A DNA stretch of 64,000 bases from an uncultured Opitutia bacterium (GTDB lineage Bacteria > Verrucomicrobiota > Verrucomicrobiia > Opitutales > Opitutaceae). The notes below the pieces were generated by a model. The model did not search any database and was not told the DNA's origin. It saw nothing but the letters and a program-made list of their open reading frames with translations. Every line of letters begins with the position of its first letter. Positions within the stretch are counted from its first letter, which is position 1. Position numbers and translations under genes: made by a program. Shown piece after piece: positions 1 to 64,000 of the stretch. The stretch is taken from the NCBI GenBank assembly GCA_903881475.1, contig CAIRTK010000017.1, positions 1 to 64,000 of the forward strand. The letters are read 5' to 3'.

Positions 1-49
1 AGCCTTGCGCGAGGGGAGCGGCACCCTACGTTGCGCGGTTCTGCGGTTA

Positions 50-126
50 GTCCCCATCGTCTAGCCCGGTCAGGACACCACCCTTTCACGGTGAGAACCG
101 GGGTTCGAATCCCCGTGGGGACGCCA
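50..126 (+). tRNA. tRNA-Glu (anticodon UUC)
   Basis: Full cloverleaf: the acceptor arm GTCCCCA pairs with TGGGGAC (116-122), the anticodon loop CTTTCAC (83-89) carries TTC at 85-87, the T-arm contains GGTTCGAATCC, and the 3' CCA is encoded (124-126). The outermost anticodon-stem pair is a C-A mismatch. Sequence and length match bacterial tRNA-Glu. The 3' half is read on the other strand as the end of a recombinase-like open frame, so this tRNA is a probable old integration site. Confidence 0.95.
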
Positions 127-343
127 TCGGCTCTTTGCTGTCGGTTATCTGCGTTAAGACATTGAAAAACGCGCAAGTTGTGACGGTTCTAAATTCACCG
201 TCCGCGTAGCTGATCCCGTCAGGGAAGAGCACTTGTTGTAGCTTCTGCCGCTGGTCCAAGTCGGCGCAGCGCCACATTTCGCCGGCATTGGCAATTATCA
301 TAGACGGAGGCAGCAAGTTCTGATTGGTAATCCGGGCTTGGAT
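86..343 (-). pseudogene. Serine site-specific recombinase, C-terminal remnant
   Basis: An open frame on the minus strand ends inside the tRNA-Glu gene, and its last twelve residues (ASPRGFEPRFSP) are simply the complement of the tRNA 3' half. Just before that lies a stretch around AGEMWRCADLDQRQKLQQVLFPDG and FRTVTTCAFFNVL, which resembles the C-terminal tail of large serine recombinases (the region after the zinc ribbon, typically QKQRLQ-LFPEG). The resolvase catalytic domain and the zinc ribbon are absent. Similarity stops near 343, where unrelated sequence with an inverted repeat begins. I read it as the surviving end of an integrase from an element that once occupied the tRNA. Family recognition is from memory of motifs, not a search. 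Confidence 0.55.
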
Positions 344-370
344 TACAGGGGACCCCACGGTCACCGGCCG

Positions 371-433
371 ATCAGGGGTTGCTGCGCCAGGGCGCACGAT
401 GCCTGGGCAGCCGCGCTGATCACTACCCCTGAT
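371..433. repeat. Imperfect inverted repeat behind the recombinase remnant
   Basis: ATCAGGGGT (371-379) and ACCCCTGAT (425-433) are perfect complements, and shorter complementary blocks lie between them. The repeat occupies the break where recombinase similarity stops. Together with 127-343 it fills the gap between the tRNA and the first intact gene. It could be a terminator or a scar of element loss. Confidence 0.45.
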
Positions 434-471
434 TCCGGGCTGGAGCGAAGGTTACCCTAAAAATTGAGCCT

Positions 472-2112
472 ATGATTTTCCGATTGTTGAACTGGCTGGG
501 CTTCACCGGCGACCGGCTCGCCTTCCCGGGTCTCTCCGAGGCGAATGAAATCGAGGTGGCGGTGGAACTCGTCCCGCCGCCCGATCCGGATCGGGCGCCG
601 CCGCGCAAGGTGCGCCGGTCGGCCATCCTGGGCCTGGTCGCCGCCACCCTGATTTTCCTCACGCCGCTCGCCGCCTACCGGCCGGCGATTTTCCATTATT
701 ACGGATTGCGGGACTGCTACTCGAACCTGCGCGAAGCGCACGAGGAGCCGGGCAAGCTGATCCAATTCTGCGCGTCCCATGCCCGGCCGATCTACGGCTG
801 GTTGCTGGAGGTCAGCCTGCGGCGCATCGACACGATCCGCCAGTTGCAGTGGATCCGGATGCTGTCCGCCCTGCTGCTGGGTGCGATCTCGTTCGCGAGC
901 TACCGGTTGCTGCGCCGGATCGGCTGGTCGGTGGGCTCGAGCCTGCTGCTTGCGCTGTGGCTCGGGTTGGTGCCCTCCGCCCAGGTGATGGCGGGGTGGG
1001 CGATCGGCTGGCCCTACAGCGTCGCGGTGCTGATGGCGCTGGGGGCCTTTGCCCTCGCGGAGGCGGCCTTGGCCGCCGGGCCGCCGGGTTTTTCGAAGGT
1101 CCGTCAACTCCTTGCGTCGGTCGGGTTGCTGGCGGCCAGCGCCCTCGTCTATCAGCCCAATGCGCTCTTTTATCTGGTGCCCCTGGCCGCGGCCCTGATT
1201 GCCCGGTCCGGCCCCCGCCAGCGTGACCATGTTTGCTGGGTCTTGCGGCACGTGGCGGTGGTGGTCGCGGGTTTGTCCCTCGCCTACGCCTTCATGCGGG
1301 GGTGTTACGCCGTGGGGATTTTCCACCCTTCGGCCCGGATCGCCTTCGAGGCGCAGTGGGGGGAAAAACTGCGGTGGTTCATCACCGAGCCGCTGCCCAA
1401 TGCGCTGAGCCTGTTTGTGATCAATGACAACAACGGCCACGACCGGATCGCCTATCTGGCCGGCGCGCTCGCCGCCGGGGGCTTCCTCATCGCCGGGGTC
1501 GCGCTGGAATGGCGGCATCGCGGCCGCGCCCGCGGCCTGGTCTGGCTGGCCGGCCTGCTGGGCCTGCCGGTGCTGGCCTTCGCGGTCAGCCTCCTCGCGG
1601 CCGAGCGGTATGCCACCTATCGCACGATCTTTCCGCTGACGGGCGTGCTCCTGTGCTGGCTCATCGCCTCGTTGCGCCTGAGCTTCGGCCGCATGGGATC
1701 AGGGGTGAGGCGGAGCGGCGCGCTCCTGCTGATCGGGCTCGCGCTGCTGGCGGCGCGGCGCCGCACCTACGCGCTGCTGGCGGTGCCCCAGGGCAATGAA
1801 TGGGGGCTTGTGCTCGACGGCGCAAAGAAGGTCCGGCTGGAGGAGGGCCGCCCGGACATCTTTCTGATCGAGCCGACGCCCAACGACATTTCCACCGCCA
1901 CGATCTATCACGACGAGTTCGGCTCGCTTTCCACGAATTCCGACTGGGTGCCGAAGGAAATGTTCAAGCGCGCCATGCACGACCTGCATCCGCAGGTGCC
2001 CGGGCTCGACCAGCGGTACCGGTTTGCCTCCGGCCCGCGGCTGCCGGCTACCGGGCGCTTTGACGTGGTCATCGACCTGCGCGAGCTGAGAAGCCTGCGG
2101 ACGGAAAACTGA
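472..2112 (+). CDS. Polytopic membrane protein, possible GT-C-like transferase
   Basis: 546 residues. A hydrophilic N-terminus (about 45 residues) is followed by roughly eleven hydrophobic segments between residues 50 and 440, then a soluble C-terminal domain of about 110 residues that ends before the stop. The first loop after TM1 has YYGLRDCYSNLREAHEEPG and then ARPIYGWLLE, the position where GT-C glycosyltransferases carry an acidic catalytic loop. A lipid-linked sugar transferase is therefore conceivable, but no family motif is decisive. It stands alone; the next gene converges on it with a 39-base gap. Product recognition is weak, but the frame is clearly coding (length, codon bias, consistent topology). 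Confidence 0.6.
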   Translation: MIFRLLNWLGFTGDRLAFPGLSEANEIEVAVELVPPPDPDRAPPRKVRRSAILGLVAATLIFLTPLAAYRPAIFHYYGLRDCYSNLREAHEEPGKLIQFCASHARPIYGWLLEVSLRRIDTIRQLQWIRMLSALLLGAISFASYRLLRRIGWSVGSSLLLALWLGLVPSAQVMAGWAIGWPYSVAVLMALGAFALAEAALAAGPPGFSKVRQLLASVGLLAASALVYQPNALFYLVPLAAALIARSGPRQRDHVCWVLRHVAVVVAGLSLAYAFMRGCYAVGIFHPSARIAFEAQWGEKLRWFITEPLPNALSLFVINDNNGHDRIAYLAGALAAGGFLIAGVALEWRHRGRARGLVWLAGLLGLPVLAFAVSLLAAERYATYRTIFPLTGVLLCWLIASLRLSFGRMGSGVRRSGALLLIGLALLAARRRTYALLAVPQGNEWGLVLDGAKKVRLEEGRPDIFLIEPTPNDISTATIYHDEFGSLSTNSDWVPKEMFKRAMHDLHPQVPGLDQRYRFASGPRLPATGRFDVVIDLRELRSLRTEN

Positions 2113-2151
2113 CGCCCCGGTGTTTGGGCCGCGGGCGGTGAAGGAAGAAGT

Positions 2152-3294
2152 CTAAGCCACCGGCGGCCGGCTCCCGCCCGGCGGTGGCTTGGGCAGCTGC
2201 TTCATCAGGGTGGTGAGCGCCTCATCCGAAATCCCGTGGCTGACGTTCACGTTGTAACACTCATGGAGGAAGGTCTCCACCGAGACCCATTGGTCCTTCC
2301 AGCGCACCCGTCCGGTCCACGCGCAGAATGTGACAAACTGCTCCAGGCGCTCCACCTGGCTGGCGGCGGCGCCCAACTGGGAGATCAGCCGCGCCTGCTC
2401 AACTTCGGAATGCCGTTGCTGGGCGAGGGCGGCGGAAAGGAAGAGTGCGGTGCCGAGGCATACGCCCATGAAGACATTCAGATAGACCATCTGGGCGCCG
2501 GTCCACTCGCCTTGGAACGGGCCGGCATGGGCGACGACCGCGTCAAAGGCGAACAGGCCCAGCACGGTGCCGGCGGTCACGGCGACGGAAGGGACAAAGC
2601 GGACCGACGCCCAGACGAGCAGGGGAAAAGCAAAGAAGAGCGCAACCGGCAGCGGCCAGCCGTGTGTGGACCACCGGCCGGGCCCGAAGGCCCCCAGCAT
2701 GAGCGTGAGGAACGCCAGCACAGCGAATTCGCGCCATTCACCCGCGGTGCTAGCGGGACGCGGCCAGCGGATCCACGCCAGCACCGCCGGGGCGATCACA
2801 AACTGGGCGAAGATGTTCGAGGCAAACCAGGCTGCGGCGGTCGACCAGAACTGCCCGGCTGGCAGCTGGCCGGCATAGAGCAGCGCGCACATCCCCAGCA
2901 GGGCGCTGAGCGGCTGCAGGACCAGGAGTTCGCCCGCAAGCAGCTGCACGACATCGTCCAGCCGGTCAAAGGCGATGCGGCGGCCCGGGCGGTCATGGAA
3001 CCACCAGCCGGCCAGGGCCGCGTCCAGGCTGTTGCCCGTCGCCATGATCAGGGAGGCGCCCATGGGCTGCCCGCTGGCCAGCGTGGCTGCGAGCTCGCCG
3101 ATGAAGACGCCCGGCCAGACGTTCCTCCCCCACAGCAGGGAGGCGGTGAGGGACAAACCGGCGGGAATGTACAGCACCCAGGATACGCCGGCGACGACCG
3201 CGGACATCTGGATGCAAAATCTGCCGGCGGCAAAATAGGTGACGGCGAGAAGTCCCCAGATCAGGAGCCATCGCGATGCGCTTCTCCGATTCAT
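2152..3294 (-). CDS. MASE1-domain membrane sensor without an output domain
   Basis: 380 residues. Residues 1-300 hold about eight membrane helices typical of MASE1, an integral-membrane sensory module normally found at the N-terminus of histidine kinases and GGDEF/EAL proteins: YFAAGRFCIQM, then VLYIPAGLSLTASLLWG, WPGVFIGELAA and GNSLDAALAGWWFH. The protein ends about 80 residues after the last helix in a short coiled region (SEVEQARLISQLGAAASQVERLEQF) and a small tail. No H-box, HATPase, GGDEF or EAL motif follows, so signalling would need a partner protein. ATG at 3292-3294. The downstream neighbour converges from the left. Family assignment is firm; function is unknown. Confidence 0.75.
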   Translation of the reverse strand: MNRRSASRWLLIWGLLAVTYFAAGRFCIQMSAVVAGVSWVLYIPAGLSLTASLLWGRNVWPGVFIGELAATLASGQPMGASLIMATGNSLDAALAGWWFHDRPGRRIAFDRLDDVVQLLAGELLVLQPLSALLGMCALLYAGQLPAGQFWSTAAAWFASNIFAQFVIAPAVLAWIRWPRPASTAGEWREFAVLAFLTLMLGAFGPGRWSTHGWPLPVALFFAFPLLVWASVRFVPSVAVTAGTVLGLFAFDAVVAHAGPFQGEWTGAQMVYLNVFMGVCLGTALFLSAALAQQRHSEVEQARLISQLGAAASQVERLEQFVTFCAWTGRVRWKDQWVSVETFLHECYNVNVSHGISDEALTTLMKQLPKPPPGGSRPPVA

Positions 3295-3383
3295 CGGGCC
3301 TCAATGTTGCGATTCACCACGAGCGGCAACCTCAAACCGGGTCCGCGACCCTGCGGCCTGTGACCCGCGCCGTTGGGCCCGCG

Positions 3384-5438
3384 TCAGGGGTGCAGCTCGA
3401 ACGCAAACCGCAGGTCATCCCCGCACCATTGCACGAAATTCGTGCCCCAGGCGTTGTTCACGAGGTTGAAATGGAGGCCGCGGCGGAGGTCGGGTGGCTG
3501 CTGGCGGAATTCAAGCAGCGTGGCCTTCTCGAGGGCCACGACCGGGGCCTGGCGGTTTACGATCGTCAGCGACGGATGCACGGCGCGCTCGATCGCATGG
3601 AGGTGACGGTTGCCACCTGCGACGACGCGCCGCGGGTCGACCGTCTGGCCGAGCTTCACGAGCCGCCAGTCGCGGGGCCGGCTGACGCGCGGCACGAACG
3701 AAAACCAGGCGGCCTCGGGGATGCGGCTGGCGGGCTTGCCAAACCATTGCAGGGTGACGCGCATCGGGGCGAAGCCCTGCGGCAGGGTCCACTCGATGGT
3801 GATCTCCTCCGGACAGCCGAAATGCTTCACGGCCTCCGCCGGACCGCGCAGCGTGGCGAGGACCCGGGGCGCGCCACCGGTTTGGTCCAGCTCCAGTGAG
3901 ACCAGCCGCGCGGACCAGCGCCGGGCGCGCACCCCGCGGATTTTTTCGTAGCCGAACTTGGTCAGGTCCGGCCGCGACCACGATTCGGTGGCCGCGTGGT
4001 TGACCACATAGGTCCGAAACCAGCGTTCACAATCGGCCGGCGAAAAAACTTGGTAGCCAAACAGCCCGAGCGGATGGGTCGCATCGGCCAGCACGCGTCC
4101 GTCCGGCAGGCGCCAGCCGGTCAGCGCACCGCGGGCATCGAAGGCTAGCGTATGGCCGGCGGTCTCGATCCGGCGGGAAGCCAGCCGGTCGGCGGCGCGC
4201 CGCAACGGACGCCGGGCCGCGCAGGCCGCCACGGCGGCGCGGGCCTGCTGGTAGGGCGAGTTCTCCGCCCGAGCCGCGGGCCCGCCTTTCGGGTCAGCGG
4301 GGAGGGTGCCTCTCACCTTCCGGAGCGCGGCCACGGCGGTGCGCAGGTACGCCCGCTGTTCCCGCCATGAAGCTTCCCAGGCCGCGAAGAGCCCGCGTTG
4401 GCGGTCGCGGGCGAATTGGGGTTTCTTCCACCGGCCGACGGACCGGATGATCCATGGCGCATTCAGCACCGGGATGACAATTTTGGTGTCCCGGCCCCAG
4501 GTGTGCTCCGGCACCAGCATCAGCTCCCGCGAGAATTTCCTGAAAGCGACATCCGCGGCGAGGGCAGGTCGCCGGGCGAGCGCATAATGCCGGAATTCAA
4601 GCAGCGCACGGTAGCGCGCCAGTTTCCACGGATCGCTTGGCGGACCGTAGATCCAGGTGTCACCGATCTCATTCGTGACCACGGGCAGCCGGTCGCGAAC
4701 CGGGGCGAGGGCGCGGGCAAAATCGTCGAGCGTGCCGGCGACGACCTCCACTCCGGGATGCGCCGTCCGCACCGCAGCCAGCACGGCCCGCACCGCGGTG
4801 GCGTCCTGCGGCCCGTGATTGTCGCCGGTATGCGCGAAGTGGAGCGCGGTGTCCAAGCCGGGCACTCGCACCGGCCGGCCGTAGTCGCTGGAGTAGGCGA
4901 CGACGACCTCTTCGCCGCCGGGTGCGCGCCACCGAAAGACCGGTGGCGTGGCCGGCACGGGCGTGGCGGGGTTCACCCCGATGTGGAAAAATTCCACCCC
5001 GGCGCGCGCAAGATGCGGCACGAGGGAGCACGTGTGCCCAGGCACGTCGGTCATCTTGGCGGAGAGGGTTTTCCGGCCAAAGCGGCGGTCGAGATCGGCC
5101 GAGAGCGAGAGCCCGAAATCGCAGAGCGACGCATCGAGGAGTTCCGAGTGCCACGTAAATGGCAGGGCGTGCCACGCCAGGTCGCCAGCGGTAATGGCGC
5201 GCTCCATCGCCCGCCGGTGCGCCGGGCTGGCGCGCTCGAGGAATTCGGTGATCAGCCAGGATCCCGTCGTCCAGACCAGGCGGTCGGGTTCGCCGGCTTC
5301 CCGCAATTCCCGGGCCGTGGCCAGCGCCTGGGGAATGAAACGGGTGCAGTATTTCCGCAGCACCCGGGCGGCGAGGTCGGTGTAACCGATGTCGAGGTGG
5401 GTTTTGAAGACGACGATGATCCGGCGGAGGGCGGGCAT
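3384..5438 (-). CDS. DUF5054 / GH38-like glycosidase-related protein
   Basis: 684 residues when started at MPALRRIIVVFKTHLDIGYTD (5438). An upstream ATG in frame at 5549 would add a low-complexity leader that reads through intergenic repeat DNA, so it is rejected. The N-terminal THLDIGYTD and later TDVPGHT resemble the metal-binding barrel of family 38 alpha-mannosidases (HxDxGW-type). The body matches my recollection of DUF5054 proteins, which carry this GH38-like N-terminal half. A C-terminal beta-rich half (after about residue 440) resembles the mannosidase jelly-roll part. There is no signal peptide, so it is predicted cytoplasmic. It is divergent from cstA with about 230 bases between the starts. 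Substrate unknown. Confidence 0.75.
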   Translation of the reverse strand: MPALRRIIVVFKTHLDIGYTDLAARVLRKYCTRFIPQALATARELREAGEPDRLVWTTGSWLITEFLERASPAHRRAMERAITAGDLAWHALPFTWHSELLDASLCDFGLSLSADLDRRFGRKTLSAKMTDVPGHTCSLVPHLARAGVEFFHIGVNPATPVPATPPVFRWRAPGGEEVVVAYSSDYGRPVRVPGLDTALHFAHTGDNHGPQDATAVRAVLAAVRTAHPGVEVVAGTLDDFARALAPVRDRLPVVTNEIGDTWIYGPPSDPWKLARYRALLEFRHYALARRPALAADVAFRKFSRELMLVPEHTWGRDTKIVIPVLNAPWIIRSVGRWKKPQFARDRQRGLFAAWEASWREQRAYLRTAVAALRKVRGTLPADPKGGPAARAENSPYQQARAAVAACAARRPLRRAADRLASRRIETAGHTLAFDARGALTGWRLPDGRVLADATHPLGLFGYQVFSPADCERWFRTYVVNHAATESWSRPDLTKFGYEKIRGVRARRWSARLVSLELDQTGGAPRVLATLRGPAEAVKHFGCPEEITIEWTLPQGFAPMRVTLQWFGKPASRIPEAAWFSFVPRVSRPRDWRLVKLGQTVDPRRVVAGGNRHLHAIERAVHPSLTIVNRQAPVVALEKATLLEFRQQPPDLRRGLHFNLVNNAWGTNFVQWCGDDLRFAFELHP

Positions 5439-5504
5439 GGCGGAATGGCGGATTGCGGATTTGGGATGCCGGATTGTCGAGTCCGGAGACGGGAGTCGAC
5501 TGGA

Positions 5505-5564
5505 GGGCGGGTTCTCCGAGCGAACCGTTCGCGGACGGGCGCGGCTCATCCGGAGGATTCGCCC
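5505..5564. repeat. Degenerate inverted repeat, GTAGGGC (cloverleaf) family
   Basis: The right arm 5542-5564 is identical over 23 bases to the right arm of the perfect repeat at 10253-10324. The left arm 5505-5526 is a decayed copy of its complement. It lies in the divergent promoter region between the DUF5054 gene and cstA. Confidence 0.7.
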
Positions 5565-5667
5565 GGCCTTGGGTCCAATGTCCTGCCGCTCACGCCCGTG
5601 GTTACATGCCGTCTTGCGCCGGCAGCGGGATTTCCCATCGTCGGCGCCAACCCCGGTTCATCGCCCC

Positions 5668-7743
5668 ATGAATACTGTAGTTGCCACCCCTTCTTCGTGG
5701 ACCCGTCTTGCCGGCTGGTCCGCGGTCGTTCTGCTCGGCACCGTCTCGGTCGCCATGCTGGCGTGGGGCCGGGGTGAAAGCGTCAGCGCGCTCTGGATGG
5801 TCGTCGCCGCGGTCTGCGTCTTTGCGGTGGCGTACCGGTTCCACTCGGCGTGGCTGATGGCGAAGGTGCTCACGCTCGACGAGCTGCGCGCCACGCCGGC
5901 CGTGGTGCACGAGGACGGCCGGGATTTCGTAAGGACGAACCGCTGGGTGGTCTTCGGCCATCATTTCGCCGCCATCGCGGGGCCCGGCCCGCTGGTCGGG
6001 CCGGTGCTCGCGGCGCAGTTCGGCTTCCTGCCCGGGATGCTGTGGATCCTCGTCGGAGCCACGCTGGGCGGCGCGGTGCACGACTGCGTGATCCTGTTCT
6101 GTTCCGTGCGCCGGCGCGGCAAGTCGCTCGGCCAGATGGTGACCGAGGAAGTCGGGCCGTTTGCCGGCTTCATCGCGCTCGTGAGCATCATCGCGATCAT
6201 GATCATCCTGCTCGCGGTGCTGGCGCTGGTGGTCGTCAAGGCCCTCGCGGAAAGCCCCTGGGGCCTCTTCACCATCGCGGCGACGATGCCGATCGCGGTC
6301 CTCATGGGACTGGGCATGCGCTCCAGCGGGCACGAGTCCTCCTGGCTCGGCTGGATCACCGCATTTGGCGTGGTGGCGCTGCTGGCCGCGGTCTATGGGG
6401 GAAAATTTGTCGCCGGCTCGCCGCTGGAGGGCGTGCTCACGCTGAAGGGCACGACGCTGGCGTGGTGGATCATGGGCTACGGGCTGCTTGCCTCGATCCT
6501 GCCGGTCTGGCTCGTGTTGGCGCCGCGCGACTACCTGAGCACGTTCATGAAGATCGGCACGCTGGCGGCGCTGGGGGTGGCCATCGTGATCCTCGCGCCG
6601 CACCTGAAGATGCCGGCGGTGACGAAGTTCATCGACGGCAGCGGCCCGGTGTTCGCGGGGCCGGTGTTTCCCTTCTGCTTCATCACGATCGCCTGCGCGG
6701 CGGTGTCGGGGTTCCACTCGCTCATCTCCTCGGGCACCACGCCGAAGCTCATCACGCGCGAGAGCGACATCCGGATCATCGGCTACGGCGCGATGATCAC
6801 CGAGATGTGCGTGGGCATCATGGCACTGATCGCCGCGTGCGCGATGGAACCGGGCCAGTATTTCGCGATCAACCTGGGCGGCCCGGCGGCGGAGGTGACG
6901 GCCAAAATCACGGCGCTCGGCTTCCCCGTGACGCCGGCCGACATGGCGGACCTGGCCGCGAGCGTCGGCGAGAAGACGATGATCGGCCGCACGGGCGGGG
7001 CGCCGACGTTCGCGATCGGCATGGCGCACATGTTCGCCGGCGTGGTCGGCAGCAAGGCCGCCCTCGCGCTGTGGTACCACTTCGCGATCATGTTCGAGGC
7101 GCTGTTCATCCTGACCACGATCGACGCCGGCACGCGGGTGGGACGCTTCCTCGTGCAGGACCTGCTCGGCCTCGCGTGGAAGCCGCTGGCGAACACGAAA
7201 TCCCTCGCCGGCAACACCGCCGCCACGGCGCTCTTCGTCGCCGCGTGGGGCTGGTTTCTTTACCAGGGCGTGATTGATCCGCTCGGCGGCATCAACTCGC
7301 TCTGGCCGATCTTCGGCATCGCGAACCAGCTGCTGGCCGTCCTGGCGCTCGCGCTTGGCACCACGGTGCTGATCAAGATGGGCCGCGCGCGCTACCTGTG
7401 GACGACGCTGCTGCCGCTGACGTGGCTGCTGGCGGTGACGATGACCGCGGGCTGGATGAAGATCTTCAGCGCCGACCCGCGGCTGGGATTTCTCACGGCG
7501 GCGGACGGCCTGCAAAAGAAAATCAGCGCCGGTGGGCCCGCCGCGCAGCTGACGGCCTGGCAGCACCAGCTGTTCAACAACCAGGTCAACGCAGCCGTGA
7601 CCGGAATCTTCCTCGTGCTCGTCGCGGTGGTGGTGCTGACCTGCGCCCGGGTGTGGTGGCAGCTGCTGGCGGGCCATCGCGCGCCCGACCTGCGCGAGGA
7701 GCCGTATGTGCCGGTTGCCTCAGTGCAGCAGCCCGTGCAGTGA
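5668..7743 (+). CDS. cstA: Carbon starvation protein A family peptide/pyruvate transporter
   Basis: 691 residues from ATG 5668. Longer in-frame starts only add intergenic sequence. CstA proteins are inner-membrane transporters (peptides, pyruvate) induced when carbon runs short. Diagnostic stretches are RTNRWVVFGHHFAAIAGPGPLVGPVLAAQFG near residue 90, GGAVHDCVILF, and HSLISSGTTPKLI around residue 350. About sixteen hydrophobic helices are visible. Length fits the CstA family (about 690-720). The gene is monocistronic: upstream it faces a divergent gene, and downstream a strong inverted repeat separates it from the dioxygenase. No regulatory site was identified with confidence. Confidence 0.93.
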   Translation: MNTVVATPSSWTRLAGWSAVVLLGTVSVAMLAWGRGESVSALWMVVAAVCVFAVAYRFHSAWLMAKVLTLDELRATPAVVHEDGRDFVRTNRWVVFGHHFAAIAGPGPLVGPVLAAQFGFLPGMLWILVGATLGGAVHDCVILFCSVRRRGKSLGQMVTEEVGPFAGFIALVSIIAIMIILLAVLALVVVKALAESPWGLFTIAATMPIAVLMGLGMRSSGHESSWLGWITAFGVVALLAAVYGGKFVAGSPLEGVLTLKGTTLAWWIMGYGLLASILPVWLVLAPRDYLSTFMKIGTLAALGVAIVILAPHLKMPAVTKFIDGSGPVFAGPVFPFCFITIACAAVSGFHSLISSGTTPKLITRESDIRIIGYGAMITEMCVGIMALIAACAMEPGQYFAINLGGPAAEVTAKITALGFPVTPADMADLAASVGEKTMIGRTGGAPTFAIGMAHMFAGVVGSKAALALWYHFAIMFEALFILTTIDAGTRVGRFLVQDLLGLAWKPLANTKSLAGNTAATALFVAAWGWFLYQGVIDPLGGINSLWPIFGIANQLLAVLALALGTTVLIKMGRARYLWTTLLPLTWLLAVTMTAGWMKIFSADPRLGFLTAADGLQKKISAGGPAAQLTAWQHQLFNNQVNAAVTGIFLVLVAVVVLTCARVWWQLLAGHRAPDLREEPYVPVASVQQPVQ

Positions 7744-7763
7744 TTTTATGATTGCGGGTATGC

Positions 7764-7825
7764 AGTAGGGCGGGTCTTTGACCCGCCTTTAGCGTACAGA
7801 AGGCGGGTCAAAGACCTGCCCTACT
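7764..7825. repeat. Inverted repeat of cloverleaf family between cstA and the PhyH gene
   Basis: Two 26-base arms (7764-7789 and 7800-7825) are complementary with one mismatch and start and end with GTAGGGC and GCCCTAC. Each arm is itself a palindrome (GGCGGGT-CTTTG-ACCCGCC), so three hairpins can form. It follows the cstA stop by 20 bases with no clear T-run. Confidence 0.85.
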
Positions 7826-7846
7826 TATTCTCGGACTTACCTTCCC

Positions 7847-8605
7847 ATGAGCATCACTCTTCAGAACCTGATTTCCGACCAGGACCGAAAGCAATTTCAG
7901 TCCGAAGGTTTCTTTGTCCTTAAAAGCGTCGTGCCGCCGGAGCACTTGGCGCTGATGCGCGAGGTGTGCGGGCAGTTCATCGCCGCGCACGATGCCGAGA
8001 TGGAGGCGGCGGGCGTCACGCACCAGGGCATCAACATCAAGGGCAACCGCTACTTCATCGCCAACCGGCACAAGGGCACGCGCCTCGCCGAGTTCATCTA
8101 CAGCGACCTGATGGCGGAAGTCTGCCGCGCCACGCTGGGCGAAAACGCCTATCTCTTCTGGGAACAGTTCGTCGTGAAAGGCCCGGAGAAGGGTTCCAAA
8201 TTCAGTTGGCACCAGGATTCCGCGTATGTCGGCACGCCGCACCGGCCCTACATCACGTGCTGGGTGACCCTCGATGACGTGAGCGAGGCCAACGGCACGG
8301 TGTACCTGCTGCCGTACTCGCGCGCCGGCTCCCGCGAGCTTTTCCCGCACAAGCAGAACGACGAAAGCCACGACCTCGAGGGCTACTTTGGCTCCGATCC
8401 CGGCGACCCGGTCCTTGTGCCCGCCGGGAGCATCGCGGTGTTCTCGAGTACGATGCTGCACCGCAGCGGTTTCAACCGGACGCCCAACTGGCGGCGCGTG
8501 TACCTGCCGCAATATTCCGCCGAGCCCCTGCGCCGGCCCGACGGCAAGCTGGCCGCCTTCGCCGAGCCGTTCCTGGTGAATGGTGTGCGGCGGAACGGAA
8601 CGTAA
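7847..8605 (+). CDS. Phytanoyl-CoA dioxygenase (PhyH) family protein
   Basis: 252 residues, a soluble Fe(II)/2-oxoglutarate oxygenase of the PhyH superfamily. The iron triad is visible: His122 and Asp124 in WHQDSAYVG and His205 in STMLHRSG; Arg211 or Arg217 can bind 2-oxoglutarate. PHRPYITCWVTLDDVSEANGTVYLLPYS is the typical core between them. Members of this family hydroxylate varied small molecules, so the substrate cannot be read from sequence. ATG at 7847. It stands alone between two long inverted repeats. Confidence 0.85.
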   Translation: MSITLQNLISDQDRKQFQSEGFFVLKSVVPPEHLALMREVCGQFIAAHDAEMEAAGVTHQGINIKGNRYFIANRHKGTRLAEFIYSDLMAEVCRATLGENAYLFWEQFVVKGPEKGSKFSWHQDSAYVGTPHRPYITCWVTLDDVSEANGTVYLLPYSRAGSRELFPHKQNDESHDLEGYFGSDPGDPVLVPAGSIAVFSSTMLHRSGFNRTPNWRRVYLPQYSAEPLRRPDGKLAAFAEPFLVNGVRRNGT

Positions 8606-8628
8606 GGTTCAGCTCCGGCAAAACCGGT

Positions 8629-8771
8629 TCACCACCAAGGGCACGAAGAACACGAAGGCCCGATCTCTTTTCTGAATAGAATAGGGGCAGCCGCAGAATC
8701 TTGGGCGATCCCTACACTCGGTTTCCGTCTATCTTATCCGGCTTCGTGTTCTTTGTGCCCTTCATGATGAA
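8629..8771. repeat. Long inverted repeat, CACGAAGG family
   Basis: The left arm (8629-8659, built on CACGAAGAACACGAAGG) and right arm (8741-8771) are complementary with a few mismatches and enclose about 80 unrelated bases. It sits between the 3' ends of the convergent PhyH and pfp genes. Confidence 0.8.
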
Positions 8772-8803
8772 AATAAAAAGGCCGGCCCCAAGGGACCGGC
8801 CTG
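8771..8803 (-). terminator. Rho-independent terminator of pfp
   Basis: Read on the minus strand: an 11-base GC-rich stem with loop TTGG (AGGCCGGTCCC, then GGGGCCGGCCT), followed by TTTTTATTTTC. It lies 26 bases beyond the pfp stop codon. This is the best canonical intrinsic terminator in the window. Confidence 0.85.
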
Positions 8804-8828
8804 AAAACTGACTGAACCGCGGCGCGGC

Positions 8829-10085
8829 TCAGGCCACGTACGCGGGGAGGACCTTGTCCACGCGCACCTTGTCGAGGCGGGCGAAGGTCGGGACACCGTT
8901 GTCGTGCGGAACGGCGACCTCGCCCTGGATCAGGGGCTGGGCGTAGCGGACGAACTGGAAGTTCATGCTCACGCCGTCCTCGTTGATCCATTCGCGGGGC
9001 AGCTTCTTCACGTTGTTCGCGACGTCGGCGAGCGGCGCCAGGCCGGTCTCGCAGGAGTAGGTGTCGTTGTCGCCGCGCACGAGCGTGACGAGCTTGTCGC
9101 TCTCGCCGTTGATGGCGGCCTTCACCGCGGCCTGGCCGACGAGGTAGGCCTCGTCCGCATCGACCTTCGACGCGGAGTGGGCGGCGCTGCGCTGCATGAG
9201 GCCGGGGACGGACAGGCGGGCCTTCACACCCGGGAGGTTGGCCTCGACGAGGCTCTTGATGAATTCGCCGGCGCCGCCGAGCTGGGCATGGCCGAAGGCA
9301 TCGAGCGCGGGGTCAGCGGAGACGTAGTTGCCGTCGGAGTCCGTCAGGCCCTCGGAGACGACGATCTGGCAGAATTTCTCGCGCTTGAGCACGCGGCGGA
9401 TGTCCTCGAGGCACTTGTCCTGGCTGAACGGGATCTCGGGAAGGTAGATGAGGTGCGGCGGGTCGTGCGGCTGGTCGCGGCGCTTGGCGAGCGAGGCGCT
9501 GGCGGCGATCCAGCCGGCGCTGCGGCCCATGACCTCGACGATGGAGACGAGGTCACCCTGGCCCATGGCCTCGTTGTCGAGGGCGAGTTCGCGGACGGTG
9601 GTGGCGATGAACTTGGCGGTGCTGCCGAAACCGGGGCAGTGGTCGGTGGCGGGGAGGTCGTTGTCGACGGTCTTCGGCACGCCGATCACGCGGAGCTCGT
9701 AACCCTGCGCGACGGCGTGGGCGGAGATCTTGGTGGCGGTGTCCTGCGAGTCATTGCCGCCGATGTAGAAAAAGTAACGGATGTTGTGTGCCTTGAACAC
9801 CTCGAGCACGCGGTCGAAGTCGGCCTGCTTCTTGAGCTTGTAGCGGCACGAGCCGAGGGCGGCGCCCGGGGTATGCTTGAGGGCGCGGATCTGCTGCTGG
9901 GACTCGGAAGCGAGGTCGATCAGGTCCTCCTGCAGGAGGCCGAGGACGCCATTGAGCGCACCATACACCTCCTCCACACAGTCGTGGTTCAGCGCCTCGG
10001 CGATGATGCCCGCGACACTGGCGTTGACGACGGCGGTGGGGCCACCGGACTGGCCCACCAAAACATTTCCTGCTAGTTCAGCCAT
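8829..10085 (-). CDS. pfp: Pyrophosphate-dependent 6-phosphofructokinase
   Basis: 418 residues from ATG 10085; the 25-residue upstream extension is non-homologous leader. It interconverts fructose 6-phosphate and fructose 1,6-bisphosphate in glycolysis. Domain landmarks are GQSGGPTAVVNAS (11-23), the phosphoryl-donor loop IGGNDS (108-113), PKTVDND (137-143, catalytic Asp) and MGRSAGW. ATP-PFKs have GGDGS and PGTIDND; the Asn-Asp and Lys at these places are the known marks of the PPi-using group, so the reaction is probably reversible and ATP-independent. Followed by an intrinsic terminator. Upstream purB reads the same way but is 310 bases off, with an intervening inverted repeat. Confidence 0.9.
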   Translation of the reverse strand: MAELAGNVLVGQSGGPTAVVNASVAGIIAEALNHDCVEEVYGALNGVLGLLQEDLIDLASESQQQIRALKHTPGAALGSCRYKLKKQADFDRVLEVFKAHNIRYFFYIGGNDSQDTATKISAHAVAQGYELRVIGVPKTVDNDLPATDHCPGFGSTAKFIATTVRELALDNEAMGQGDLVSIVEVMGRSAGWIAASASLAKRRDQPHDPPHLIYLPEIPFSQDKCLEDIRRVLKREKFCQIVVSEGLTDSDGNYVSADPALDAFGHAQLGGAGEFIKSLVEANLPGVKARLSVPGLMQRSAAHSASKVDADEAYLVGQAAVKAAINGESDKLVTLVRGDNDTYSCETGLAPLADVANNVKKLPREWINEDGVSMNFQFVRYAQPLIQGEVAVPHDNGVPTFARLDKVRVDKVLPAYVA

Positions 10086-10252
10086 GACAGTAAGAATAAA
10101 GGGTTGGAAACAACGTGAACGGGCAAGAAAGCGGGTCGTCCCCGGGGGATGCAAACTCAATTTTCGTCACTGGGGCGGGAGCGGCTCCGGAATCATCGCG
10201 GAAACGCGGAGGAATCGAAACGCGGAGGGCTCGGGCAGGCTCGTGTTCGATG

Positions 10253-10324
10253 GGTAGGGCGAATCCTCCGGATGAGCCGCCGGTCAATTCGGTGTTACGG
10301 CTCATCCGGAGGATTCGCCCTACC
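10253..10324. repeat. Perfect 27-bp inverted repeat, cloverleaf family
   Basis: Arms 10253-10279 and 10298-10324 are exact complements around an 18-base loop. The border is GGTAGGGCG...CGCCCTACC. It is the main content of the 310-base gap between purB and pfp; the rest of that gap shows no gene or further signal I can support. Confidence 0.9.
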
Positions 10325-10395
10325 TTTTGATCCGTTTCGGACTGCGATCCACGAACTCCGAACTGCGAATGAGGCGGCGAGCCGCCGCCGCATTC

Positions 10396-11838
10396 CTACA
10401 GCAGCCGGCCGGGCCGGTACTCGGCGGCGCCTTTGTGCTTCTTCGCGAGCGGCTTCACCTCCGCGAGGAAGGCGTCCACCTGGTGCGGGGCGGCGCCAAC
10501 GAAGCGCGCATTCTCGGCGAGGATGGCCTGTAGGGCCTTCTTGCCCAGGCCGACACGCTTGTCGCCGGCGAGGCGGCCGAGGAGGTCGGCATCGCCGCCG
10601 CCCGAACGCAGCGCCTTGGCCGCGGCAAGCGCATGCTCTTTGATGGCCTCGTGCGCGGTTTCGCGGCCGGCGCCCCGTTTCACGGCTTCCATCAGGATCG
10701 TGGTGGTGGCGAGGAAGGGCAGGTTGCGCTCGTTTTCCGCGGCGATGGCGGCCGGGAAGACCTCCATCTGGCGCAGCACGGTGAGATAGGTCTCGAGCAA
10801 GCCGTCGAGGGCGAAGAACGCATCGGGCAGCGCCACGCGGCGCACGACGGAACAGGACACGTCGCCCTCGTTCCATTGGTGGCCGGCGAGCGCGCCGGTC
10901 ATCGTGACGTAGCCGCTGAGAATGGTGGAAAAGCCGCAGATGCGCTCACAGTTCCGCGCGTTGACCTTGTGCGGCATGGCAGACGAGCCGACCTGGCCGT
11001 CCTGGAACCCCTCGGTGAGCAGCCCGGCGCCGGCCATGAGCCGGAGCGTGGTGGCGAAGCTCGCGGCGGCGGCGCCGACCTGGTGCAGGGTGGTGACGAC
11101 CTCAAAATCGAGCGAGCGCGGGTAAACCTGGCCGATGGCGCCGAGCGAGGCGTGGAACCCGAGGTGCTTCAGCACGCGGGACTCCAGCTGGTCGACCTTC
11201 GCGGCGTCGCCGCCGAGCAGCGTGAGCTGGTCGAGCTGCGTGCCGACGGCGCCCTTGAGCCCGCGGACCGGGTAGCGCTCCAGCAGTTCCTCGAGCCGGG
11301 CGAAGGCGATGAGCAGTTCCTGCCCGAACATCGCGATCCGCTTGCCGAGCGTGGTGGGCTGGGCGGGCACGTTGTGCGTGCGGCCCGTGATCATCAGGTC
11401 GCGGTGCGCCTCGGCCTGGCGCCCGAGCGCGAGGAGCGCCGCGGCGGCCTTGAACTGGACGACCTTCATCGCGCGGAAGATCTGCAGCTGCTCGACGTTT
11501 TCCGTCAGGTCGCGGCTGGTGAGCCCGAGGTGGATGAACTGCCGCTTGGCGAGTTCGGAGAATTCCTCGATGCGCGCCTTCACGTCGTGGAGCGTCAGGC
11601 GCTCGCGCTTCGCGATGGAGGCGAGGTCGATCTGGTCCTTCACCTTCTCGTAGTCCCGGATCGCGTCGGCCGGGATCGGCACGCCGAGGTCCCGCTGGGC
11701 CTTCATCACGGCGATCCAGAAGTCGCGCTCGAGGGCCACGCGCCCGTGCTGCGACCAGATGTCCTTCATCGCCGCCGAGGCATAGCGCTCGGCAAGGACG
11801 TTGAAGATGGGGGCGGCTGGGGCGGTCGGGTCGTTCAC
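10396..11838 (-). CDS. purB: Adenylosuccinate lyase
   Basis: 480 residues, a fumarase/aspartase superfamily enzyme that acts twice in purine synthesis (SAICAR to AICAR, adenylosuccinate to AMP). Visible signatures are LTSRDLTENVEQ (106-117), the active-site GRTHNVPAQPT (152-162, with His155) and the superfamily loop GSSAMPHKVN (284-293). Length matches the family. ATG at 11836-11838. It follows ppnP in the same direction after a hairpin-bearing gap of 138 bases, so the two nucleotide-metabolism genes may share transcription. Confidence 0.95.
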   Translation of the reverse strand: MNDPTAPAAPIFNVLAERYASAAMKDIWSQHGRVALERDFWIAVMKAQRDLGVPIPADAIRDYEKVKDQIDLASIAKRERLTLHDVKARIEEFSELAKRQFIHLGLTSRDLTENVEQLQIFRAMKVVQFKAAAALLALGRQAEAHRDLMITGRTHNVPAQPTTLGKRIAMFGQELLIAFARLEELLERYPVRGLKGAVGTQLDQLTLLGGDAAKVDQLESRVLKHLGFHASLGAIGQVYPRSLDFEVVTTLHQVGAAAASFATTLRLMAGAGLLTEGFQDGQVGSSAMPHKVNARNCERICGFSTILSGYVTMTGALAGHQWNEGDVSCSVVRRVALPDAFFALDGLLETYLTVLRQMEVFPAAIAAENERNLPFLATTTILMEAVKRGAGRETAHEAIKEHALAAAKALRSGGGDADLLGRLAGDKRVGLGKKALQAILAENARFVGAAPHQVDAFLAEVKPLAKKHKGAAEYRPGRLL

Positions 11839-11878
11839 GGCGAAAGCGCTTCAGTAAGCAGGCGGGTCGCCCGGAGGC

Positions 11879-11943
11879 GATTCAAGAATGAAGATTGAAA
11901 ACCCAGGACCGAGGCCGTCGGCCGGTTTCTTCAGTCTTGAATC
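11879..11943. repeat. Inverted repeat, ATTCAAGAATGAAGA family
   Basis: The purine-rich left arm (11879-11902) and right arm GTTTCTTCAGTCTTGAATC (11925-11943) are complementary with few mismatches. It lies between ppnP and purB. A second short GC hairpin (11958-11975) abuts the ppnP stop. Confidence 0.65.
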
Positions 11944-11976
11944 CGTCTTTTGGAATCGCGGCGGCAGCCCGCCGCC

Positions 11977-12303
11977 TCAGAGGAATGAGCAGATGTATTC
12001 GCAGATGCCCTTCTTGACCTCGATGGTGAAGCCGGAGTTGCCCGGCACGTCGAAGTGCTGGCTGGCGACGTATTCCTCGGCCTCGGATTCCCCGTCGAGC
12101 GTCACCAGGCAGTCGCCCGCGATGAGCTCCATGCGCTCCGGTGCGCCGGTCTTGAAGTGGAACGAGCCGGGATAGATGAGCCCGAGGGTCTTTTTCGCGC
12201 CGTCGGCGAACCGCACGGTATGGCTGACGACCTTGCCGTCGAAATAGACGTTGGCCTTGGCGGTGACGGTGACGGCGGAAAACTCGGTGGGCAGCGTGGA
12301 CAT
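11977..12303 (-). CDS. ppnP: Pyrimidine/purine nucleoside phosphorylase (PpnP, DUF1255)
   Basis: 108 residues from ATG 12303 (MSTLPTEF); the twelve-residue in-frame extension upstream is dropped. PpnP is a small cupin that phosphorolyses a broad set of nucleosides. FDGKVVSHTVRFADGAKKTLGLIYPGSFHF, APERMELIAGDCLVTL and the C-terminal FEVKKG-like SGFTIEVKKGICEYICSFL are close to the family pattern, and the length is near the usual 94-105. Its neighbour purB also belongs to nucleotide metabolism. Confidence 0.9.
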   Translation of the reverse strand: MSTLPTEFSAVTVTAKANVYFDGKVVSHTVRFADGAKKTLGLIYPGSFHFKTGAPERMELIAGDCLVTLDGESEAEEYVASQHFDVPGNSGFTIEVKKGICEYICSFL

Positions 12304-12368
12304 GGCCGCGATGCAAAGTGCCCGGGGCATCCACGGCAAGCAGGCAGTGGCCGATCTACGAACCCATG

Positions 12369-12451
12369 TTCACCACGAAGGACACCAAGCGCAGGAAGGT
12401 CGGAAGCAGGAAAGGCCTTGGCTTCGTGCGCTTCGTGTCCTTCGTGGTGAA
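12369..12451. repeat. Inverted repeat, CACGAAGG family
   Basis: TTCACCACGAAGGACAC starts the left arm, and its complement ends the right arm (GTGTCCTTCGTGGTGAA, ending 12451). The arms are about 31 bases. It lies between the divergent ppnP and methyltransferase starts. It ends 10 bases before the methyltransferase ATG, so it may overlap the promoter or leader. Confidence 0.85.
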
Positions 12452-12461
12452 GCTTCCGTGC

Positions 12462-13151
12462 ATGGCCCATTCCGTCGCTGCCCACCTGCAGGTTCAGATT
12501 GCCGACTACGACCGGTTCATCCGCACGGTCATTCCCGGTTACGACGCGATGCGCGCGGTGCAGCTCGAACTCCTTGCGCGCCGCCTGCCGGCCCAAGGAC
12601 GGGTCCTGGACCTCGGCGGCGGCACGGGCGCGCTGGCGGCGGCGGTCGCGGAGCGGTTTTCTGAGGTGGAAATTGAAATCTGGGACACCGATCCCGCGAT
12701 GCTGGCGGTGGCCCGCGAGCGCTGCGCGCGTTTTGGCGACCGCGTGAGCCTGGTCGCGCGCTCGTTTGCCGAACCGCTGCCGCCGTGCGACGCGGTGGTC
12801 GCCTGCATTGCACTGCACCACGTGAAGGACCTGGCGGCGAAGGGAAAAATCTACGCGGCCATCCACCGTGCACTCCGCCCTGGCGGACTGCTGGCCAATG
12901 CCGATGCGGTCATGAGCACCGTGCCATGGCTGCGCGAGGCGACCTTTCAGAAATGGGAGGATTTCATCGTCGCGCAGGGCATCAGCCGGGAACAGGCGCG
13001 CGACTATTTCGCGGTATGGGCGAAGGAGGATTATTATCCGCCGCTGGCGACCGAGCTCGACCTACTGAAGTCTGCGGGGTTCGCCGAGCCGGAGTGCTTC
13101 TGGCACGTGGCGCTGTTCGCGGTCTTTGGCGCGTGCCCCCAGCCGGCTTGA
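12462..13151 (+). CDS. Class I SAM-dependent methyltransferase
   Basis: 229 residues from ATG 12462. An in-frame start at 12318 would translate the inverted repeat and is rejected. The SAM-binding motif VLDLGGGTG lies at 48-56, motif II acidic residue in EIWDTDP, and LVARSFAEPLPPCDAVVACIALHHV is the post-motif region; ALRPGGLLANADAV is motif III. The fold is clear but the substrate is not. It resembles the generic Methyltransf_12/25 group. No RBS is evident because the repeat ends just upstream. Convergent with holA. Confidence 0.8.
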   Translation: MAHSVAAHLQVQIADYDRFIRTVIPGYDAMRAVQLELLARRLPAQGRVLDLGGGTGALAAAVAERFSEVEIEIWDTDPAMLAVARERCARFGDRVSLVARSFAEPLPPCDAVVACIALHHVKDLAAKGKIYAAIHRALRPGGLLANADAVMSTVPWLREATFQKWEDFIVAQGISREQARDYFAVWAKEDYYPPLATELDLLKSAGFAEPECFWHVALFAVFGACPQPA

Positions 13152-13164
13152 ACGGCGGCCATTG

Positions 13165-13239
13165 GAGTTGGGAGATGGGAGTTGGAATACCGCGCGATGA
13201 GGTCCGGCATTCGATCTCCCAACTCCTATCTCCCAACTT
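13165..13239. repeat. Inverted repeat, GTTGGGAGATGGGAGTTGG family
   Basis: Left arm 13167-13188 and right arm 13209-13237, with internal 14-15-base direct repetition of the GGGAGWTGGGA type. It lies between the 3' ends of the methyltransferase gene and holA. Confidence 0.8.
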
Positions 13240-13256
13240 CACCGGCCAACGGCCGG

Positions 13257-14351
13257 CTATCCCGCCAGGCAGCGCACGGTCATCTCGCGGAGGACTTCCT
13301 CCTGCTCATGCGGGCGGCGGATGATTTCCTCGAAGGCGCCGATCAATTCCTGTTGGTTGTCGATCAGCCGGCGCAGCGAGGGCAGCTTGGCGCTCCCGGC
13401 GAGCTTGCCGAGGTACCACGGGTTTTGCGTGAAGAGGTTGTACGAACTTTTTTCCGTGGCGCCGGTGAACTTGGCCGCGTGCGCCGCCTGGGCCTTGGGA
13501 AAGCCGTCGAGTCCGCGCGGGCCAATGCGCACGTCGCCGGCGTCGACGAGGGCGCGGACCTGCAGCAGGATGCGATTGCGGTTCTGCAGCGCGGAGATGA
13601 CCGGCCGCGCATCGCCGCCGGCGAAGAAATGCCGCTGCAGCGCGGCGAGGGTCCATTTCAGGTCGCCGCTGAAAAACGACTCCGCCGCTTCGAAGAAATC
13701 GCCCTCGGCGACGTTGGGCGTGAGCTCGGCGACGTGCGTGTCTTGGATCGTCTCGCCCTCGCCGACGTAGGTCGCGAGCTTGCGGACCTCCTCGACGAGC
13801 AGGCGCGTGTTGGCGCCGATCTTGGCGAGCAGCAGGCGGGCGGCATCGGGGGAGAGCGAGGCGCCGACGGCCTTCGCCTCGGCCAGGATCACACCCTCGA
13901 GCGCGGCGCCATCGCCGTCGTCGCCCCCGACGAGGGCGAAGTCGGCGGTCTTCTCGCACCATTTCGGAAACGACCGGCGGCGATCCACCGGCGCGGCGGT
14001 GATCAGCACGGCCGAGTCGTCGGGATTCACGCCCTCGAGGATCTGCTGCAGGTCCTCGACCAGCTTGAGCGTGCTCTCGGCGCGGCCGGTGACGGTGTCG
14101 GCGAGGAAATTGACGTCCTTCAGCCAGATCACGCGCCTCCCGCCGAACATGGAGACGGTCTGCACACTCTCGCGGAACCGGTTCACGGCCGCCTCGACCT
14201 CGCCGACGTTGCCGGCGAAGCCGCTGAGCACCTCGCGGGAAAACTCGTCCGGGATCTCCGCCGCGAGCGCATCGAAGCGCGCCTGGCCCAGCCGGCCGAC
14301 GAGGAAGTCGTCGGCGCCGCAGATGAAGGTGAAGGTTTTCGCCGCCGGCAT
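13257..14351 (-). CDS. holA: DNA polymerase III subunit delta
   Basis: 364 residues from ATG 14351 (MPAAKTFTFICGADDFLVGR). Delta is the clamp-loader wrench that opens the beta clamp. The N-terminal start with GADDFLV, the central SMFGGRRVIWLKDVNF, the domain II region LLLAKIGANTRLLVEEVRKLATYVG and the C-terminal FFSGDLKWTLAALQRHFFAGGDARPVISALQNR are characteristic of HolA. Length is near the usual 340. The gene is divergent from arnT with about 115 bases between the starts and convergent with the methyltransferase. Confidence 0.88.
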   Translation of the reverse strand: MPAAKTFTFICGADDFLVGRLGQARFDALAAEIPDEFSREVLSGFAGNVGEVEAAVNRFRESVQTVSMFGGRRVIWLKDVNFLADTVTGRAESTLKLVEDLQQILEGVNPDDSAVLITAAPVDRRRSFPKWCEKTADFALVGGDDGDGAALEGVILAEAKAVGASLSPDAARLLLAKIGANTRLLVEEVRKLATYVGEGETIQDTHVAELTPNVAEGDFFEAAESFFSGDLKWTLAALQRHFFAGGDARPVISALQNRNRILLQVRALVDAGDVRIGPRGLDGFPKAQAAHAAKFTGATEKSSYNLFTQNPWYLGKLAGSAKLPSLRRLIDNQQELIGAFEEIIRRPHEQEEVLREMTVRCLAG

Positions 14352-14467
14352 GTCGCCGGTGATATGGCCGGGAACCGGGGGCGGGCGCACGAAAAAAATC
14401 TCCGGCCCCGGATTGGTTTTCAGCGTGCACCGGCAAAGCGGGCCGGCAGGATGCCTGCGCACCCTCC

Positions 14468-16171
14468 ATGCCCAGCCCTGAACCCTCCGAAACCCCGGCG
14501 GCCGCCGCGTTCCCCTGGCGCCGCGACCTGCTCTGGCTGGCGCTCATCTTCGGCCTGCTGTTCGGTTTCCGCCTGGGCAGCTACCCGCTCGGCAATCCCG
14601 ACGAGGGCCGCTACGCGGAGATTCCACGCGAGATGGTGGCGAGCGGGGACTGGGTGACGCCGCGGCTCAACGGGGTGAACTATTTCGAAAAGCCGCCGCT
14701 GATGTACTGGGCGACGGCCGGTGCGCTGGAGCTGGCGGGCCCCAGCGAATGGGCGATGCGCGCGATGCCGGCGCTGTTCGCGCTGGGCGGGCTGCTGCTG
14801 ACGTACGCGGCGGCGCGGCGGCTGTATGGCCGCGATGCGGGGCTGGCGGCGGCGGCGGTGCTCGGGACCTCGCTGCTGTATTTCACGATCGCGCACATCA
14901 TCCTACTGGACATGGCGGGGTCGGTGCTGATGAGCGCGACGCTGTTCTGCTTCATCCTCGGGGTGAACGAACCGCCGGGCGCCCGGCGCTGCTGGCTGTT
15001 TTACGGGCTCTATGCCAGCGCGGCGCTGGCCACGCTGACCAAGGGGCTGATCGGCGTGCTGGTGACGGGTGCGGTGATGTTCCTGTGGCTGCTGATTTTT
15101 AACCAGTGGAAACGCCTGCGTCCGCTGCACCTGCCGACCGGCCTGCTGCTGTTTCTGGCGATCGCGGCGCCGTGGCACGTGCTGGCGGCGCAGCACAATG
15201 CAACGTGGGCACACCGCTATTTTGTCTTCGAGCACTGGCAGCGCTTCACCACCCCGGCGGCCTCGCGGCCGGGTCCGTGGTATTACTACATCGGCATCAT
15301 CTTGGCCGGTCTGATCCCGTGGGTCGGGTTCCTGGGCCCGGCGGTGCGCGACGGCATCCGCGGGGGCTGGGCGGCGCGGGCCAGGAATGCCGACGCCTGG
15401 TTCCTGCTGACGTGGGTGGGGTTCATCTTTCTGTTTTTCACCAAGTCCCACTCCAAGCTTCCGCCCTACATCCTGCCGGTGTTTCCGGCCCTGGCGGTCC
15501 TAATCGGCGCGTGGCTGGCGAAAATCAACCGCGCCGGCGAGGTGGCGCGCCTCCGGTTCGGGCTGGGCGTGTTTTCCTTTGTCTGCGGGCTGCTGGCGGT
15601 CGCGCTGGCCATGGTGGTGACGCGGCCGGCGCTGGTGCGGATGGACGCGGCACAGGCGCTCGCCCTGCAGCCGTATGCCTTCACCATGGCGGGTGTGTTG
15701 CTCCTCGGCGGCATCTTCACCCCGTGGTTCGCCAAGATCCGGGGCGTGGGCCCGGCGGTCACCGGCATCATGATGACGATGATCTGGTTTTTTGCGGTGC
15801 TGCAGTTTGCGGCGCCCTTCATCTCGAAGGCGGGCACGAAGGAACTTGCGCTGCAGGTGAAGGCGGCGGTGCGGCCGGGCGACCGGGTGATGCACTACCA
15901 CGAGTTTTTCCACGACTTCACCTTCTACGCGGGCCGCGCAGTGGACCTGGTCGACTTCAAGGGCGAGCTTGAGCTGGAGGAGGACGCCGCGGCGCGGGCG
16001 AGCGGGCGATTCATCAGTGAGGCGGAGTTTCGCCGCCAGTGGAGCGGGCCCGGGCGCATCTGGGTCGTGGCGCGCAAGCGGGATGTGAAGGAACTTTTTG
16101 CCGATCCCTCTTTCCGTTATCATTTGCTCGGCCAGACCGAGGACCATTATCTCTTCAGCAACCAGCCCTGA
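14468..16171 (+). CDS. arnT: Lipid A aminoarabinose transferase, ArnT-like (GT83/PMT family)
   Basis: 567 residues. ArnT moves 4-amino-4-deoxy-L-arabinose from undecaprenyl phosphate to lipid A on the periplasmic face. The first periplasmic loop has NPDEGRYAEIPREM with the acidic pair Asp45-Glu46, then YFEKPPLMYW (72-81), both hallmarks of the ArnT/PMT group. About twelve helices are followed by a soluble C-terminal domain. It is first in a run of six same-strand genes that together make the whole Ara4N pathway; its stop overlaps closely with the arnB start (1-base gap). On its own the sequence could be a generic GT39/83 transferase; the neighbours make ArnT the best call. Confidence 0.85.
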   Translation: MPSPEPSETPAAAAFPWRRDLLWLALIFGLLFGFRLGSYPLGNPDEGRYAEIPREMVASGDWVTPRLNGVNYFEKPPLMYWATAGALELAGPSEWAMRAMPALFALGGLLLTYAAARRLYGRDAGLAAAAVLGTSLLYFTIAHIILLDMAGSVLMSATLFCFILGVNEPPGARRCWLFYGLYASAALATLTKGLIGVLVTGAVMFLWLLIFNQWKRLRPLHLPTGLLLFLAIAAPWHVLAAQHNATWAHRYFVFEHWQRFTTPAASRPGPWYYYIGIILAGLIPWVGFLGPAVRDGIRGGWAARARNADAWFLLTWVGFIFLFFTKSHSKLPPYILPVFPALAVLIGAWLAKINRAGEVARLRFGLGVFSFVCGLLAVALAMVVTRPALVRMDAAQALALQPYAFTMAGVLLLGGIFTPWFAKIRGVGPAVTGIMMTMIWFFAVLQFAAPFISKAGTKELALQVKAAVRPGDRVMHYHEFFHDFTFYAGRAVDLVDFKGELELEEDAAARASGRFISEAEFRRQWSGPGRIWVVARKRDVKELFADPSFRYHLLGQTEDHYLFSNQP

Positions 16172-16172
16172 C

Positions 16173-17357
16173 ATGTCCGCCCCTGTTTCCGCCCCCGCGC
16201 CCGCCCCGGCCAAACCCGCCCCACCGTTCCTGCCGTTTACGCGGCCGGTGATCGACGAGGAGACCATCGCCGGCGTCGTCGAGGTGCTGCGCTCGGGCTG
16301 GATCACTTCCGGTCCGCAGGTGAAAGCCTTCGAAGCGAAACTGTCGGAGTACTGCGGCGGCCGCCCGGTGCGCGCCTTCAACTCCGGCACCTGCACGATG
16401 GAGATTGCACTGCGCATCGCCGGCATTGGCCCGGGGCACGAGGTCATCACCACGTCGTTGTCCTGGGTCGCCACGAGCAACGTCATCCTCGAGGTTGGCG
16501 CGAAGCCGGTGTTCGTGGATATCGACCCGGTGACGCGCAACATCGATCTGAACCGCGTCGAGGCCGCAATCACGCCCGCCACCCGCGCGATCATGCCCGT
16601 TGACCTCGCTGGTCTGCCGGTGGACCGCGACCGGCTGCATGCCATCGCGAAGCAGCATAAGCTCCGCGTGATCGAGGATGCTGCGCAGGCCTTCGGCAGC
16701 ATGTGGAAGGGCAAGCGCATCGGGTCGTTCGGCGACTTCGTGTCGTTCAGTTTCCACCCGAACAAGAACGTCACTTCCATCGAGGGCGGCTGCCTTGTCA
16801 TGAACGACGAGCGCGAGGCGAAGCTCGCCGAGCAATACCGCCTGCAGGGCGTGGTGCGCACCGGCCAGGACGGCATGGAGGTCGAGCTCGTCGGCGGCAA
16901 ATTCAACCTCACGGATGTCGCGGCGCGGGTGGGTCTCGGCCAGCTGCCGCACCTTGAGGCGTTCAACGCCAAGCGGGCCGAACTGGCCCGCATTTATTTC
17001 GAGCTGCTCGACACCCCGGCCCACCGCGCGCTCGGGCTGGGCCTGCCGGTCGCGAATTTCACCACGACCAACTGGCACATGTTCCAGGTCGTGCTCCCCG
17101 AGGCGAAGCTGACCATCAAACGCGCCGAGGTGATGGCGCAGCTCCAGGCCGCCGGCATCGGCTGCCAGGTGCATTACCCGGCAATCCATCTCTTTGCGCT
17201 CTATCGCCGGCTGGGCTGGAAGGAGGGCGATTTCCCCCTGGCCGAATACGCCGGCCGCAACATCCTGACGATCCCGCTTTTCCCCGCCATGACCCGCGCC
17301 GATGTGGTGCGCGTGGTTGAGACGCTGACCGGAATTTTGAAAGCGCATCAGAAATAA
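16173..17357 (+). CDS. arnB: UDP-4-keto-pentose aminotransferase, ArnB-like (DegT/DnrJ/EryC1/StrS)
   Basis: 394 residues from ATG 16173, one base after the arnT stop. A PLP enzyme of the sugar aminotransferase family. The Schiff-base lysine is Lys198 in SFHPNKN, the cofactor-contacting Asp169 lies in IEDAAQAFG, and the family start FTRPVIDEETIAGVVEVLRSGWITSGPQV is clear. In the Ara4N route it transaminates UDP-L-threo-pentopyranosyl-4-ulose with glutamate. Family certain; the specific substrate is inferred from the flanking arn genes. Confidence 0.88.
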   Translation: MSAPVSAPAPAPAKPAPPFLPFTRPVIDEETIAGVVEVLRSGWITSGPQVKAFEAKLSEYCGGRPVRAFNSGTCTMEIALRIAGIGPGHEVITTSLSWVATSNVILEVGAKPVFVDIDPVTRNIDLNRVEAAITPATRAIMPVDLAGLPVDRDRLHAIAKQHKLRVIEDAAQAFGSMWKGKRIGSFGDFVSFSFHPNKNVTSIEGGCLVMNDEREAKLAEQYRLQGVVRTGQDGMEVELVGGKFNLTDVAARVGLGQLPHLEAFNAKRAELARIYFELLDTPAHRALGLGLPVANFTTTNWHMFQVVLPEAKLTIKRAEVMAQLQAAGIGCQVHYPAIHLFALYRRLGWKEGDFPLAEYAGRNILTIPLFPAMTRADVVRVVETLTGILKAHQK

Positions 17358-17364
17358 TCTATGA

Positions 17365-17435
17365 GAATCTGAAACTCAGGAACGCTGGAAAAGATGCGCA
17401 AAATTCCGTTTCGTGAGTTCCTAAGTTCCAGATTC
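17365..17435. repeat. Inverted repeat, TCTGGAACTCAGGAAC family (arnB-arnC junction)
   Basis: GAATCTGAAACTCAGGAAC (17365-17383) is complementary, with two mismatches, to GTTCCTAAGTTCCAGATTC (17417-17435). It fills most of the 100-base junction. Confidence 0.82.
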
Positions 17436-17460
17436 CACCGGATTGGTCTTTAAGTTTTTT

Positions 17461-18411
17461 GTGTCCACGACTCCCTCCACCCTCCCGCTCTCGATCGTCA
17501 TTCCCGTCTACAACGAGGAGCTGAACCTGCCGACGCTCTTCGCGCGGCTGTACCCGGTGCTCGATGCACTGGGCCGCCGTTACGAGGTCATCTTCACCAA
17601 CGACGGCTCGCACGACCGCTCGATCGCGCTGCTGAAGGCGCAGCATGCGGCGCGGCCCGACGTGACGCGGGTCATCGATTTCAACGCCAACTACGGCCAG
17701 CACATGGCCATCATGGCGGCGTTCGAGCGGGTGCGGGGCGACGTCATCATCACGCTGGACGCCGACCTGCAGAACCCGCCCGAGGAAATCCCGAAGCTGC
17801 TGGAGCAGATCGCCGCCGGCCATGACTACGTGGGCGGCTACCGGCTCAACCGGCAGGATTCGCTCTTCCGCACCTACGCATCAAAGATCATCAACTTCGT
17901 CCGCGAGAAGACGACGAGCATCGAGATGACGGACCAGGGCTGCATGCTGCGGGCCTATTCGCGGCAGGTGATCGACGCCATCGTGCGCAGCGGGGCGATC
18001 AACACGTTCATCCCCGCGCTGGCCTACAGCTTCGCGAGCAATCCGGCCGAGGTGGGGGTAAAGCACGAGGAGCGGCACGCGGGCGTGTCGAACTACTCGT
18101 TCTACATGCTCATCCGGCTGAACTTCGACCTGATCACGGGCTTCTCGCTGGCGCCGCTGCAGTATTTCACGATGTTCGCCGGCCTGTGCTCGGCGGGGAG
18201 CTTCGTGCTCGTGCTGGTGCTGGCTTACATGCGAATTTTCCTGCACGACGACACGAACGGCGTCTTCACGCTCTTCGGCATCCTGTTCTTCCTGCTCAGC
18301 GTGACGATGGTCGGCATCGGGCTGATCGGCGAGTACGTCGGGCGCACCTATCAGGTCGTCCGCGCGCGCCAGCGGTATTTTGTGAAGGAGATCCTGGAGG
18401 CCAAGGAGTAG
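17461..18411 (+). CDS. arnC: Undecaprenyl-phosphate 4-deoxy-4-formamido-L-arabinose transferase (ArnC-like GT2)
   Basis: 316 residues from GTG 17461; a TTG at 17443 is the alternative and neither has a clear Shine-Dalgarno. GT2 catalytic features are LSIVIPVYNEELNLPTL, IFTNDGSHDRS, ITLDADLQNPPEEIP (DxD) and the acceptor region MTDQGCMLRAYSR. Two C-terminal hydrophobic helices anchor it to the inner membrane, as in ArnC and Bactoprenol glucosyltransferases. It would load Ara4-formyl-N onto undecaprenyl phosphate. Context with arnA and arnD favours ArnC over GtrB-type relatives. Confidence 0.88.
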   Translation: MSTTPSTLPLSIVIPVYNEELNLPTLFARLYPVLDALGRRYEVIFTNDGSHDRSIALLKAQHAARPDVTRVIDFNANYGQHMAIMAAFERVRGDVIITLDADLQNPPEEIPKLLEQIAAGHDYVGGYRLNRQDSLFRTYASKIINFVREKTTSIEMTDQGCMLRAYSRQVIDAIVRSGAINTFIPALAYSFASNPAEVGVKHEERHAGVSNYSFYMLIRLNFDLITGFSLAPLQYFTMFAGLCSAGSFVLVLVLAYMRIFLHDDTNGVFTLFGILFFLLSVTMVGIGLIGEYVGRTYQVVRARQRYFVKEILEAKE

Positions 18412-18417
18412 AATTTA

Positions 18418-18495
18418 ATGTGGAACTCAGGAAGGGTGGAATCGGATGAGGATGCCTTGTCCCCACGTCTTTTCCAGGGTTCCTGAGTTCCACAT
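18418..18495. repeat. Inverted repeat, TCTGGAACTCAGGAAC family (arnC-arnA junction)
   Basis: ATGTGGAACTCAGGAA (18418-18433) is the exact complement of TTCCTGAGTTCCACAT (18480-18495). It starts 7 bases after the arnC stop and ends 23 bases before the formyltransferase ATG. Confidence 0.85.
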
Positions 18496-18518
18496 AAGAA
18501 AGCCCGACGACACTTTCC

Positions 18519-19424
18519 ATGTCCAAGCCCCGCATTGTTTTCTTTGGTTATAGCGAAGTCGGCTACGAGTGCCTGTCGCTGCTGCTCGAGCGCGGCGACA
18601 ACGTCGTGGCGCTCATCACGCACGAGGACAACCCGAACGAGAAGATCTGGTTCAAGACGCCCGCCGTCGCGGCGAGGGAGAAAGGCGTGCCGGTTTTCAC
18701 CCCGGAGAGCGTCAACAACCCCGAATGGCGCGAGCGGATCGCGGAGCTGAAGCCCGACCTGATCCTGTCGGTCTACTACCGGAACATGATCGGGACCAAG
18801 ATCCTCGACCTCCCGCCGCTCGGGGCCTGGAACATGCACGGCTCGCTCCTGCCGGCCTACCGCGGCCGGGCGCCGATCAACTGGGCCATCCTGCACGGCG
18901 AGTCCCGGATCGGCATGACGCTGCACCGCATGGTCAAGAGCGCGGACGCCGGCGCGATTATCGACCAGAACGGCGTGAACCTGACCCCGCGCGACACCGC
19001 CGAGGAGGCGTTCCGCAAGGTGCTGCCCTGCGCCCGTCGCATCCTCGCGCGGCAGATTGACGCGCTCCTGGCCGGCAAGGTCCGCGAAAAGCCCCAGGAT
19101 GAATCGAAGGCCACCTATTTCGGCGGACGCAAACCCGAGGACGGGCGCATCGCGTGGACGCAGACCTCGCGGCAGATTTTCAACCTGATCCGGGCGGTGA
19201 CCGATCCGTATCCTGGGGCGTTCACGGAGGTCGGGCCGGCGCGGCTGATGGTCTGGTGGGCCGAGACCGATTCTGCGGCGACGCGGGACCGGCACGGTGC
19301 GCCGGGCGAGGTGCTGTCGCTCACGCCGCTGGTCGTGGCGACGGCGGACGGCGCCATGGAGCTGACGCGCACGGAGTGGCGCAACGCGCCGGCGCCGGAA
19401 CTGAGCGTCGGGCAGATACTCTGA
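18519..19424 (+). CDS. arnA: UDP-Ara4N formyltransferase (N-terminal ArnA activity as a separate gene)
   Basis: 301 residues. A 10-formyl-THF-dependent formyltransferase fold; catalytic Asn105, His107 and Asp143 are seen in AWNMHGSLLPAYRGRAPINWAI and KSADAGAIID. In Escherichia coli this domain is fused to the decarboxylase as ArnA. Here the frame ends after about 300 residues, and the decarboxylase is a separate gene 216 bases downstream. Similarity to Met-tRNA formyltransferase is expected, but the arn context and the YYRNMI stretch support ArnA. It formylates UDP-Ara4N before transfer to the lipid carrier. Confidence 0.87.
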   Translation: MSKPRIVFFGYSEVGYECLSLLLERGDNVVALITHEDNPNEKIWFKTPAVAAREKGVPVFTPESVNNPEWRERIAELKPDLILSVYYRNMIGTKILDLPPLGAWNMHGSLLPAYRGRAPINWAILHGESRIGMTLHRMVKSADAGAIIDQNGVNLTPRDTAEEAFRKVLPCARRILARQIDALLAGKVREKPQDESKATYFGGRKPEDGRIAWTQTSRQIFNLIRAVTDPYPGAFTEVGPARLMVWWAETDSAATRDRHGAPGEVLSLTPLVVATADGAMELTRTEWRNAPAPELSVGQIL

Positions 19425-19429
19425 ATTTT

Positions 19430-19613
19430 TACCACGAAACACACGAAGCACGCGAAACCAATCCGTTTGGATTTTTGCCCGCGAATTGAGCGAATTTACC
19501 CGAATGGAACGGATAAAATACGTCGGATTGAGGTTTGGAAGTATTCGCGTCAATTCGCGGGCAAGGATCGAGGTCTGCGGTATTCTTTCGTGTCTTTTCG
19601 GGTTTTTCGTGGT
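19430..19613. repeat. Nested double inverted repeat between the two arnA genes
   Basis: Outer arms of the CACGAAG type (19431-19457 and 19586-19613) enclose a second inverted repeat, GCCCGCGAATTGAGCGAAT (19477-19495) with 19543-19562. The whole 216-base gap is made of these two nested elements; no gene is present. Confidence 0.8.
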
Positions 19614-19640
19614 TAATCCACTTTCTTAACCTTTCCTAGC

Positions 19641-20678
19641 ATGCCACTCAAAGTCCTCATCCTCGGTGCCAACGGTTTCATCGGCAGCTCGCTCACGCGG
19701 GCCATCCTCAAGCAGAAGGACTGGGAGGTTTATGGCATGGATATCGGCAGCCATAAGCTCGAGGACAGCCTCGGCAACCCGCGCTTCAAGTTCGTCGAGG
19801 GCGACATCACCATCAACCGCGAGTACATCGAGTATCACGTGAAGAAGTGCGACGCGGTCATCCCGCTCGTCGCGATCGCTAACCCGATCCAGTACGTCAA
19901 GGACCCGCTGCGCGTGTTCGAGCTCGATTTCGAGGCCAACCTCGCCGTCGTCCGCCAGTGCGCGAAGTACAAGAAGCGCATCATCTTCCCGTCCACGTCG
20001 GAGGTCTACGGCATGAGTACCGACGCCAAGCTCGACGAGGCCACTACCTCGCTCGTGTACGGCCCGATCGAGCGCCAGCGCTGGATCTACGCCTGCTCCA
20101 AGCAGCTGCTCGACCGCGTGATCTACGCGTACGGCGTGCGCGACAATGTGGACTACACGCTGTTCCGGCCGTTCAACTGGATCGGGCCGAAACTCGACGA
20201 CGTGATGGAGCCGAAGGAGGGCAGCTCGCGCCTGTTCACGCAGTTCATCTCCAACGTCATCTTCGAGAAGCCGCTGCAGCTGGTGGACGGCGGCAAGCAG
20301 AGCCGGTCGTTCACCTTCATCGACGACGGCGTGGATGCACTGCTCCGCATCATCGAGAACAAGGACGGCCGGGCCTCGCGCCAGATCTTCAACCTTGGCA
20401 ACCCGCGGAACGACGTGAGCGTGGCGGAGCTGGCGAAGCTGATCATCGCGGCCTTCAAGGATTACCCCGACTACCGCGAGCGGGCCGCGAAGGCGAAGGT
20501 CGTGGTCGTGTCCTCGGGCAAGTATTTCGGCAAATACTATCAGGACATCCAGAAGCGTGTGCCCTCGATCGCCAACGCGAAGAAGCAGCTCGGCTGGACG
20601 CCGAAGGTGAATCTCAAGACCGCGATCAAGCTGACCCTGGACTACCACCTCGCGCACAAGGATTACCAGCTGGAGTGA
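19641..20678 (+). CDS. UDP-glucuronate decarboxylase (C-terminal ArnA activity as a separate gene)
   Basis: 345 residues, an extended short-chain dehydrogenase. NAD-binding GANGFIG (9-15), substrate stretch PLVAIANPIQYVKDPLRVFELDFEANL, Ser/Thr in FPSTSEVYG and catalytic Tyr150-x3-Lys154 (YACSK) are all present. RWIYACSKQLLDRVIYAYG and FRPFNWIGPKLD are specific to the ArnA C-terminal domain and its stand-alone homologues. It oxidatively decarboxylates UDP-glucuronate to the 4-keto-pentose that ArnB aminates. The split from the formyltransferase is real: separate ATG, different frame and an intervening hairpin. Confidence 0.9.
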   Translation: MPLKVLILGANGFIGSSLTRAILKQKDWEVYGMDIGSHKLEDSLGNPRFKFVEGDITINREYIEYHVKKCDAVIPLVAIANPIQYVKDPLRVFELDFEANLAVVRQCAKYKKRIIFPSTSEVYGMSTDAKLDEATTSLVYGPIERQRWIYACSKQLLDRVIYAYGVRDNVDYTLFRPFNWIGPKLDDVMEPKEGSSRLFTQFISNVIFEKPLQLVDGGKQSRSFTFIDDGVDALLRIIENKDGRASRQIFNLGNPRNDVSVAELAKLIIAAFKDYPDYRERAAKAKVVVVSSGKYFGKYYQDIQKRVPSIANAKKQLGWTPKVNLKTAIKLTLDYHLAHKDYQLE

Positions 20679-20700
20679 GCTCACGCTCACTCCAACTGGT

Positions 20701-20793
20701 GGAGAAAGAAGTAGGGAGCAAGGAGTAGGGAAAGCCCCAAGACCGGTCGGAATAGTTTCTTGCCCCTTCTCCTTGCTCCCTGCTCCTTTCTCC
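20701..20793. repeat. Inverted repeat, GGGAGCAAGGAG family
   Basis: The purine arm 20701-20732 and its pyrimidine counterpart 20761-20793 are complementary with a few mismatches. It ends 7 bases before the arnD ATG, so the arnD ribosome-binding region would lie in the hairpin. The 7-base tandem array at 46797 uses the same GGGAGCA word. Confidence 0.8.
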
Positions 20794-20800
20794 CGCTCCG

Positions 20801-21700
20801 ATGCCCATACGCCTCGCCCTTAAAGTTGATGTCGACACTGACCGCGGGACGCGGATCGGGGTGCCGAATCTGGTGGCGGACTGTCAGGCGGTGGACGCGC
20901 CGGCGGCTTTCCTCTTTTCGCTCGGGCCGGATCAAACGGGGCGGGCGATCACGCGGGTGTTCCGGCCGGGCTTTTTCCAGAAAGTCAGCCGCACGAGCGT
21001 GGTGCAGATCTACGGGATCCGCACGCTGCTCAATGGCACGCTGCTGCCCGCGCCGCACATCGGCCGGCGCAATGCGGCGGTGATGCGCCGGGTGCGGGAT
21101 GACGGCTTCGAGGTCGGCATCCACTGTTACAACCACTATCGCTGGCAGGACTACGTGCAGACAATGCCGCTCGACGCGGTGCGCGCGGAGTTCATCGCGG
21201 CGCGGGCCGAGTTCCTGCGCATCTTCGGCCACGAGGCGAAGACGGCGGGTGCGGCGGGCTGGCAGAGCAACGCGAAGAGCCGGCAGGTCTACGACGAGGC
21301 GGGGCTGCTCTATGCGAGCGACACGCGCGGCGGGGCGCCGTTTTTCCCGCGCGTGGACGGCCGGGTTTTCCAGACCCTGGAGATCCCCAGCACGCTGCCG
21401 ACGTTCGACGAGCTGATGGGCCGGCCGGAATATCCGGACGAGAAAATCGTGCCGCACTTCCTGTCACTGTTGCGGGCCGACCAGCCCAATGTGTTCACGC
21501 TGCACGCCGAGATCGAGGGGATGGGTCGGCGCGCCCTGTTTCAGGACCTCTTGGCCGCGTGCAAGCGGGCCGGAGTGGAGTTCATCCGGATGGACGACCT
21601 GGCGAACGAACTGCTGGCCGACCGCACGGCGATCCCGGTGCGCGACCAGGTCATTGGCACGATTGACGGCCGCACCGGCGTTGTAGCCATGCAGGCGTAG
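20801..21700 (+). CDS. arnD: 4-deoxy-4-formamido-L-arabinose-phosphoundecaprenol deformylase, ArnD-like
   Basis: 299 residues, a NodB-type polysaccharide deacetylase. Metal-site motifs are LALKVDVDTDRGTR at the N-terminus (Asp pair) and EVGIHCYNHYRWQDY around residue 105 (His-x3-His). The later WQSNAKSRQVYDEAGLLYASDTRGGAPF matches ArnD rather than chitin deacetylases. It removes the formyl group after transfer to undecaprenyl phosphate, making the pathway irreversible. Last gene of the arn run; convergent with lptF. ATG 20801. Confidence 0.87.
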   Translation: MPIRLALKVDVDTDRGTRIGVPNLVADCQAVDAPAAFLFSLGPDQTGRAITRVFRPGFFQKVSRTSVVQIYGIRTLLNGTLLPAPHIGRRNAAVMRRVRDDGFEVGIHCYNHYRWQDYVQTMPLDAVRAEFIAARAEFLRIFGHEAKTAGAAGWQSNAKSRQVYDEAGLLYASDTRGGAPFFPRVDGRVFQTLEIPSTLPTFDELMGRPEYPDEKIVPHFLSLLRADQPNVFTLHAEIEGMGRRALFQDLLAACKRAGVEFIRMDDLANELLADRTAIPVRDQVIGTIDGRTGVVAMQA

Positions 21701-21730
21701 CCGGCCTGTGACCGGCTCGTGGCCGGCTGG

Positions 21731-21820
21731 AGATGGGAGTTAGGAGATGGGAGTTGGAAAACCTGAAACGTGTCGCCCGCTTTTGCGGTATTCCATCTCC
21801 CATCTTCCATCTCCCAACTT
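21731..21820. repeat. Inverted repeat, GTTGGGAGATGGGAGTTGG family
   Basis: Left arm 21731-21759 and right arm 21791-21820, each with internal repetition of GATGGGAGTTRGGA-like units. It lies downstream of arnD, between convergent genes. Confidence 0.82.
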
Positions 21821-21822
21821 CG

Positions 21823-21851
21823 AATAAGGCGGGCCGCCGGCCCGCCTTATT
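21823..21851. terminator. Bidirectional hairpin at the arnD/lptF convergence
   Basis: AATAAGGCGGGCC-GCC-GGCCCGCCTTATT is a near-perfect palindrome containing the lptF stop codon (21847-21849) and followed by a short T-rich run on each strand. Likely a weak bidirectional intrinsic terminator. Confidence 0.65.
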
Positions 21852-23046
21852 TCCGGTCGATTCTTGAGAACAGCCACGCGCCGAGTCCGAGGATGAGGAG
21901 GTTGGGCACCCAGAGCAGCAGGTCGGGCCGGTATTCGGGGTGCCGGTCGAGCGCCTTCACGGCGACGGTCAGCAGGTAGTAGCCGAGGGTTAGGAGCAGG
22001 GCCACGCCGAAGTTGGCGGACGTCTCGCGGCGCGAGACCTTGATGCCGAGGGGCACACCGAGCAGCGCGAGGGAAAATACGGCGAGTGCGGTGTTGAACT
22101 TGTCCTGGTACACCAGCTCCAGCTTCATGCGGTCGCGGGCGAACTGCTTCGCCTCGTCCGGTGGCGGAACGAAGGCGGCGACGCGCGCCCGTTCGGCGTT
22201 CAGCTCGCGGTACGTCATCCAGTCCTGCTTAACGTGCACGCCGCCGCGGCCGAAGAAACGATTGAGGGACAGCCGCACCGGCTCGGACCGTTCAAAGGAG
22301 CCGACCAGCGGCGCCTCGAGGAAATTCTCCGGATTCTTCTCGTTGCGCGTCTCCACCTGCGCGTGGGTCAGGGTGAGGATGAGGGCGTTGTTGGCCTCGT
22401 CATAGTCGAAGTGGCCGCTTTCGGCGCGGACCATCCGCGTCACGCGCTTCTGGTCGTCAATTTCCCACAGCCAGAAATCGTGCATTTCCGCGCCATTCTT
22501 CTCGTTCACATAGACGACGTAGCCGGGAAAATCGCGGATGAATGTCTTCTCCACGATGAAGCGGAGCGGGTTCGCACGGACGGCCTCACCGAGCGCCCGG
22601 TGGTATTCCACCCGGGCGCGCGGCATGGAGTCGAAATTGAAGTAGAGCGCCAGGGCCGCGCCCAGGGCGGCGAGCACGAGGACGGGCCGGGAAATGCGGT
22701 TGATGCTCAGCCCTACGGCGCGCATGGCGGTGACCTCGCTGTCGGCGGACAGCCGACCCAGCGTCAGCAGCACGCCCGTCAGCAGGCCCATGGGCAGCGA
22801 ATAGGTGATCGCGAACGGAATGAGCAGCAGGACCAGCTTGGTGAACAAGGCGGCCGAAAACTGGCCCGCGAGCATGTAGGGCAGCAGGTCCCGCGCGATG
22901 TTCGGCACCATCACGATGAACGTGAACAGGCCGACCGCCGCCACGCAGGTGAAAAGCACGCTTCGGAAAATATAGCGGTCGAGGAGGTTCAGGGGCGGGT
23001 CGGGTTGAGGCGCAGGGTTCTTCGCAGACGGAGGGCCCGCTGACAA
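21847..23046 (-). CDS. lptF: LptF/LptG family LPS-export permease
   Basis: 399 residues. Inner-membrane half of the LptB2FG ATP-driven LPS extractor. Three N-terminal helices with the coupling region NIARDLLPYML, PFAITYSLPMGLLTGVLLTLGRLSADSEVTAMRAVGLS (the LptB-contacting stretch), a periplasmic beta-jellyroll from about 130 to 290, and three C-terminal helices (ALAVFSLALLGVPLGIKVSRRET) give a complete protein. Only one F/G-type gene is here. No ATG precedes the first helix in frame; TTG at 23046 is the only start I can find. Its place beside the lipid A modification genes fits envelope assembly. Confidence 0.85.
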   Translation of the reverse strand: MSAGPPSAKNPAPQPDPPLNLLDRYIFRSVLFTCVAAVGLFTFIVMVPNIARDLLPYMLAGQFSAALFTKLVLLLIPFAITYSLPMGLLTGVLLTLGRLSADSEVTAMRAVGLSINRISRPVLVLAALGAALALYFNFDSMPRARVEYHRALGEAVRANPLRFIVEKTFIRDFPGYVVYVNEKNGAEMHDFWLWEIDDQKRVTRMVRAESGHFDYDEANNALILTLTHAQVETRNEKNPENFLEAPLVGSFERSEPVRLSLNRFFGRGGVHVKQDWMTYRELNAERARVAAFVPPPDEAKQFARDRMKLELVYQDKFNTALAVFSLALLGVPLGIKVSRRETSANFGVALLLTLGYYLLTVAVKALDRHPEYRPDLLLWVPNLLILGLGAWLFSRIDRK

Positions 23047-23101
23047 CCAGCAACGACGGCGGTTCGTCCAATTGCAGGGCGGGGTCGTTCCCGGTCCTGG
23101 A

Positions 23102-23195
23102 GGTGGAGCGCGTTGTCGCTAACGCGCTGTTTGGCTCCGCTGGAGTTTAACTGCGGACAGAGGTACTCAGCGTGTTGAGGGCAACCCGCTCCACC
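23102..23195. repeat. Cloverleaf inverted repeat upstream of lptF
   Basis: Outer arms GGTGGAGCG (23102-23110) and CGCTCCACC (23187-23195) enclose an inner hairpin GCGCGTT-GTCGCT-AACGCGC and a second GTGTTGAGGGCAAC-type hairpin. Its left half closely resembles the element at 38517-38595. Confidence 0.75.
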
Positions 23196-23211
23196 TTGGA
23201 TGACGGACGGG

Positions 23212-23946
23212 CTAAAAATCCAGCGAGAGCTGCGGCGCGCCGTTTCCGTCCTTGGCGGCGGGCGCGAGGCACGCGGGGCCCTCGTTCCGGATGCTGCTGA
23301 CGTAGGTGCTGACGGCCACGGCCGTCATCGAGCCGGCGGCGGCGGGGTGCAGCAACGGCGCCAGCTCGGCCGGATCGGTGAGCTGCGGGTCGAGCCAGGG
23401 TTCGAACTGGTCGGGTGTGAGCATCACCGGCATCCGATGATGAATGGGACGCATGAGTTCGTTGGGCTCCGTGGTGAGGACCGCGCAGGTTTCGAGCACG
23501 GTGCCATCCGGCGCGCGCCAGCTTTCCCACAGGCCCGCGAGGCCGAAGGGCTGTTCGTCACGCCGGCGAAAGAGCCAGGGCTGCTTGGACCGGCCGCGAT
23601 GCTCCCACTCGTAGAAACCGCTGGCGGGGATGACGCAGCGCCGGGCGCGGAAGGCGTCGCGGAACGACGGCTTCTCGGTGACGGTTTCGGCGCGGGCGTT
23701 GGCCAGCGCGGTGCCGCTGTCGCTCTTGGCCCAAGCGGGCACGAGTCCCCAGCGCAGGGCGACGGCTTCCCGGTCCGGGCGGCGCCCCGGGGCCGGACTT
23801 TTGGCGGGAACCCGGGTGCGCACGGCCGGGATCGCCGAGCCCGGCGCGAGGTTGTACCGCGACAAAAATTCCGTCGCCGCCCCGATTCCGAGCCGCTCCA
23901 GGATGTCGCGGTACTGTTGCTCAAGGAGCAGGAAACGGCAGCACAT
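23212..23946 (-). CDS. yedK: SOS response-associated peptidase (SRAP, YedK/HMCES)
   Basis: 244 residues. SRAP proteins crosslink to abasic sites in single-stranded DNA through the amino-terminal Cys2. The protein begins MCCRF: Cys2 is kept but the usual Gly3 is Cys. Other catalytic residues are Asn83 (ALANARAET), Glu113 (SGFYEWE) and His169 (IHHRMPVML). WGLVPAWA near 66 is the family core. The ATG lies 3 bases from the end of the next gene, the HAD phosphatase, which precedes it in the transcript. Confidence 0.92.
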
Positions 23947-23949
23947 GGG

Positions 23950-24645
23950 TCAGCCCTGCACCAGGCCGGGCAGTTCGCGGATGCTGGCGAGCTGGATGAA
24001 GCGCCCGGGGACGTCGGGAACCTGGTCGACGCGCTCATGGCCCCAGGTGAGGTGATAGGGCACATGGGCCCCGGCGCCACCGAGCGCGAGCACCGGGAGG
24101 ATGTCGGACTTGAGGGAATTGCCGACCATGAGAAACTCGGCCGGCGCGATGGCATGGCGGCGCAGGATCGTGGCGTAGGCCGCCTCGTCCTTCTCGGACA
24201 GGATCTCGATGTGGTGGAAGAACGGGGCGAGGCCCGACTTGGCCACCTTGCGTTCTTGGTCGCGGAGGTCGCCCTTAGTGATGAGCAGCAGGCGGTGCGT
24301 GCCGGCGAGGGTGATGAGGGTTTCGGCCACGCCGTCCAGCAGCTCGACCGGATGCTCCAGCATGTCTTGGCCGAGGCTGATCAGCGTCTGGATCTCCTCC
24401 GCGCTGATGCGGCCCTCGGTGAGCTCGATGGCGGTCTCGATGGCCGAGAGCATGAAGCCCTTCACGCCGTAGCCGTAGAGCGCGAGGTTCTTCATTTCGG
24501 TGGCGAACAGGGTGCGATCAACCGTGGCGGCGGGGTGATACCGGGCGAGCAGGACCCGGTAGCGCTCATGCACCTGCTCGAAGATGTTCTCGTTGTGCCA
24601 GAGGGTATCGTCGGCATCGAAACCGATCACGCGGCAGCTTTTCAT
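23950..24645 (-). CDS. HAD-superfamily hydrolase
   Basis: 231 residues. DxD nucleophile motif at Asp10/Asp12 in GFDADDTLWHNE, helical cap between about 20 and 95, motif II Thr in LLLITKGD, and motif III/IV in FLMVGNSLKSDILPVLALGGAG. The pattern is that of small-molecule phosphatases related to YjjG and the 2-haloacid dehalogenase-like group. Substrate unknown. It is 3 bases upstream of SRAP and likely cotranscribed with it. Confidence 0.85.
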   Translation of the reverse strand: MKSCRVIGFDADDTLWHNENIFEQVHERYRVLLARYHPAATVDRTLFATEMKNLALYGYGVKGFMLSAIETAIELTEGRISAEEIQTLISLGQDMLEHPVELLDGVAETLITLAGTHRLLLITKGDLRDQERKVAKSGLAPFFHHIEILSEKDEAAYATILRRHAIAPAEFLMVGNSLKSDILPVLALGGAGAHVPYHLTWGHERVDQVPDVPGRFIQLASIRELPGLVQG

Positions 24646-24663
24646 GGGAGAGGCGGGGAGGGT

Positions 24664-24860
24664 TTCACCATGAAGCTCACGAAGCGCACGAAGGCCGGAA
24701 AGCCAAATTGTTTTTCACCGCGAAGAGCGCAAAGGCCGATCAAGGGAAAGCGGACTTTCTGGCCCGGATTGTCATTCTTCGCTGCGCTCAAAATGATAAG
24801 GATGGGTCTTCGTGTCCTTCGCGGTGAAACGGGTCGAGCTTCGCGCCCTTTGTGGTTCAA
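24664..24860. repeat. Nested double inverted repeat, CACGAAG family
   Basis: Outer arms 24664-24694 and 24836-24860 and inner arms 24714-24738 and 24808-24828, all beginning TTCACC or ending GGTGAA/GGTTCAA. They fill the 220-base gap between the radical SAM gene and the HAD gene. Confidence 0.75.
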
Positions 24861-24865
24861 CTTGG

Positions 24866-25933
24866 TTAGAACAGGCTCAGCTGCTCCCCGCCCGGGCGAC
24901 GGAAGTGCGTGGTCGAGAGGGGCAGGCGCTCCTGGTTCAGGCCGGCGCGGCGGGCGGTGACCTGAAACAGGTCGCGCAGCTGCTCGGCGAAGATGCCTTC
25001 GCCCTTCAGCCGGGTGCCCCATTCACTTACATTCAGTTTGCCGCCGCGGATTTCCTGCACGCGGTCCACCACGCGCGCCTTTTTCGTCGGGACGTGGTCG
25101 TCGAGCCATTGCAGGAAAATCTCCTTCACCGCGTAGGGCAGGCGCATGACGATGTAGCCCGCGCGCTTCGCGCCCGCGGCGGCCGCCGCCTCGAGGATCG
25201 CGGGCAGCTCGTGGTCGGTGAGACCGGGAATGACGGGCGCAACCATCACCCCGACGGGAATACCGGCGGCGCTGAGCTCGCGGATGGCGCGCAGCCGCGC
25301 GGCAGGACGCGACGCCCGCGGCTCGAGCTGGCCGGCCAGATCGGTGTCCAGCGTGGTGACCGACACGTAGACCGCGGTGGCTTGATAGCGGGCGAGCTCG
25401 GTGAGCACATCGAGGTCGCGGGTGACGAGCGCGTTCTTGGTGATAATGGAGATGGGCTGGCGCAGCTCGGCGCAGACCTCGAGGCAGCCGCGGGTGACGC
25501 GGAACTGGCGTTCGCAGGGTTGGTAGCAGTCGGTGATGCCGCTCATCGAGATGCTTTGCGGCTGCCAACGGGGCGAGGAAAGCTCGGCGCGGAGCAGGGC
25601 GGGAGCGCGGAGCTTCACGAGGATCTTCGTCTCAAAATCCAGTCCGCTGCTCCAGCCGAGGTACTCGTGATAGGGCCGGGCGAAGCAGTAGGCGCAGCCG
25701 TGCTCGCAGCCGCGGTAGGGATTGAGCCCGACAGTGAAGGGAATGTCGGGGCTGTCGTTGGTGGTCAGCAGCGACTCGCTGGCGTCGAAAAAAAACTGCG
25801 TGCGCGGGTGGGGCCGCTCGTCGGGCGGGCAGTCCGGGTCGGGCTCGAGGATGAGCGGCTCGAAGCGGTTGGGCGGGTTGACGCTCGCGCCGCGGCCCGG
25901 GATGGAGCCGGAGGAGTGGAGCGGCGTGGACAT
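24866..25933 (-). CDS. PA0069-family radical SAM protein (SplB-like)
   Basis: 355 residues from ATG 25933; the 72-residue upstream frame reads repeat DNA and is excluded. The [4Fe-4S] ligands are Cys76, Cys80 and Cys83 in GCEHGCAYC. NPYRGCEHGCAYCFARPYHEYLGWSSGLDFE and SMSGITDCYQPCERQFRVTRGCLEV are characteristic of the PA0069 group, related to spore photoproduct lyase. Biochemical role not established. Its 3' end faces the HAD/SRAP pair, and SRAP is a DNA-lesion protein, which weakly suggests a DNA-repair setting. Confidence 0.88.
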   Translation of the reverse strand: MSTPLHSSGSIPGRGASVNPPNRFEPLILEPDPDCPPDERPHPRTQFFFDASESLLTTNDSPDIPFTVGLNPYRGCEHGCAYCFARPYHEYLGWSSGLDFETKILVKLRAPALLRAELSSPRWQPQSISMSGITDCYQPCERQFRVTRGCLEVCAELRQPISIITKNALVTRDLDVLTELARYQATAVYVSVTTLDTDLAGQLEPRASRPAARLRAIRELSAAGIPVGVMVAPVIPGLTDHELPAILEAAAAAGAKRAGYIVMRLPYAVKEIFLQWLDDHVPTKKARVVDRVQEIRGGKLNVSEWGTRLKGEGIFAEQLRDLFQVTARRAGLNQERLPLSTTHFRRPGGEQLSLF

Positions 25934-26036
25934 GGAGGAGAGGCTGTACGCTTTAGGCGGTAGGCAATAAGGATTTCTCAAAATGAGAAATTGGTTGGCC
26001 GCGATAAGGCATGAGGAGTTCCCCATCCCGGAAGTT

Positions 26037-26147
26037 GGCCGCAAAGAGGCACAAGGGCTCTGGGGCTGCGAAGGAGCCTCTATTGCGCCTATAGGCGCGC
26101 GGGAGGCTCGGGAAGTAGCCTTGGAAATTTTGTGCCTCTTTGTGGCC
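26037..26147. repeat. Inverted repeat, GGCCGCAAAGAGGCACAA type
   Basis: 18-base arms (26037-26054 and 26130-26147) with one mismatch and a small internal hairpin around 26085. It occupies the divergent region between the radical SAM gene and fdhD. Confidence 0.75.
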
Positions 26148-26215
26148 ATCCTCCGGCGGTCCGGTCGGGTTGCTTAAAGCTTTCAGCTTTTGGGGTGATG
26201 CGCTTCGCTGGCCCC

Positions 26216-27031
26216 ATGTCGCTCGCCAAAGCCACGCGCACGGTGTCCATCGCCCGCCATGAAAGCGGGGCGGCGCCGGTGGTGCGGGACGACGCCATTG
26301 CGGCAGAGGAGCCGCTCGAGATCCGGGTGGGCGGGCACAGCGTGGCGGTCGTCATGCGCACGCCGGGCCATGACCGGGAGCTGACGGCGGGATTCCTGGT
26401 CACGGAGGGTATCGTGCGGCGGCGCGAGGAGGTGCTGGATATGGTTTACTGCCGGAGCGACGGCGGCCAACCGGAGGAGAATGTCCTCGACGTGCTGCTG
26501 GCGCCCGGGGCGACGGTGGACCTGGCCCGGCTGACGCGGCATGTCTTCACCTCGTCGAGCTGCGGCATCTGCAGCAAGGCCAGCATTGAGGCCGTGCAGG
26601 CGCAATTTCCCCCCATCCCGGTCCCGGTGACGCCGCGCCGGGCGGTCCTAGCGGCGTTGCCGGAAAAACTGCGGGCGGCGCAGGCGGCGTTCGACGCGAC
26701 GGGCGGGTTGCATGCGAGCGCCTTGTTTGACGCCGGGGGCGGACTGCAGGTCGTGCGGGAGGATGTCGGCCGGCACAACGCGCTCGACAAGGTGGTGGGC
26801 CACGCGTTTTTCGCGGAGCGGCTGCCGCTGTCCGGCACCGTGCTGCTGGTGAGCGGACGGGTGTCGTTCGAGATCATGCAGAAGGCGCTGGCGGCGGGGA
26901 TCCCCGCCGTGGCGGCCATCTCGGCGCCGACGAGCGCGGCGGTGGAGTTTGCGCGGGCGAGCGGCCAGGTGCTGGTGGGCTTTCTCCGGGGTGAGCGGAT
27001 GAATGTTTACGCGGGCACCTTGGCCGGCTGA
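26216..27031 (+). CDS. fdhD: Formate dehydrogenase accessory sulfurtransferase FdhD
   Basis: 271 residues from ATG 26216 (MSLAKATRTVSIAR). FdhD passes sulfur from the cysteine desulfurase to the molybdenum cofactor of formate dehydrogenase. The essential cysteines are Cys116 and Cys119 in TSSSCGICSKASIE; RTPGHDRELTAGFLVTEGI, REDVGRHNALDKVVG and LLVSGRVSFEIMQKA are the other conserved blocks. No formate dehydrogenase or Mo-cofactor gene is in the window, so its client lies elsewhere. The following TPR gene starts within about 20 bases. Confidence 0.94.
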   Translation: MSLAKATRTVSIARHESGAAPVVRDDAIAAEEPLEIRVGGHSVAVVMRTPGHDRELTAGFLVTEGIVRRREEVLDMVYCRSDGGQPEENVLDVLLAPGATVDLARLTRHVFTSSSCGICSKASIEAVQAQFPPIPVPVTPRRAVLAALPEKLRAAQAAFDATGGLHASALFDAGGGLQVVREDVGRHNALDKVVGHAFFAERLPLSGTVLLVSGRVSFEIMQKALAAGIPAVAAISAPTSAAVEFARASGQVLVGFLRGERMNVYAGTLAG

Positions 27032-27051
27032 GCATGTCGCAGTTGGCCCAC

Positions 27052-27897
27052 ATGAAATCCCTTTTGCTCCTGCTTATCCTGTGCCTGGTCGTCCCGCTGG
27101 CGGCGCGCGCCACCGAGAGCGAGTCCATGACCGACCACACCCTGCGCCAGCTGGTGGAGCGGCAGAAGGAGCTGCTGGCCGAAGCGGCGAAGGAGAATCC
27201 GCATTTCGACGAGGAAAATTTCAAGCTGCAGATGCAGCAGGTCTGCCAGGGCTACGACACCCTGTTGCGGGAGAACCCGGACTATGCCCCGGGCTACGCG
27301 GCCTACGGCTACCTGCTGGGCAAGATCGGCATGCGCAAGGCGTCGATCGCGATGCTGCTCAAGTCCAACGACCTCGACGCCGACCAGCCGATGGTGAAGA
27401 ACCAGATCGGCAATTTCATCGCCGAGGAGGGCCGGCCGCTGGAGGCGCTACCGTATTTCATCGCGGCCATCCAGCTCGACCCCAAGCAGCCGCTCTATCA
27501 TTACCAGCTGGCCACGCTGCTGCACGAGGCCCGCGATGATTTTCTCAAGAGCGGCGAGTGGACGGCCGCCGGGCTGGAGCACTCGGAACACGAGGGATTC
27601 CGGCAGGCGGCGGAGCTGGCGCCCGACCGCATCGAATTCACCTACCGCTATGCCGAGTCGTTCTACGACCTGACGATCCCAGACTGGGACGGGGCGCTGA
27701 AGGCCTGGGGCAAACTCGAGGAAAAGGCGCAGTCCGACATCGAGCGCCAGACGATGCGGCTGCAGGCGGCCAACGTGCTGATCAAGCAGGGCAAGCCGGA
27801 CCACGCGCGGCTCCTGCTGGCCACGATCACCGAGCCGAAGCTGCAGGAACAGAAGCAAAAGCTCGTTGCCCAGCTCCCGGCGAAAGCCGAGAAGTAA
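27052..27897 (+). CDS. Secreted tetratricopeptide-repeat protein
   Basis: 281 residues from ATG 27052, chosen because it gives a clean signal peptide (MKSLLLLLILCLVVPLAARA); an ATG at 27034 adds six residues. After the signal there are about four TPR-like helix pairs (YAPGYAAYGYLLGKIGMRKAS, EALPYFIAAIQLDP, and a C-terminal set), so a periplasmic scaffold role is likely. A partner is not evident. It lies between fdhD and the rhomboid-like gene in one compact same-strand run. Confidence 0.75.
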   Translation: MKSLLLLLILCLVVPLAARATESESMTDHTLRQLVERQKELLAEAAKENPHFDEENFKLQMQQVCQGYDTLLRENPDYAPGYAAYGYLLGKIGMRKASIAMLLKSNDLDADQPMVKNQIGNFIAEEGRPLEALPYFIAAIQLDPKQPLYHYQLATLLHEARDDFLKSGEWTAAGLEHSEHEGFRQAAELAPDRIEFTYRYAESFYDLTIPDWDGALKAWGKLEEKAQSDIERQTMRLQAANVLIKQGKPDHARLLLATITEPKLQEQKQKLVAQLPAKAEK

Positions 27898-27916
27898 CCG
27901 GCCATTTGCCGCCGCC

Positions 27917-28741
27917 ATGTCCCTGCTCGACCGCCTTGAACGCATCTTCGGCCGTTTCGCCGTGCCGAACCTTTCCCTGTACCTGGTCATCGGCCAGGTG
28001 TTCGTCCTGCTCTCGGCGCTGCTCGGGCTGCTGGACCTGAACTATTTCGTGCTCGTGCCCGAGCTCGCCCGGCAGGGCGAATGGTGGCGGCTGGTCACGA
28101 TGATCTTCCTGCCGCCGCCGCCCGGGATGTTCGGCTATGTGTTCGTCGCCTTTGCCTGGTACATGTTCTTCCTGATGGGCGGCGCGCTGGAGGGCTACTG
28201 GGGCGAGTTTCGCTACAACCTCTTCGTCCTCACCGGCTACGTGCTCACCGTGGCGGTGGCGTTCATCACACCGTATGCGCCCACGACCAACCTGTTCATC
28301 GCCGGCTCGGTCTTCCTCGCCTTCGCATGGCTCAACCCGGACTTCGAGCTCGCGATCTTTTTCATCCTGCCGGTGAAGATCAAGTGGCTCGCGCTGGTCG
28401 CCTGGATCGCCAACGCCTACTATTTCTTCACGGGCGGCTGGCCCCTGCGGCTGCAGATCCTCGCCTCGGTGGGCAACTTCCTGCTCTTTTTCAGCCGGGA
28501 CATCGTGCAGACGATGCGGTACCGCAAGCGCGTGATGGCCACATCGGCGACGCGGTTCGCCGCGGCCAGCGCCGAGCCCGAGGCGCGCCACCGCTGCCGC
28601 GTCTGCGGCAAGACCGACCTGACCAACCCGGAGATGGATTTCCGCTACTGCTCGAAATGCGCCGGCGACGAGTGCTACTGCCCCGAGCATATCTTCGCGC
28701 ACGAGCACGTGCCGGCCAAAAGTGAAGCGGCCAAAAAATAA
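27917..28741 (+). CDS. Rhomboid-like pseudoprotease with C-terminal zinc ribbon
   Basis: 274 residues from ATG 27917. Residues 15-195 form five or six helices with the rhomboid-type entry EWWRLVTMIFLP (55-66), but the GxSG serine motif and the catalytic histidine of TM6 are missing (the region reads NLFIAGSVFLAFAW and ILASVGNFLLFF). It is therefore a Derlin/iRhom-like non-peptidase. Residues 227-258 carry Cys227, 230, 245, 248, 253, 255 and His258, a compact zinc-binding tail. The last 20 bases overlap the prmB start, implying translational coupling. I do not know a characterised homologue. Confidence 0.75.
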   Translation: MSLLDRLERIFGRFAVPNLSLYLVIGQVFVLLSALLGLLDLNYFVLVPELARQGEWWRLVTMIFLPPPPGMFGYVFVAFAWYMFFLMGGALEGYWGEFRYNLFVLTGYVLTVAVAFITPYAPTTNLFIAGSVFLAFAWLNPDFELAIFFILPVKIKWLALVAWIANAYYFFTGGWPLRLQILASVGNFLLFFSRDIVQTMRYRKRVMATSATRFAAASAEPEARHRCRVCGKTDLTNPEMDFRYCSKCAGDECYCPEHIFAHEHVPAKSEAAKK

Positions 28742-29645
28742 GGCGCCGGCGGTGCCTCCCGCCGGCGCGAGCCTCGGGGACTGGCTGCAGTACGCGGAAA
28801 GGCTCTATGCCCGCGAGAAGCTTGCCCTCGGCCAGGTGGCGGCGAGCGCGCATGACGAGGCGCTCTACCTGCTGCTGCACACGCTCGGTCTGCCGCTCGA
28901 CAGCCCGGCGCACGTGCTGGCGAAACCGCTGACCACCGCCGAGCGCGCGGCGGTGGAGACGATGCTGCGCCGGAGGGTCGTGGACCGCGTGCCGGCGGCC
29001 TATCTCACGCACGAAGCGTGGCTCGGGGAGCACCGGTTTTACGTGGACGAACGGGTGATCATCCCGCGCAGCTATTTCCTGGAGATCATCCCGCAGCAGC
29101 TGGACGGCTGGCTGCCCGACCCGGAGAAAGTCCGGCGGGTGGCGGACGTGTGCACGGGCTCGGGCTGCCTGGCCATCCTGCTGGCACATCATTTCCCGGC
29201 CGCGAAGGTGGATGCGCTCGATCTTTCCGCGGAGGCGCTCGAAGTCGCGGAGATCAATGTGCGCGAGCACCGGCTCACGCGTCGGATCGCGCTGTACCGC
29301 AGCGATGTCTTCGATGCCGTGCCGGCGGCGAACTATGACGTGATTCTCAGCAATCCGCCCTACGAGCCGAGCGCGCATGTCAATGCGCAGACCCCGGAGT
29401 TCAAGGCCGAGCCGCGGATGGCGCACGACGGCGGGAAGGACGGGCTCGTGATCATCCGCAAGCTCTTGCAGCAGGCGGGCGCCCGGCTGGCGCCGCAGGG
29501 CATCGTGCTGATCGAGGTCGGCGGCCTGCAGGCTGCGATGAACCGGGAGTTTGCCGCGCTGGAGCCGCACTGGCTCCGGACGGAGGACAGCGCGGACTGC
29601 GTGTGCCTGATCCACGCCGCCCGCCTGCAGGCGTGGCGCCGCTGA
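28722..29645 (+). CDS. prmB: Ribosomal protein L3 N5-glutamine methyltransferase
   Basis: 307 residues from GTG 28722, overlapping the preceding gene by 20 bases. PrmB methylates a glutamine of L3. SAM motif DVCTGSGCLAI (142-152) and the NPPY tetrad (211-214) for glutamine binding are present. The N-terminal helical domain and the segment RVIIPRSYFLEIIPQQLDGWL distinguish PrmB from PrmC. Length matches the family (about 300). Confidence 0.9.
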   Translation: MKRPKNKAPAVPPAGASLGDWLQYAERLYAREKLALGQVAASAHDEALYLLLHTLGLPLDSPAHVLAKPLTTAERAAVETMLRRRVVDRVPAAYLTHEAWLGEHRFYVDERVIIPRSYFLEIIPQQLDGWLPDPEKVRRVADVCTGSGCLAILLAHHFPAAKVDALDLSAEALEVAEINVREHRLTRRIALYRSDVFDAVPAANYDVILSNPPYEPSAHVNAQTPEFKAEPRMAHDGGKDGLVIIRKLLQQAGARLAPQGIVLIEVGGLQAAMNREFAALEPHWLRTEDSADCVCLIHAARLQAWRR

Positions 29646-29690
29646 ACCGGGTCCGACCGGAGGTTATTCTGCGGGCGGACCGCGGATGGA

Positions 29691-30341
29691 TTACGGCGTC
29701 GGAGCCTCGGAGACGGTGACGCGGATGAGGCCCCGCCATTCATGGGCCTTGTAGCCGGTGGCCTGGTCGTCGGGGTAAAGGGCGTGGAGCTTGGCGCGAA
29801 GCGCGGCCGATTGATCGGCGGGGTTCCCGTGGCAAACCAGGCAATTGGTGGTGAGGCCGAGCGGCTTGTAAACACGCCACTCCGGGGCGCTGTCCGGCAG
29901 GGTGACCCGCTGGAGGAGAATTTTGGGCGGCGCGTCACCGGTCGCCATGGTGCGCTCGATGCTGGCAAGCGCGAGTTTGTCAGCGTCGTCGGGTGTGTTG
30001 TCGGGCGAGCGGACTTTCAGGCTGGTGAGCTTGACGGCCGAGATGCGCGGCATGCCGGGGAGCGATCCGCCCTCCGTAGACAGGCCCTTCAGATGGCACA
30101 TGTCTACGGCGTCCTCCGCGCTGCCCGAGGCCAGGGCCCCCCGCACCTCGTTCACCATCGCGACGGCGAGGCGGTCGATGGCGTTTTCCCCGACGCTCTG
30201 GATTTCACGCTCCGCGGGGGTGGAGGGAGTGACGAATACGGCGCGGGGAGTTTCCGGACTTTGAGCCGACGCGGGAAAGACGGATCCCGCGGAAAGGGTG
30301 GCGGTCACGCCAAGCAGGGCGCGAACAAGGAGGGGTTTCAT
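29691..30341 (-). CDS. DUF3365 periplasmic haem-type protein
   Basis: 216 residues from ATG 30341, with a signal peptide (MKPLLVRALLGVTATLSAGSVFPASA). A single c-type haem motif CLVCH lies at 167-171. The spacing, the VYKPLGLTTNCLVCHG context and the preceding helices match DUF3365 (Tll0287-like) domains, which are haem sensors or small electron carriers. Last gene of the minus-strand ArsR/RND/YeiH cluster, 134 bases after the YeiH gene, so its membership of the operon is plausible but not certain. Confidence 0.78.
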   Translation of the reverse strand: MKPLLVRALLGVTATLSAGSVFPASAQSPETPRAVFVTPSTPAEREIQSVGENAIDRLAVAMVNEVRGALASGSAEDAVDMCHLKGLSTEGGSLPGMPRISAVKLTSLKVRSPDNTPDDADKLALASIERTMATGDAPPKILLQRVTLPDSAPEWRVYKPLGLTTNCLVCHGNPADQSAALRAKLHALYPDDQATGYKAHEWRGLIRVTVSEAPTP

Positions 30342-30475
30342 GATGGGTGGGGTGGGACTGCGTACAGGACTCTGACGTGGGCGGGGCGGATGGAAAATCC
30401 AAAACCCTGCGCATCCTTTGCCAAGGTGTGGGAGTATTTTGGACTCCCCCGGCCGGAAGGGAAGAGGGATTGCGG

Positions 30476-31471
30476 TCAATGGATCCAGCCGGCGCGAATC
30501 GCCGCCAGACTGGCCCCGGCCATCGCGATCCAGAGCAGGAGGGCGAGGATCAGGGGACGGGCGCCGATCGTGCGGGCGACCGGGCGGCTGAGGCCGGCGC
30601 CGATCAGGAAGAGCGTAAGGGTCAGCAGCGCGCGGGCGACCAGGCTGACAGCCCTGGCGGCCGGATGCAGCATGGGCACAAACGTGAACAAGGCCGAGAC
30701 TGCGATGAATCCCGCAATGAACCAGGGCACGGGCACGCGGGCGCGCGGGGCGGCCGGTCCGGCCGAACGCCGGAACCAGGCCCCCAGGCCGAGCGCGACC
30801 GGCACAATCCAGAGGGCCCGCGCGAGCTTTACCGTGGTCGCGATGGCCAGCGCCTCGGGGCCGTGAGTCAGGGCCGCCCCGGTGACCGAGCTCGTGTCAT
30901 GGATTGCCAGGGCGCACCAGAGTCCGAACTGGTGCGCATCGAGGTTCGCCCACGTGCCAATGGCGGGAAACACGAGCAGCGCCACGCCGTTGAGCAGGAA
31001 GACCACGGCCAGCGCCGCCGAGGTTTCCTCGGCCCGTGCGTCGATGGCCGGCGACGCGGCGGCGATGGCGCTGCCCCCGCAGATGCCGGTGCCCGCACAG
31101 ATGAGGGCGGCGATTTTCGGGCCGACCCCAATCCGCGCGGCCAGCCAGGCTCCCAGCGCAAAGGTGACGGCCAGGCCCGCGAACGTGTAGCCAAGGCCCT
31201 GGCCGCCGACGCGGGCGACGACGGCGAGATTGACGCCGGCACCCAGGCCTACGACGGCCAGCTGCAGCAGCCACTTCGACGCCCGGGCGGCGGCATCGGC
31301 GCACGGATTGCCGAGGGTCAGGGCCAGGGTGGCGCCCGCGAGCAGGGCGGCCCACGGCGGAGTCCACGGCAGCGCCGCCGCGGCCGCTCCAAGCGGCATC
31401 AGCACCGCCGCCACGCGGTGGGCCGGGCGGTGAGGTTCGATCGCGCAGAGCGTGCGGAAGTCGAAGCTCAT
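30476..31471 (-). CDS. YeiH-family putative sulfate exporter
   Basis: 331 residues from ATG 31471. About ten helices; the family core AALICAGTGICGGSAIAAASPAIDARAEETSAALAVVFLLNGVALLVFP and HDTSSVTGAA are unmistakable for the YeiH/UPF0324 group. These are annotated as sulfate exporters on thin evidence, and the real substrate is open. It sits 60 bases below a DUF2892 gene and belongs by orientation and spacing to the ArsR-controlled RND cluster. Confidence 0.85.
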   Translation of the reverse strand: MSFDFRTLCAIEPHRPAHRVAAVLMPLGAAAAALPWTPPWAALLAGATLALTLGNPCADAAARASKWLLQLAVVGLGAGVNLAVVARVGGQGLGYTFAGLAVTFALGAWLAARIGVGPKIAALICAGTGICGGSAIAAASPAIDARAEETSAALAVVFLLNGVALLVFPAIGTWANLDAHQFGLWCALAIHDTSSVTGAALTHGPEALAIATTVKLARALWIVPVALGLGAWFRRSAGPAAPRARVPVPWFIAGFIAVSALFTFVPMLHPAARAVSLVARALLTLTLFLIGAGLSRPVARTIGARPLILALLLWIAMAGASLAAIRAGWIH

Positions 31472-31531
31472 GCAAGGGGTGCAGGCACCCGCGGGCGGCA
31501 ATGGAGCGGAGGATCCGGGGTGGCGTTGAAT

Positions 31532-31723
31532 TTAATTTTTCGGGCGAGAGCAGGTGTTGAGTCCGATGGGCAGATAGGCCGGGCAAAAGCGGACCGCGGC
31601 CGTGAGCAGGGGCACGAAGCCGATCAGGCCCCACCAGGATTTATAGTAATAGCCGGCGCCCAGGATGGCGAGGCCGGCGATGATGCGGACGAGACGGTCG
31701 AGGCCGCCGATGTTGGTTTTCAT
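31532..31723 (-). CDS. DUF2892 (YgaP-like) small membrane protein, distal copy
   Basis: 63 residues, ATG at 31721-31723. KTNIGGLDRLVRIIAGLAILGAGYYYKSWWGLIGFVPLLTAAVRFCPAYLPIGLNTC is a complete DUF2892 domain: a short amphipathic start, two helices and the FCP-Y-P-G motif. In YgaP this domain follows a rhodanese; here it stands alone. It lies 74 bases after the RND pump gene. A paralogue opens the same cluster (36079-36306). Confidence 0.85.
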   Translation of the reverse strand: MKTNIGGLDRLVRIIAGLAILGAGYYYKSWWGLIGFVPLLTAAVRFCPAYLPIGLNTCSRPKN

Positions 31724-31797
31724 TGTTGTTTTGGGTTGGGGTTCGGACAAAGGAGGCGGCGGAAGGTCGCTGGTGCCGCGGGACCGGCCGGTCTGTT

Positions 31798-34700
31798 TCA
31801 TGCCTGGGGTTCGGGGTGGGGTTCGCTCCGCCGATTGGCCATGTAGTAGAGCACCGGCACGGCGAGGCGGCTGATGAGCAGCGAGGCAATCTCGCCGAAC
31901 ATCAGGCTGATGGCGAGGCCCTGGAAGATCGGGTCGGAGAGGATCACGCTGGCGCCGACGATCACCGCGAGGGCGGTCAGCAGCATCGGCCGGAAGCGGA
32001 CGGCGCCCGCCTCCACCACGGCCGCGCGCAAGGGCAGCCCGTGCGCCCGGCGCAGCTCGATGAAGTCGACGAGAATGATCGAATTGCGCACGACGATGCC
32101 GGCGCCCGCCATGAAGCCGATCATCGAAGTGGCGGTGAAGAACGCCCCGAGCGCCCAGTGCGCCGGCAGGATGCCGATCAGCGAAAACGGGATCGCGGCC
32201 ATCACGACGAGCGGGGTCACGTAGCTGCGAAACCAGCCGACCATCAGCATGGCGATGAGGACGAGCACCGCGGCGAACGCCACGCCGAGGTCGCGGAAGA
32301 CCTCCAGCGTGATGTGCCATTCCCCGTCCCATTTCAGCGCCGGTTGCGTGTCGTCGTCCGGCAGGTTGAGATGGTAGATGGGCAGGGCGGGCCCGGCGCC
32401 GCCGAATTTCCGCGCGTCGAGCTGACCGACCGCGCGGTGGATGGAAAAAAGCGCGTAGGCCGGGCTCTCGACCGCGCCAGCGACGTCGGCGGTGACGTAG
32501 GTCACGGGCTTGAGGTTCTTCCGGTAGAGATTGCGCTCGCCGAGGCCGCGCTCGAGGTGGACGAGTTCCGACAACGGGATGAGCGGGCCCGCCGGGTTGA
32601 GGTCGGCGCGGACCTGGAGCGCGAGCACCGCCTCCGGCTGCGCCCGGTCGCCGGCGGGCAGCTCGACGATGAACGGCACGTCCTCGCGCTCGGCGGGAAC
32701 ATGCAGGAGGTCCACCGCGCTGCCCTGGGTGGCCAGGGCCAGCGTTTGCACGATGGCGCCGGTGCTCACCCCGTGCAGTGCGGCCTTTTCCTTGTCCACG
32801 ATGTAGCGGACCGTGGGCTGCAGCTCCTCGACGTACCAGTCGATGTCCACCACGCCGGTCGTGCGCTCGAAGATGCCGCGTACTTCCCGGGCCAGTGCGA
32901 GGCGCCGGGTCTCGTCGGGCCCATAGATTTCCGCGACCAGCGACTGGAGCACGGGCGGCCCCGGCGGCACCTCGGCGACGGCGACCGCGGCGTGGTAGCG
33001 GGCGGCGATGGGCGCGACCTTGAGGCGGATGCGCTTGGCGATGGCGTGGCTTTGGTCGGCGCGCCGGGACTTGTCCACGAGGTTGACCTGGATGTCCGCG
33101 ACATTCGGGCCGCGGCGCGTGAAGTAGTGGCGCACCAGGCCGTTGAAATTGAAGGGCGCGGCCGTGCCGGCGTAGATCTGGTAGTCGCGGATCTCGGGTT
33201 CGCCGCGGATGGCGGCGGCCATTTCCGTGGCGACGCGCGCGGTCTGCTCGAGCGTGGTGCCCTCGCGGGTCTTCAGCACGATCTGGAACTCCGACTTGTT
33301 GTCGAAGGGCAGCATCTTGATGACGACCGCACCGGTCAGCACAAAGCCGGCGGAGAGGAGGAGGAGACCCGCGATGCCGGCGAGGAACAGCCACCGGGCG
33401 CGCGCGCGGTCGAGCAGCGGCTCCATCACGCGGTGATAGAGCCGCGTGAGCCAGTCGTCGGGGGCGGCGTCATGGCCGGCTCCGCCGGCGGCCGCGGCCA
33501 TCGCGGCAAACCGCCGCCGCAGCACGCGGACGGCGGCCCACGGGGTGATGGTGAAGGCGATGACGAGGGAGAACAGCATCGCGGCGGTCGAGCCAATCGG
33601 GATCGGGCGCATGTACGGACCCATGAGTCCGCCGACGAAGGCCATGGGCAGGATGGCGGCGATCACCGCCCACGTGGCGAGAATCGTGGAGTTGCCGACC
33701 TCGTCCACGGCCTCGAGCGCGACCTGGCCGAGGGGTTTGCGCCGGGCGTCGGGCAGGCGCACGTGCCGCACGATGTTTTCGACGACCACGATGGCGTCAT
33801 CGACGAGGATGCCGACGGAGAAGATGAGCGCGAAAAGCGTGATGCGGTTGAGCGTGTAGCCGTAGAGATAGAAGACGAAGAGCGTGAGTCCGAGGGTCGA
33901 GGGAATCGCGAGCAGGACGATGAGCGACTCGCGCCAGCCGAGGAACAGCAGGATGAGCAGGGCCACGCCGAAGACGGCGATGCCCATGTGGCCGAGCAGA
34001 TCGTTGCTTTTTTCAGCGGCGGTGTGGCCGTAATCGCGGGTGACGGTGACGGCCACGTCGGCGGGGAGGAGCGTCCCGCGCGCGGTGGCGACCTTGGCAA
34101 GGACCGCGTTGACGACATCGATGGCGTTGGCCCCGGGGCGCTTGGCCAGGCTGAGAGTGACGGCGGCCTCCAGGTTGCCGGCGGGACCGCCGTGCAGGAC
34201 ATAGTCGGCCGGTTCCGCGCCCTCGTCGGTGATGGCGGCCACGTCGCGCAGATAGACAGGCCGGTCGTGAAAGACCCCCACCACGACGGCGCCGGCGTCG
34301 GCGGCATCGCGCAGGAACGTGCCGGTCTCAAGCAGGACCTCGGTGTTGGCGAACGGGCGCGAACCGGCATGCAACTGGCGGTTCGCCTGCTGGAGCGCCG
34401 GCACGACCTCGGCGGCGGTGAGCTGGCGGGCGGCGAGCGCGGCGACATCGAGGCGCACGCGCACGGCCCGGTGGACTCCGCCGATGAGCGTGGTCTCGGC
34501 GACCTGGGGGATGGCTTTCACGACGTCGTCCAGCTGGGCGGCGAGCCGGCGGAGGGTGAGGTGATCCTGGGTGGGGCTGTGCAGCGTGAGGGCCAGGATG
34601 GGCACGTCGTCAATCGTGCGGGGCCGCACGAGCGGCGGGCCCGCGCCGGGCGGGATGCGGTCGAAGCTGGCCTGGAGCTTCTGGTTGAGGCGAACGAGGG

Positions 34701-35055
34701 CGGCTTCGATCTCCGTGCCGACCTGAAAGCGGACGATCACCAGCGAGCTGCCGGGGCTGGAGGTGGAGTACAGGTATTCCACGCCCGGGACTTCCCAGAG
34801 CAGCTTTTCCATGGGGTGCGTGACCCGGTTTTCCACCTCGGCGGCGGAGACGCCCGGCATGGCGACGAGGACGTCGACCATGGGGACCTTGATCTGCGGC
34901 TCCTCCTCGCGCGGCAGCAGAAGTACGGCAAAGAGGCCGAGCAGGATCGAGGCGATGATCGCGATCGGCGTGAGCTTCGAATCGATGAACTGCGCGGCGA
35001 GCCGGCCGGCGAACCCGTAACGCGGTCCCGGCCCGGCGGGAGCAGGCGCGCTCAC
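31798..35055 (-). CDS. RND efflux transporter permease
   Basis: 1085 residues, full length for the HAE/HME RND families. TM1 is followed by [38 protein letters not shown], the central block has [18 protein letters not shown] (TM4 with the Asp-Asp proton relay) and [14 protein letters not shown], and the C-terminal half repeats the fold ([30 protein letters not shown]). The N-terminal EEEPQI start is common in pumps of this ArsR/DUF2892 context. Start ATG overlaps the adaptor stop by 4 bases (ATGA), so the two are coupled. No outer-membrane TolC-like gene is present here. Confidence 0.92.
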
Positions 35056-36059
35056 GGCCGGATCTCCACGGCCTGGCCGTCCTGCAGCGTGGCGGCCGGG
35101 TTCACAATCACGGTCTCCCCGGCATCCAGGCCGGCGGCGATCATGATCGCGCCGTCCTCGCGGGCGCTGGTTTTCACGAGGCGCAGCCGGGCGTGACCGG
35201 CGGTGACGACGAACACGCGCTCCATCTGGCCGAAGACCTGCACGGCGGTGGCGGGCACCGTGAGCGCCGCGCGATCGCCGGCGGGCCAGAGGACGCGCAC
35301 GAACTGGCCGGAGCGGGCGGCCGTGGCGGCCGGGAGGTCGAGCTTGGCGAGGCGGGTGCGGGACGTGGGATCGGCGGCCGGCGAGAGTTCGGCCAGCCGG
35401 CCGGTGACAGTGTCGTGGTCGAGCAGGACGGTGAGGACGGCACCGATGGCGGGCAGCGGGAGCGACTCAGGCACCTGGACCTCGGCGCGGAAGTGCTCCG
35501 TGCCCTCGAGTTCGAAGAGCGGCTGGCCGGGCGTGGCGAGGTCACCCGGCTTGACGAACTCACCGGTCAGCACGCCGGAGAACGGGGCGGAGATCCGAGT
35601 GTAGCCGAGCATGACTTCCGCCTCCTGCAGGGCGGCGCGGACCTGCCGGCGCCGGTCGTCGGCGTTGCGCACAGCGTCGGCGGTGGAGGCGCCCTTGGCT
35701 TCCAGCGTCCGCTCGCGCTCGTATTCCCGCTCGGCCTGGCTGAGGGCGGCCGAGGCGGCGGCGGTGCGCGCGCCGAGTTCACCGGCCGAAATTGTGACCA
35801 GGATTTGTCCCGCCGGTACGGCCGAGCCGACCACCAGGTCGGCCGTGGCCACGGTCCCCGTGATCTTGGCGGCGACCGTGGCGCGGGCGAAGGGCCGGAT
35901 CGTGCCGGGAACGGGCTGGGTCTGCGGCGTGACGGCCGCGGCGACCGTGATCACCTGGACCGGTACCGCTGCCGCGGGGCTGGCCGGGTCCGGGCTGGCG
36001 GGACGACTGCAGCCGCCCAGCAGGAGGGCCGCGGCGAGCAGGGGCGGGAGTCGTTTCAT
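35052..36059 (-). CDS. RND periplasmic adaptor (membrane fusion) lipoprotein
   Basis: 335 residues from ATG 36059. The lipobox LLLGGC places the lipidated cysteine at residue 17. Order: N-terminal beta half, an alpha-helical hairpin ([49 protein letters not shown]), lipoyl return ([32 protein letters not shown]), then beta-barrel and membrane-proximal domains. This is the HlyD/MexA-type partner of the pump whose ATG overlaps its stop. The gene starts 19 bases below the proximal DUF2892 gene. Confidence 0.9.
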
Positions 36060-36078
36060 GCGAAGGCGCGACGGCCGG

Positions 36079-36306
36079 TCAGCGGAGCTTGTGGCCGCCC
36101 GGGCGGACCACGCCGTCGGCGCCCAGCCAGCCAAGTTTGGTGAGGAAGATTGTGGGCGGACAGAAACCGGTGAAGGCCGACTGGATGAGGTTGAGGCCAA
36201 CAAAGCAGGTCAGCAGCAGCCACCACGGGCTGACGAAATGGGCGAGCGCCACGCTGAGCAGGACCATGGTGCCGGCCAGGACCCGGACGAGGGATTCGTT
36301 TTTCAT
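36079..36306 (-). CDS. DUF2892 (YgaP-like) small membrane protein, proximal copy
   Basis: 75 residues, first gene of the cluster. Sequence ESLVRVLAGTMVLLSVALAHFVSPWWLLLTCFVGLNLIQSAFTGFCPPTIFLTKLGW shows two helices and the typical FTGFCPP motif of DUF2892. The divergent arsR gene starts 45 bases away, and an inverted repeat that could be its operator lies between them. A role in handling reactive sulfur species is suggested by YgaP, but inferred. Confidence 0.85.
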   Translation of the reverse strand: MKNESLVRVLAGTMVLLSVALAHFVSPWWLLLTCFVGLNLIQSAFTGFCPPTIFLTKLGWLGADGVVRPGGHKLR

Positions 36307-36329
36307 GGGTGGGAGGATGGGGCTTGCTT

Positions 36330-36343
36330 TATATGAGCATATA
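36330..36343. promoter_or_regulatory. Candidate ArsR operator
   Basis: TATATG-AG-CATATA, a perfect 6-base dyad in an AT-rich patch between the divergent arsR and DUF2892 starts. ArsR/SmtB proteins commonly bind AT-rich imperfect dyads at such divergent promoters. It lies 8 bases from the first possible arsR start, which suggests that autoregulation or a later start codon applies. Confidence 0.55.
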
Positions 36344-36350
36344 GTTATAC

Positions 36351-36719
36351 ATGGTCCATGCTGTCAAGATGCCGTTTAAGCCCGCGATGAAAGCCCCGCG
36401 TCCCATGTCCGACGAGGCTCTGGCGTTGATTGCGCGGCGGTTTGCCGTGCTGGCGGAGCCGATGCGGCTGCGGCTGCTGCATGCGCTGTTTGCCGGCGAG
36501 AAAAGCGTGAACGAGCTGGCGGAGCTAACCGGCGGCACGCAGGCCAATGTCTCGCGTCATCTGCAGACCCTTGCGCACGCGCACATGCTGGGGCGGCGGA
36601 AGGAAGGCCTGCAGGTGTTCTACGCCATTGCGGACCCGTCCATTTTTAAGCTCTGCGAATTGGTCTGCGGCAGCCTGGAGAAGTCGCTGAGCAAGCAGGC
36701 GGGAGTGTTTGCGCAATAG
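36351..36719 (+). CDS. ArsR/SmtB-family transcriptional repressor
   Basis: Up to 122 residues. ATGs at 36351, 36369, 36387 and 36405 are all in frame and none has a clear RBS; homology begins around the last (MSDEALALIARRFAVLAEPMRLRLLHAL). The winged helix is evident: EKSVNELAELTGGTQANVSRHLQTLAHAHMLGRRKEGLQVFYAIAD. The C-terminal helix has two cysteines (LCELVC), a pattern seen in thiol- or persulfide-sensing members such as BigR/SqrR, although their second cysteine lies elsewhere. Divergent from the DUF2892-RND cluster it presumably controls. Confidence 0.88.
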   Translation: MVHAVKMPFKPAMKAPRPMSDEALALIARRFAVLAEPMRLRLLHALFAGEKSVNELAELTGGTQANVSRHLQTLAHAHMLGRRKEGLQVFYAIADPSIFKLCELVCGSLEKSLSKQAGVFAQ

Positions 36720-36747
36720 GTGGCCCGTTGATCGCGGAGAGGGTAGA

Positions 36748-36798
36748 TTGGAGCTGGGAGTTGGTTTCGATCTCCCATCTTCTAACTTCCAACTCCAA
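36748..36798. repeat. Inverted repeat, GTTGGGAGATGGGAGTTGG family
   Basis: A short member: the left arm from 36748 (TTGGAGCTGGGAGTTGG) pairs imperfectly with the right arm ending 36798. It lies between the convergent arsR and class V aminotransferase genes. Confidence 0.7.
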
Positions 36799-36802
36799 CT
36801 TG

Positions 36803-36829
36803 AAGAGCGACCCGGAACGGGTCGCTCTT
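36803..36829. terminator. Bidirectional hairpin at arsR/aminotransferase convergence
   Basis: AAGAGCGACCCG and CGGGTCGCTCTT form a perfect 12-base stem around GAA. It touches the stop codon of the aminotransferase gene and is weakly T-rich on both exits. Probable shared terminator. Confidence 0.7.
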
Positions 36830-38358
36830 CATATCTCGTAGCCGAGCCCCATCGGTTCCCAGGCGGTGGCAACGACGGCGGTCTTGCCGAACTCGTCGAA
36901 CCACTCGTGCACGCGGCGGCCGATGGCGCCGGTCTCGATGCGGTGGGTGAATTCGTTGGTCGCGGAATTGTAGGTGTAGTCACGGGCCCACTCGCGATGG
37001 TGGGCAGCGAGGATCGTGATGGCCTCGAGGACGCGCTCAGCTTCCTCGTTGGTCATCGTGGGATGCAGCGAGAAGCGCACCCAGCCGGGCTTCTCGGTCT
37101 TGTCGCCGCGGTTGATCTGGTCGGTGATGGACTTCGAGTGCTCCTGGGTGACGTGCAGCAGGATGTGCCCGTACGTGCCGGCGCAGGAGCAGCCGCCGCG
37201 GGTCTGGATCCCGAAGCGGTCGTTGAGCAGGCGGACCGCGAGGTTGTAATGCAGGTCGTCGATGTAGAACGAAATGATCCCGAGCCGGTCGCGGTGCTCG
37301 CCGGCGAGGATGTGCAGGCCGGGAACGGCCTCCAGCCGGTCCCAGACCAGATCCAGCAGCTCGTGCTCGCGGCGCAGGATATTGTCCACGCCCATGGACT
37401 CCTTCAGCCGGATGCAGAGGGCGGTGCGGATGGCCTGCGTGAAGCCGGGCGTGCCGCCGTCCTCGCGGGCCTCGATGTCGTCGAAGTACTTGTGCTCGCC
37501 CCACGGATTGGTCCAGTCGACGGTGCCACCGCCGGGATTGTCGGGCACGCGGTTGGTGTAGAGCTTCTTGTTGAACACGAGCACGCCGGTCGTGCCGGGG
37601 CCGCCGAGAAACTTGTGCGGGGAGAAGAAAATGGCGTCGAGCGACTCGTCGGGCCGTCCGGCCGGGTGCATGTCGATCGCGATGTACGGCGCGCTCGCGG
37701 CAAAGTCCACGAAGCACAGGCCGCCGGCGCGGTGCAGCAGCCCGGCGATCGCATGATACGGCGTGATGATGCCGGTGACGTTGGAGCAGCTCGTGACGGC
37801 GGCGATCTTCACCTTGCGCGAACGGTACTGTACGAGCAGTTCCGCGAGATGCCCGAGGTCGACGAGGCCGTCGGCGGTGGCGTTGATCACGCGCACCTCG
37901 GCGATGCTCTCGATCCACGAGGTCTGGTTGGAGTGGTGCTCCATGTGCGTGACGAAGATGATCGGGCGCTCCGCCTCGGGAATGGTGACCTGGCCGCTGT
38001 ATTTCTCGTGCACGCGCAGGCCGAGGATGCGCTGGAACTTGTTCACGACGCTGGTCATGCCGGAGCCGTAGCAAATGATGGCGTCGTCCTTGGACGCATG
38101 GACGTGGTCCTTGATGATGTGGAGCGCCTCATGATAGGCGCGGGTCATGGTGGTGCCGGTGACGGACGTCTCGGTGTGGGTGTTGCCCACGAACGGCGCG
38201 ATTTCCTCGCTCATCATTTTCTCGATGGGGCCGAACATGCGGCCGCTGGCGGTCCAGTCGGCGTAGACGATGCGCTGCCGGCCGAATGGTGACTCAAAAT
38301 CCTGGTTGATGCCAATGATGTTGGCCCGGAACGGGGCGAAGTAGTCTTCGAGGCTCAT
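36829..38358 (-). CDS. Class V (cysteine desulfurase-like) aminotransferase
   Basis: 509 residues, PLP fold type I. Lysine of the Schiff base is Lys249 in FFSPHKFLGGPGTTG; Asp218 in CFVDFAASAP contacts the cofactor; HMEHHSNQTSW (139-149) is the substrate/PLP His region. Near the C-terminus RGGCSCAGTYGH keeps a Cys at the position of the desulfurase catalytic loop. It is about 100 residues longer than NifS/SufS. A sulfur-mobilising role is possible but not shown. It lies downstream of metX-metW on the same strand. Confidence 0.82.
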   Translation of the reverse strand: MSLEDYFAPFRANIIGINQDFESPFGRQRIVYADWTASGRMFGPIEKMMSEEIAPFVGNTHTETSVTGTTMTRAYHEALHIIKDHVHASKDDAIICYGSGMTSVVNKFQRILGLRVHEKYSGQVTIPEAERPIIFVTHMEHHSNQTSWIESIAEVRVINATADGLVDLGHLAELLVQYRSRKVKIAAVTSCSNVTGIITPYHAIAGLLHRAGGLCFVDFAASAPYIAIDMHPAGRPDESLDAIFFSPHKFLGGPGTTGVLVFNKKLYTNRVPDNPGGGTVDWTNPWGEHKYFDDIEAREDGGTPGFTQAIRTALCIRLKESMGVDNILRREHELLDLVWDRLEAVPGLHILAGEHRDRLGIISFYIDDLHYNLAVRLLNDRFGIQTRGGCSCAGTYGHILLHVTQEHSKSITDQINRGDKTEKPGWVRFSLHPTMTNEEAERVLEAITILAAHHREWARDYTYNSATNEFTHRIETGAIGRRVHEWFDEFGKTAVVATAWEPMGLGYEI

Positions 38359-38516
38359 GGGGTTTCATCCGGAGCATGAAGGGTGCCGGGGAATAATTCA
38401 ATAGGCCGGGCGGTCAGGTCGGGAGGAAGGAGAAGGGAAGAGTGAAAGGGAAAGTGAGAGGGAGAAGGTCGGAGCGGGGTGCGACGACGTCGCCCGGCTG
38501 ACCGAAGAGATTAACA

Positions 38517-38595
38517 GGTAGGGCGCGTTATCCCGAACGCGCCGGTTCGGGCCCGTCGGAGCCAAACGTGGCGGATTAGGGATATCCGCCCTACC
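38517..38595. repeat. Cloverleaf inverted repeat overlapping the metW stop
   Basis: Outer border GGTAGGGCG...CGCCCTACC; inner hairpins GCGCGTT-ATCCCG-AACGCGC and GGCGGAT-TAGGGAT-ATCCGCC. The TAG stop of metW (38591-38593 on the minus strand) lies inside the right border. A purine-rich run (about 38420-38470) precedes it in the 230-base gap. Confidence 0.85.
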
Positions 38596-39196
38596 TCGCC
38601 AGGTCGTACAGCGCGTAGCCGGCGAAGAGGTTGGGGAGCGTGCGGCAGGGGGTGTGCCAGTTGCCGAGCAGGTGGGCGCGGCGGGTGACGGTGATGTCCT
38701 GGGCGGCGCAGAAATGCTCGAAGTCGGCGATGGTGACGGGATTCGACGGCCGGCTCTCGAACCACTCGGTGGTGTAAACCTCGTTGCGCACCTTGCGGCC
38801 GCGCAGGAGGGCATCGACGCGGTTTTTCCAGAAGCCGTGGTTGACGAACCCGACGGTGAGCGAGCGGCCCACGCGCAGCGCCTCGAGGATGACGCCGGTC
38901 GGGTCGCCGAGCTCCTGCACCGTGCGCGAGCAGATGACGCGGTCAAAGTGTCGGTCGGGAAACTGGCGCATGAAGCCGGTCATGTCGCCCTGGTAAACGG
39001 AGAGGCCGCGCGCGACGCAGGCGGTGATGCGTCCGAAGTCGAGATCCACGCCGAGGGCGGCGACCTCCTTGGTCTGGACGAGGTAGTCGAGTAGGGCGCC
39101 GCGGCCGCAGCCGAGGTCGAGCACGCGCGAGCCTGGGGTCACCCATTCCCCGATGATCTGCATGTCCACCGTGCGCTTTTCGACGAGCTTGGTCAT
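38591..39196 (-). CDS. metW: Methionine biosynthesis protein MetW
   Basis: 201 residues from ATG 39196. A small SAM-dependent methyltransferase-like protein found next to metX in many bacteria, in some of which it forms a complex needed for homoserine acylation. SAM motif VLDLGCGRG at 25-33, then LGVDLDFGRITACVARGLSVYQGDM, DRVICSRTVQELGDP and the MetW-specific end FESRPSNPVTIADFEHFC, GNWHTPCRTLPNLFAGYALYDL. It follows metX on the same strand after 91 bases, so co-expression is likely. Confidence 0.9.
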   Translation of the reverse strand: MTKLVEKRTVDMQIIGEWVTPGSRVLDLGCGRGALLDYLVQTKEVAALGVDLDFGRITACVARGLSVYQGDMTGFMRQFPDRHFDRVICSRTVQELGDPTGVILEALRVGRSLTVGFVNHGFWKNRVDALLRGRKVRNEVYTTEWFESRPSNPVTIADFEHFCAAQDITVTRRAHLLGNWHTPCRTLPNLFAGYALYDLAR

Positions 39197-39214
39197 GGGA
39201 GGCAGGGTGGTTTT

Positions 39215-39288
39215 ATCTGGAACTCTGGAACGCTGGAAAAAGGCGATGGAGGACAAGGATTCGATTCCTGAGTTCGTGAGTTCCAGAT
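39215..39288. repeat. Inverted repeat, TCTGGAACTCAGGAAC family (metX-metW junction)
   Basis: ATCTGGAACTCTGGAACG (from 39215) pairs with CGTGAGTTCCAGAT, ending 39288. The last base is the first of the metX stop codon (39288-39290, minus strand). Same family as the two arn junction elements at 17365 and 18418. Confidence 0.82.
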
Positions 39289-40472
39289 TAGATCGAGAAG
39301 TCGACGGCGGTGGCCTGGGTGCGCTCGAGGAAGCCGCGGATCAGGGCGTAGAGTTCCTCGGACTCGAGGAGGAACGAGTCGTGGCCGAGGTCGGTGGCGA
39401 GCTCGGCATAGCTGGCGCGCTTGCCGGCGCGGAGCAGGGCGAGCGCGATCTGGCGGTTTTGTTCCGGCGGGAACAGCCAGTCGCTGGTGAAGCCGACCAC
39501 GAGCGACTCGGCCTGCACCGGCGCGAACGCGGCCTCGAGCGAGCCATAGGCCTGCGCGAGGTCAAACTGATCGAGGGCGCGCGTGATGTAGAGGTAGGAG
39601 TTGGCGTCGAAGCGGTTGATGAACGCCTGGCCCTGGTGCCGCAGGTAGCTCTCGACCTCGAACTGGATGTCGAAGGTGTAGCTTTCGCCGCTGGCGGGGT
39701 TCTTCTTGCGCCGGCCGAACTTCCGGTCCATCGAGGCGTCGGAGACGTAGGTGATGTGGGCCATCATGCGCGCGATGGCGAGGCCGACGCGGGGACCGCC
39801 GCCCTTGGGGTAGTCGCCCTGGTTCCAGTCCGGATCCTGCATGATGGCCTGGCGGCCGACTTCGTTGAACGCGATGGCCTGCGCGCTCTCGCGCGACGTG
39901 GTGGCCATGGCGAGCACACGGCGGGTGAACGCGGGAAACTCGATCGCGAACAGCAGCGCCTGCATCCCGCCCATCGATCCACCGATGATCGCGTGCAGCG
40001 TGCTGACCCCCAGATGGTCGAGCAGGAGCTTCTGCGCGCGCACCATGTCGAGAATGGTGACGAAGGGAAAATGGATGCCGTAGGGGCGGCCGGTCTCGGG
40101 ATTGACGGACGAAGGCCCGCTGGAGCCGACGCAGCCGCCGAGGACATTCGCGCAAACGACGAAGAAACGGTTCGTGTCCACCGCCTTGCCGGGCCCGATG
40201 AGATTATTCCACCAGCCGGGCTTGCGGTCGTCGGCCGCATGGACGCCGGCGCAGTGATGGTCGCCGCTCAGCGCATGGCAGACGAGGATGGCGTTGTCGC
40301 GGGTGGCGTTGAGTTCGCCGTAGGTTTCGTAGCGCAGCGTGAAGCCGGGCAGGACCTGGCCGCTCTTGAACGTGAAGGGCCGCGGATGGACGAAGTCCCG
40401 CGGCACGACGATCCCGACCTCGCCGGGCGCGACGAAGCTGGACACGGGCGCATTTTCCTCGGGGTCGGTCAT
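39288..40472 (-). CDS. metX: Homoserine O-acetyltransferase
   Basis: 394 residues. Alpha/beta-hydrolase that acylates homoserine, the first dedicated step of methionine synthesis. Nucleophile Ser166 in the elbow GGSMGGM; oxyanion region CHALSGDHH; catalytic Asp in FTSDWLFPPEQ and His in LGHDSFLLE near the C-terminus. GCVGSSGPSSVNPETGRPYG is the MetX signature; acetyl versus succinyl preference cannot be settled by eye. ATG 40470-40472. A palindrome about 50 bases upstream may regulate it. Confidence 0.93.
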   Translation of the reverse strand: MTDPEENAPVSSFVAPGEVGIVVPRDFVHPRPFTFKSGQVLPGFTLRYETYGELNATRDNAILVCHALSGDHHCAGVHAADDRKPGWWNNLIGPGKAVDTNRFFVVCANVLGGCVGSSGPSSVNPETGRPYGIHFPFVTILDMVRAQKLLLDHLGVSTLHAIIGGSMGGMQALLFAIEFPAFTRRVLAMATTSRESAQAIAFNEVGRQAIMQDPDWNQGDYPKGGGPRVGLAIARMMAHITYVSDASMDRKFGRRKKNPASGESYTFDIQFEVESYLRHQGQAFINRFDANSYLYITRALDQFDLAQAYGSLEAAFAPVQAESLVVGFTSDWLFPPEQNRQIALALLRAGKRASYAELATDLGHDSFLLESEELYALIRGFLERTQATAVDFSI

Positions 40473-40522
40473 GGGGCGGACAACACGATTGGGGCGGACG
40501 GCTGCGAGACAAGCGCCGCGGA

Positions 40523-40535
40523 TGTCATTATGACA
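40523..40535. promoter_or_regulatory. Palindrome TGTCAT-T-ATGACA upstream of metX
   Basis: A perfect 6-base dyad with a single central base, 51-63 bases before the metX start codon. Size and position fit a dimeric-repressor operator. No SAM riboswitch fold was recognised nearby. No matching second copy was noticed elsewhere in the window. Confidence 0.4.
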
Positions 40536-40574
40536 AGGCCCGGCGCCGCACGGAAAGGAGTGGGAGGCAAGAGG

Positions 40575-40676
40575 GGTGGGCGGGCACGTCCCTGTGCCCG
40601 CATTTACTCAGGTTGCTTACTTTCGGTGCGGTTCTCGGATCGTTTCCATGCGGGCATTGGGACATGCCCGCCCACC
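40575..40676. repeat. Cloverleaf-type inverted repeat between metX and yebC
   Basis: Outer arms GGTGGGCGGGCA and TGCCCGCCCACC enclose two inner hairpins (GGGCA...TGCCC on the left, GGGCATTGGGACATGCCC on the right). The yebC TAG stop begins at the last base (40676-40678, minus strand). Confidence 0.8.
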
Positions 40677-41419
40677 TACTCGGCGCCGAGGGCCTCGTCC
40701 ATTTCCTCGTTCGAGTAGACGGCCTGCACGTCATCGAGTTCGTCGAGGACCTCGTGGAGCTTGAGGAGGGTCTTCGCGATGTTCGCGTCCGTCACCGGCA
40801 CGGTCGTCACGGGAATGTAGGCGATCTCGGCGCTGTCGGGCTTGAGGTTTTTCTGCTCGAGGGCGTGGGAGACCTTGTCGAAGGCGTGGACGTTACAGCG
40901 CACCTCGAAGCCCTGCTCGCTCGCGATGACGTCGTCGGCGCCGGCCTCCAGCGCGATTTCCATGAGGGCATCCTCGGAGGTCTTTTCCTTCGTCAGCAGG
41001 AACTGCCCGGCATGCAGGAACTGGAAGGCGACGGCGCCGGTGCTGGCCAGGTTGCCGCCGTGGCGGGCGAAGATCGAGCGGACGTCCTGCGCGGCGCGGG
41101 TCTTGTTGTCGGTGGTGACCTTGACGACAAACGCGACGCCGCCGGGGCCGTAGGCCTCATAGGTGATCTCCTCGAACACAACGCCGGGCAGTTCGCCGGT
41201 GCCCTTCTTGATCGCGCGGTCGACGTTCTCCACGGGCATGTTGGCGTCGCGGGCCTTGAGCAGGAGCGTGCGGAGCCGGGCGTTCCCGGCGGGATCGCCG
41301 CCGCCGGACTTGGCGGCGAGGGTGATGTCGCGCGAGAGGCGGGAGAACACCTTGCCCTTGCGCGAGTCGGTGACCGCCTTCGCGCGCTTTACCTTGGACC
41401 ACTTGTTATGGCCGGCCAT
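40676..41419 (-). CDS. yebC: YebC/PmpR-family (TACO1) regulatory protein
   Basis: 247 residues. The N-terminal block AGHNKWSKVKRAKAVTDSRKGKVFSRLSRDITLAAKSGGGDPAGNARLR is diagnostic. Central GVVFEEITYEAYGPGGVAFVV and C-terminal PVTDANIAKTLLKLHEVLDELDDVQAVYSNEEM complete the family pattern. YebC proteins were described as transcription regulators and more recently as ribosome-associated factors aiding translation of difficult motifs. It lies 126 bases downstream of yidC. Confidence 0.95.
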   Translation of the reverse strand: MAGHNKWSKVKRAKAVTDSRKGKVFSRLSRDITLAAKSGGGDPAGNARLRTLLLKARDANMPVENVDRAIKKGTGELPGVVFEEITYEAYGPGGVAFVVKVTTDNKTRAAQDVRSIFARHGGNLASTGAVAFQFLHAGQFLLTKEKTSEDALMEIALEAGADDVIASEQGFEVRCNVHAFDKVSHALEQKNLKPDSAEIAYIPVTTVPVTDANIAKTLLKLHEVLDELDDVQAVYSNEEMDEALGAE

Positions 41420-41545
41420 GAGGGGAGCGGGGTTGAAAGGAGAAGGGAGAAGGGCCGGAGGAGAGCTTGGGGCTCAGGCGGCCGAATTGGTCAGTTTGTC
41501 ATCCCTTGCTTCGTTCTGAATGAAAGCCCGGGTTTTGCGCCGGTC

Positions 41546-43336
41546 TTATTTCTTCTTCTTCGGCGTGACGTTCTTCATCGGTTTGCCGGCGAGGGCGGCC
41601 ATGTCTTCCATGGCGATGCCGCCGGGCGAGGCGACGTCACCCTCGTCCTTCAGCCGGTTGATGATGAGCTGCTGGCCGATGGTGAAGAGACCGTTGATCG
41701 TGGAGTAGAGCGCGAGGGCGCACGAGAAGGAGTAGCAGAACAGGATGAAGATCCAGGGCATGAACTTGAGCATCCGGGCCTGCGCGTTGTCGACGGAGGG
41801 CTGTGGCGTGAGGCGCATCTGGAAGATCATCGTGGCGCCCATGAGGAGCGGCATGATGTTGATCGGGAGGCCGAACACGTGGCCGACGGTGTCGGCGGCG
41901 GCCAGGTCGTGCGCCCAGAGGAAGGGCTCGAACCGCAGCTCGGCGGCGCTCTGCAGCATCTGGTAGAAGCCGAAGAAGAACGGCATCGTGATCAGGATGG
42001 GGATGCAGCCGCCGACCGGGTTCACCTTGTGCTTCTTGAAGAGCTCCATCGTCGCGGCCTGGAGCTTCTGGGGGTTGTCCTTGAATTTCTCCCGGACGGC
42101 CTGCATCTCGGGCTGGATCTTCTGCATGCGCTTCGCCGAGCGCGACGCGGCGAGCGTGAAGGGCACGAAGACGATCTTGAGGATCAGGGTGGTCACGATG
42201 ATCGTGAAGCCCCAGTTCGGAATGCCCTGGTGCACCCAGGTCATGAGGGTAAGCAGGATCTGGCTGAACCACTTGAAGAACCCGAACTGCATGACCTTGT
42301 CCTGGTCGGCCTTGAAGATGTCGGTGTTGGAGAGCCGGCGGTATTCCTTCGGGCCGGCGTAGAAGCTGAGGCCAAGTGTGGCGCTGCCGTGGGCGGGGAG
42401 CGGCTTGACGTCGAACTGCGCGGCGGCGGCGAGGCCGTAGGCATTGCGCTGGTCGTCCGGGGCCAGCGGCCGCAGCTTGACACGGTGGGTAAGGAGGCCC
42501 ACGCCGGGCTGGTCGGGCGTGAGGATGCCGGTGAAGAACTGGTTGGTGAGGGACGCCCAGACGATCGGTCCGCCGCTGGCGATCGAGGGCTTCGGGTCGC
42601 TGGCGCCGATGCCGAAGAAACCGTTGCCACCCTCGAGCTGCGTCCGGGCGATGAAGGTCTGGTCGCTCCCGGTAGAAAAGCCGGTGGAGATGCGCTGGCC
42701 GTACACCGAGTCACTGACCGGCGCGATGGTGCCCAGGCTGAGGGCGATCCGCGGTACCGGCACGAACTTGTCGGTGAGGTTGCGCAGCGTGGTCTCGGAA
42801 CGGAGCTGGTAGGGATCGTGGGTGTCGTCCGGCTGGGCGACGAGCGAGTACCGGCGGGTCACCTCGATCTGCTGGCCGAGCACGGCGCGGTAAACGACCT
42901 CGGTGGCGGTCTGCGAGACGAGCTGGAACGGGGTGGAGGCGTCGAGGCCGGGAAAATCGGTGAACGCCAACATCGGGTCGGCATGCAGGGCGTTGAACAG
43001 GTAGGGCTCGGGGTGGTTGAGCTCGGTGGGGAACTTGCGCAGGCCGATGTCGCGGATGGCGCCGCCGAAGTCGGTGAAATTGACCGCGATGTAGTCGTTC
43101 TGGAGCGTCGTGATGGTCGCGTGGGCGGGAGGCGTGGCGAGGGCGGTGAGCGTGGTGGCGCCGGGGGCCGGTACGGCCGCCGCGGGGGTGCGGGCGGCGG
43201 AGGTGTCCGCGGGCGACACGACGGCGCTGGCCGGGGTCGGCACGGGGGCCGGCGGGGCGAATTTCTGGCCGAGGTAAAGGCTGGCGAAGGCGGCGACGAT
43301 GAGCAGGCCGCCGATGAAGGCATTCTTTTTGTCCAT
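41546..43336 (-). CDS. yidC: Membrane protein insertase YidC
   Basis: 596 residues, the Gram-negative type: one N-terminal helix (KNAFIGGLLIVAAFASLYLGQ), a Pro/Ala-rich linker, a large periplasmic domain (about 75-375) and the conserved five-helix core from WVHQGIPNWGFTIIVTTLILKIVFVPFTLAASRSAKRMQKIQPEMQAVREKF. The groove arginine falls in SRSAKRMQ. SFSCALALYSTINGLFTIGQQLI is the TM5 region. YidC inserts and folds inner-membrane proteins with or without SecYEG. It is 27 bases below yidD in the rpmH-rnpA-yidD-yidC order. Confidence 0.95.
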   Translation of the reverse strand: MDKKNAFIGGLLIVAAFASLYLGQKFAPPAPVPTPASAVVSPADTSAARTPAAAVPAPGATTLTALATPPAHATITTLQNDYIAVNFTDFGGAIRDIGLRKFPTELNHPEPYLFNALHADPMLAFTDFPGLDASTPFQLVSQTATEVVYRAVLGQQIEVTRRYSLVAQPDDTHDPYQLRSETTLRNLTDKFVPVPRIALSLGTIAPVSDSVYGQRISTGFSTGSDQTFIARTQLEGGNGFFGIGASDPKPSIASGGPIVWASLTNQFFTGILTPDQPGVGLLTHRVKLRPLAPDDQRNAYGLAAAAQFDVKPLPAHGSATLGLSFYAGPKEYRRLSNTDIFKADQDKVMQFGFFKWFSQILLTLMTWVHQGIPNWGFTIIVTTLILKIVFVPFTLAASRSAKRMQKIQPEMQAVREKFKDNPQKLQAATMELFKKHKVNPVGGCIPILITMPFFFGFYQMLQSAAELRFEPFLWAHDLAAADTVGHVFGLPINIMPLLMGATMIFQMRLTPQPSVDNAQARMLKFMPWIFILFCYSFSCALALYSTINGLFTIGQQLIINRLKDEGDVASPGGIAMEDMAALAGKPMKNVTPKKKK

Positions 43337-43363
43337 GAAAAGGAGAGGGGAAAGGATCCGCGG

Positions 43364-43690
43364 TCAGCCTTGGGCCGGAGTGGCCTTGGAAACGCTGACG
43401 CAGGAAAACTTGGCGCGCGGCGGCGGCACGGGGTCGAACCCGCCCGGGTGCAGCGGCGTGCATTTCACGAGCCGGCAGGCGGCGAGGACCAGCCCCAGCA
43501 GCACGCCGCGCGTGCGGATCGCCTCGGCGGCGTAGTGGGAGCAACTCGGCGAAAACCGGCAGCCGCAGGCCGCGCCGAAGATCGCGGGCAGGGCGGGCGA
43601 GAGCGTGCGCTGGTAGAGCCAGATCAGGCCGAGCAGGGCCGACGCCGGCAGGCGGACGAGGCGGGCGAAAAGCGACGGCTGGTCAGGCAT
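43364..43690 (-). CDS. yidD: Membrane protein insertion efficiency factor YidD
   Basis: 108 residues from ATG 43690. LIWLYQRTLSPALPAIFGAACGCRFSPSCSHYAAEAIRTRGVLLGLVLAACRLVKCTPLHPGGFDPVP is the complete YidD core with its conserved cysteines and the GG(Y/F)DPVP end. The gene overlaps the rnpA stop by 8 bases, implying coupled translation. Confidence 0.93.
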   Translation of the reverse strand: MPDQPSLFARLVRLPASALLGLIWLYQRTLSPALPAIFGAACGCRFSPSCSHYAAEAIRTRGVLLGLVLAACRLVKCTPLHPGGFDPVPPPRAKFSCVSVSKATPAQG

Positions 43691-44048
43691 GGGGCGGCGG
43701 CGAGAATTTGCGGCACGCGTCGGCGAACTTCTGCTCGAGCGCCGGATAGTCGAGGCGGTTGATCGCGGCGCGGGCGACGAGCACGAGGTCGGAGCCGGCG
43801 GGGACGAGGGCCTGGTGCTGACGGAAGACCTCGCGCAGGCGGCGCTTGGCGCGGTTGCGCTGGACGGCGGCGCCGACGGAGGCGATGGACGCCACGACGC
43901 CGACGCGGGCCGGTGCGGCGGGCTGGGCGCCGGCCGGGCGGCGGAAAAACCAGGCGGTGAAGGCGCCGCAGTCGATGCGGCGGCCCTGTTCGCGCGCGGT
44001 GCGGAAATCACCCGGGCGGCGCAGGTGCTGCTCAGGGCGGAAGCGCAT
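43683..44048 (-). CDS. rnpA: Ribonuclease P protein component
   Basis: 121 residues from ATG 44048 (MRFRPEQHLRRPGDF). RnpA binds the RNase P RNA to process tRNA 5' ends. The RNR signature QRNRAKRRLREVFR and the preceding GVVASIASVGAAV match. The N-terminal QHLRRPGDFRTAREQG is the usual substrate-binding cleft start. It lies 29 bases below rpmH. Confidence 0.93.
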   Translation of the reverse strand: MRFRPEQHLRRPGDFRTAREQGRRIDCGAFTAWFFRRPAGAQPAAPARVGVVASIASVGAAVQRNRAKRRLREVFRQHQALVPAGSDLVLVARAAINRLDYPALEQKFADACRKFSPPPHA

Positions 44049-44077
44049 GGGACCACGGCTCGCGGGAGCGAGCGGGC

Positions 44078-44215
44078 TCAGACCACCGTCAGGCGCTTGC
44101 GACCCTTGAGCCGGCGGGACTTGATGACTTTGCGGCCGCCACGGGTGGCCATGCGGGCACGGTAACCGATCTTGCGGGCGCGCTTTTTGCGGTGCGGGCG
44201 GAATGTAGGTTTCAT
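44078..44215 (-). CDS. rpmH: 50S ribosomal protein L34
   Basis: 45 residues, found by reading the minus strand upstream of rnpA: start ATG at 44213-44215, sequence beginning [19 protein letters not shown] and ending [13 protein letters not shown]. These are the conserved ends of L34 (usual RTHGFRARMAT replaced by [12 protein letters not shown]). The length is typical. A terminator-like hairpin lies 7-38 bases upstream of its start codon. Confidence 0.97.
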
Positions 44216-44221
44216 GACTTT

Positions 44222-44253
44222 TGAAGAAAAAGAGGGTCAGAAGTGCCTGACCC
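44222..44253 (-). terminator. Hairpin plus T-run immediately upstream of rpmH
   Basis: On the minus strand GGGTCAG-GCACTT-CTGACCC is followed by TCTTTTTCTTC, ending 7 bases before the rpmH ATG. It has intrinsic-terminator form but lies where a leader should be, so it may be an attenuator or simply end upstream transcripts. The GGGTCAG-type stem also resembles REP-like elements seen in many genomes. Confidence 0.6.
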
Positions 44254-44387
44254 CCCATGGGGTGTCAAGGGCGTGATTTGGGATAGAAACGGAGGCGGAG
44301 TTAAGCGCAAAGACGCGAAGAGGCGAAGGTCGGATGAAGGAGGAGGGGTGTTTGGAGCAGGTTTGGCGGATCTGATGTGGGGCGGAT

Positions 44388-44422
44388 GCCCTCACCCGCC
44401 TTCAAGCCTGCGGGGTGAGGGC
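44388..44422. repeat. Inverted repeat below the Y-family polymerase gene
   Basis: GCCCTCACCCGC (44388-44399) pairs with GCGGGGTGAGGGC (44410-44422) with a single-base bulge. This is the one intergenic repeat whose left arm is pyrimidine-rich. It lies 17 bases beyond the polymerase stop. Confidence 0.65.
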
Positions 44423-44438
44423 ACCCACCCACAGCGAT

Positions 44439-45731
44439 TCATTCCTCTGGCGGTGGGGTAGGCGCGGGCTGCTTGGGGCGCAGGCGGCGGCCGCGCTGGG
44501 CGTCGATTTCCTCGATCTCGGGGTCGGGGATACGGGTGAAGGCGATGCGCATCGGGGCATAGGCGGTGGCGCCGTGCGCGCCGCCGAAGTAGACGGAATT
44601 CTTGCCGAAGGTCTGGTTGAGGGTGTCGACGGCGCCGAGCAGACGGCTGCGCGTCTCCTCCTTCTGGCCTTCGAAGAGATCGCCGGTGTGCAGCGCGGAG
44701 GCGAGGAGTTGGTGGAGGATGATGCCGACCTGTTTCGGCGCCAGCGACTGGTGCGTTTTCGGGCGGCGGGACCAGAGTTCGTTCAGGACGTGCGTGAAGT
44801 GGAGGGTGTCCTGGGTTTCGTTAAAGCGGAGGTCACCGCTCCAGTCGGTGCCGTCGCGGTAACCGACCGAGAGGCTCAGGCCGCCGGCATAGAGCTGATC
44901 GTGGCGCAGGCGCATCGCGGCCTTCTGGAGGAGGCGGTGGAGCACGGCGAGCGCGGCGGGAGCGTTGCGCTTTTCGGGTGGGAGCACGTGGCTGTGGCCG
45001 ATGGTGCTCTGGCGCGCGGCCTCGCGCTCCTGAACGCCGCCGTGGAGCCAGTCGTGAAACCGCGCGCCCTCGACGCTGCCCCAGACAGCGCGGAGGCGGG
45101 CGCTGCTGGCGGCGTAGAGCTTTTCCACGTTGTCGATGCCCGCGGCGCGCAGGCGCTTCTCCATGTTTTCGCCGATGCCGGTGAACTCGCCGAGCTTGAT
45201 GTGGAGGATTTTTTCCGGGATGTCCGCCTCGTCGAAGAGCACGAGGCCGTCGGGCTTTTGGAGATCGGAGGCGAGCTTCGCGATGAACCAGTTGGGGCCG
45301 ATGCCGATGGAGCAGCGGAGATGGCGGCCGACTTTCTGGTAGATTTTCTGGCGGATCTCCTCGGCGAGCTTCAGGGCACGGGCGGGCTGGGCGAGGTCGC
45401 CGGACAACTCGCACTCCAGTTCGTCGATCGACTGGATTTTCTTCACATGAACGAGCGTCTCGACGACCTCCTTCAGTTTCCGGTGATACTGGATGTAGAG
45501 TTCGGGCCGGGCCTCGACGATGATGATGCCGGGGCATTGCTGGCGCGCCTCGCCGACGCGGACGTTGCGCTTCAGGCCGAGTTGCTTGGCCTCGATGCTG
45601 ACCGCGATGGAGCCGGTGGTCTCGGCCAGCACGGGCACGACAATCAGCGGCTTCCCGCGCAACTCCGGCCGGTCCTGCTGCTCGACGGAGGCGAAGAAGG
45701 AGTTGAAGTCGATGGCGAGGGCGCGGAGCAC
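44439..45731 (-). CDS. Y-family DNA polymerase (DinB/UmuC-like)
   Basis: 430 residues. Palm motifs: Asp8 in AIDFNSFFASVEQ and Asp103-Glu104 in SIDE; both metal sites are intact. CSIGIGPNWFIAKLASDLQKPDG is the conserved fingers/palm stretch and LGEFTGIGENMEKRLRAAGI the thumb helix-hairpin-helix. After that comes a little-finger domain of lower similarity. Translesion synthesis is the expected role. Several residues around SIDELECEL differ from DinB (usual SIDEAYLDV), so it belongs to a side branch often annotated only as DNA polymerase Y family. Upstream neighbour is the aldo/keto reductase, same strand. Confidence 0.85.
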   Translation of the reverse strand: MLRALAIDFNSFFASVEQQDRPELRGKPLIVVPVLAETTGSIAVSIEAKQLGLKRNVRVGEARQQCPGIIIVEARPELYIQYHRKLKEVVETLVHVKKIQSIDELECELSGDLAQPARALKLAEEIRQKIYQKVGRHLRCSIGIGPNWFIAKLASDLQKPDGLVLFDEADIPEKILHIKLGEFTGIGENMEKRLRAAGIDNVEKLYAASSARLRAVWGSVEGARFHDWLHGGVQEREAARQSTIGHSHVLPPEKRNAPAALAVLHRLLQKAAMRLRHDQLYAGGLSLSVGYRDGTDWSGDLRFNETQDTLHFTHVLNELWSRRPKTHQSLAPKQVGIILHQLLASALHTGDLFEGQKEETRSRLLGAVDTLNQTFGKNSVYFGGAHGATAYAPMRIAFTRIPDPEIEEIDAQRGRRLRPKQPAPTPPPEE

Positions 45732-45806
45732 GCCGGGATTCTCCGCTGCGGCCAGGAGCTGTCAAACGGCTGATGATGGAGCCGCGGCGCCCTCGCCGCA
45801 GAGTGT

Positions 45807-46796
45807 TCACCAAGCGTAAGCTTCCGGAGCCGAGCCGCCGGGGCCGGGGAAGATTTCGTTGAGCTGCTGGAGGGTTTCGGGCGTGAGCTTGAGTTCCAGG
45901 GCGCGCAGGGCGTCGGTGAGTTGCTCCATGGTGCGCGGGCCGATGATCGGGGCAGTGACCACGGGCTGTGCGAGGAGCCAAGCGAGGGCGACGTCGCCGG
46001 GCGCGGCGCCGAGTTGGGTGCAGAGCGCTTCGTAGCGCTCGAGTTGCGGGCGCTTGGCGTTGATCTGCTTCTCGAAATCGGGCGCGGCGCGGCGGCCGGC
46101 GGCGGCCTTGGCCAGCGCGCCTCCGAGCAGGCCTCCGCCCAGCGGGCTCCACGGGATCAGGCCGAGGCCGAAGTGACGGCACGCGGGGATCACCTCGAGC
46201 TCGATCGTGCGACTGGCGAGATTGTAGAGGCTTTGCTCGCAGACGAGCCGCGCTGAAGATGCGCGAAGGTCCGCGGTCGTGCAGGCCGTGGCCAGATCCC
46301 AGCCGGCGAAGTTGCTCGAGCCGACGTAGTAAATCTTGCCTTGGCGCTGGAGCGTTTCCATCGCGCCCATCCACTCGTCCACCGGACACAGGCGGTCGAC
46401 GTGGTGCATCTGGTAGAGGTCAATGCGGTCGGTCTGCATCCGGCGCAGGCTGGCTTCGCAGCCTTGGATGATCTTCCGGGCGCTCAGGCCGCGATCAAGG
46501 TTCGGGTCGGGACGGGCAGGCGAGTCCATCATCCCGTAGATCTTGGTGGCGAGGACGACGAAATCGCGGCGTCCGCCGCCTTGGGCGAACCAGCGGCCGA
46601 GGATGTGCTCGGTGACGCCCTCACTGCGCTTGCGGCCGTAGACGTCGGCGGTGTCGAAGAAATTGATGCCCAGCTCGACGGCGCGGTCCATCAGGGCGAA
46701 GGCGTCGGCCTCGCTCGTGAACGGGCCGAAGTTCATGGTGCCGAGGCAGAGCCGGGAGACGCGGAGGCCGGAGCGGCCAAGGTGGGTGTAGTGCAT
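45807..46796 (-). CDS. Aldo/keto reductase
   Basis: 329 residues from ATG 46796 (MHYTHLGRSGLRVSRLCLGTMNFG). NADPH-dependent TIM-barrel oxidoreductase; the catalytic set is Asp48, Tyr53, Lys85 and the His in YQMHHVD. Late motifs IPWSPLGGGLLGG and PIIGPRTMEQL bind the cofactor. It is related to the YajO/Tas group (AKR11-13). A longer frame would start before the tandem repeat and is rejected. The start codon abuts a 7-base tandem array, so no Shine-Dalgarno is visible. Confidence 0.9.
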   Translation of the reverse strand: MHYTHLGRSGLRVSRLCLGTMNFGPFTSEADAFALMDRAVELGINFFDTADVYGRKRSEGVTEHILGRWFAQGGGRRDFVVLATKIYGMMDSPARPDPNLDRGLSARKIIQGCEASLRRMQTDRIDLYQMHHVDRLCPVDEWMGAMETLQRQGKIYYVGSSNFAGWDLATACTTADLRASSARLVCEQSLYNLASRTIELEVIPACRHFGLGLIPWSPLGGGLLGGALAKAAAGRRAAPDFEKQINAKRPQLERYEALCTQLGAAPGDVALAWLLAQPVVTAPIIGPRTMEQLTDALRALELKLTPETLQQLNEIFPGPGGSAPEAYAW

Positions 46797-46896
46797 GGGA
46801 GCAGGGAGCAGGGAGCAGGGAGCAGGGAGCAGGGAGCAGGGAGCAGGGAGCAGGGAGCAGGGAGCAGGGAGCAGGGAGCAGGGAGCAGGGAGCAGG
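46797..46896. repeat. Tandem array of a 7-bp unit (about 14 copies)
   Basis: Perfect head-to-tail copies of GGGAGCA from 46797 to about 46896, with no interruption, immediately next to the aldo/keto reductase start codon. In the mRNA it reads as CUGCUCC repeats. The same word occurs in the inverted repeat at 20701. Such perfect short arrays change length by slippage. Beyond it, 46897-47099 holds a single TTTTACAGGAGG arm (46932-46943) and no gene. Confidence 0.95.
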
Positions 46897-47099
46897 TCCG
46901 ATTTTTTCGGAACGTAACACACTAAGGCTGGTTTTACAGGAGGAATACCGAGGACGATCCGAGGGATGAAGGATTTGCATTCGCACCTAGGTCGAATGGA
47001 TCGCGCCGGATTTCGTTTCAGGTCCGGCTCACGGCTGAAGGTGGCGCCGCCGAGTGCGCTTGCCTCGCGATTTGCGCTCCAGCAGCGTCGCGGCGAACC

Positions 47100-48722
47100 A
47101 TGAGCGACGATCCTTTGCCGCAAGCAGACAATGAGGTCGTGGCCAAAGGGGATCGGCAGAAACGGCTGCTGGAACAAGTGCGCAAAGAGTGGGGCAAGCC
47201 CCTGGAGCGCGAACGGAATTTTGGGCTTATCAGGCTCTTTCACCGCTGGTCCAAGGCCACGGCATCCGTCGATGATTCAACGTGGGGCGACCTCGCAATG
47301 GACGAGGTGTTTGCGGCCATCGACCGCACCCGCTCGGTCACGGGGCAACAGGTGCTTTATCACGAGCTGCGAACCGGCTTAGCCGGGCCGGTCCTGCTGG
47401 CCGAGCGGGCGCGACAGCAGGATATCCTGCGCGATGACGCCAGCCTGCGCGAACGCCTGCAGCTCTTGCTCGAGCAGCTCAATCGTCCGGGTGCCGAATA
47501 TGTGGCGCCGCTGCTGCTGGGCGGCATGCCCGACAAACCGCGACTGGCATGGCTTTATCGCTCGTTGGCTGTGGCCTCCATGGGGTGCCTTGTGGCCACC
47601 GGTTTTTTCCATTGGATGGTCGTCCCTGTCCTGGTTCTCCTCCTCGTCAATGTCGCAATCTCGGCGACCTATGGACAGCGCATTCTGCCACATTTCACCG
47701 GCTTCGCGTCCATCAATACGTTGCTGGGTGTTGCGGCGGAAGTCGCGAAACTCCCAGACCGGCACGCGTTGCCCCAGTTGGGGGCCCTGCGTCAGTCAGC
47801 CCCGCTGATTGCCGGCCTTCGCAAACGCTTGGGCTGGCTGGTGGCCGACCGCAGCGCCATGCCAGAAATGACCCAGTGGCTTTTTGGCTACCTGAACATG
47901 ATGTTCCTGTTCGATGTGCTGATCTTCCTGCGCTCGCTGAAGATACTGCGGGAAAAGCAGTCGCAGCTGGTGGGAATCTTCGAGGCCCTTGGCTCGCTCG
48001 ATGCCTCGATCGCAGTGGCCTCCTATGTGTCCGGCCTCCCGGTGTTCTGCCGTCCCGAACTGGTCGAGACGCGCCGGCTCGAAGTCACCGGAATCTATCA
48101 CCCGTTGATCCCGAACGCGGTCGACAATCCGCTGAGCCTCACGGACCGCGGGGCTCTCATCGCCGGGCCCAACATGGCGGGTAAGACCGCCTTCATCCGC
48201 ACTATCGGCATCAACCTGATCCTCGCGCAGACCCTCGACCTGTGCCTTGCCCGCCGGGCGATCCTACCGCGTGCCGTTGTCCGGTCGGCCATCCGCCGCG
48301 AGGACAAGCTGAGCGAGGGCAGCAGTTACTTCTACAGCGAGATCAAGCAGGTGCAGGAATTCACGCAGCTCGGTGCCGGCGGCCCGCTGCACGTCATCCT
48401 GATCGATGAAATTTTCCGCGGGACAAACACCATCGAGCGGATTGCCAGTTCGGCGGCGGTGCTGCGCCATCTGGCCCGCACGCAGATCGTCCTCGCGACG
48501 ACCCACGACTCCGAACTGCAGGCCCTGCTCGGCGACGTGTTCGCGATGTACCACTTCAGCGATCAGGTCGTAAATGGCACCTACGGATTTGACTATCACA
48601 TCTGCACCGGCCCGGTCCGCTCTCGCAACGCGATCAAGCTGCTGGCGCTGAGCGGTTATGCGAAGGAGATCACGGACGAGGCGGAGCGGCTCGCGGCCCA
48701 GCTCGAACCGCGGCCGGGTTGA
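47100..48722 (+). CDS. Membrane-associated MutS-family ATPase
   Basis: 540 residues. The C-terminal ABC-type ATPase of MutS is intact: Walker A AGPNMAGKTAFIRT (355-368), the signature-like EGSSYFYSEIKQV, Walker B VILIDEIFRGTNTIER (432-447) and the H-loop ATTHDSEL. The MutS mismatch-recognition domain I is absent. Residues 153-188 are two hydrophobic spans and 258-278 a third, so the protein is probably membrane-bound through its core domain. This architecture is seen in a little-studied MutS subgroup with no established role. ATG 47100; opposite strand from the aldo/keto reductase. Confidence 0.85.
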   Translation: MSDDPLPQADNEVVAKGDRQKRLLEQVRKEWGKPLERERNFGLIRLFHRWSKATASVDDSTWGDLAMDEVFAAIDRTRSVTGQQVLYHELRTGLAGPVLLAERARQQDILRDDASLRERLQLLLEQLNRPGAEYVAPLLLGGMPDKPRLAWLYRSLAVASMGCLVATGFFHWMVVPVLVLLLVNVAISATYGQRILPHFTGFASINTLLGVAAEVAKLPDRHALPQLGALRQSAPLIAGLRKRLGWLVADRSAMPEMTQWLFGYLNMMFLFDVLIFLRSLKILREKQSQLVGIFEALGSLDASIAVASYVSGLPVFCRPELVETRRLEVTGIYHPLIPNAVDNPLSLTDRGALIAGPNMAGKTAFIRTIGINLILAQTLDLCLARRAILPRAVVRSAIRREDKLSEGSSYFYSEIKQVQEFTQLGAGGPLHVILIDEIFRGTNTIERIASSAAVLRHLARTQIVLATTHDSELQALLGDVFAMYHFSDQVVNGTYGFDYHICTGPVRSRNAIKLLALSGYAKEITDEAERLAAQLEPRPG

Positions 48723-48936
48723 GGGAACGGAACGACTCAGGCGGATGGGTAGTGGGCAGTTTTTTCCACAAGAAGTAGGGAACCCGGGTTTTAACACGAA
48801 GGCCGCCAAGGGCGCGAAGGACCGGGCTCGCGAAGGTTTCCTTAAGCCGGGCCCGGGCTTGGCCGCTGGGTGACTTTGCGATTCAAACCGCGGATTTTGG
48901 GTCGCATCGGGGAATGGGGTGTGTTGCTGGTGGGCG

Positions 48937-49383
48937 GTGCGTATTGCGGTTTTTTCCGACACCCACGACCGGTATCCCCCCTCCCTGCCCGAGCGGCTGA
49001 AGGATGCGGATGAAATCTGGCATCTGGGCGATGTCTGCGATCCGTCCACGCTGGAGGAATTCGCGGCGCTGGGCCCGCCGTTGCTCGTGGTCCAAGGGAA
49101 CTGCGACGCCCATGCCGGCTGGCCCGAGGCGCTGGAACTGGAGCGCGAGGGCGTGGCGTTCCTGCTGACGCATGTTCCCCCGCCGGAGGTGCCGGCGGGC
49201 GTTGCGGCGGTGCTGCACGGCCACACGCATGTGCCGCGGGACGAGATGATCGGCGGGGTGCGTTGGCTGAACCCGGGCTGCATCACGCGGCCGCGCGGGC
49301 CGGACCGGACGTTTGCCTGGCTGACGGTGAAACGCGGAAAGTTGACGAGCTGGGAACTCGTGCGAATCTCCGCCGAAGCATGA
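48937..49383 (+). CDS. YfcE/MJ0936-type metallophosphoesterase
   Basis: 148 residues from GTG 48937; another GTG six codons upstream is possible. Metal-binding blocks appear in order: FSDTHD, LGDVCD, QGNCD, THVPP and HGHTHVPRDE, the full calcineurin-like set of the small phosphodiesterases. The gene overlaps the next by four bases (ATGA), so they form a translationally coupled pair. Substrate unknown. Confidence 0.88.
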   Translation: MRIAVFSDTHDRYPPSLPERLKDADEIWHLGDVCDPSTLEEFAALGPPLLVVQGNCDAHAGWPEALELEREGVAFLLTHVPPPEVPAGVAAVLHGHTHVPRDEMIGGVRWLNPGCITRPRGPDRTFAWLTVKRGKLTSWELVRISAEA

Positions 49384-50117
49384 GTGCGGAACAGCAGAAC
49401 CTCTTCAGCCTGTTTGACCCCGCCCCGGGCGTGCACAAGGCGCCGCCGGCGACCGGTGGCATTGTCTTTGAGCGCAGCCACCGGGCGCGCAACTACCGGC
49501 TGACCCTGCGGCGCGACGGCACGGCGGTGGCGGTGATCCCGGCGCGGGGCTCGGTGCGCGAGGCGGAGCGGTTTGTGGCGCAGCACACCGACTGGCTCGC
49601 CCGCGCCCGCGCGCGGCAGGCCCGCCGGCCGCGCGGCGCGGACATCTGGACGCTCGGCACGCATGTGCTGTGGCGAGGGGAGATGACGGAGATCCGGCAG
49701 GCGGCCGCCGGCGAACGTCCGCAGGTGTGCCTGGCGGCGGATGTGTTCCGCGTGCCGGCGTTTGACGGCGACCTGCGGCCGACGCTCGAGGCACACTTCG
49801 CGCGGCGCGGGAAGATCGAGCTGCCGGCGCGCACGTGGGAGCTGTCGGCGGTGACGGGCGTGGAGGTGAAGCAGGTGACGGTGCGCAACCAGCGCTCGCG
49901 GTGGGGCTCGTGCTCGGCGAACGGCACGATCTCGCTCAACTGGCGGCTGGTGCAGACGCCGGACTTCGTGCGCGACTACATCATTTACCACGAGCTGATG
50001 CATCTCCGCGAAATGAACCACTCGGCGCGCTTCTGGGCGCGGGTGGAGGAAGTGTGCCCCGGCTGGCGCGAGGCGGAGAAGTGGATTAAGCGCAACGGCA
50101 GCCTGCTGGGGTTGTGA
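49380..50117 (+). CDS. YgjP-like zinc metallopeptidase (M48-type, DUF45)
   Basis: 245 residues from ATG 49380, overlapping the phosphoesterase stop. YHELMHLREMNHSARFW gives the HExxH zinc site (His204, Glu205, His208) and the third ligand His214. NQRSRWGSCSANGTISLNWRLVQTPDFVRDYIIYHEL is the strongly conserved YgjP/DUF45 region. No signal peptide, so cytosolic. Substrate unknown; members often sit beside restriction systems or phosphoesterases. Confidence 0.88.
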   Translation: MSAEQQNLFSLFDPAPGVHKAPPATGGIVFERSHRARNYRLTLRRDGTAVAVIPARGSVREAERFVAQHTDWLARARARQARRPRGADIWTLGTHVLWRGEMTEIRQAAAGERPQVCLAADVFRVPAFDGDLRPTLEAHFARRGKIELPARTWELSAVTGVEVKQVTVRNQRSRWGSCSANGTISLNWRLVQTPDFVRDYIIYHELMHLREMNHSARFWARVEEVCPGWREAEKWIKRNGSLLGL

Positions 50118-50154
50118 GGGGACCGCCGTCATGTCATCGCAGACCACCGGGCAG

Positions 50155-50240
50155 TTTTTACAGGAGGTAACGGAGAGAACGGAGAAAGGTTTGTTCCCCG
50201 AAGTGAATCTCTCTGTTTACTCCGTTACTTCCTGTAAGTA
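50155..50240. repeat. Inverted repeat, TTTTACAGGAGGTAACGGAG family
   Basis: TTACAGGAGGTAACGGAG (50158-50175) pairs with CTCCGTTACTTCCTGTAA (50220-50237) with one mismatch. Single unpaired arms of the same family occur at 46932-46943 and 52124-52143. It precedes the GH20 gene. Confidence 0.85.
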
Positions 50241-50264
50241 TTCCGGAGTCCGATTCATTTTCCC

Positions 50265-51815
50265 ATGAGCCAATCACCGAACATCATTCCCATTCCAGTT
50301 TCGTGCCGCCTGACCGGCGGGGCGCCTTTCCCGCTCACGGCGCAGACCGTGGTGACGACCGCCGATCCGGCGCTGAAGGGCACCGCGGCGCAACTGGCCC
50401 AAATCCTCGGCGTGACGATGGCGGATCGCGCCCCGGCGGGCGGCAACGCCATCACGCTCAAAGTGGATGCTTCGCTCACGGGAAAGCTGGGGACGGAGGG
50501 TTACGTGCTCACCGTGGCGGCCGAGGGCGTGGTGATCCGCGGCGGTGGCGCGGCGGGCGCATTTTATGGCGCGCAGACGCTGCGGCAGCTGTTTCCGCCG
50601 GACATCGAACGCTTCGGCTGGCGCGCGGGCGGCGGCGGGCTGACGGTGCTGGCGCTGGAAATCGAGGATTGGCCGCGCTTCGGCTGGCGCGGTTCACTGC
50701 TGGATGTGAGCCGGCATTTCTCGCCGGTGGCGGAGATCAAGAAGTACCTCGACACCCTGGCGCTGCACAAACTGAACGTCTTTCACTGGCACCTCGTCGA
50801 CGACCAGGGCTGGCGCATCGAGATCAAGAAATACCCGAAACTCACGTCGGTCGGCGCCTGGCGGACCGCCTCGCCGGACGTGTACGCGGAGAAGATTTCG
50901 GACGGCGTGCCGCACGGCGGGTTCTATACGCAGGATGAAATCCGCGAAATCGTGGCCTACGCCGCGGAGCGGTTCATCACGGTGATGCCGGAGATCGAGG
51001 TGCCGGGCCACAGCTCGGCGGCGCTCCACGCCTATCCGCAGTTTGGCAACACGGACGCGCCCGGCTATGCGCCGCTGGTCCAGCCGCGCTGGACGATTTT
51101 CCCCGAAACCTATTCGCCGAAGCCGGAAACGCTTGAGTTTCTCGATGATATCTTCACCGAGGTGCTCGCCCTCTTTCCCAGCACGTTCATCCATGTCGGC
51201 GGCGACGAGGCGATGAAGGAGCAGTGGGAGGCGTCCCCGGTGGCACGGGCATTCATGCAGGCCAACGGGCTGAAGGACGGCCACGAGCTCCAGAGCTGGT
51301 TCATCCGCCGCACGGAAAATTTCCTCGCGCAGCGCGGCCGCCGGCTCATCGGCTGGGACGAGATCCAGGAAGGCGGCCTTGCCCCGGGCGCGGCGATGAT
51401 GGCCTGGCGCGACGTGAAGTGGGCGATCGAGGCGGCCCGGCTCGGCCACGATGTCGTGATGGCGCCGACGTCGCACACCTATTTCGACTACGCGGAAGGC
51501 AAGGCCGAGGAGGAGGCCGTCGCGGTTGGCGTGCAGACCACGCTGGAGAAAGTCTATGCGTTTGACCCGATCCCGCCGGAGCTGGAGCCGGCCCATCACG
51601 CGCGCGTGCTCGGCGCGCAGGGCCAGCTGTGGCGCGAGCGCATGCCGAACCTGTCCGTGGTGGAGCGCCGGGCCTATCCGCGCCTGAGCGCGCTGGCCGA
51701 GGTCGTGTGGTCCCCGGTCGGGCGGAAAAACTACGCCGACTTCCGCGCGCGGCTCACCTGGCTGCTCGCGCGGTTCGACCGGCTCGGGGTCAATTATCGC
51801 AAGCCGCGCGACTGA
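50265..51815 (+). CDS. Beta-N-acetylhexosaminidase, GH20
   Basis: 516 residues from ATG 50265. An N-terminal GH20b domain (1-130) is followed by the GH20 barrel. Catalytic pair Asp314-Glu315 is in FIHVGGDEA; RGSLLDVSRHF and HWHLVDDQGWRIEIKKYP are conserved substrate-site stretches, and the C-terminal LGAQGQLWRE holds the Trp lid. It cleaves terminal GlcNAc or GalNAc from glycans or chito-oligosaccharides. Unusually, no signal peptide or lipobox precedes the domain, so it may act on imported sugars in the cytoplasm, unless an upstream start exists. Confidence 0.92.
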   Translation: MSQSPNIIPIPVSCRLTGGAPFPLTAQTVVTTADPALKGTAAQLAQILGVTMADRAPAGGNAITLKVDASLTGKLGTEGYVLTVAAEGVVIRGGGAAGAFYGAQTLRQLFPPDIERFGWRAGGGGLTVLALEIEDWPRFGWRGSLLDVSRHFSPVAEIKKYLDTLALHKLNVFHWHLVDDQGWRIEIKKYPKLTSVGAWRTASPDVYAEKISDGVPHGGFYTQDEIREIVAYAAERFITVMPEIEVPGHSSAALHAYPQFGNTDAPGYAPLVQPRWTIFPETYSPKPETLEFLDDIFTEVLALFPSTFIHVGGDEAMKEQWEASPVARAFMQANGLKDGHELQSWFIRRTENFLAQRGRRLIGWDEIQEGGLAPGAAMMAWRDVKWAIEAARLGHDVVMAPTSHTYFDYAEGKAEEEAVAVGVQTTLEKVYAFDPIPPELEPAHHARVLGAQGQLWRERMPNLSVVERRAYPRLSALAEVVWSPVGRKNYADFRARLTWLLARFDRLGVNYRKPRD

Positions 51816-51867
51816 ACAAATTATAGGTAGATATTTTCAGGAGCCAAGGCGGTCGGGTGGCGTCACT

Positions 51868-52104
51868 GTGGGTTCTCCCGTGCCCACCCGAAAGCCCCAC
51901 CCAATCCCGGTCCCGCCGTCTGCAGCCGGTCGGCCCGCGCCGAGAAAGCGGAGCGGCCTGATGCGCCGGGTGACGCACAGCGCCCTCTTGGCGATGAGCC
52001 TGAAGGCCGCGCAATTTTCCGGCGAGGACGGGCTGAAGCAGCGGGTGTTTGACCGCGGGTTGCTGGACCGGCTGAAAGCGCCGCTGACGCGGTATCACGA
52101 GTAG
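51868..52104 (+). CDS. Small hypothetical protein
   Basis: 78 residues, weak support. A proline-rich N-terminus is followed by a helical-looking, charged half (TREE of basic and acidic residues around LKAAQFSGEDGLKQRVFDRGLLDRLKAPLTRYHE). No family recognised. It fills part of the 360-base gap between the GH20 and FKBP genes; the rest holds only a single repeat arm at 52124-52143. It may be a chance frame in high-GC DNA. Confidence 0.25.
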   Translation: MGSPVPTRKPHPIPVPPSAAGRPAPRKRSGLMRRVTHSALLAMSLKAAQFSGEDGLKQRVFDRGLLDRLKAPLTRYHE

Positions 52105-52123
52105 CGCGGAAATCTCCCGGACC

Positions 52124-52143
52124 TTTTACAGGAGGTAACGGAG
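52124..52143 (+). repeat. Solitary arm of the TTTTACAGGAGG family
   Basis: Identical over 18 bases to the left arm at 50158-50175, but no complementary arm follows within 60 bases. It lies in the tail of the convergent FKBP gene. Confidence 0.75.
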
Positions 52144-52176
52144 TTCGAAGCGGAATTGTTTCGGCCGGCGGCCGGC

Positions 52177-52710
52177 TCAGCGGATGTCGATCAGCTCGAC
52201 TTCGAACACCAGCGTGGCGCGCGGGGGGATGGTCGGCGGCCGGCCGTTGATCCCGTAGGCGAGCCAGTAGGGAATGATGAGCGTGCGTTTCTCGCCTTTT
52301 CTCATGGTGAGAAACGCCTCGTCCCAGCCCTCGATGGCCATGCCGGACCCCAGGCGGAAGGTGAAAGGGGCGCCGCGGCGGTAGGAACTGTCGAAGGGCG
52401 TGCCGTCGAGCAGGCGGCCGTCATAGTTGACAATGACCTCCTGACCATTGCGCGGCGTCGAGCCGCCGCTGCCAGGATCGCGGATGACATACAGCAGGCC
52501 GGAATGGAGGCGGTGGGCGTTGCCGTATTTTTGCCGGATGAGAGTGGCGTCGGCCTCGCTCAGCTGCGGAGCCTCCTCGTTCATCGCCTCCCGCATGGCG
52601 GCGTTAATGGGCCGGCCGGGTTCCTTGCGGGCGAGCAGGCCGGAGCGCACGACCAAGGCGAGTGTCAGCAGGGCCAGGCCCAGGATGAAAAGGTAAAGCG
52701 TGTTGCGCAT
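52177..52710 (-). CDS. FKBP-type peptidyl-prolyl isomerase, membrane-anchored
   Basis: 177 residues. An uncleaved-looking N-terminal helix (LYLFILGLALLTLALVV) places the enzyme at the outer face of the inner membrane. Residues 70-177 are a standard FKBP domain: VIVNYDGRLLDGTPFDSSYRRGAPFTFRLGSGMAIEGWDEAFLTMRKGEKRTLIIPYWLAYG and the terminal LVFEVELIDI. Catalyses proline isomerisation in secreted proteins. Followed closely, same strand upstream, by a SnoaL-like gene. Confidence 0.92.
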   Translation of the reverse strand: MRNTLYLFILGLALLTLALVVRSGLLARKEPGRPINAAMREAMNEEAPQLSEADATLIRQKYGNAHRLHSGLLYVIRDPGSGGSTPRNGQEVIVNYDGRLLDGTPFDSSYRRGAPFTFRLGSGMAIEGWDEAFLTMRKGEKRTLIIPYWLAYGINGRPPTIPPRATLVFEVELIDIR

Positions 52711-52762
52711 GGCGGGAGCGATACCCTGCCGGCTGCGCCGCCCGGGCGCAAGCCGTCACGGA

Positions 52763-53224
52763 TCAGGGCGCGGCGGACGACGTGTGGTCGGCGAAGATGC
52801 GCCAGCCGGCGGGAGTGCGGCGAACCAGCAGGGTAAACAACCCGTGGGGCGCATCGGTGGCGCGCGTGAGCCGCCAGTGGCCAAAGATCAGGGCCGCGTC
52901 GGGCGAAAGCTCGGTGATGGTGAGCTCACTGAAGGCGAGCGTGCCCATGGCGGCGCGGTTGGGATAACGCTGCTTGTACCGCTCGAGGGTCTTTTTCCAG
53001 CCATAGGTGACAGTGCCGCCCGACGCAAAGCGCAGGTCATCGGTCGGCGCATAGGTCTGCATGAAGCCGTCGAGATCGCCGCGGTTCCACGCCTCGGCCT
53101 GGGTCTGGAGAACCGCCAAGATTTGCGCAGCGGCGGGTGTGGCGGTGGCCGGGATTTCCGCGGCGGTCGCGGACCAAAACCCGGCGACCAGAATCCCAAG
53201 GGAAAGAAAACGAAGCAGTCTCAT
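52763..53224 (-). CDS. Secreted SnoaL-like (DUF4440/NTF2 fold) protein
   Basis: 153 residues from ATG 53224, with a signal peptide (MRLLRFLSLGILVAGFWSATAAE). ILAVLQTQAEAWNRGDLDGFMQTYAPTDDLRFASGGTVTYGWKKTLERYKQRYP is the typical N-terminal NTF2-like pattern, and GLFTLLVRRTPAGWRIFADHTSS ends the fold. Such proteins bind or isomerise varied ligands; role unknown. It lies 52 bases before the FKBP gene and may share its transcript. Confidence 0.82.
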   Translation of the reverse strand: MRLLRFLSLGILVAGFWSATAAEIPATATPAAAQILAVLQTQAEAWNRGDLDGFMQTYAPTDDLRFASGGTVTYGWKKTLERYKQRYPNRAAMGTLAFSELTITELSPDAALIFGHWRLTRATDAPHGLFTLLVRRTPAGWRIFADHTSSAAP

Positions 53225-53264
53225 GTCGCGGACAGCCGCCACGAAGCCCGCAACCGGCCAGCTT

Positions 53265-53615
53265 TCAAAGGCCGTAGGTGATCGTGCGGGCGCCGGCGAC
53301 GCCGATCACGGTGATAGCCACGCCAGCCTGGTAAGTCGTGGGGTAGGTCTCGTTTGCGACCAGCTCCAGATTTTTGACGTAATTGGTTGATCCCACCAGC
53401 ATGTCGATGCTCACCGTGCTCCGGCCGAATTCCATCATGTACTGGTCGGTGGCGGCGGCGAGTTGCCGGGCATTGCTCAGCACGGCCTTGTCCTGCGAGG
53501 CTTCCCGAATTTTCTGAAACCCCGGAATCGCCAGCGCAGCCAGCATGCCGATGATGACCACGACGATCATGATCTCGACGAGCGTAAAGCCAGTGGGGGG
53601 TTTGGATTTCATCAA
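53265..53615 (-). CDS. Type II secretion / type IV pilus pseudopilin
   Basis: 116 residues. The leader MMKSKPPTG precedes the prepilin-peptidase site G-FTLVEIMIVVVIIGMLAALAIPGFQ, with Phe1, Glu5 and the hydrophobic N-methylated helix. The soluble part is short (about 80 residues), as in minor pseudopilins or small verrucomicrobial pilins. No other secretion gene is in the window. A promoter with a perfect TATAAT may lie in the AT-rich region upstream. Confidence 0.88.
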   Translation of the reverse strand: MMKSKPPTGFTLVEIMIVVVIIGMLAALAIPGFQKIREASQDKAVLSNARQLAAATDQYMMEFGRSTVSIDMLVGSTNYVKNLELVANETYPTTYQAGVAITVIGVAGARTITYGL

Positions 53616-53658
53616 GCTACCTTCGGAAGAGGGTACGGGGGACGGAATTAGGCAGAAT

Positions 53659-53841
53659 CTACCGGGGAAAGCCCGACAATATTTTAGGGTGGGTAATTAT
53701 ACGCAGCGAATTGGTCTGGATGGCGTAGTGGAGGCTTATCATTTGCCGATCATAAATCCCCATTCCGGTGATCAGGCCGTTATCTAGTACGATATACCAC
53801 TGGTTGCCAAGGGTTAAAAAAGACACTGGAGATTCATCCAA
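53659..53841 (-). CDS. Small hypothetical protein in an AT-rich gap
   Basis: 60 residues. No family recognised. The 240-base region between the pilin and the M20 gene is clearly richer in A+T than its surroundings. The frame has no internal GC-bias typical of genes here, so it may be regulatory DNA of the pilin gene. Reported with low confidence. Confidence 0.2.
   Translation of the reverse strand: MDESPVSFLTLGNQWYIVLDNGLITGMGIYDRQMISLHYAIQTNSLRIITHPKILSGFPR
53696..53701 (-). promoter_or_regulatory. Candidate -10 element for the pseudopilin
   Basis: TATAAT on the minus strand, 80 bases before the pilin start codon, in an AT-rich segment. No good -35 box stands 17 bases upstream, so support is limited to one hexamer. 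Confidence 0.3.
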
Positions 53842-53857
53842 CCTCCATGAGTCCCGG

Positions 53858-55186
53858 CTATTTTTTGAGGATATCCAAGGCCACGGCGGTCATGGCGGTC
53901 ACGCCGGTCTTCAGGGTGGGTTCGGGCAATGGAGCGAACCTACTTGAATGCAGGGAAGGCAGGGGCAGGCCGGTACGCTGACTCTCCGCCACTTTTACGG
54001 GATCGACGGCGCCCAGACGGAAAAGACAGATCGGCACATGGTCGGTGGTACGGCCGAATTCGCTGAAATCCTCGCCGCCCATCTCGGCCGGGATGGTCTG
54101 CACGCGGTCCTCGCCGAACCAGGCAACGAGGGCGCCGCGGACGCGCCGCGTGAGCGTCGGGTCATTGTAGGTGGCATTGACGGTATCGTCCTCGACGACC
54201 GTGACGACAGGCTGCAACTCGTCGGGCAGGCCGGCGGCGATGGCTTCGCCCCGGCAGATGCGGCGGACGGCTTCCAGGGTGTGGGCGCGGACGGCGGCGG
54301 AGTAGGACCGGAGCGTGAGCTGGAGCTTCACTTCATCGGGAATGACGTTGGCCTTGGTGCCGCCATGAATGGATCCGACCGTGACGACGGCCGGGTCGAT
54401 CGGCCGGGTTTCCCGGCTCACGATGGTCTGGAGCGCCATCACGATGCGGGCGGCGAGCACGATCGGATCCTTGGTGGCCTGGGGATACGCCCCGTGGCCG
54501 CCGATGCCGCGCACGGTGATCTCGACGGTATCGACGTTTGCCATGGCGAACCCTTCGACGGTGCCAAGCGTGCCGGCGGGCAGCGAGGCGCTGTCATGGA
54601 GGGCGACCGCATAGTCGGGCTTGGGAAATTTCCGGTACAGGCCCGCGACCAGCATGGAGCGGGCGCCGATCCCTCGTTCCTCCGCGGGCTGGCCGATGAG
54701 CACCAGCGTGCCGGACCACTGGTCGCGCAGTGCGACCAGCAGGCGCGCGGTGCCGGTCAGGACCGTCATGTGCACGTCATGACCGCAGGCCTGCATCACG
54801 GGCACCTCGCGGCCGGAGAGATCCTTGACGCGAACCTGGCTCGCATACGGCAGGCCGGTCTCCTCGTGCACCGGGAGGGCGTCGAGATCGCTGCGGATGA
54901 GCAGCGTGGGGCCGGGCCCGTTCTTCAGGACGGCGACGACGCCGTAGCCGCCGAATTTCTCGGTGACCTCGAACCCGGCGGCCCGCAGCGCCGCCGCCAC
55001 CTTGGCGGAGGTTTTTTCCTCCATGAGCGAAAGCTCGGGGTGCAGGTGGAGGTCGGTATAAAACGCGAGCAGCGCGGGATAATCGGCGCTGACTTTCTGC
55101 GCGACGAGTTCGGACAACGGCGTGCCGGCGGCGCGGAGAAGGCCGGGGGAGAGGAGGAGGGAAGCGAGGAGAAGGCGGAGTTTCAT
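53858..55186 (-). CDS. M20-family amidohydrolase, secreted
   Basis: 442 residues with a signal peptide (MKLRLLLASLLLSPGLLRA). Metal ligands appear as Cys/His in QACGHDVHMT, Glu-Glu in GQPAEERGIG, His in VALHDSASLPAGTLG and the C-terminal EMGGEDFSEF. The dimerisation domain is between. The pattern is that of the IAA-amidohydrolase/hippurate hydrolase group (M20D). It would hydrolyse N-acyl amino acids in the periplasm. It starts 4 bases after the stop of the upstream cyclophilin gene, so the two form an operon. Confidence 0.92.
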   Translation of the reverse strand: MKLRLLLASLLLSPGLLRAAGTPLSELVAQKVSADYPALLAFYTDLHLHPELSLMEEKTSAKVAAALRAAGFEVTEKFGGYGVVAVLKNGPGPTLLIRSDLDALPVHEETGLPYASQVRVKDLSGREVPVMQACGHDVHMTVLTGTARLLVALRDQWSGTLVLIGQPAEERGIGARSMLVAGLYRKFPKPDYAVALHDSASLPAGTLGTVEGFAMANVDTVEITVRGIGGHGAYPQATKDPIVLAARIVMALQTIVSRETRPIDPAVVTVGSIHGGTKANVIPDEVKLQLTLRSYSAAVRAHTLEAVRRICRGEAIAAGLPDELQPVVTVVEDDTVNATYNDPTLTRRVRGALVAWFGEDRVQTIPAEMGGEDFSEFGRTTDHVPICLFRLGAVDPVKVAESQRTGLPLPSLHSSRFAPLPEPTLKTGVTAMTAVALDILKK

Positions 55187-55190
55187 GAAA

Positions 55191-56333
55191 TCAGGGATGG
55201 GGTTCGAATTTTAAGATCAGCGCGTCGAGCACGGCATTGACCTGGAAGTTGATCTTCTGGCCGGCGGTCAGGGTCTGGCCGGCGGGCATGGTTTTGGCGA
55301 AGTCAGCGGCCGCAACATCGGCGCGGGCCCGGGCGGCGGCGAGAAAATCCTGCTTCGCCTGGTGCAGCCCGCCGTTCTTCATCAGCTCGGGGAGCGAGCC
55401 GGCCCGGCCGGCGAACTGCGGGAGATAGTCATCGCCGATCCACAATCCCCATTGCCCGGTATCGGCAAAATAGACGGCGAGGGCGCTGGCCGGCGGCAGG
55501 CCGATTTTTTTCGCCATCATCCCCGCCAGGCTGCCCGGGCGCTGATTCGGGGTCTCGGGCACAAACCGGGCGCAGAGGCGCGCGTAGATCTTCCGGCCGG
55601 TGGCGCGCTCGAAGTTGGCAAGCTTGCGCTGGGCGATGAGGGCGCGGGGCGGATCCGAGGGCAGGAGCTTGTCCGGGTCGTCGAAGTTTGCGGCGGGGCC
55701 GGGGGCGGGCGCGGCGGCGAATTTTTTCGCACGGGCGGCGAGGGCGTCGAACGCGGCCTGGTCGGCGCGAAACGCGACCGCGGCGGCGCCCACGCGGCGG
55801 ATGCGCACCGCGGTCATCACGTCGTTCGGCCGGATCAGCGGCAGGATCTCGCGCCCGCGGACGACGCGCCCGAAAACGCTGTGGAGGTAATTGAGACGGT
55901 TGACCTCGCGCAGCGTGAAGAAGAACTGCGAGCCGTTGGTGTCGGGCCCGTCGTTGGCCATCGAGAGCACTCCGGCGTCATCGTGCCGGAGGCCGGGCAC
56001 GAACTCGTCGGCGAAGGCGTAGCCCGGGCCGCCTTCGCCGGTGCCGAGCGGGTCGCCGCCCTGCACCACGAAGTTGGGCACGACGCGGTGGAATTTCAGG
56101 CCGTCGAAGAAGGGCGTGCCCTTCTTCGGCCCGAGCGTGCCCTCCGCGAGGCCGGTGAAACTGGCGACGGTGAGCGGGGCCTGACGGTAAAGCAGCTCCG
56201 CGACCACGGTGCCGCGCGGTGTGGTGAACTCGGCGTAAAGGCCGTCGGGCAGGGCGGGCGCGGGGGACGTTTCGCCGGCGCGGAGCGCCGGGCCGATGGT
56301 GAGCAGGACAAGCAGCGCGCGCAGGAATCTCAT
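55191..56333 (-). CDS. Cyclophilin-type peptidyl-prolyl isomerase with C-terminal extension
   Basis: 380 residues, signal peptide at 1-19. Residues 30-185 are a cyclophilin domain: HRVVPNFVVQGGDP (Arg and Gln active-site positions), ADEFVPGLRHDDAGVLSMANDGPDTNGSQFFFTL and the closing VFGRVVRGREILPLI. About 190 further residues follow, with no motif I recognise (FERATGRKIYARLCARFVPETPNQRPGSL..., GLWIGDDYLPQFAGRAG). Single-domain cyclophilins are near 170-200 residues, so the extension is notable. Operon with the M20 gene, 4-base gap. Confidence 0.9.
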   Translation of the reverse strand: MRFLRALLVLLTIGPALRAGETSPAPALPDGLYAEFTTPRGTVVAELLYRQAPLTVASFTGLAEGTLGPKKGTPFFDGLKFHRVVPNFVVQGGDPLGTGEGGPGYAFADEFVPGLRHDDAGVLSMANDGPDTNGSQFFFTLREVNRLNYLHSVFGRVVRGREILPLIRPNDVMTAVRIRRVGAAAVAFRADQAAFDALAARAKKFAAAPAPGPAANFDDPDKLLPSDPPRALIAQRKLANFERATGRKIYARLCARFVPETPNQRPGSLAGMMAKKIGLPPASALAVYFADTGQWGLWIGDDYLPQFAGRAGSLPELMKNGGLHQAKQDFLAAARARADVAAADFAKTMPAGQTLTAGQKINFQVNAVLDALILKFEPHP

Positions 56334-56453
56334 CCCGGCACCTTGGGCGAATCATGCGCGCGCGACAATGAAACTCGCGGCCGGGTCCGGCCCCCGTGCA
56401 GAAAAATGAAAATCTGATTCCGCCCCGCCGGCGAACCTGTCACGGTCCGCGCC

Positions 56454-57161
56454 ATGAAACGCCGCCGCATCGTTCCCTTCCTGATGGTTGCCCTGATCGC
56501 CACGGCCGCGCTGCGCGCCGTGGCGGGCGGCGGAAATTTCATCCCGGCGGGTGCCATCGAGGTGAAGACCGTCGTGCCGCCGCCGCCGGCTGCCGGCTCA
56601 GTGGCGGCCCTGGCCGACCTTGAGACGGTGCTGCAGGTGCAGGCGGCGCGGACGCCGGCGGACGTGGCGTGGGCCAAGCTCGTCGTGAAGGACAGCGCGT
56701 TCGACAATGCCAGCGTGCTGGGCGCCTGGTTCACGCGGGAAAACCTGCCGGTGACGGCGGAGTTCCTGAAGCAGGTGACGGAAGACACCCTCACGGTGAG
56801 CCGGAGCCTGAAGGGACTCTATGCCCGGCCGCGTCCGCCGCGCATGGACCCGACCGTGCACCCCTGCGTGGAGCTGCCGGACAGCGGCTCCTATCCCAGC
56901 GCGCATTCGATGCGGGCGTTTGTGTGGGCGGCGGTGCTGGGTGAAATCTTTCCCGACCACCAGGTGGAGCTCTACACCCGCGCCCACCGGGCCGCGTGGG
57001 GCCGCGTCATGGGCGGAGTGCACTTCCCGAGCGACCTTGTGGGCGGCCGCCTGCTGGCGCAGGCGATCGTGGCCGAGCTGCGGAAGAATCCGGCGTATCA
57101 CGCGGCCGTGGAAAAGTGCCGGGCCGAGGCTGCGCCGTTTCTCCTGAAAAAGGCGGCGTGA
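56454..57161 (+). CDS. Class A acid phosphatase (PAP2 family), secreted
   Basis: 235 residues with a signal peptide (ending near ALRAVAGG). The three PAP2 phosphatase motifs occur in order: KGLYARPRPPRM (Kx6RP), SGSYPSAHSMRAF (PSGH-type with catalytic His) and RAAWGRVMGGVHFPSDLVGG (SRx5Hx3D-type with Arg, His, Asp). This matches bacterial non-specific acid phosphatases that release phosphate from organic esters in the periplasm. Convergent with the LysM gene. Confidence 0.9.
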   Translation: MKRRRIVPFLMVALIATAALRAVAGGGNFIPAGAIEVKTVVPPPPAAGSVAALADLETVLQVQAARTPADVAWAKLVVKDSAFDNASVLGAWFTRENLPVTAEFLKQVTEDTLTVSRSLKGLYARPRPPRMDPTVHPCVELPDSGSYPSAHSMRAFVWAAVLGEIFPDHQVELYTRAHRAAWGRVMGGVHFPSDLVGGRLLAQAIVAELRKNPAYHAAVEKCRAEAAPFLLKKAA

Positions 57162-57193
57162 ACCCGGCTGCCGGCGCTGCGCCTCGGCGGCGC

Positions 57194-57847
57194 CTACGGG
57201 ATGCGCAGCTTGCTGCCGACCACGAGGCTCTTTTCGTCACGCAACACGTCGCGGTTGGCGGCGAGAATTTCCGACCAGCGGCTGGTCGTGCCATAATACT
57301 GGCGCGAAATCTTGGTGAGGGTGTCGCCTTCGGCGACGACATGCGTGCGCGGGGCCGGCGCGGCGGCCGGCAGCGGATCGGGCGCGGGCGCGACGGTCAC
57401 GACGCTGGGCTGCAGGGTTGAGGAGGAGGACAGGCCGGTGGAGGAAGGCCCGGTGGCGAGCCGGGTCTTGAGCGCGTTGTTCTCGAGGGAAAGCGCCGCC
57501 AGCTGATCCTGGGTCTGGCGCAGCTGCTCGTGCAGCGCGGCGGCCTGGTCGGCGAGGGGCAGGGCGTTCTTGGCCACCGCGAGCTGGGCCTCGAGGGCGG
57601 ATTTTTCCGTCAGGAGTTTTTCCTGCGCGGCCTTGAGCTGGTCATTCTCAGCCTCCAGCAAGCTGTAGCTGCGGAGCACGACGGCGAGCTTGGCCTCGGC
57701 GGTGTCCTGCGGCTCCACGGCCGGGGCGGTGGTGGCGGCCGGCGGCGTGGCGGGCGCATCGGGCACGGGCGCCTGGCCATGAGCCCGGGAGAGGAAAGCC
57801 AGCGAGGTCACGAGGACGAAGGCAACGCGGAGCGAGGAAGAGCTCAT
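57194..57847 (-). CDS. Coiled-coil LysM protein (C-half paralogue)
   Basis: 217 residues. Signal peptide (ending around SRAHGQ), Pro/Ala linker, a coiled coil at about 55-130 (VVLRSYSLLEAENDQLKAAQEKLLTEKSALEAQLA...REQLRQTQ-like) and a C-terminal LysM domain (RTHVVAEGDTLTKISRQYYG... to the end) that binds peptidoglycan. The protein is closely similar over its last 160 residues to the C-terminus of the adjacent 1594-residue protein. Last gene of the three-gene LysM/Sel1 cluster. Confidence 0.85.
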   Translation of the reverse strand: MSSSSLRVAFVLVTSLAFLSRAHGQAPVPDAPATPPAATTAPAVEPQDTAEAKLAVVLRSYSLLEAENDQLKAAQEKLLTEKSALEAQLAVAKNALPLADQAAALHEQLRQTQDQLAALSLENNALKTRLATGPSSTGLSSSSTLQPSVVTVAPAPDPLPAAAPAPRTHVVAEGDTLTKISRQYYGTTSRWSEILAANRDVLRDEKSLVVGSKLRIP

Positions 57848-57915
57848 GGGAGGAAGGAATAACGGAATCGGGTGCGAGGCAATCTTTCACGCCGGCGCGG
57901 GCCGGGTGGAAGCCA

Positions 57916-60900
57916 TCAGGGAATCTTGAGAATCCGGCCGACCACGAGGCTGCGCTCGTCGCGCAGGACGTCGCGGTTGGCCGCGAGAATTTCCGGCCAG
58001 CGGTTGGCCGTCCCGTAGTAGAGCCGCGAAATCTTGCCGAGAGTGTCGCCGGGGGCGACGACATGCGTTCGCGGAGCGGGCGCCGGGGGCGGCGTCACCG
58101 GCGCCGCAGTGGCGGCGGCGGCGAGGGCGGTGCCCGGCCGGGTGGGAGTGTTGAGCGTGGCGGGCGGGCCCGCGGCGGTGCGCACCGGCGCGGGGGCAGA
58201 CGCCGGCGCGGTGACGGTGGGCGCCGCGGCGGAAACCACGCGGCCGACCGTCTGGGAAACGGTGGCGAGGGTTGCCTTCATCCGCGCATTTTCCTCCGCC
58301 AGGCTCCGGTTGGAGGCCTGGGCATCGGCGGCCTTGCGCTCGGCGTCGGCGGCGCGGCTGCGCAGGGCCTCCAGCTCCGTGGGCGGCGGGACGAGGGTCA
58401 GGCGTGTCTTCAGCTGGGAATTTTCCTGGGCGAGCGCGGCGGCCTGCGCCTGGGTCTGGCGGAGTTGCTCGCGCACCGCATCAATCTGGGCGGCGGTGGC
58501 AGCCGCGGTATCCGCCTGGGCCTTGAGCGCATCGGCGGCGGCGCGGGCGGCGGCGAGCTGGGTTTCGAGCGCGGACTTGTCGGCGGCGAGTTTTTCACCG
58601 CCGGACTTCAGGGTGTCGTTTTCGGCCTGCAGCGCGCTGTAGCTGCGGAGGGCCATCGCGAGCTTGGCTTCCGTTTCGGCCGCGGCCTTGGGATCCGCCG
58701 CCGGGGCGGACTTCGCCTCGGCGAGCTGCTGCTGCAGCGCGGTGCGTTCGGCTTCGAGGGACTGCAGCTGGGTGTGAAGCGCGGCGAGCTGGTCGGCCGC
58801 GCCCTTGCCGGCTTCCACGGCGGCGGCCGCGGAGGCGGAGAGCGCAGTGCGGCTGGTCTCGCTGGCGGCCAGCTGGTTCTTGAGTTCCGTCAGCTGGGTT
58901 TGCAGCGCCCCGACTTGGGCGAGCTTGACCTCGGTCTCGGCCGCAGCCTTGGGGTCGGCCGCCGGGGCGGCCTTGGCCTGGGTGAGTTGCTGCTGCAGCG
59001 CGGTGCGTTCGGCTTCGAGCGACTGCACTTGGGTGTGCAGCGCGGCGAGTTCGGCCCGGCCTTTGTCGCTGGCTTGCCCCGCTGCGGCCAGCCGCTCGCC
59101 GAGCTGCTGCTTGTCGGTGCGCAGGGCCGCGAGATCCTCCTGCAACCGGGCCAGCTGGGCCGCGGCCTGGGCGTCGGGTGGCGCGCTGGCGGTGCGGTGA
59201 TCCGCCGCAAGCCTGGCGACTTCGGAGGCGGCCACTGCGGCCTGGGCTTTGGCGCTTTCCGTTTCCTTGTGCGCGGCGACGAGGTCGGCGGAGAGTTTAT
59301 TGACCTGGTCGGCGGCCTGGGCTTGCGCGGTGGCCGCGGCGAGATGGTCGGCCTCCAGCGCCTGCACCCGGGATTTCAGGGAAGCCGCCTGGGCGGCGGA
59401 TTCCTTGGCGGCAAACTCCGCCTGGCGCAGCGCCTCACCGGCGGCGGCGTGGCTGGCATCGCTGGCGGCCTTGATGGCCGCGGTCGCCTGGGCAAGTTGC
59501 GCGGTGAGGGTGTCCTTCTGTGCGCTCACCGTGGCTAGCCGAGATTGCAGTTCGCCGAACTGGGTCGTGGCCTTTGCGGCGTCGGCGCGGGCCTGGACCT
59601 CGGCGGCCGTGGGCCCGACGGGCGCCTTGGATTTTTCGACCAGGGCGGCCAGTTCGGCGCGGGCCCGCGCGGCTTCCTGGTGCGCGGTGTCCAAGGCGGC
59701 GGTCTGGGCGGCCGTGGCGGTTGCGAACTCGGAGAGTTTTTCGCGCGCGGCCACGAGGTCACGTTGGGCGGCGGCGAGATCGTCAGTGAGCTTGGCTGCC
59801 GCGGCGGGGTTGGGCTGGAGCCTGGCATTTGCGGCCGTGAGTTCGTCGAGGCGCGTGCGGGCCTGCGTCAGGGCGGCCTCGGTCGCGGCCCGGGCCCGCC
59901 GTTCCTTTTCCAAACCGGCGTTTGCGGCGGCCAGCTGGTCGCCCTGGGTGTGTGCGGCATCAAGTGCGGCCTGGGCTGCCTTCAGCTGGGCCCGCAGCGG
60001 TTCCAGCTGATTGGCGATCTGGCTTCGAACGGATTCGCTTGCGGCGAGTTTTTGCCCGGAATCGACGAGACCCTGCCGGGCGGCGGCGAGATCCCGGTCA
60101 AGCGCGGCGACCTTGGCCTCGGCGGCGCCGGCCGCCTGGGTGGCGGCGGCCAGCTGGGTTGCGAGGGCGGTTTTTTCGGCGGTGAGCTGGGTGCGGGCCG
60201 ACTCGGCGGACTGGACTTGGGCGCGAAGCGACGCGATCTGGTCTGTCTCAGCCTTGACCGCCGCGGTGGCCGCGGAATTTTTTTCCGCCAGGTCGGCGCG
60301 CGCGGCCTCGGTTGTGGCCAACTGCGTTTTCAGCGCCGCCAGCTGCGGCTGCAGGTCGCCGAGCCGGGCCGTGGCCTTGGCCTGGGTTTCGGCCGTGGCG
60401 TGCGCTTCCGCGGAGGCCGCGGCAAGTTTTTGGGTGAGGGCGGCAATTTCCTGCACCTGGGATTCAGCGGTGGCGGCCGCCTTGGCCCGGGCGGCCTCGG
60501 TGCTGGCCTGCTGCGCGGTGAGCCTGGCCGCCTCGGCCGCTCCGGCGGCTTGGACGCGCTCGGTTTCCTTGCGGGCGGCCTCGAGCTCAGCCGAAAGTTT
60601 CTTGAGGCGGTCCGCGGCCGTGGCCTGTTCGGCAGCCGCAGCGACGCGGGCGGCCTCGAGCGGCTGGACCCGGGCCTTGAGCGCAGCGGCCTGGGCGGCG
60701 GATTCCTTGGCGGCAAATTCAGCGCGCCGGAGGGCTTCATTGGAAGCGGCGCGACTCGAGTCGCCGGCGGCTTTGGCGGCGGCAGTCGCCTGGGCGAGCT
60801 GCCCGGCGAGCGCGTCCTTCTCCGCGGTCAGCCTGATCACAGCGCTGTCGGCGGCGGTCTTTTCAGACGAGAGCGCGGTCCGTGCCGCCTCAGCCGAGGC

Positions 60901-62700
60901 CAGCTGGGTCTTGAGGGAGGCGACCTGCGCCTGGGATTCGCCGAGCTGGGCGGCGGCCTTGGCGGCATCCGCCTGGGCCTGCGCATCGGTGCGGGCGACG
61001 GCGGTGGCCGCGCTGAGTTTCCGGGTGAGGCTCGCGATTTCCTGCGCCTGGGATTCGGCGGTGGCGGCCGCCTTGGCGCGGGCGGCCTCGGTGGCGTCCC
61101 GTTCGGCCGCGAGCCGGGATTTTTCCGCGGTCACGGCGGCGAGGGCGGTCGCGATCCGCGTCTTCTCGGCGGCGTTGGAAGCGGCGAGGGCCTTGGCCCC
61201 GTCGGCATCCTTGAGAGCGGCCGCAAGGTCGGCGGAGAGTTTTTTGACGCGATCGGCGGACTGCGCCTGTGCGGTGGAGATGGCAGCGCCCGTCGCCTCG
61301 AGGGATTGGACCTTCGTCTGGAGGGCCGTCACCTGGGCGGCGGACTCCCGGGCGGCGGCGCTCGCGTGCTGCGCGGCTTCATTCGCCGCGGCGAGGGAAC
61401 TCTCGCTGGCGGTGAGTTTCTGCCGCGACTCGGCAAGGGCCTGCCGGGCCGCCGTGAGTTCGGCGTTGAGTGCGTTGCCTTGGGTGGCGTTCGCAGCCTT
61501 GGCCGAGGCCCGGGCCTCGGCGAGCTGGGCGGTGAGGCTGGTGTTTTCCGAGGTGAGTTTGCCGAGGGCGTCGGCGGCGGACGATTTTTCGGCGGCGAGG
61601 GCGGCCCGCGTCGCTTCGGCGGAAGCCAGCTGGATCTTGAGCGCGGCGACTTGTGACTGCACCTCGCCGAGCTGCGCAGCGGCCTTGGCGGCATCCGCCT
61701 GGGCCTGCGCGTCGGTGCGGACGATGGCGCTGGCCGCGGTGAGTTTCTGGGTGAGGCTGGCGATTTCCCTGCTCTGGGACTCGACGATGGCGACGGCCTT
61801 GGCGCGGGCGGCCTCGGTGGCCTCATGCTCGGTCACAAGGCGGGCCTTCTCCGCAGTCAGGGTCGCGAGGGCGGCCTGGGCGGCGGCCTTTTCCTTGGTG
61901 CTGGCGTCGGCGACAGTCTGGGCTTTTTCAATTTCCTTCCGGGCGGCATCGAGGCTCGCGGCGAGCTTGGCGGCCTCGGCGGTGGCGGCGGTTTTGGCCG
62001 CGGTTTCATCCCGCATTTTCCCCAGCGCGGCTGCCTGTTCGTTGAGGCGCGCCTTGCTTTGCGCGAGGTCGGCCTGGGCGGCCGTCAGGTCCGTTTTCAG
62101 CTGGGCATTCTCCTTCCAGGTGAGCGCGAGCTCGCCGCTGAGCTGGTGCCGGTCATTGCGCAAGGCCACCATTTCATCCTGGCCGGAACCGGCGGGCTGG
62201 TCGGGTGCGCCCGGGCCGGCCGCCTCCGGACTCCGGACGGAAGGCAAGACCGGCGTGGGCGCCGGCGCGGCGGAGGAAGCGGGGGTGGGGCCGGCGTCAG
62301 CCGGGGTGTTGAGGCTGAAAATCCGGATGCCGGGCTTGGGTGCGGCGGTGCGGTTGACGATGACCGCCTTGTTCTTGGCCGCGATCATCGCGCGATAGTT
62401 TTCCAGCCGGTCGCGGCCGGCGGCGAGCTGGGCATCGGTCATGTTGCCCAGCACCGTGTTGAGGGCCTTGCCGGTGGACCCGTTTTCGGACGCGAGGGTG
62501 AGCCATGCAAAGGCCTCGGGGATGTCGACCGGCAGCAGTTGTCCCTGGGTATAAGCGAGGCCGAGATTATACTGGGCAATGGCATTCCCTCTTTCAGCCT
62601 TGGCCCGGAGGGAGGCGATTTCGGCGGGCTCAGCGGCGACCAGACGACTGAAGGCCACTGTCAGCAACAACAACAGGGCGGTGCGGGCGTGCAGGAACAT
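57916..62700 (-). CDS. Giant Sel1-coiled-coil-LysM envelope protein
   Basis: 1594 residues. Signal peptide (1-22), Sel1-like repeats (about 25-110: AERGNAIAQYNLGLAYTQGQLLP), a Pro-rich linker (130-175), an extremely Ala/Gln/Glu-rich coiled coil (about 180-1450), another Pro/Ala linker and a C-terminal LysM (RTHVVAPGDTLGKISRLYYG). The coiled coil contains long internal repeats: TEAARAKA-type units begin near residues 295, 537 and 734. Probably periplasmic, anchored to the wall by LysM, with a rod tens of nanometres long. The N-part resembles the gene upstream and the C-part the gene downstream. Function unknown. Confidence 0.85.
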   Translation of the reverse strand: MFLHARTALLLLLTVAFSRLVAAEPAEIASLRAKAERGNAIAQYNLGLAYTQGQLLPVDIPEAFAWLTLASENGSTGKALNTVLGNMTDAQLAAGRDRLENYRAMIAAKNKAVIVNRTAAPKPGIRIFSLNTPADAGPTPASSAAPAPTPVLPSVRSPEAAGPGAPDQPAGSGQDEMVALRNDRHQLSGELALTWKENAQLKTDLTAAQADLAQSKARLNEQAAALGKMRDETAAKTAATAEAAKLAASLDAARKEIEKAQTVADASTKEKAAAQAALATLTAEKARLVTEHEATEAARAKAVAIVESQSREIASLTQKLTAASAIVRTDAQAQADAAKAAAQLGEVQSQVAALKIQLASAEATRAALAAEKSSAADALGKLTSENTSLTAQLAEARASAKAANATQGNALNAELTAARQALAESRQKLTASESSLAAANEAAQHASAAARESAAQVTALQTKVQSLEATGAAISTAQAQSADRVKKLSADLAAALKDADGAKALAASNAAEKTRIATALAAVTAEKSRLAAERDATEAARAKAAATAESQAQEIASLTRKLSAATAVARTDAQAQADAAKAAAQLGESQAQVASLKTQLASAEAARTALSSEKTAADSAVIRLTAEKDALAGQLAQATAAAKAAGDSSRAASNEALRRAEFAAKESAAQAAALKARVQPLEAARVAAAAEQATAADRLKKLSAELEAARKETERVQAAGAAEAARLTAQQASTEAARAKAAATAESQVQEIAALTQKLAAASAEAHATAETQAKATARLGDLQPQLAALKTQLATTEAARADLAEKNSAATAAVKAETDQIASLRAQVQSAESARTQLTAEKTALATQLAAATQAAGAAEAKVAALDRDLAAARQGLVDSGQKLAASESVRSQIANQLEPLRAQLKAAQAALDAAHTQGDQLAAANAGLEKERRARAATEAALTQARTRLDELTAANARLQPNPAAAAKLTDDLAAAQRDLVAAREKLSEFATATAAQTAALDTAHQEAARARAELAALVEKSKAPVGPTAAEVQARADAAKATTQFGELQSRLATVSAQKDTLTAQLAQATAAIKAASDASHAAAGEALRQAEFAAKESAAQAASLKSRVQALEADHLAAATAQAQAADQVNKLSADLVAAHKETESAKAQAAVAASEVARLAADHRTASAPPDAQAAAQLARLQEDLAALRTDKQQLGERLAAAGQASDKGRAELAALHTQVQSLEAERTALQQQLTQAKAAPAADPKAAAETEVKLAQVGALQTQLTELKNQLAASETSRTALSASAAAAVEAGKGAADQLAALHTQLQSLEAERTALQQQLAEAKSAPAADPKAAAETEAKLAMALRSYSALQAENDTLKSGGEKLAADKSALETQLAAARAAADALKAQADTAAATAAQIDAVREQLRQTQAQAAALAQENSQLKTRLTLVPPPTELEALRSRAADAERKAADAQASNRSLAEENARMKATLATVSQTVGRVVSAAAPTVTAPASAPAPVRTAAGPPATLNTPTRPGTALAAAATAAPVTPPPAPAPRTHVVAPGDTLGKISRLYYGTANRWPEILAANRDVLRDERSLVVGRILKIP

Positions 62701-62793
62701 GACGCTCCATCCCTAAGTGCTTTTCCCGCCTACTCAATACGCGAATCCGGGTGGACCGACGTTTACAACTGTTTGCCGCGCCGGCGGCCGACG

Positions 62794-63492
62794 TCACTGC
62801 GGGCGGGGAACCGGCTCAGCCAAGGGGGTTTTGCCGGCGGCTTCCGCAGGGACCGTTGCGGCGCCGGAGGGAAACCTTGCGGTGAGCTCGGCCTGAAGCT
62901 TCGCGATGAGGGCGGCCTGTTCTTTCAGCCGGGCGCCGGCCTCGCCGAGCGCGGATTTGAGCCGGGCGTTTTCCTTGCGAAGTTGGGCCGGATCGTCGGA
63001 ACCCGGACCGGTTACTTCTGGGGCGCGGGTCACGGCGGTGGCGGGTGCAGGGTTGAGGGTCGTGGATTTATCCGCCGCGGGCCGGGCGGTGAGGCTGAAG
63101 CCGCGCGTAGAGGGCTTGTACGCGGCGGGGTTGTCGAGGGTCGCCGTGTTTCTGGCGGCGAGGATGGCGCGGTATTCCGAAAGGCGCCGCCGGCCCTCGG
63201 CGAGCTGCGGATCGGAGAGCGTGCCCAGGATCTCGTCGAGGGCCTTGCCGGTGGAGCCGTTTTCGGAGGCGAGCGAAAGCCAGACGAAGGCCTCGGGCGG
63301 GTCGGCGGGCACCAGTTGGCCCTGGGCATAGGCGAGGCCGAGGTTGTATTGCGCGAGGGTGTTGCCCCTTTCGGCCTTGGCGCGGAGCGAAACGATCTCC
63401 GCCGGCTCGTCGGCAAAAACGCTGTTGGCAGCGAAGGCCAGCAGCAGGAGCAGCGCAGGGCGGCTGGAGGAAAACAGCGGGAGGGAAAACAT
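62794..63492 (-). CDS. Sel1-repeat coiled-coil protein (N-half paralogue)
   Basis: 232 residues. Signal peptide (ending near SVFADE), Sel1-like region at about 28-110 (RAKAERGNTLAQYNLGLAYAQGQLVPADPPEAFVWLSLASENGSTGKALDEILG), an Ala/Pro linker and a short coiled coil (LRKENARLKSALGEAGARLKEQAALIAKLQAEL). It is about 60% identical by eye to the N-terminus of the next gene but stops before the long rod and has no LysM. Transcribed towards the giant gene after a 93-base gap, so a three-gene operon is likely. The 309-base region upstream (63493-63801) carries no gene I can support and must hold divergent promoters. Confidence 0.85.
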   Translation of the reverse strand: MFSLPLFSSSRPALLLLLAFAANSVFADEPAEIVSLRAKAERGNTLAQYNLGLAYAQGQLVPADPPEAFVWLSLASENGSTGKALDEILGTLSDPQLAEGRRRLSEYRAILAARNTATLDNPAAYKPSTRGFSLTARPAADKSTTLNPAPATAVTRAPEVTGPGSDDPAQLRKENARLKSALGEAGARLKEQAALIAKLQAELTARFPSGAATVPAEAAGKTPLAEPVPRPQ

Positions 63493-63801
63493 AGAATGAT
63501 TGGTCGGCGGCCCCGGTGCGGGCGCCAGCCCGCCGGCCCGGATCGATGCCGTGGGCGGCGAGTTCGCGAAAGCAAGACGTCCGGCGCCCTGGAATCTTAG
63601 ATCACGGCCGGTCCGCGGCGGTTCCCCCTGTTCCCCGGCGGCTGGCCAGTGCCGCGCCGAGGGCCGGGTGCGAGGTGGGGAGCAACTTGCCAGGCCCCGG
63701 GGTTATCTCACGATCTGCATTGAAGATTCCGCGGGTGGCACCGTTGTATTTCTCCGCGAACTTAACCGTCTGCCTGCAGTCTCACCCCTCCTGACCCTGA
63801 C

Positions 63802-64000
63802 CATGAAGACCAAGCACCTCGTCATTTTCGCCGCGACGGCGGCCGGGCTCGCGCTGTTTACCGGCTGCGTGACGCACCTCGCACCACCGCAGGACACGAC
63901 CAAGTACACCGTCGAGAACACCGAGAAATTCGTGCTGCTCGACGAGCCCACGCAGCTGGCGATCAGTTGCACGGGGCTGCAGGAAATCGTGCAACCCGAC
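63802..64000 (+). CDS. Small lipoprotein, truncated by the window edge
   Basis: First 66 residues only. MKTKHLVIFAATAAGLALFTGCVTHLAPPQ gives a signal sequence with lipobox LFTGC. The following TKYTVENTEKFVLLDEPTQLAISCTGLQEIVQPD resembles small YcfL/DUF1425-type lipoproteins, which often sit next to penicillin-binding-protein activators, but the match is weak. Strand is opposite to the Sel1 gene, with which it shares the 309-base divergent region. Confidence 0.65.

Follow-up and report, generated by a model that had tools for sequence, protein, structure and literature searches.

The beginning of the window, that is, of the whole 64,000-nt stretch of DNA that was analysed, contains a tRNA-Glu gene into which the C-terminal end of a serine recombinase gene (~298..127) reads from the minus strand. 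This tail is very probably the remnant of a recombinase that stood at the border of a tRNA-integrated element, the rest of which has since been lost. A truncated serine recombinase reading into tRNA-Glu had been proposed by a sequence-only reading of this DNA, and the proposal was borne out by the ARAGORN prediction of the tRNA and by a match of the tail to a profile of its family, with tRNA residues excluded. The feature is a degraded mobile-element border, in itself ordinary.

The window starts at base 1 of contig C17, and 49 bases precede the tRNA-Glu gene, whose conserved left flank is carried by contig C53. The tRNA has the anticodon TTC (UUC) and is the only one that ARAGORN found in the window. 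On the minus strand, a frame open from 451 includes an ORF of 103 aa (397..86). Its stop falls in the 3' half of the tRNA, as the sequence-only reading had stated, at a depth of 41 nt. This frame consists of three parts: flank (451 to ~298), recombinase (~298 to 127) and the antisense of the tRNA 3' half (126 to 86). The last 13 residues of the ORF are antisense tRNA and are uninformative on the identity of the gene, and residues 3-34 are the part that matches the flank in the same-genus genome G008. The recombinase assignment, which had been drawn over positions 50-433, therefore holds for ~298..127 but not for the whole span, because the frame is flank from ~298 on. The G+C content of the tail (127-298) is 52.9% vs 66.9% for the window, and equally low values were found in 20 of 1,250 windows of the same size. 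The features of the locus are as follows.

50..126, plus strand: tRNA-Glu (anticodon TTC) with encoded CCA, the probable attachment target; found by ARAGORN; bases 1-126 are conserved at 87-92% in 10 of the 11 other genomes of the genus, with no match in G005.
86..298, minus strand: C-terminal remnant of a serine recombinase gene, its last 13 residues antisense tRNA; profile match 298..131, G396 homologue 46% identical (E 3.3e-14).
118..126, plus strand: probable element-supplied last ~9 nt of the tRNA, by analogy with the locus pairs L110/L111 and L093/L094.
295..301, no strand: join between the recombinase remnant and other DNA; the profile match ends at 298 and the G008 similarity starts at 295.
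295..5612, no strand: remainder of the variable zone on the right side of the tRNA; a flank common to G000 (the window's own genome), G008, G002 and G004 starts near 5613.
472-2112, plus strand: ORF with no Pfam match, found in 2 of 12 genomes of the genus.
3294..2152, minus strand: MASE1 protein (Pfam).
5549..3384, minus strand: DUF5054 protein (Pfam).

The identity of the tail was established with profiles of the C-termini of its relatives, from which the tRNA-encoded residues were cut; the same residues were cut from the tail frame, and all window frames of at least 25 residues were scanned. With the profile of 57 relatives, the trimmed tail frame scored E 4.1e-16, and the next of the 1,119 window frames scored 7.5. 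The profile of the 33 tRNA-Glu members alone gave E 2.2e-16 for the tail and 1.2 for the next window frame, and single relatives matched the trimmed tail down to E 5.5e-13. The tail thus carries the family-specific C-terminal region of a large serine recombinase. A homology search had been named as the step that could show the fragment not to be a recombinase; the family profile identified it as one. The ORF 397..86 had no match in Pfam, PHROGs or NCBIfam because the conserved recombinase domains are missing. Two PDB sequence matches to this ORF (E ~0.5) were to an unrelated protein and were rejected.

A search of 387 genomes of the phylum with the 71-residue tail gave six foreign matches at E <= 0.01. 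The best of them, in G396 (46% identity), is a frame of 187 codons that lacks a catalytic domain and terminates in tRNA-Glu(TTC). The genome G129 contains a 506-codon frame with a PF00239 Resolvase domain (2.8e-33) and a PF13408 zinc-ribbon domain (3.1e-07), which ends in tRNA-Glu(CTC). L068 (G391) reads by eye like a putative serine recombinase, and its locus has no tRNA. L069, which resembles a transporter protein, and L070 were both rejected as relatives. Used alone as the query, the tail found no relative in genome contigs, viral contigs, plasmids or phages, and full-length relatives were therefore needed as queries. Among 95 relatives of the window's genome there was no other copy of the tail, and the single foreign match, in G008, covered the flank part.

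As the sequence-only reading had held, only the tail survives in the assembly. No PF00239 Resolvase domain was found in the whole assembly, for which the tool gives 99.91% completeness; the same search was positive in 10 of 14 control genomes. The search for a second tRNA 3' end, which had been suggested as a check, found no exact copy of the last 15 nt of tRNA-Glu, either in the genome or in the window. The sole other near copy (14 of 15 nt, one mismatch) lies at C28:23489-23503, with no tRNA within the surrounding 3 kb, and may be a chance match or a displaced att fragment. A partial tRNA match on C24 is tRNA-Glu(CTC). Of the two marks of a genomic island, a complete tRNA at the border with an adjoining integrase gene is present here, the integrase gene being a remnant; the other, a displaced tRNA fragment at the far border, was found as an exact copy in neither genome nor window. 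The locus is therefore a remnant and not an intact island, and the absence of both the Resolvase domain and an exact second tRNA end from the assembly makes it a scar. Judging from what remains, the catalytic part was presumably deleted.

The tRNA-Glu site is a hot spot in the genus and is used by other elements, as the sequence-only reading had supposed for relatives. The tRNA region was matched in 11 of 12 genomes of the genus, the window's own included; there was no match in G005. Apart from G007, where the contig ends at the tRNA, the DNA to the right of the tRNA differs between these genomes. In G010, a 415-aa tyrosine integrase frame (PF00589, 2.4e-09) stops 41 nt inside the same tRNA-Glu, and the final 26 nt of the tRNA recur 7,701 and 12,063 bp downstream. 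G010 also has restriction-modification genes here: before the first of these copies, a BglII-like endonuclease (8.9e-23), an MT-A70 methyltransferase (1.3e-28) and a DndB-like protein (2.3e-14) are encoded. A copy of the tRNA end is also present in G003, at +569. G006 and G008 have a common tyrosine-integrase-like remnant next to the tRNA, in a frame that reads away from it; their similarity spans the first 223 residues of the G006 frame, and the PF22022 matches are below cut-off. In G008, the flank that resembles the window from 295 on (84% identity) begins 2.4 kb from the tRNA. Since the flank common to G000, G008, G002 and G004 starts only near 5613, the variable zone in the window's genome is ~5.5 kb long.

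Several further observations were made at this site and its surroundings. The tyrosine integrase of G010 and the serine tail of the window, which are unrelated enzymes, both end in the same antisense frame of tRNA-Glu, and it is in this frame that an early stop occurs. On contig C41 of G010 (L023), the island is followed by a second stretch that a further copy of the tRNA end closes off, so that two elements may stand in tandem at this tRNA. The 5' side of tRNA-Glu varies in the genus as well: between the conserved left-hand gene and the tRNA, G001, G002, G004 and G008 have ~2.6-3.7 kb of extra DNA vs ~0.2 kb in G009, G010 and G011. In G042, a genome of the same family as the window's, a serine recombinase (L060) reads into tRNA-Leu(CAG).

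The layout of the window recurs in many relatives of the recombinase. An alignment of four full-length relatives from the phylum (A1) was scanned against GTDB contigs, and the best 80 of 172 relatives were analysed. A locus was counted as tRNA-overlapping when the 3' end of the recombinase frame overlapped an antisense tRNA gene or lay no more than 60 nt past it, which was the case in 57 of these 80 loci. The 57 tRNAs comprised 33 tRNA-Glu, 6 Arg, 6 Ala, 4 His, 3 Met, 3 Lys and 2 Gln, with the stop within the tRNA in 48 loci and beyond it in 9. Of the 33 tRNA-Glu loci, 26 had the 41-nt overlap seen in the window; the frame reached 39, 40 or 42 nt into the tRNA in six others and 11 nt in one. 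L157 is among the 57, with a tRNA overlap of only 11 nt and without the usual tail. In the controls, the same definition applied to 2 of the 1,067 other frames that were 200 codons or longer (same loci, both strands). Of 27 serine recombinases drawn from 30 PF07508 loci of relatives, 3 of which had no match to A1, it applied to one, a tRNA-Leu case from the window's own family. It also applied to 2 of 80 viral contigs, 26 of which end with the ORF and only 8 of which score like the family.

In the remaining 23 of the 80 loci, no antisense tRNA was present at the end of the ORF. One of these (L122) is cut by the contig end, and in another (L163) a tRNA-His lies 65 nt beyond an earlier stop. Seven tRNA-less relatives (L116, L125, L128, L129, L135, L136 and L151) have a common alternative C-terminus with a WNQ motif; this group may use another target. 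Record titles of the tRNA-overlapping loci, mostly metagenome-assembled, include Verrucomicrobia, Planctomycetota, Holophagales, Myxococcales, Acidimicrobiales, Eisenbacteria, Omnitrophota, Cryosericum and many Patescibacteria.

All 57 tRNA-overlapping members among the best 80 of 172 contain PF00239, 54 contain PF13408 and 46 contain PF07508. The last count led us to reject a placement suggested by G129, the first full-length member, which has no PF07508 domain: that of a family lacking this Pfam Recombinase domain, of the "Serine Core" class as it is described in PMC12424338. The nearest named NCBIfam models were CcrB, which matched 57 of the 57 members, and XisF, which matched 56; member 1, the one for which cut-offs were compared, scored far below the curated values (91 vs 900 and 102 vs 375 bits, respectively). 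On a quick FastTree tree of 92 rows, calculated with the last 60 residues left out and accompanied by long-branch warnings, the label "ends in a tRNA" needed 19 changes (shuffled mean 27.1). The trait is therefore clustered, but it does not form one clade. The tRNA isotypes needed ~20 changes among the tRNA-bearing rows, which indicates that targets were switched. At E 1e-30, the family had five matches among phage records, all below 30% identity, and none among plasmids.

Three other origins of the tail were weighed against the preferred one. Read antisense, a T-arm invariably yields a peptide like ASPRGFEPRFSP, and a chance frame could have been called a recombinase on that peptide. Such a peptide does yield matches by itself: L071 (G055) matched only residues 55-71 of the tail, which are tRNA-encoded, and was rejected as a relative for that reason. 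However, the profile and single-relative matches given above were obtained after removal of the tRNA-encoded residues, and we regard a chance frame as scarcely credible. An assembly artefact, with the tail misjoined to the tRNA, might be suspected at a contig that starts so close before the tRNA; yet the tRNA, the tail and the G008-like flank (84% from 295) all lie on one contig, and the join has the exact geometry of the family, which makes a misjoin very improbable.

Alternatively, a rearrangement or another element that arrived later, such as one with a tyrosine integrase as in G010 or G008, may have placed the tail next to the tRNA, so that the serine recombinase would not itself have been a tRNA user here. 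The genus offers some ground for this, as other elements use the same tRNA-Glu and, in G008, tyrosine-integrase remnants occupy the same place before the same flank. A random join, however, would not produce a frame end 41 nt into the tRNA, the position shared with most tRNA-Glu relatives, and we consider this origin unlikely. An origin of the tail as a border recombinase has points against it too: the tail has no other copy in 95 relatives, no far-end repeat gives the size of the element, and the tRNA lies at a contig end. It nevertheless remains by far the most probable of these explanations, with the insertion presumably carried out by this recombinase itself.

Where such elements would join the host DNA is suggested by two pairs of loci. 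The tRNA-Ala genes of L110 and L111 differ (CGC and TGC), and the element end that adjoins them is the same: 59 of the 60 bases preceding the tRNA agree, and the identity runs 9 nt into the tRNA and then breaks. Between L093 and L094, identity is 88% as far as a point 9 nt inside the tRNA-Glu of L094; beyond that point, L093 consists of other DNA with no tRNA, and this locus could represent a free circle or an insertion at another place. On the basis of these two pairs, the final ~9 nt of the tRNA appear to come from the element and the remainder from the host. As the DNA common to L110 and L111 ends at that depth, about the last ten codons of the recombinase are probably derived from the host tRNA. 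The crossover point at the tRNA of the window would lie correspondingly. Exact repeats of at least 14 nt (those found were 14-16 nt) were present in 4 of the 57 tRNA-overlapping loci, most of which were searched over at most 11.5 kb. When the search for att repeats was extended to 26-60 kb in five loci, the best sites matched 13-15 of 20 positions, as did the controls (13-15). Since repeats were rarely found, the far ends of the elements are mostly undefined; a common segment of ~9 nt would explain the scarcity of exact repeats of 14 nt or more.

We propose that the recombinase gene lies at the border of the element, convergent with the tRNA gene. In the integrated state, the recombinase would read through the element-supplied tRNA end (~9 nt) into the host-encoded part and stop there. 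In the genome studied here, later loss of the catalytic part, and of a second tRNA end at the far side if there was one, would have left ~70 codons that now adjoin other DNA near base 298.

The junction had been described by the sequence-only reading as the usual one for tRNA-integrating elements, which is correct for tyrosine integrases. For serine recombinases, the use of tRNA genes was called unknown in a 2014 report (PMC4383910) and rare in one from 2011 (PMC3218068), which names phage phiRSM1 (tRNA-Ser) and a group of Mycobacterium AICEs (tRNA-Leu). By description there, these recombinases resemble the family presented here in being serine enzymes that integrate into tRNA genes. The closest precedent is DsiB of the Dehalococcoides islands, as reported in PMC3146451, an ssrA-specific serine recombinase whose 3' end always overlaps the att site and whose stop lies outside the island, at the tmRNA gene. 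Like the family here, DsiB is a serine recombinase at an island border with its 3' end overlapping the att site; its islands occur in tandem. In contrast to this family, DsiB is described with a tmRNA gene as target, insertion in the T-loop, a 20-bp repeat and a second recombinase, DsiA, alongside. The family here, set against DsiB by description, targets tRNAs, mostly tRNA-Glu, and the common DNA ends ~9 nt from the tRNA end. The target in the window is likewise a tRNA-Glu and not a tmRNA gene.

The islands treated in the Islander report (PMC4383910) carry tyrosine integrases and target tRNA genes; a piece of the element restores the gene, and some of the integrases extend across att. The type of target is thus the same, with an example at this very tRNA in G010, whereas the enzyme here belongs to an unrelated serine family. 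For M. abscessus, 16 of 23 tyrosine systems were placed at tRNA or tmRNA genes, and six serine systems were counted (PMC10654092). Beyond DsiB, phiRSM1 and the Mycobacterium group, no tRNA-targeting serine family was found in the open-licence PMC literature as far as its text was available; the family may be described in other papers.

Taken with moderate confidence, the relatives represent a widespread, cross-phylum group of serine integrases that have specialised in tRNA genes, with tRNA-Glu as the foremost target. Such integrases would supply ~9 nt of the tRNA and have a host-encoded C-terminus that changes with the target, they would have switched between isotypes, and their far-end repeat would be so short that island finders which depend on long repeats would tend to miss the family.

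The scar is thus ordinary, and its value lies in the family that it exposed. Running into tRNA genes is a habit usually credited to the unrelated tyrosine integrases. A large family with this habit in Verrucomicrobia, Planctomycetota, Patescibacteria and other groups, acting on conserved tRNA genes, could account for unassigned islands in hard-to-culture groups. It would also offer integrases with landing sites in nearly every bacterium, and the effect of a C-terminus borrowed from a host tRNA on integration or excision becomes testable.

Follow-up and report, generated by a model that had tools for sequence, protein, structure and literature searches.

How did a giant gene come to stand between two short genes that resemble its opposite ends, and what might the encoded protein do? 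In a freshwater bacterium of the family Opitutaceae, three adjoining open reading frames raise this question. They lie on the minus strand of the stretch of DNA analysed here (the window, 64,000 nucleotides) and are read in the order free head, giant, free tail; their coordinates and order were those reported in the earlier note. The three genes, the parts of the giant and the neighbouring genes are as follows.

62794..63492, minus strand: free head, 232 aa, with signal peptide, Sel1 domain, Pro-rich linker and short coil
57916..62700, minus strand: giant, 1594 aa, with signal peptide, Sel1 domain, linker, coiled-coil rod, linker and LysM domain
62347..62634, minus strand: head of the giant, a Sel1 five-helix domain, residues 23-118 (PF08238; AlphaFold)
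62185..62346, minus strand: disordered Pro-rich linker, residues 119-172 (AlphaFold pLDDT about 50)
58234..62184, minus strand: coiled-coil rod, residues 173-1489 (heptads, internal repeats, proline breaks; AlphaFold helix at both ends)
61493..61792, minus strand: rod repeat copy, 75% identical to 60767..61066
60767..61066, minus strand: rod repeat copy, partner of 61493..61792
58919..59049, minus strand: rod repeat copy, 88% identical to 58658..58788
58606..58668, minus strand: conserved coil motif LA.ALRSY.LLQ.END.LK near the C-terminal end of the rod (family alignment)
58075..58233, minus strand: disordered linker with the family motif P-[ST]-RP (alignment; AlphaFold)
57919..58074, minus strand: LysM domain forming the very C-terminus of the giant (PF01476, E 6e-6; AlphaFold fold)
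57194..57847, minus strand: free tail, 217 aa, with signal peptide, coil with the RSY motif, linker and LysM domain
56454..57161, plus strand: PAP2-type phosphatase (PF01569), a neighbour in most of the genus (synteny)
55191..56333, minus strand: cyclophilin-type PPIase (PF00160), a neighbour across the genus and in some other genera
53858..55186, minus strand: M20 peptidase (PF01546), a neighbour across the genus

The order head, giant, tail, followed by the PAP2, PPIase and M20 genes, is found in nearly all genomes of the genus that were seen, the exceptions being one genome without a free head and one in which the contig ends. In many relatives a glycerol kinase gene (named from its own sequence, without a family search) lies directly upstream of the giant, with a divergent gene for an RND-type pump. 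None of the glycerol kinase, the pump, the PPIase and the M20 peptidase indicated a pathway, no partner of the giant was found, and several clusters in the survey of neighbouring genes resembled spurious opposite-strand reading frames. We discarded the neighbours as a clue to function and kept the glycerol kinase and the pump as position markers only. A search of the locus found nothing resembling a promoter. Terminators were not clearly in excess, and nearly all matches that resembled one are on the strand opposite to the genes.

Domains, export and predicted structure

Matches to the Sel1 repeat scored 31.6 and 35.0 bits (Pfam cut-off 30.7), and in the giant the PF01476 match covers residues 1546-1594. 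AlphaFold models built from family alignments gave, at the N-terminal end, a five-helix Sel1 head (helices within residues 26-118, pLDDT mostly above 90), a disordered linker and a long helix, and at the C-terminal end two helices, a disordered linker and a LysM fold (strand-helix-helix-strand). By sequence profile and fold, over short aligned stretches, the Sel1 head resembles solved Sel1 proteins, among them Legionella LpnE and AlgK; Foldseek gave no match for it at E <= 0.001.

Between the two domains, the rod has a hydrophobic period of 3.49, with a windowed power of 5.2 against at most 1.7 in shuffled sequences, and Leu and Ala chiefly occupy core positions a and d. Its best 60-residue window of self-similarity scored 220, whereas rods that had been shuffled or phase-shuffled reached no more than 84, and the main repeat copies are 65-88% identical in DNA. 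Because prolines and about 15 register breaks interrupt the heptads, the rod is segmented and not one continuous coil. Thus, of the 1250-residue coiled coil with long repeats proposed in the earlier note, the heptads and the repeats are real and the continuity is not. The giant also matched the NCBIfam model for the SMC chromosome segregation protein at 75 bits, far below the cut-off of 567; we rejected this identity as coiled-coil similarity only.

All three proteins have a signal peptide, and no further hydrophobic segment was found (the best 19-residue hydropathy past residue 30 is 1.05). They contain no cysteine and so no lipid anchor. With only a signal peptide, they would most simply be soluble periplasmic proteins. 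The envelope location, the LysM wall anchor and the Opitutaceae origin proposed earlier are supported, the location by signal peptides in proteins with no other membrane segment.

The flanking genes are copies of the two ends of the giant

The free head is 67% identical to the N-terminus of the giant over 112 residues, and hhalign aligned the two over 183 columns. The free tail is 73-79% identical to the C-terminus over the LysM end, and its coil matches residues 1329-1438 of the giant at 53% over 110 residues. DNA identity of the end copies to the giant is 73% (300 nucleotides) and 82% (157 nucleotides), and Pfam detected Sel1 in the head and the giant and LysM in the giant and the tail. The protein and DNA matches thus bear out the earlier claim that the flanking genes copy the two ends of the giant. 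Each copy keeps more than the terminal domain: free heads retain the Sel1 domain, the linker and a short coil, and in the alignment free tails retain the RSY coil beside LysM, with L23, S29 and E36 of the motif invariant over 25 alignment rows.

Across 80 relatives, mostly metagenome-assembled genomes titled Opitutae, Opitutaceae or Verrucomicrobia, the common form of the locus is a single full-length gene encoding Sel1, coil and LysM; the loci that were typed include 72 full-length proteins. One or two coil-LysM genes, each encoding about 250-535 residues, often come after this gene, and free tails are present in several genera. A match to the tail in a frame of at least 600 residues was found in at least 20 of 30 well-covered genomes of the family, while about one third of the sampled family genomes had no giant-sized match. 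Among the matches listed, frames in other families of the order are about 430 residues or less, and giant-sized frames with the tail of the giant occur, within the order, in its own family only. Many genomes also carry a second paralogue, in which several Sel1 repeats accompany a rod.

In several genera (L092, L098, L101, L102, L104, L123) two coil-LysM genes of unlike age follow the giant, and the second of them belongs to a distinct, older LysM clade. The genome of the window has a second Sel1-coil-LysM giant (G000:C3, L071:6873-11522, minus strand) with one in-frame TAA after codon 625, beyond which the frame is open through to LysM; in the sister genome G008 the second giant has a single in-frame TAG at another position. 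In G027 (L097:8917-13833) a single in-frame TAA after codon 477 divides the first-locus giant, and the frame after this stop is intact for more than 1100 codons.

Heads and tails were acquired separately

The free heads of the genus fall into a single clade (100/96) of the Sel1 tree. That clade sits inside a group to which giants of the genus also belong, which makes the head copy young; giants from five members of the genus branch elsewhere, at uncertain positions. In peat (fen) relatives a further set of free heads, located downstream of the giant, has an independent origin. Free heads arose at least twice, in the genus of the window and, on the other side of the giant, in the peat (fen) relatives. 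Among the peat genomes, L110 and L136 have independent free-head genes near the giant on its downstream side, and L136 and L107 have free-head copies with an RSY-type coil motif near their C-terminal end.

The tail tree unites the free tails of the genus in one clade (97/93), places a different set of free tails with giants of their own (96/93) and contains further old clades; free tails arose more than once. The deep branches are poorly supported, and with the backbone lacking resolution the number of tail duplications is a lower bound. The flanking genes were acquired separately from one another and at different times, and the simplest history is that an ancestral full-length gene shed tail copies and later head copies.

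The earlier note had offered two origins for the locus, and we rejected both. Duplication and fusion of a two-gene pair is opposed by the wide distribution of the single full-length gene and by the nesting of the genus heads, as one clade, with giants of that genus. That the flanks are remnants of one broken second copy is opposed by the separate and repeated addition of tails and heads and by selection: dN/dS is 0.08-0.39 for heads, tails and giants, indicating purifying selection, and the flanking genes are therefore not decaying fragments. Unrelated origins of the flanking genes in relatives, which the note had named as evidence against its proposal, were not seen, the flanks being homologous to the ends of the giant.

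The rod varies in length between conserved ends

The spacer between Sel1 and LysM has a median of 965 residues in the 72 full-length proteins. Leaving G008 aside, it ranges from 354 to 1929 residues across the family and from 604 to 1624 within one genus, and the heptad period stays within 3.4-3.6 in 70 of 71 family rods. The rod changes in length very fast: among three species about 90% identical, rods differ by clean in-frame blocks of 101, 209, 39 and 10 residues, two of which begin at one shared point. At the start of the rod dN/dS is 0.18-0.24, indicating purifying selection.

The closest relative, G008, has an in-frame deletion of 4281 nucleotides that joins Sel1 straight to LysM (L040:11204-11707, 167 aa, spacer 0), and its head and LysM ends are still very similar (dN/dS about 0.05). 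Its free head (L040:12000-12503) has a 1-base frameshift in a run of C, downstream of which the frame is otherwise preserved. With no rod, a frameshifted head and a broken second giant, this genome indicates that long rods are dispensable at least there; the deletion, the frameshift and the nonsense codon of the second giant may each be a genuine loss or an error of assembly.

Comparison with known systems

Long coiled coils are usually regarded as fixed in length. The Caulobacter polarity protein PodJ likewise has a coiled coil, Sel1-type repeats and a region that binds peptidoglycan, but it spans the inner membrane with its coiled coils in the cytoplasm, and its order and topology differ from those of the giant. 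FimV/HubP is also a long multidomain protein, in which coiled coils occur together with a wall-binding LysM domain and, at the opposite end, a TPR-type repeat domain (PMC8789113). However, HubP has a transmembrane helix, with its acidic and TPR parts in the cytosol, whereas the giant has LysM at its C-terminus, Sel1 at its N-terminus and a signal peptide only; a transmembrane helix with an acidic cytosolic part is absent. SlpA/OmpM and Omp-alpha share with the giant a wall-binding domain and a long envelope coiled coil (PMC9388160). They bind the wall by SLH, reach the outer membrane by a barrel or a transmembrane helix and have a rod that fits the gap, while the giant has LysM, no outer-membrane anchor and a rod whose length varies several-fold. 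Of the features of such spacers, neither conserved coil length (PMC5082667) nor an outer-membrane anchor was found, Pfam detecting no barrel family. Agrobacterium GPR and Sinorhizobium RgsE resemble the giant as mostly helical scaffolds of about 2100 residues tied to growth and cell shape (PMC8262873, PMC7327166), but GPR is membrane-anchored and cytoplasmic, with apolipoprotein-like repeats and without Sel1 or LysM; in the giant, Pfam gave no PF01442 match, and the single N-terminal hydrophobic segment is the signal peptide. Vibrio cholerae CrvA, which is periplasmic and determines cell curvature (PMC7695739), is a possible functional analogue.

The open-access literature searched gave no account of this family. 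Each of its domains is known; for their combination, for the recurrent end-only copies and for the natural range of rod lengths, no description turned up in those papers.

Possible roles of the giant

The earlier note had suggested a wall-anchored rod that could span the periplasm and serve in envelope spacing or cell shape. As a spacer, the rod would stand radially and set the distance from wall to outer membrane, like Omp-alpha or SlpA. The plan of the protein, with a wall-binding domain at one end, a coiled coil and a second domain at the other, agrees with this, and such spacers are already known (PMC9388160, PMC5082667). They hold a constant length or fit the gap, however, whereas here the length varies widely within one genus and changes by blocks of 101, 209 and 39 residues between close species. 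About 1260 helical residues, if extended, would reach some 190 nm, against 28 nm for the SlpA coil and 50 nm for the Omp-alpha rod, and the giant has neither a barrel nor a lipobox cysteine to anchor it in the outer membrane. Because the rod length varies and the extended rod exceeds any usual periplasm several-fold, we disfavour the spacer and think it quite unlikely. The free change in length would instead suit an Ala-rich filler kept mostly by drift, in a near-neutral, structurally redundant protein of which only the ends matter, and the direct joining of well-conserved ends in G008 favours this. But the start of the rod is under purifying selection, the heptad is kept in nearly all rods, and the shortest spacer apart from the G008 deletion still has 354 residues; moreover, that deletion could be recent, and the low dN/dS of its ends may then reflect selection from before it occurred. 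We consider a drifting filler unlikely.

The giant could also polymerise along the sacculus into filaments, a wall-attached periplasmic skeleton that gives the cell its shape, comparable to CrvA of V. cholerae or to the growth pole ring of Agrobacterium. The wall anchor and the very long heptad coil, with its segmented repeats, would fit, free ends could cap filaments, and length may vary freely where units overlap. Any likeness to CrvA and the growth pole ring would be one of function, however, and one species has lost the rod; we find this reading doubtful. Alternatively, the protein might be a surface fibre that leaves the cell or crosses the outer membrane and serves, tied to the wall, as a long stalk for adhesion or matrix. 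Surface stalks generally show such length and repeat-driven length change, and LysM anchors occur on a few fibrillar adhesin-like proteins (PMC8286594). Yet a Sec signal is all that was seen, with neither a translocation domain nor a C-terminal sorting signal, and the Sel1 head is a protein-adaptor fold and not an adhesin; a surface fibre is very unlikely.

We propose, with roughly even confidence for and against, that the giant is a lineage-specific periplasmic scaffold held on peptidoglycan by LysM, in which the rod gives reach, Sel1 serves as adaptor and the end copies co-assemble or compete. The giant would be exported by Sec to the periplasm as a soluble protein, and its C-terminal LysM domain would bind peptidoglycan, while the N-terminal Sel1 domain would recruit a protein partner; both binding roles are inferred from what is known of the domains. 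The Ala-rich segmented coiled coil may let the protein extend along the sacculus or slightly away from it. Both of the free ends, head and tail, would be functional partial duplicates of the ends of the giant. The coil retained beside each domain, with the RSY coil in free tails and Sel1, linker and short coil in free heads, suggests that the free ends pair with the giant; they would probably co-assemble with it or compete at its ends, and the ratio of rods to caps may then set the degree of scaffold linkage. The orientation along the wall, the oligomeric state and the capping by free ends are conjectural parts of this scaffold model.

Regardless of the role of the giant, the locus is a clear case of a multidomain protein that repeatedly sheds end-only paralogues next to itself. 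The family also provides a natural range of rod lengths, from zero to about 1900 residues, between ends that are otherwise conserved. With this range, which takes in species about 90% identical in DNA, the role that rod length has in a wall-anchored protein can be tested directly. A bolder version, to which we assign a low probability, is that Opitutaceae have a unique two-ended periplasmic skeleton of hypervariable length, in which rods would link wall sites to partners and the repeatedly evolved heads and tails would be caps that tune the network. If this skeleton exists, rod length would be an evolvable trait of these bacteria, altered by block duplication and deletion.
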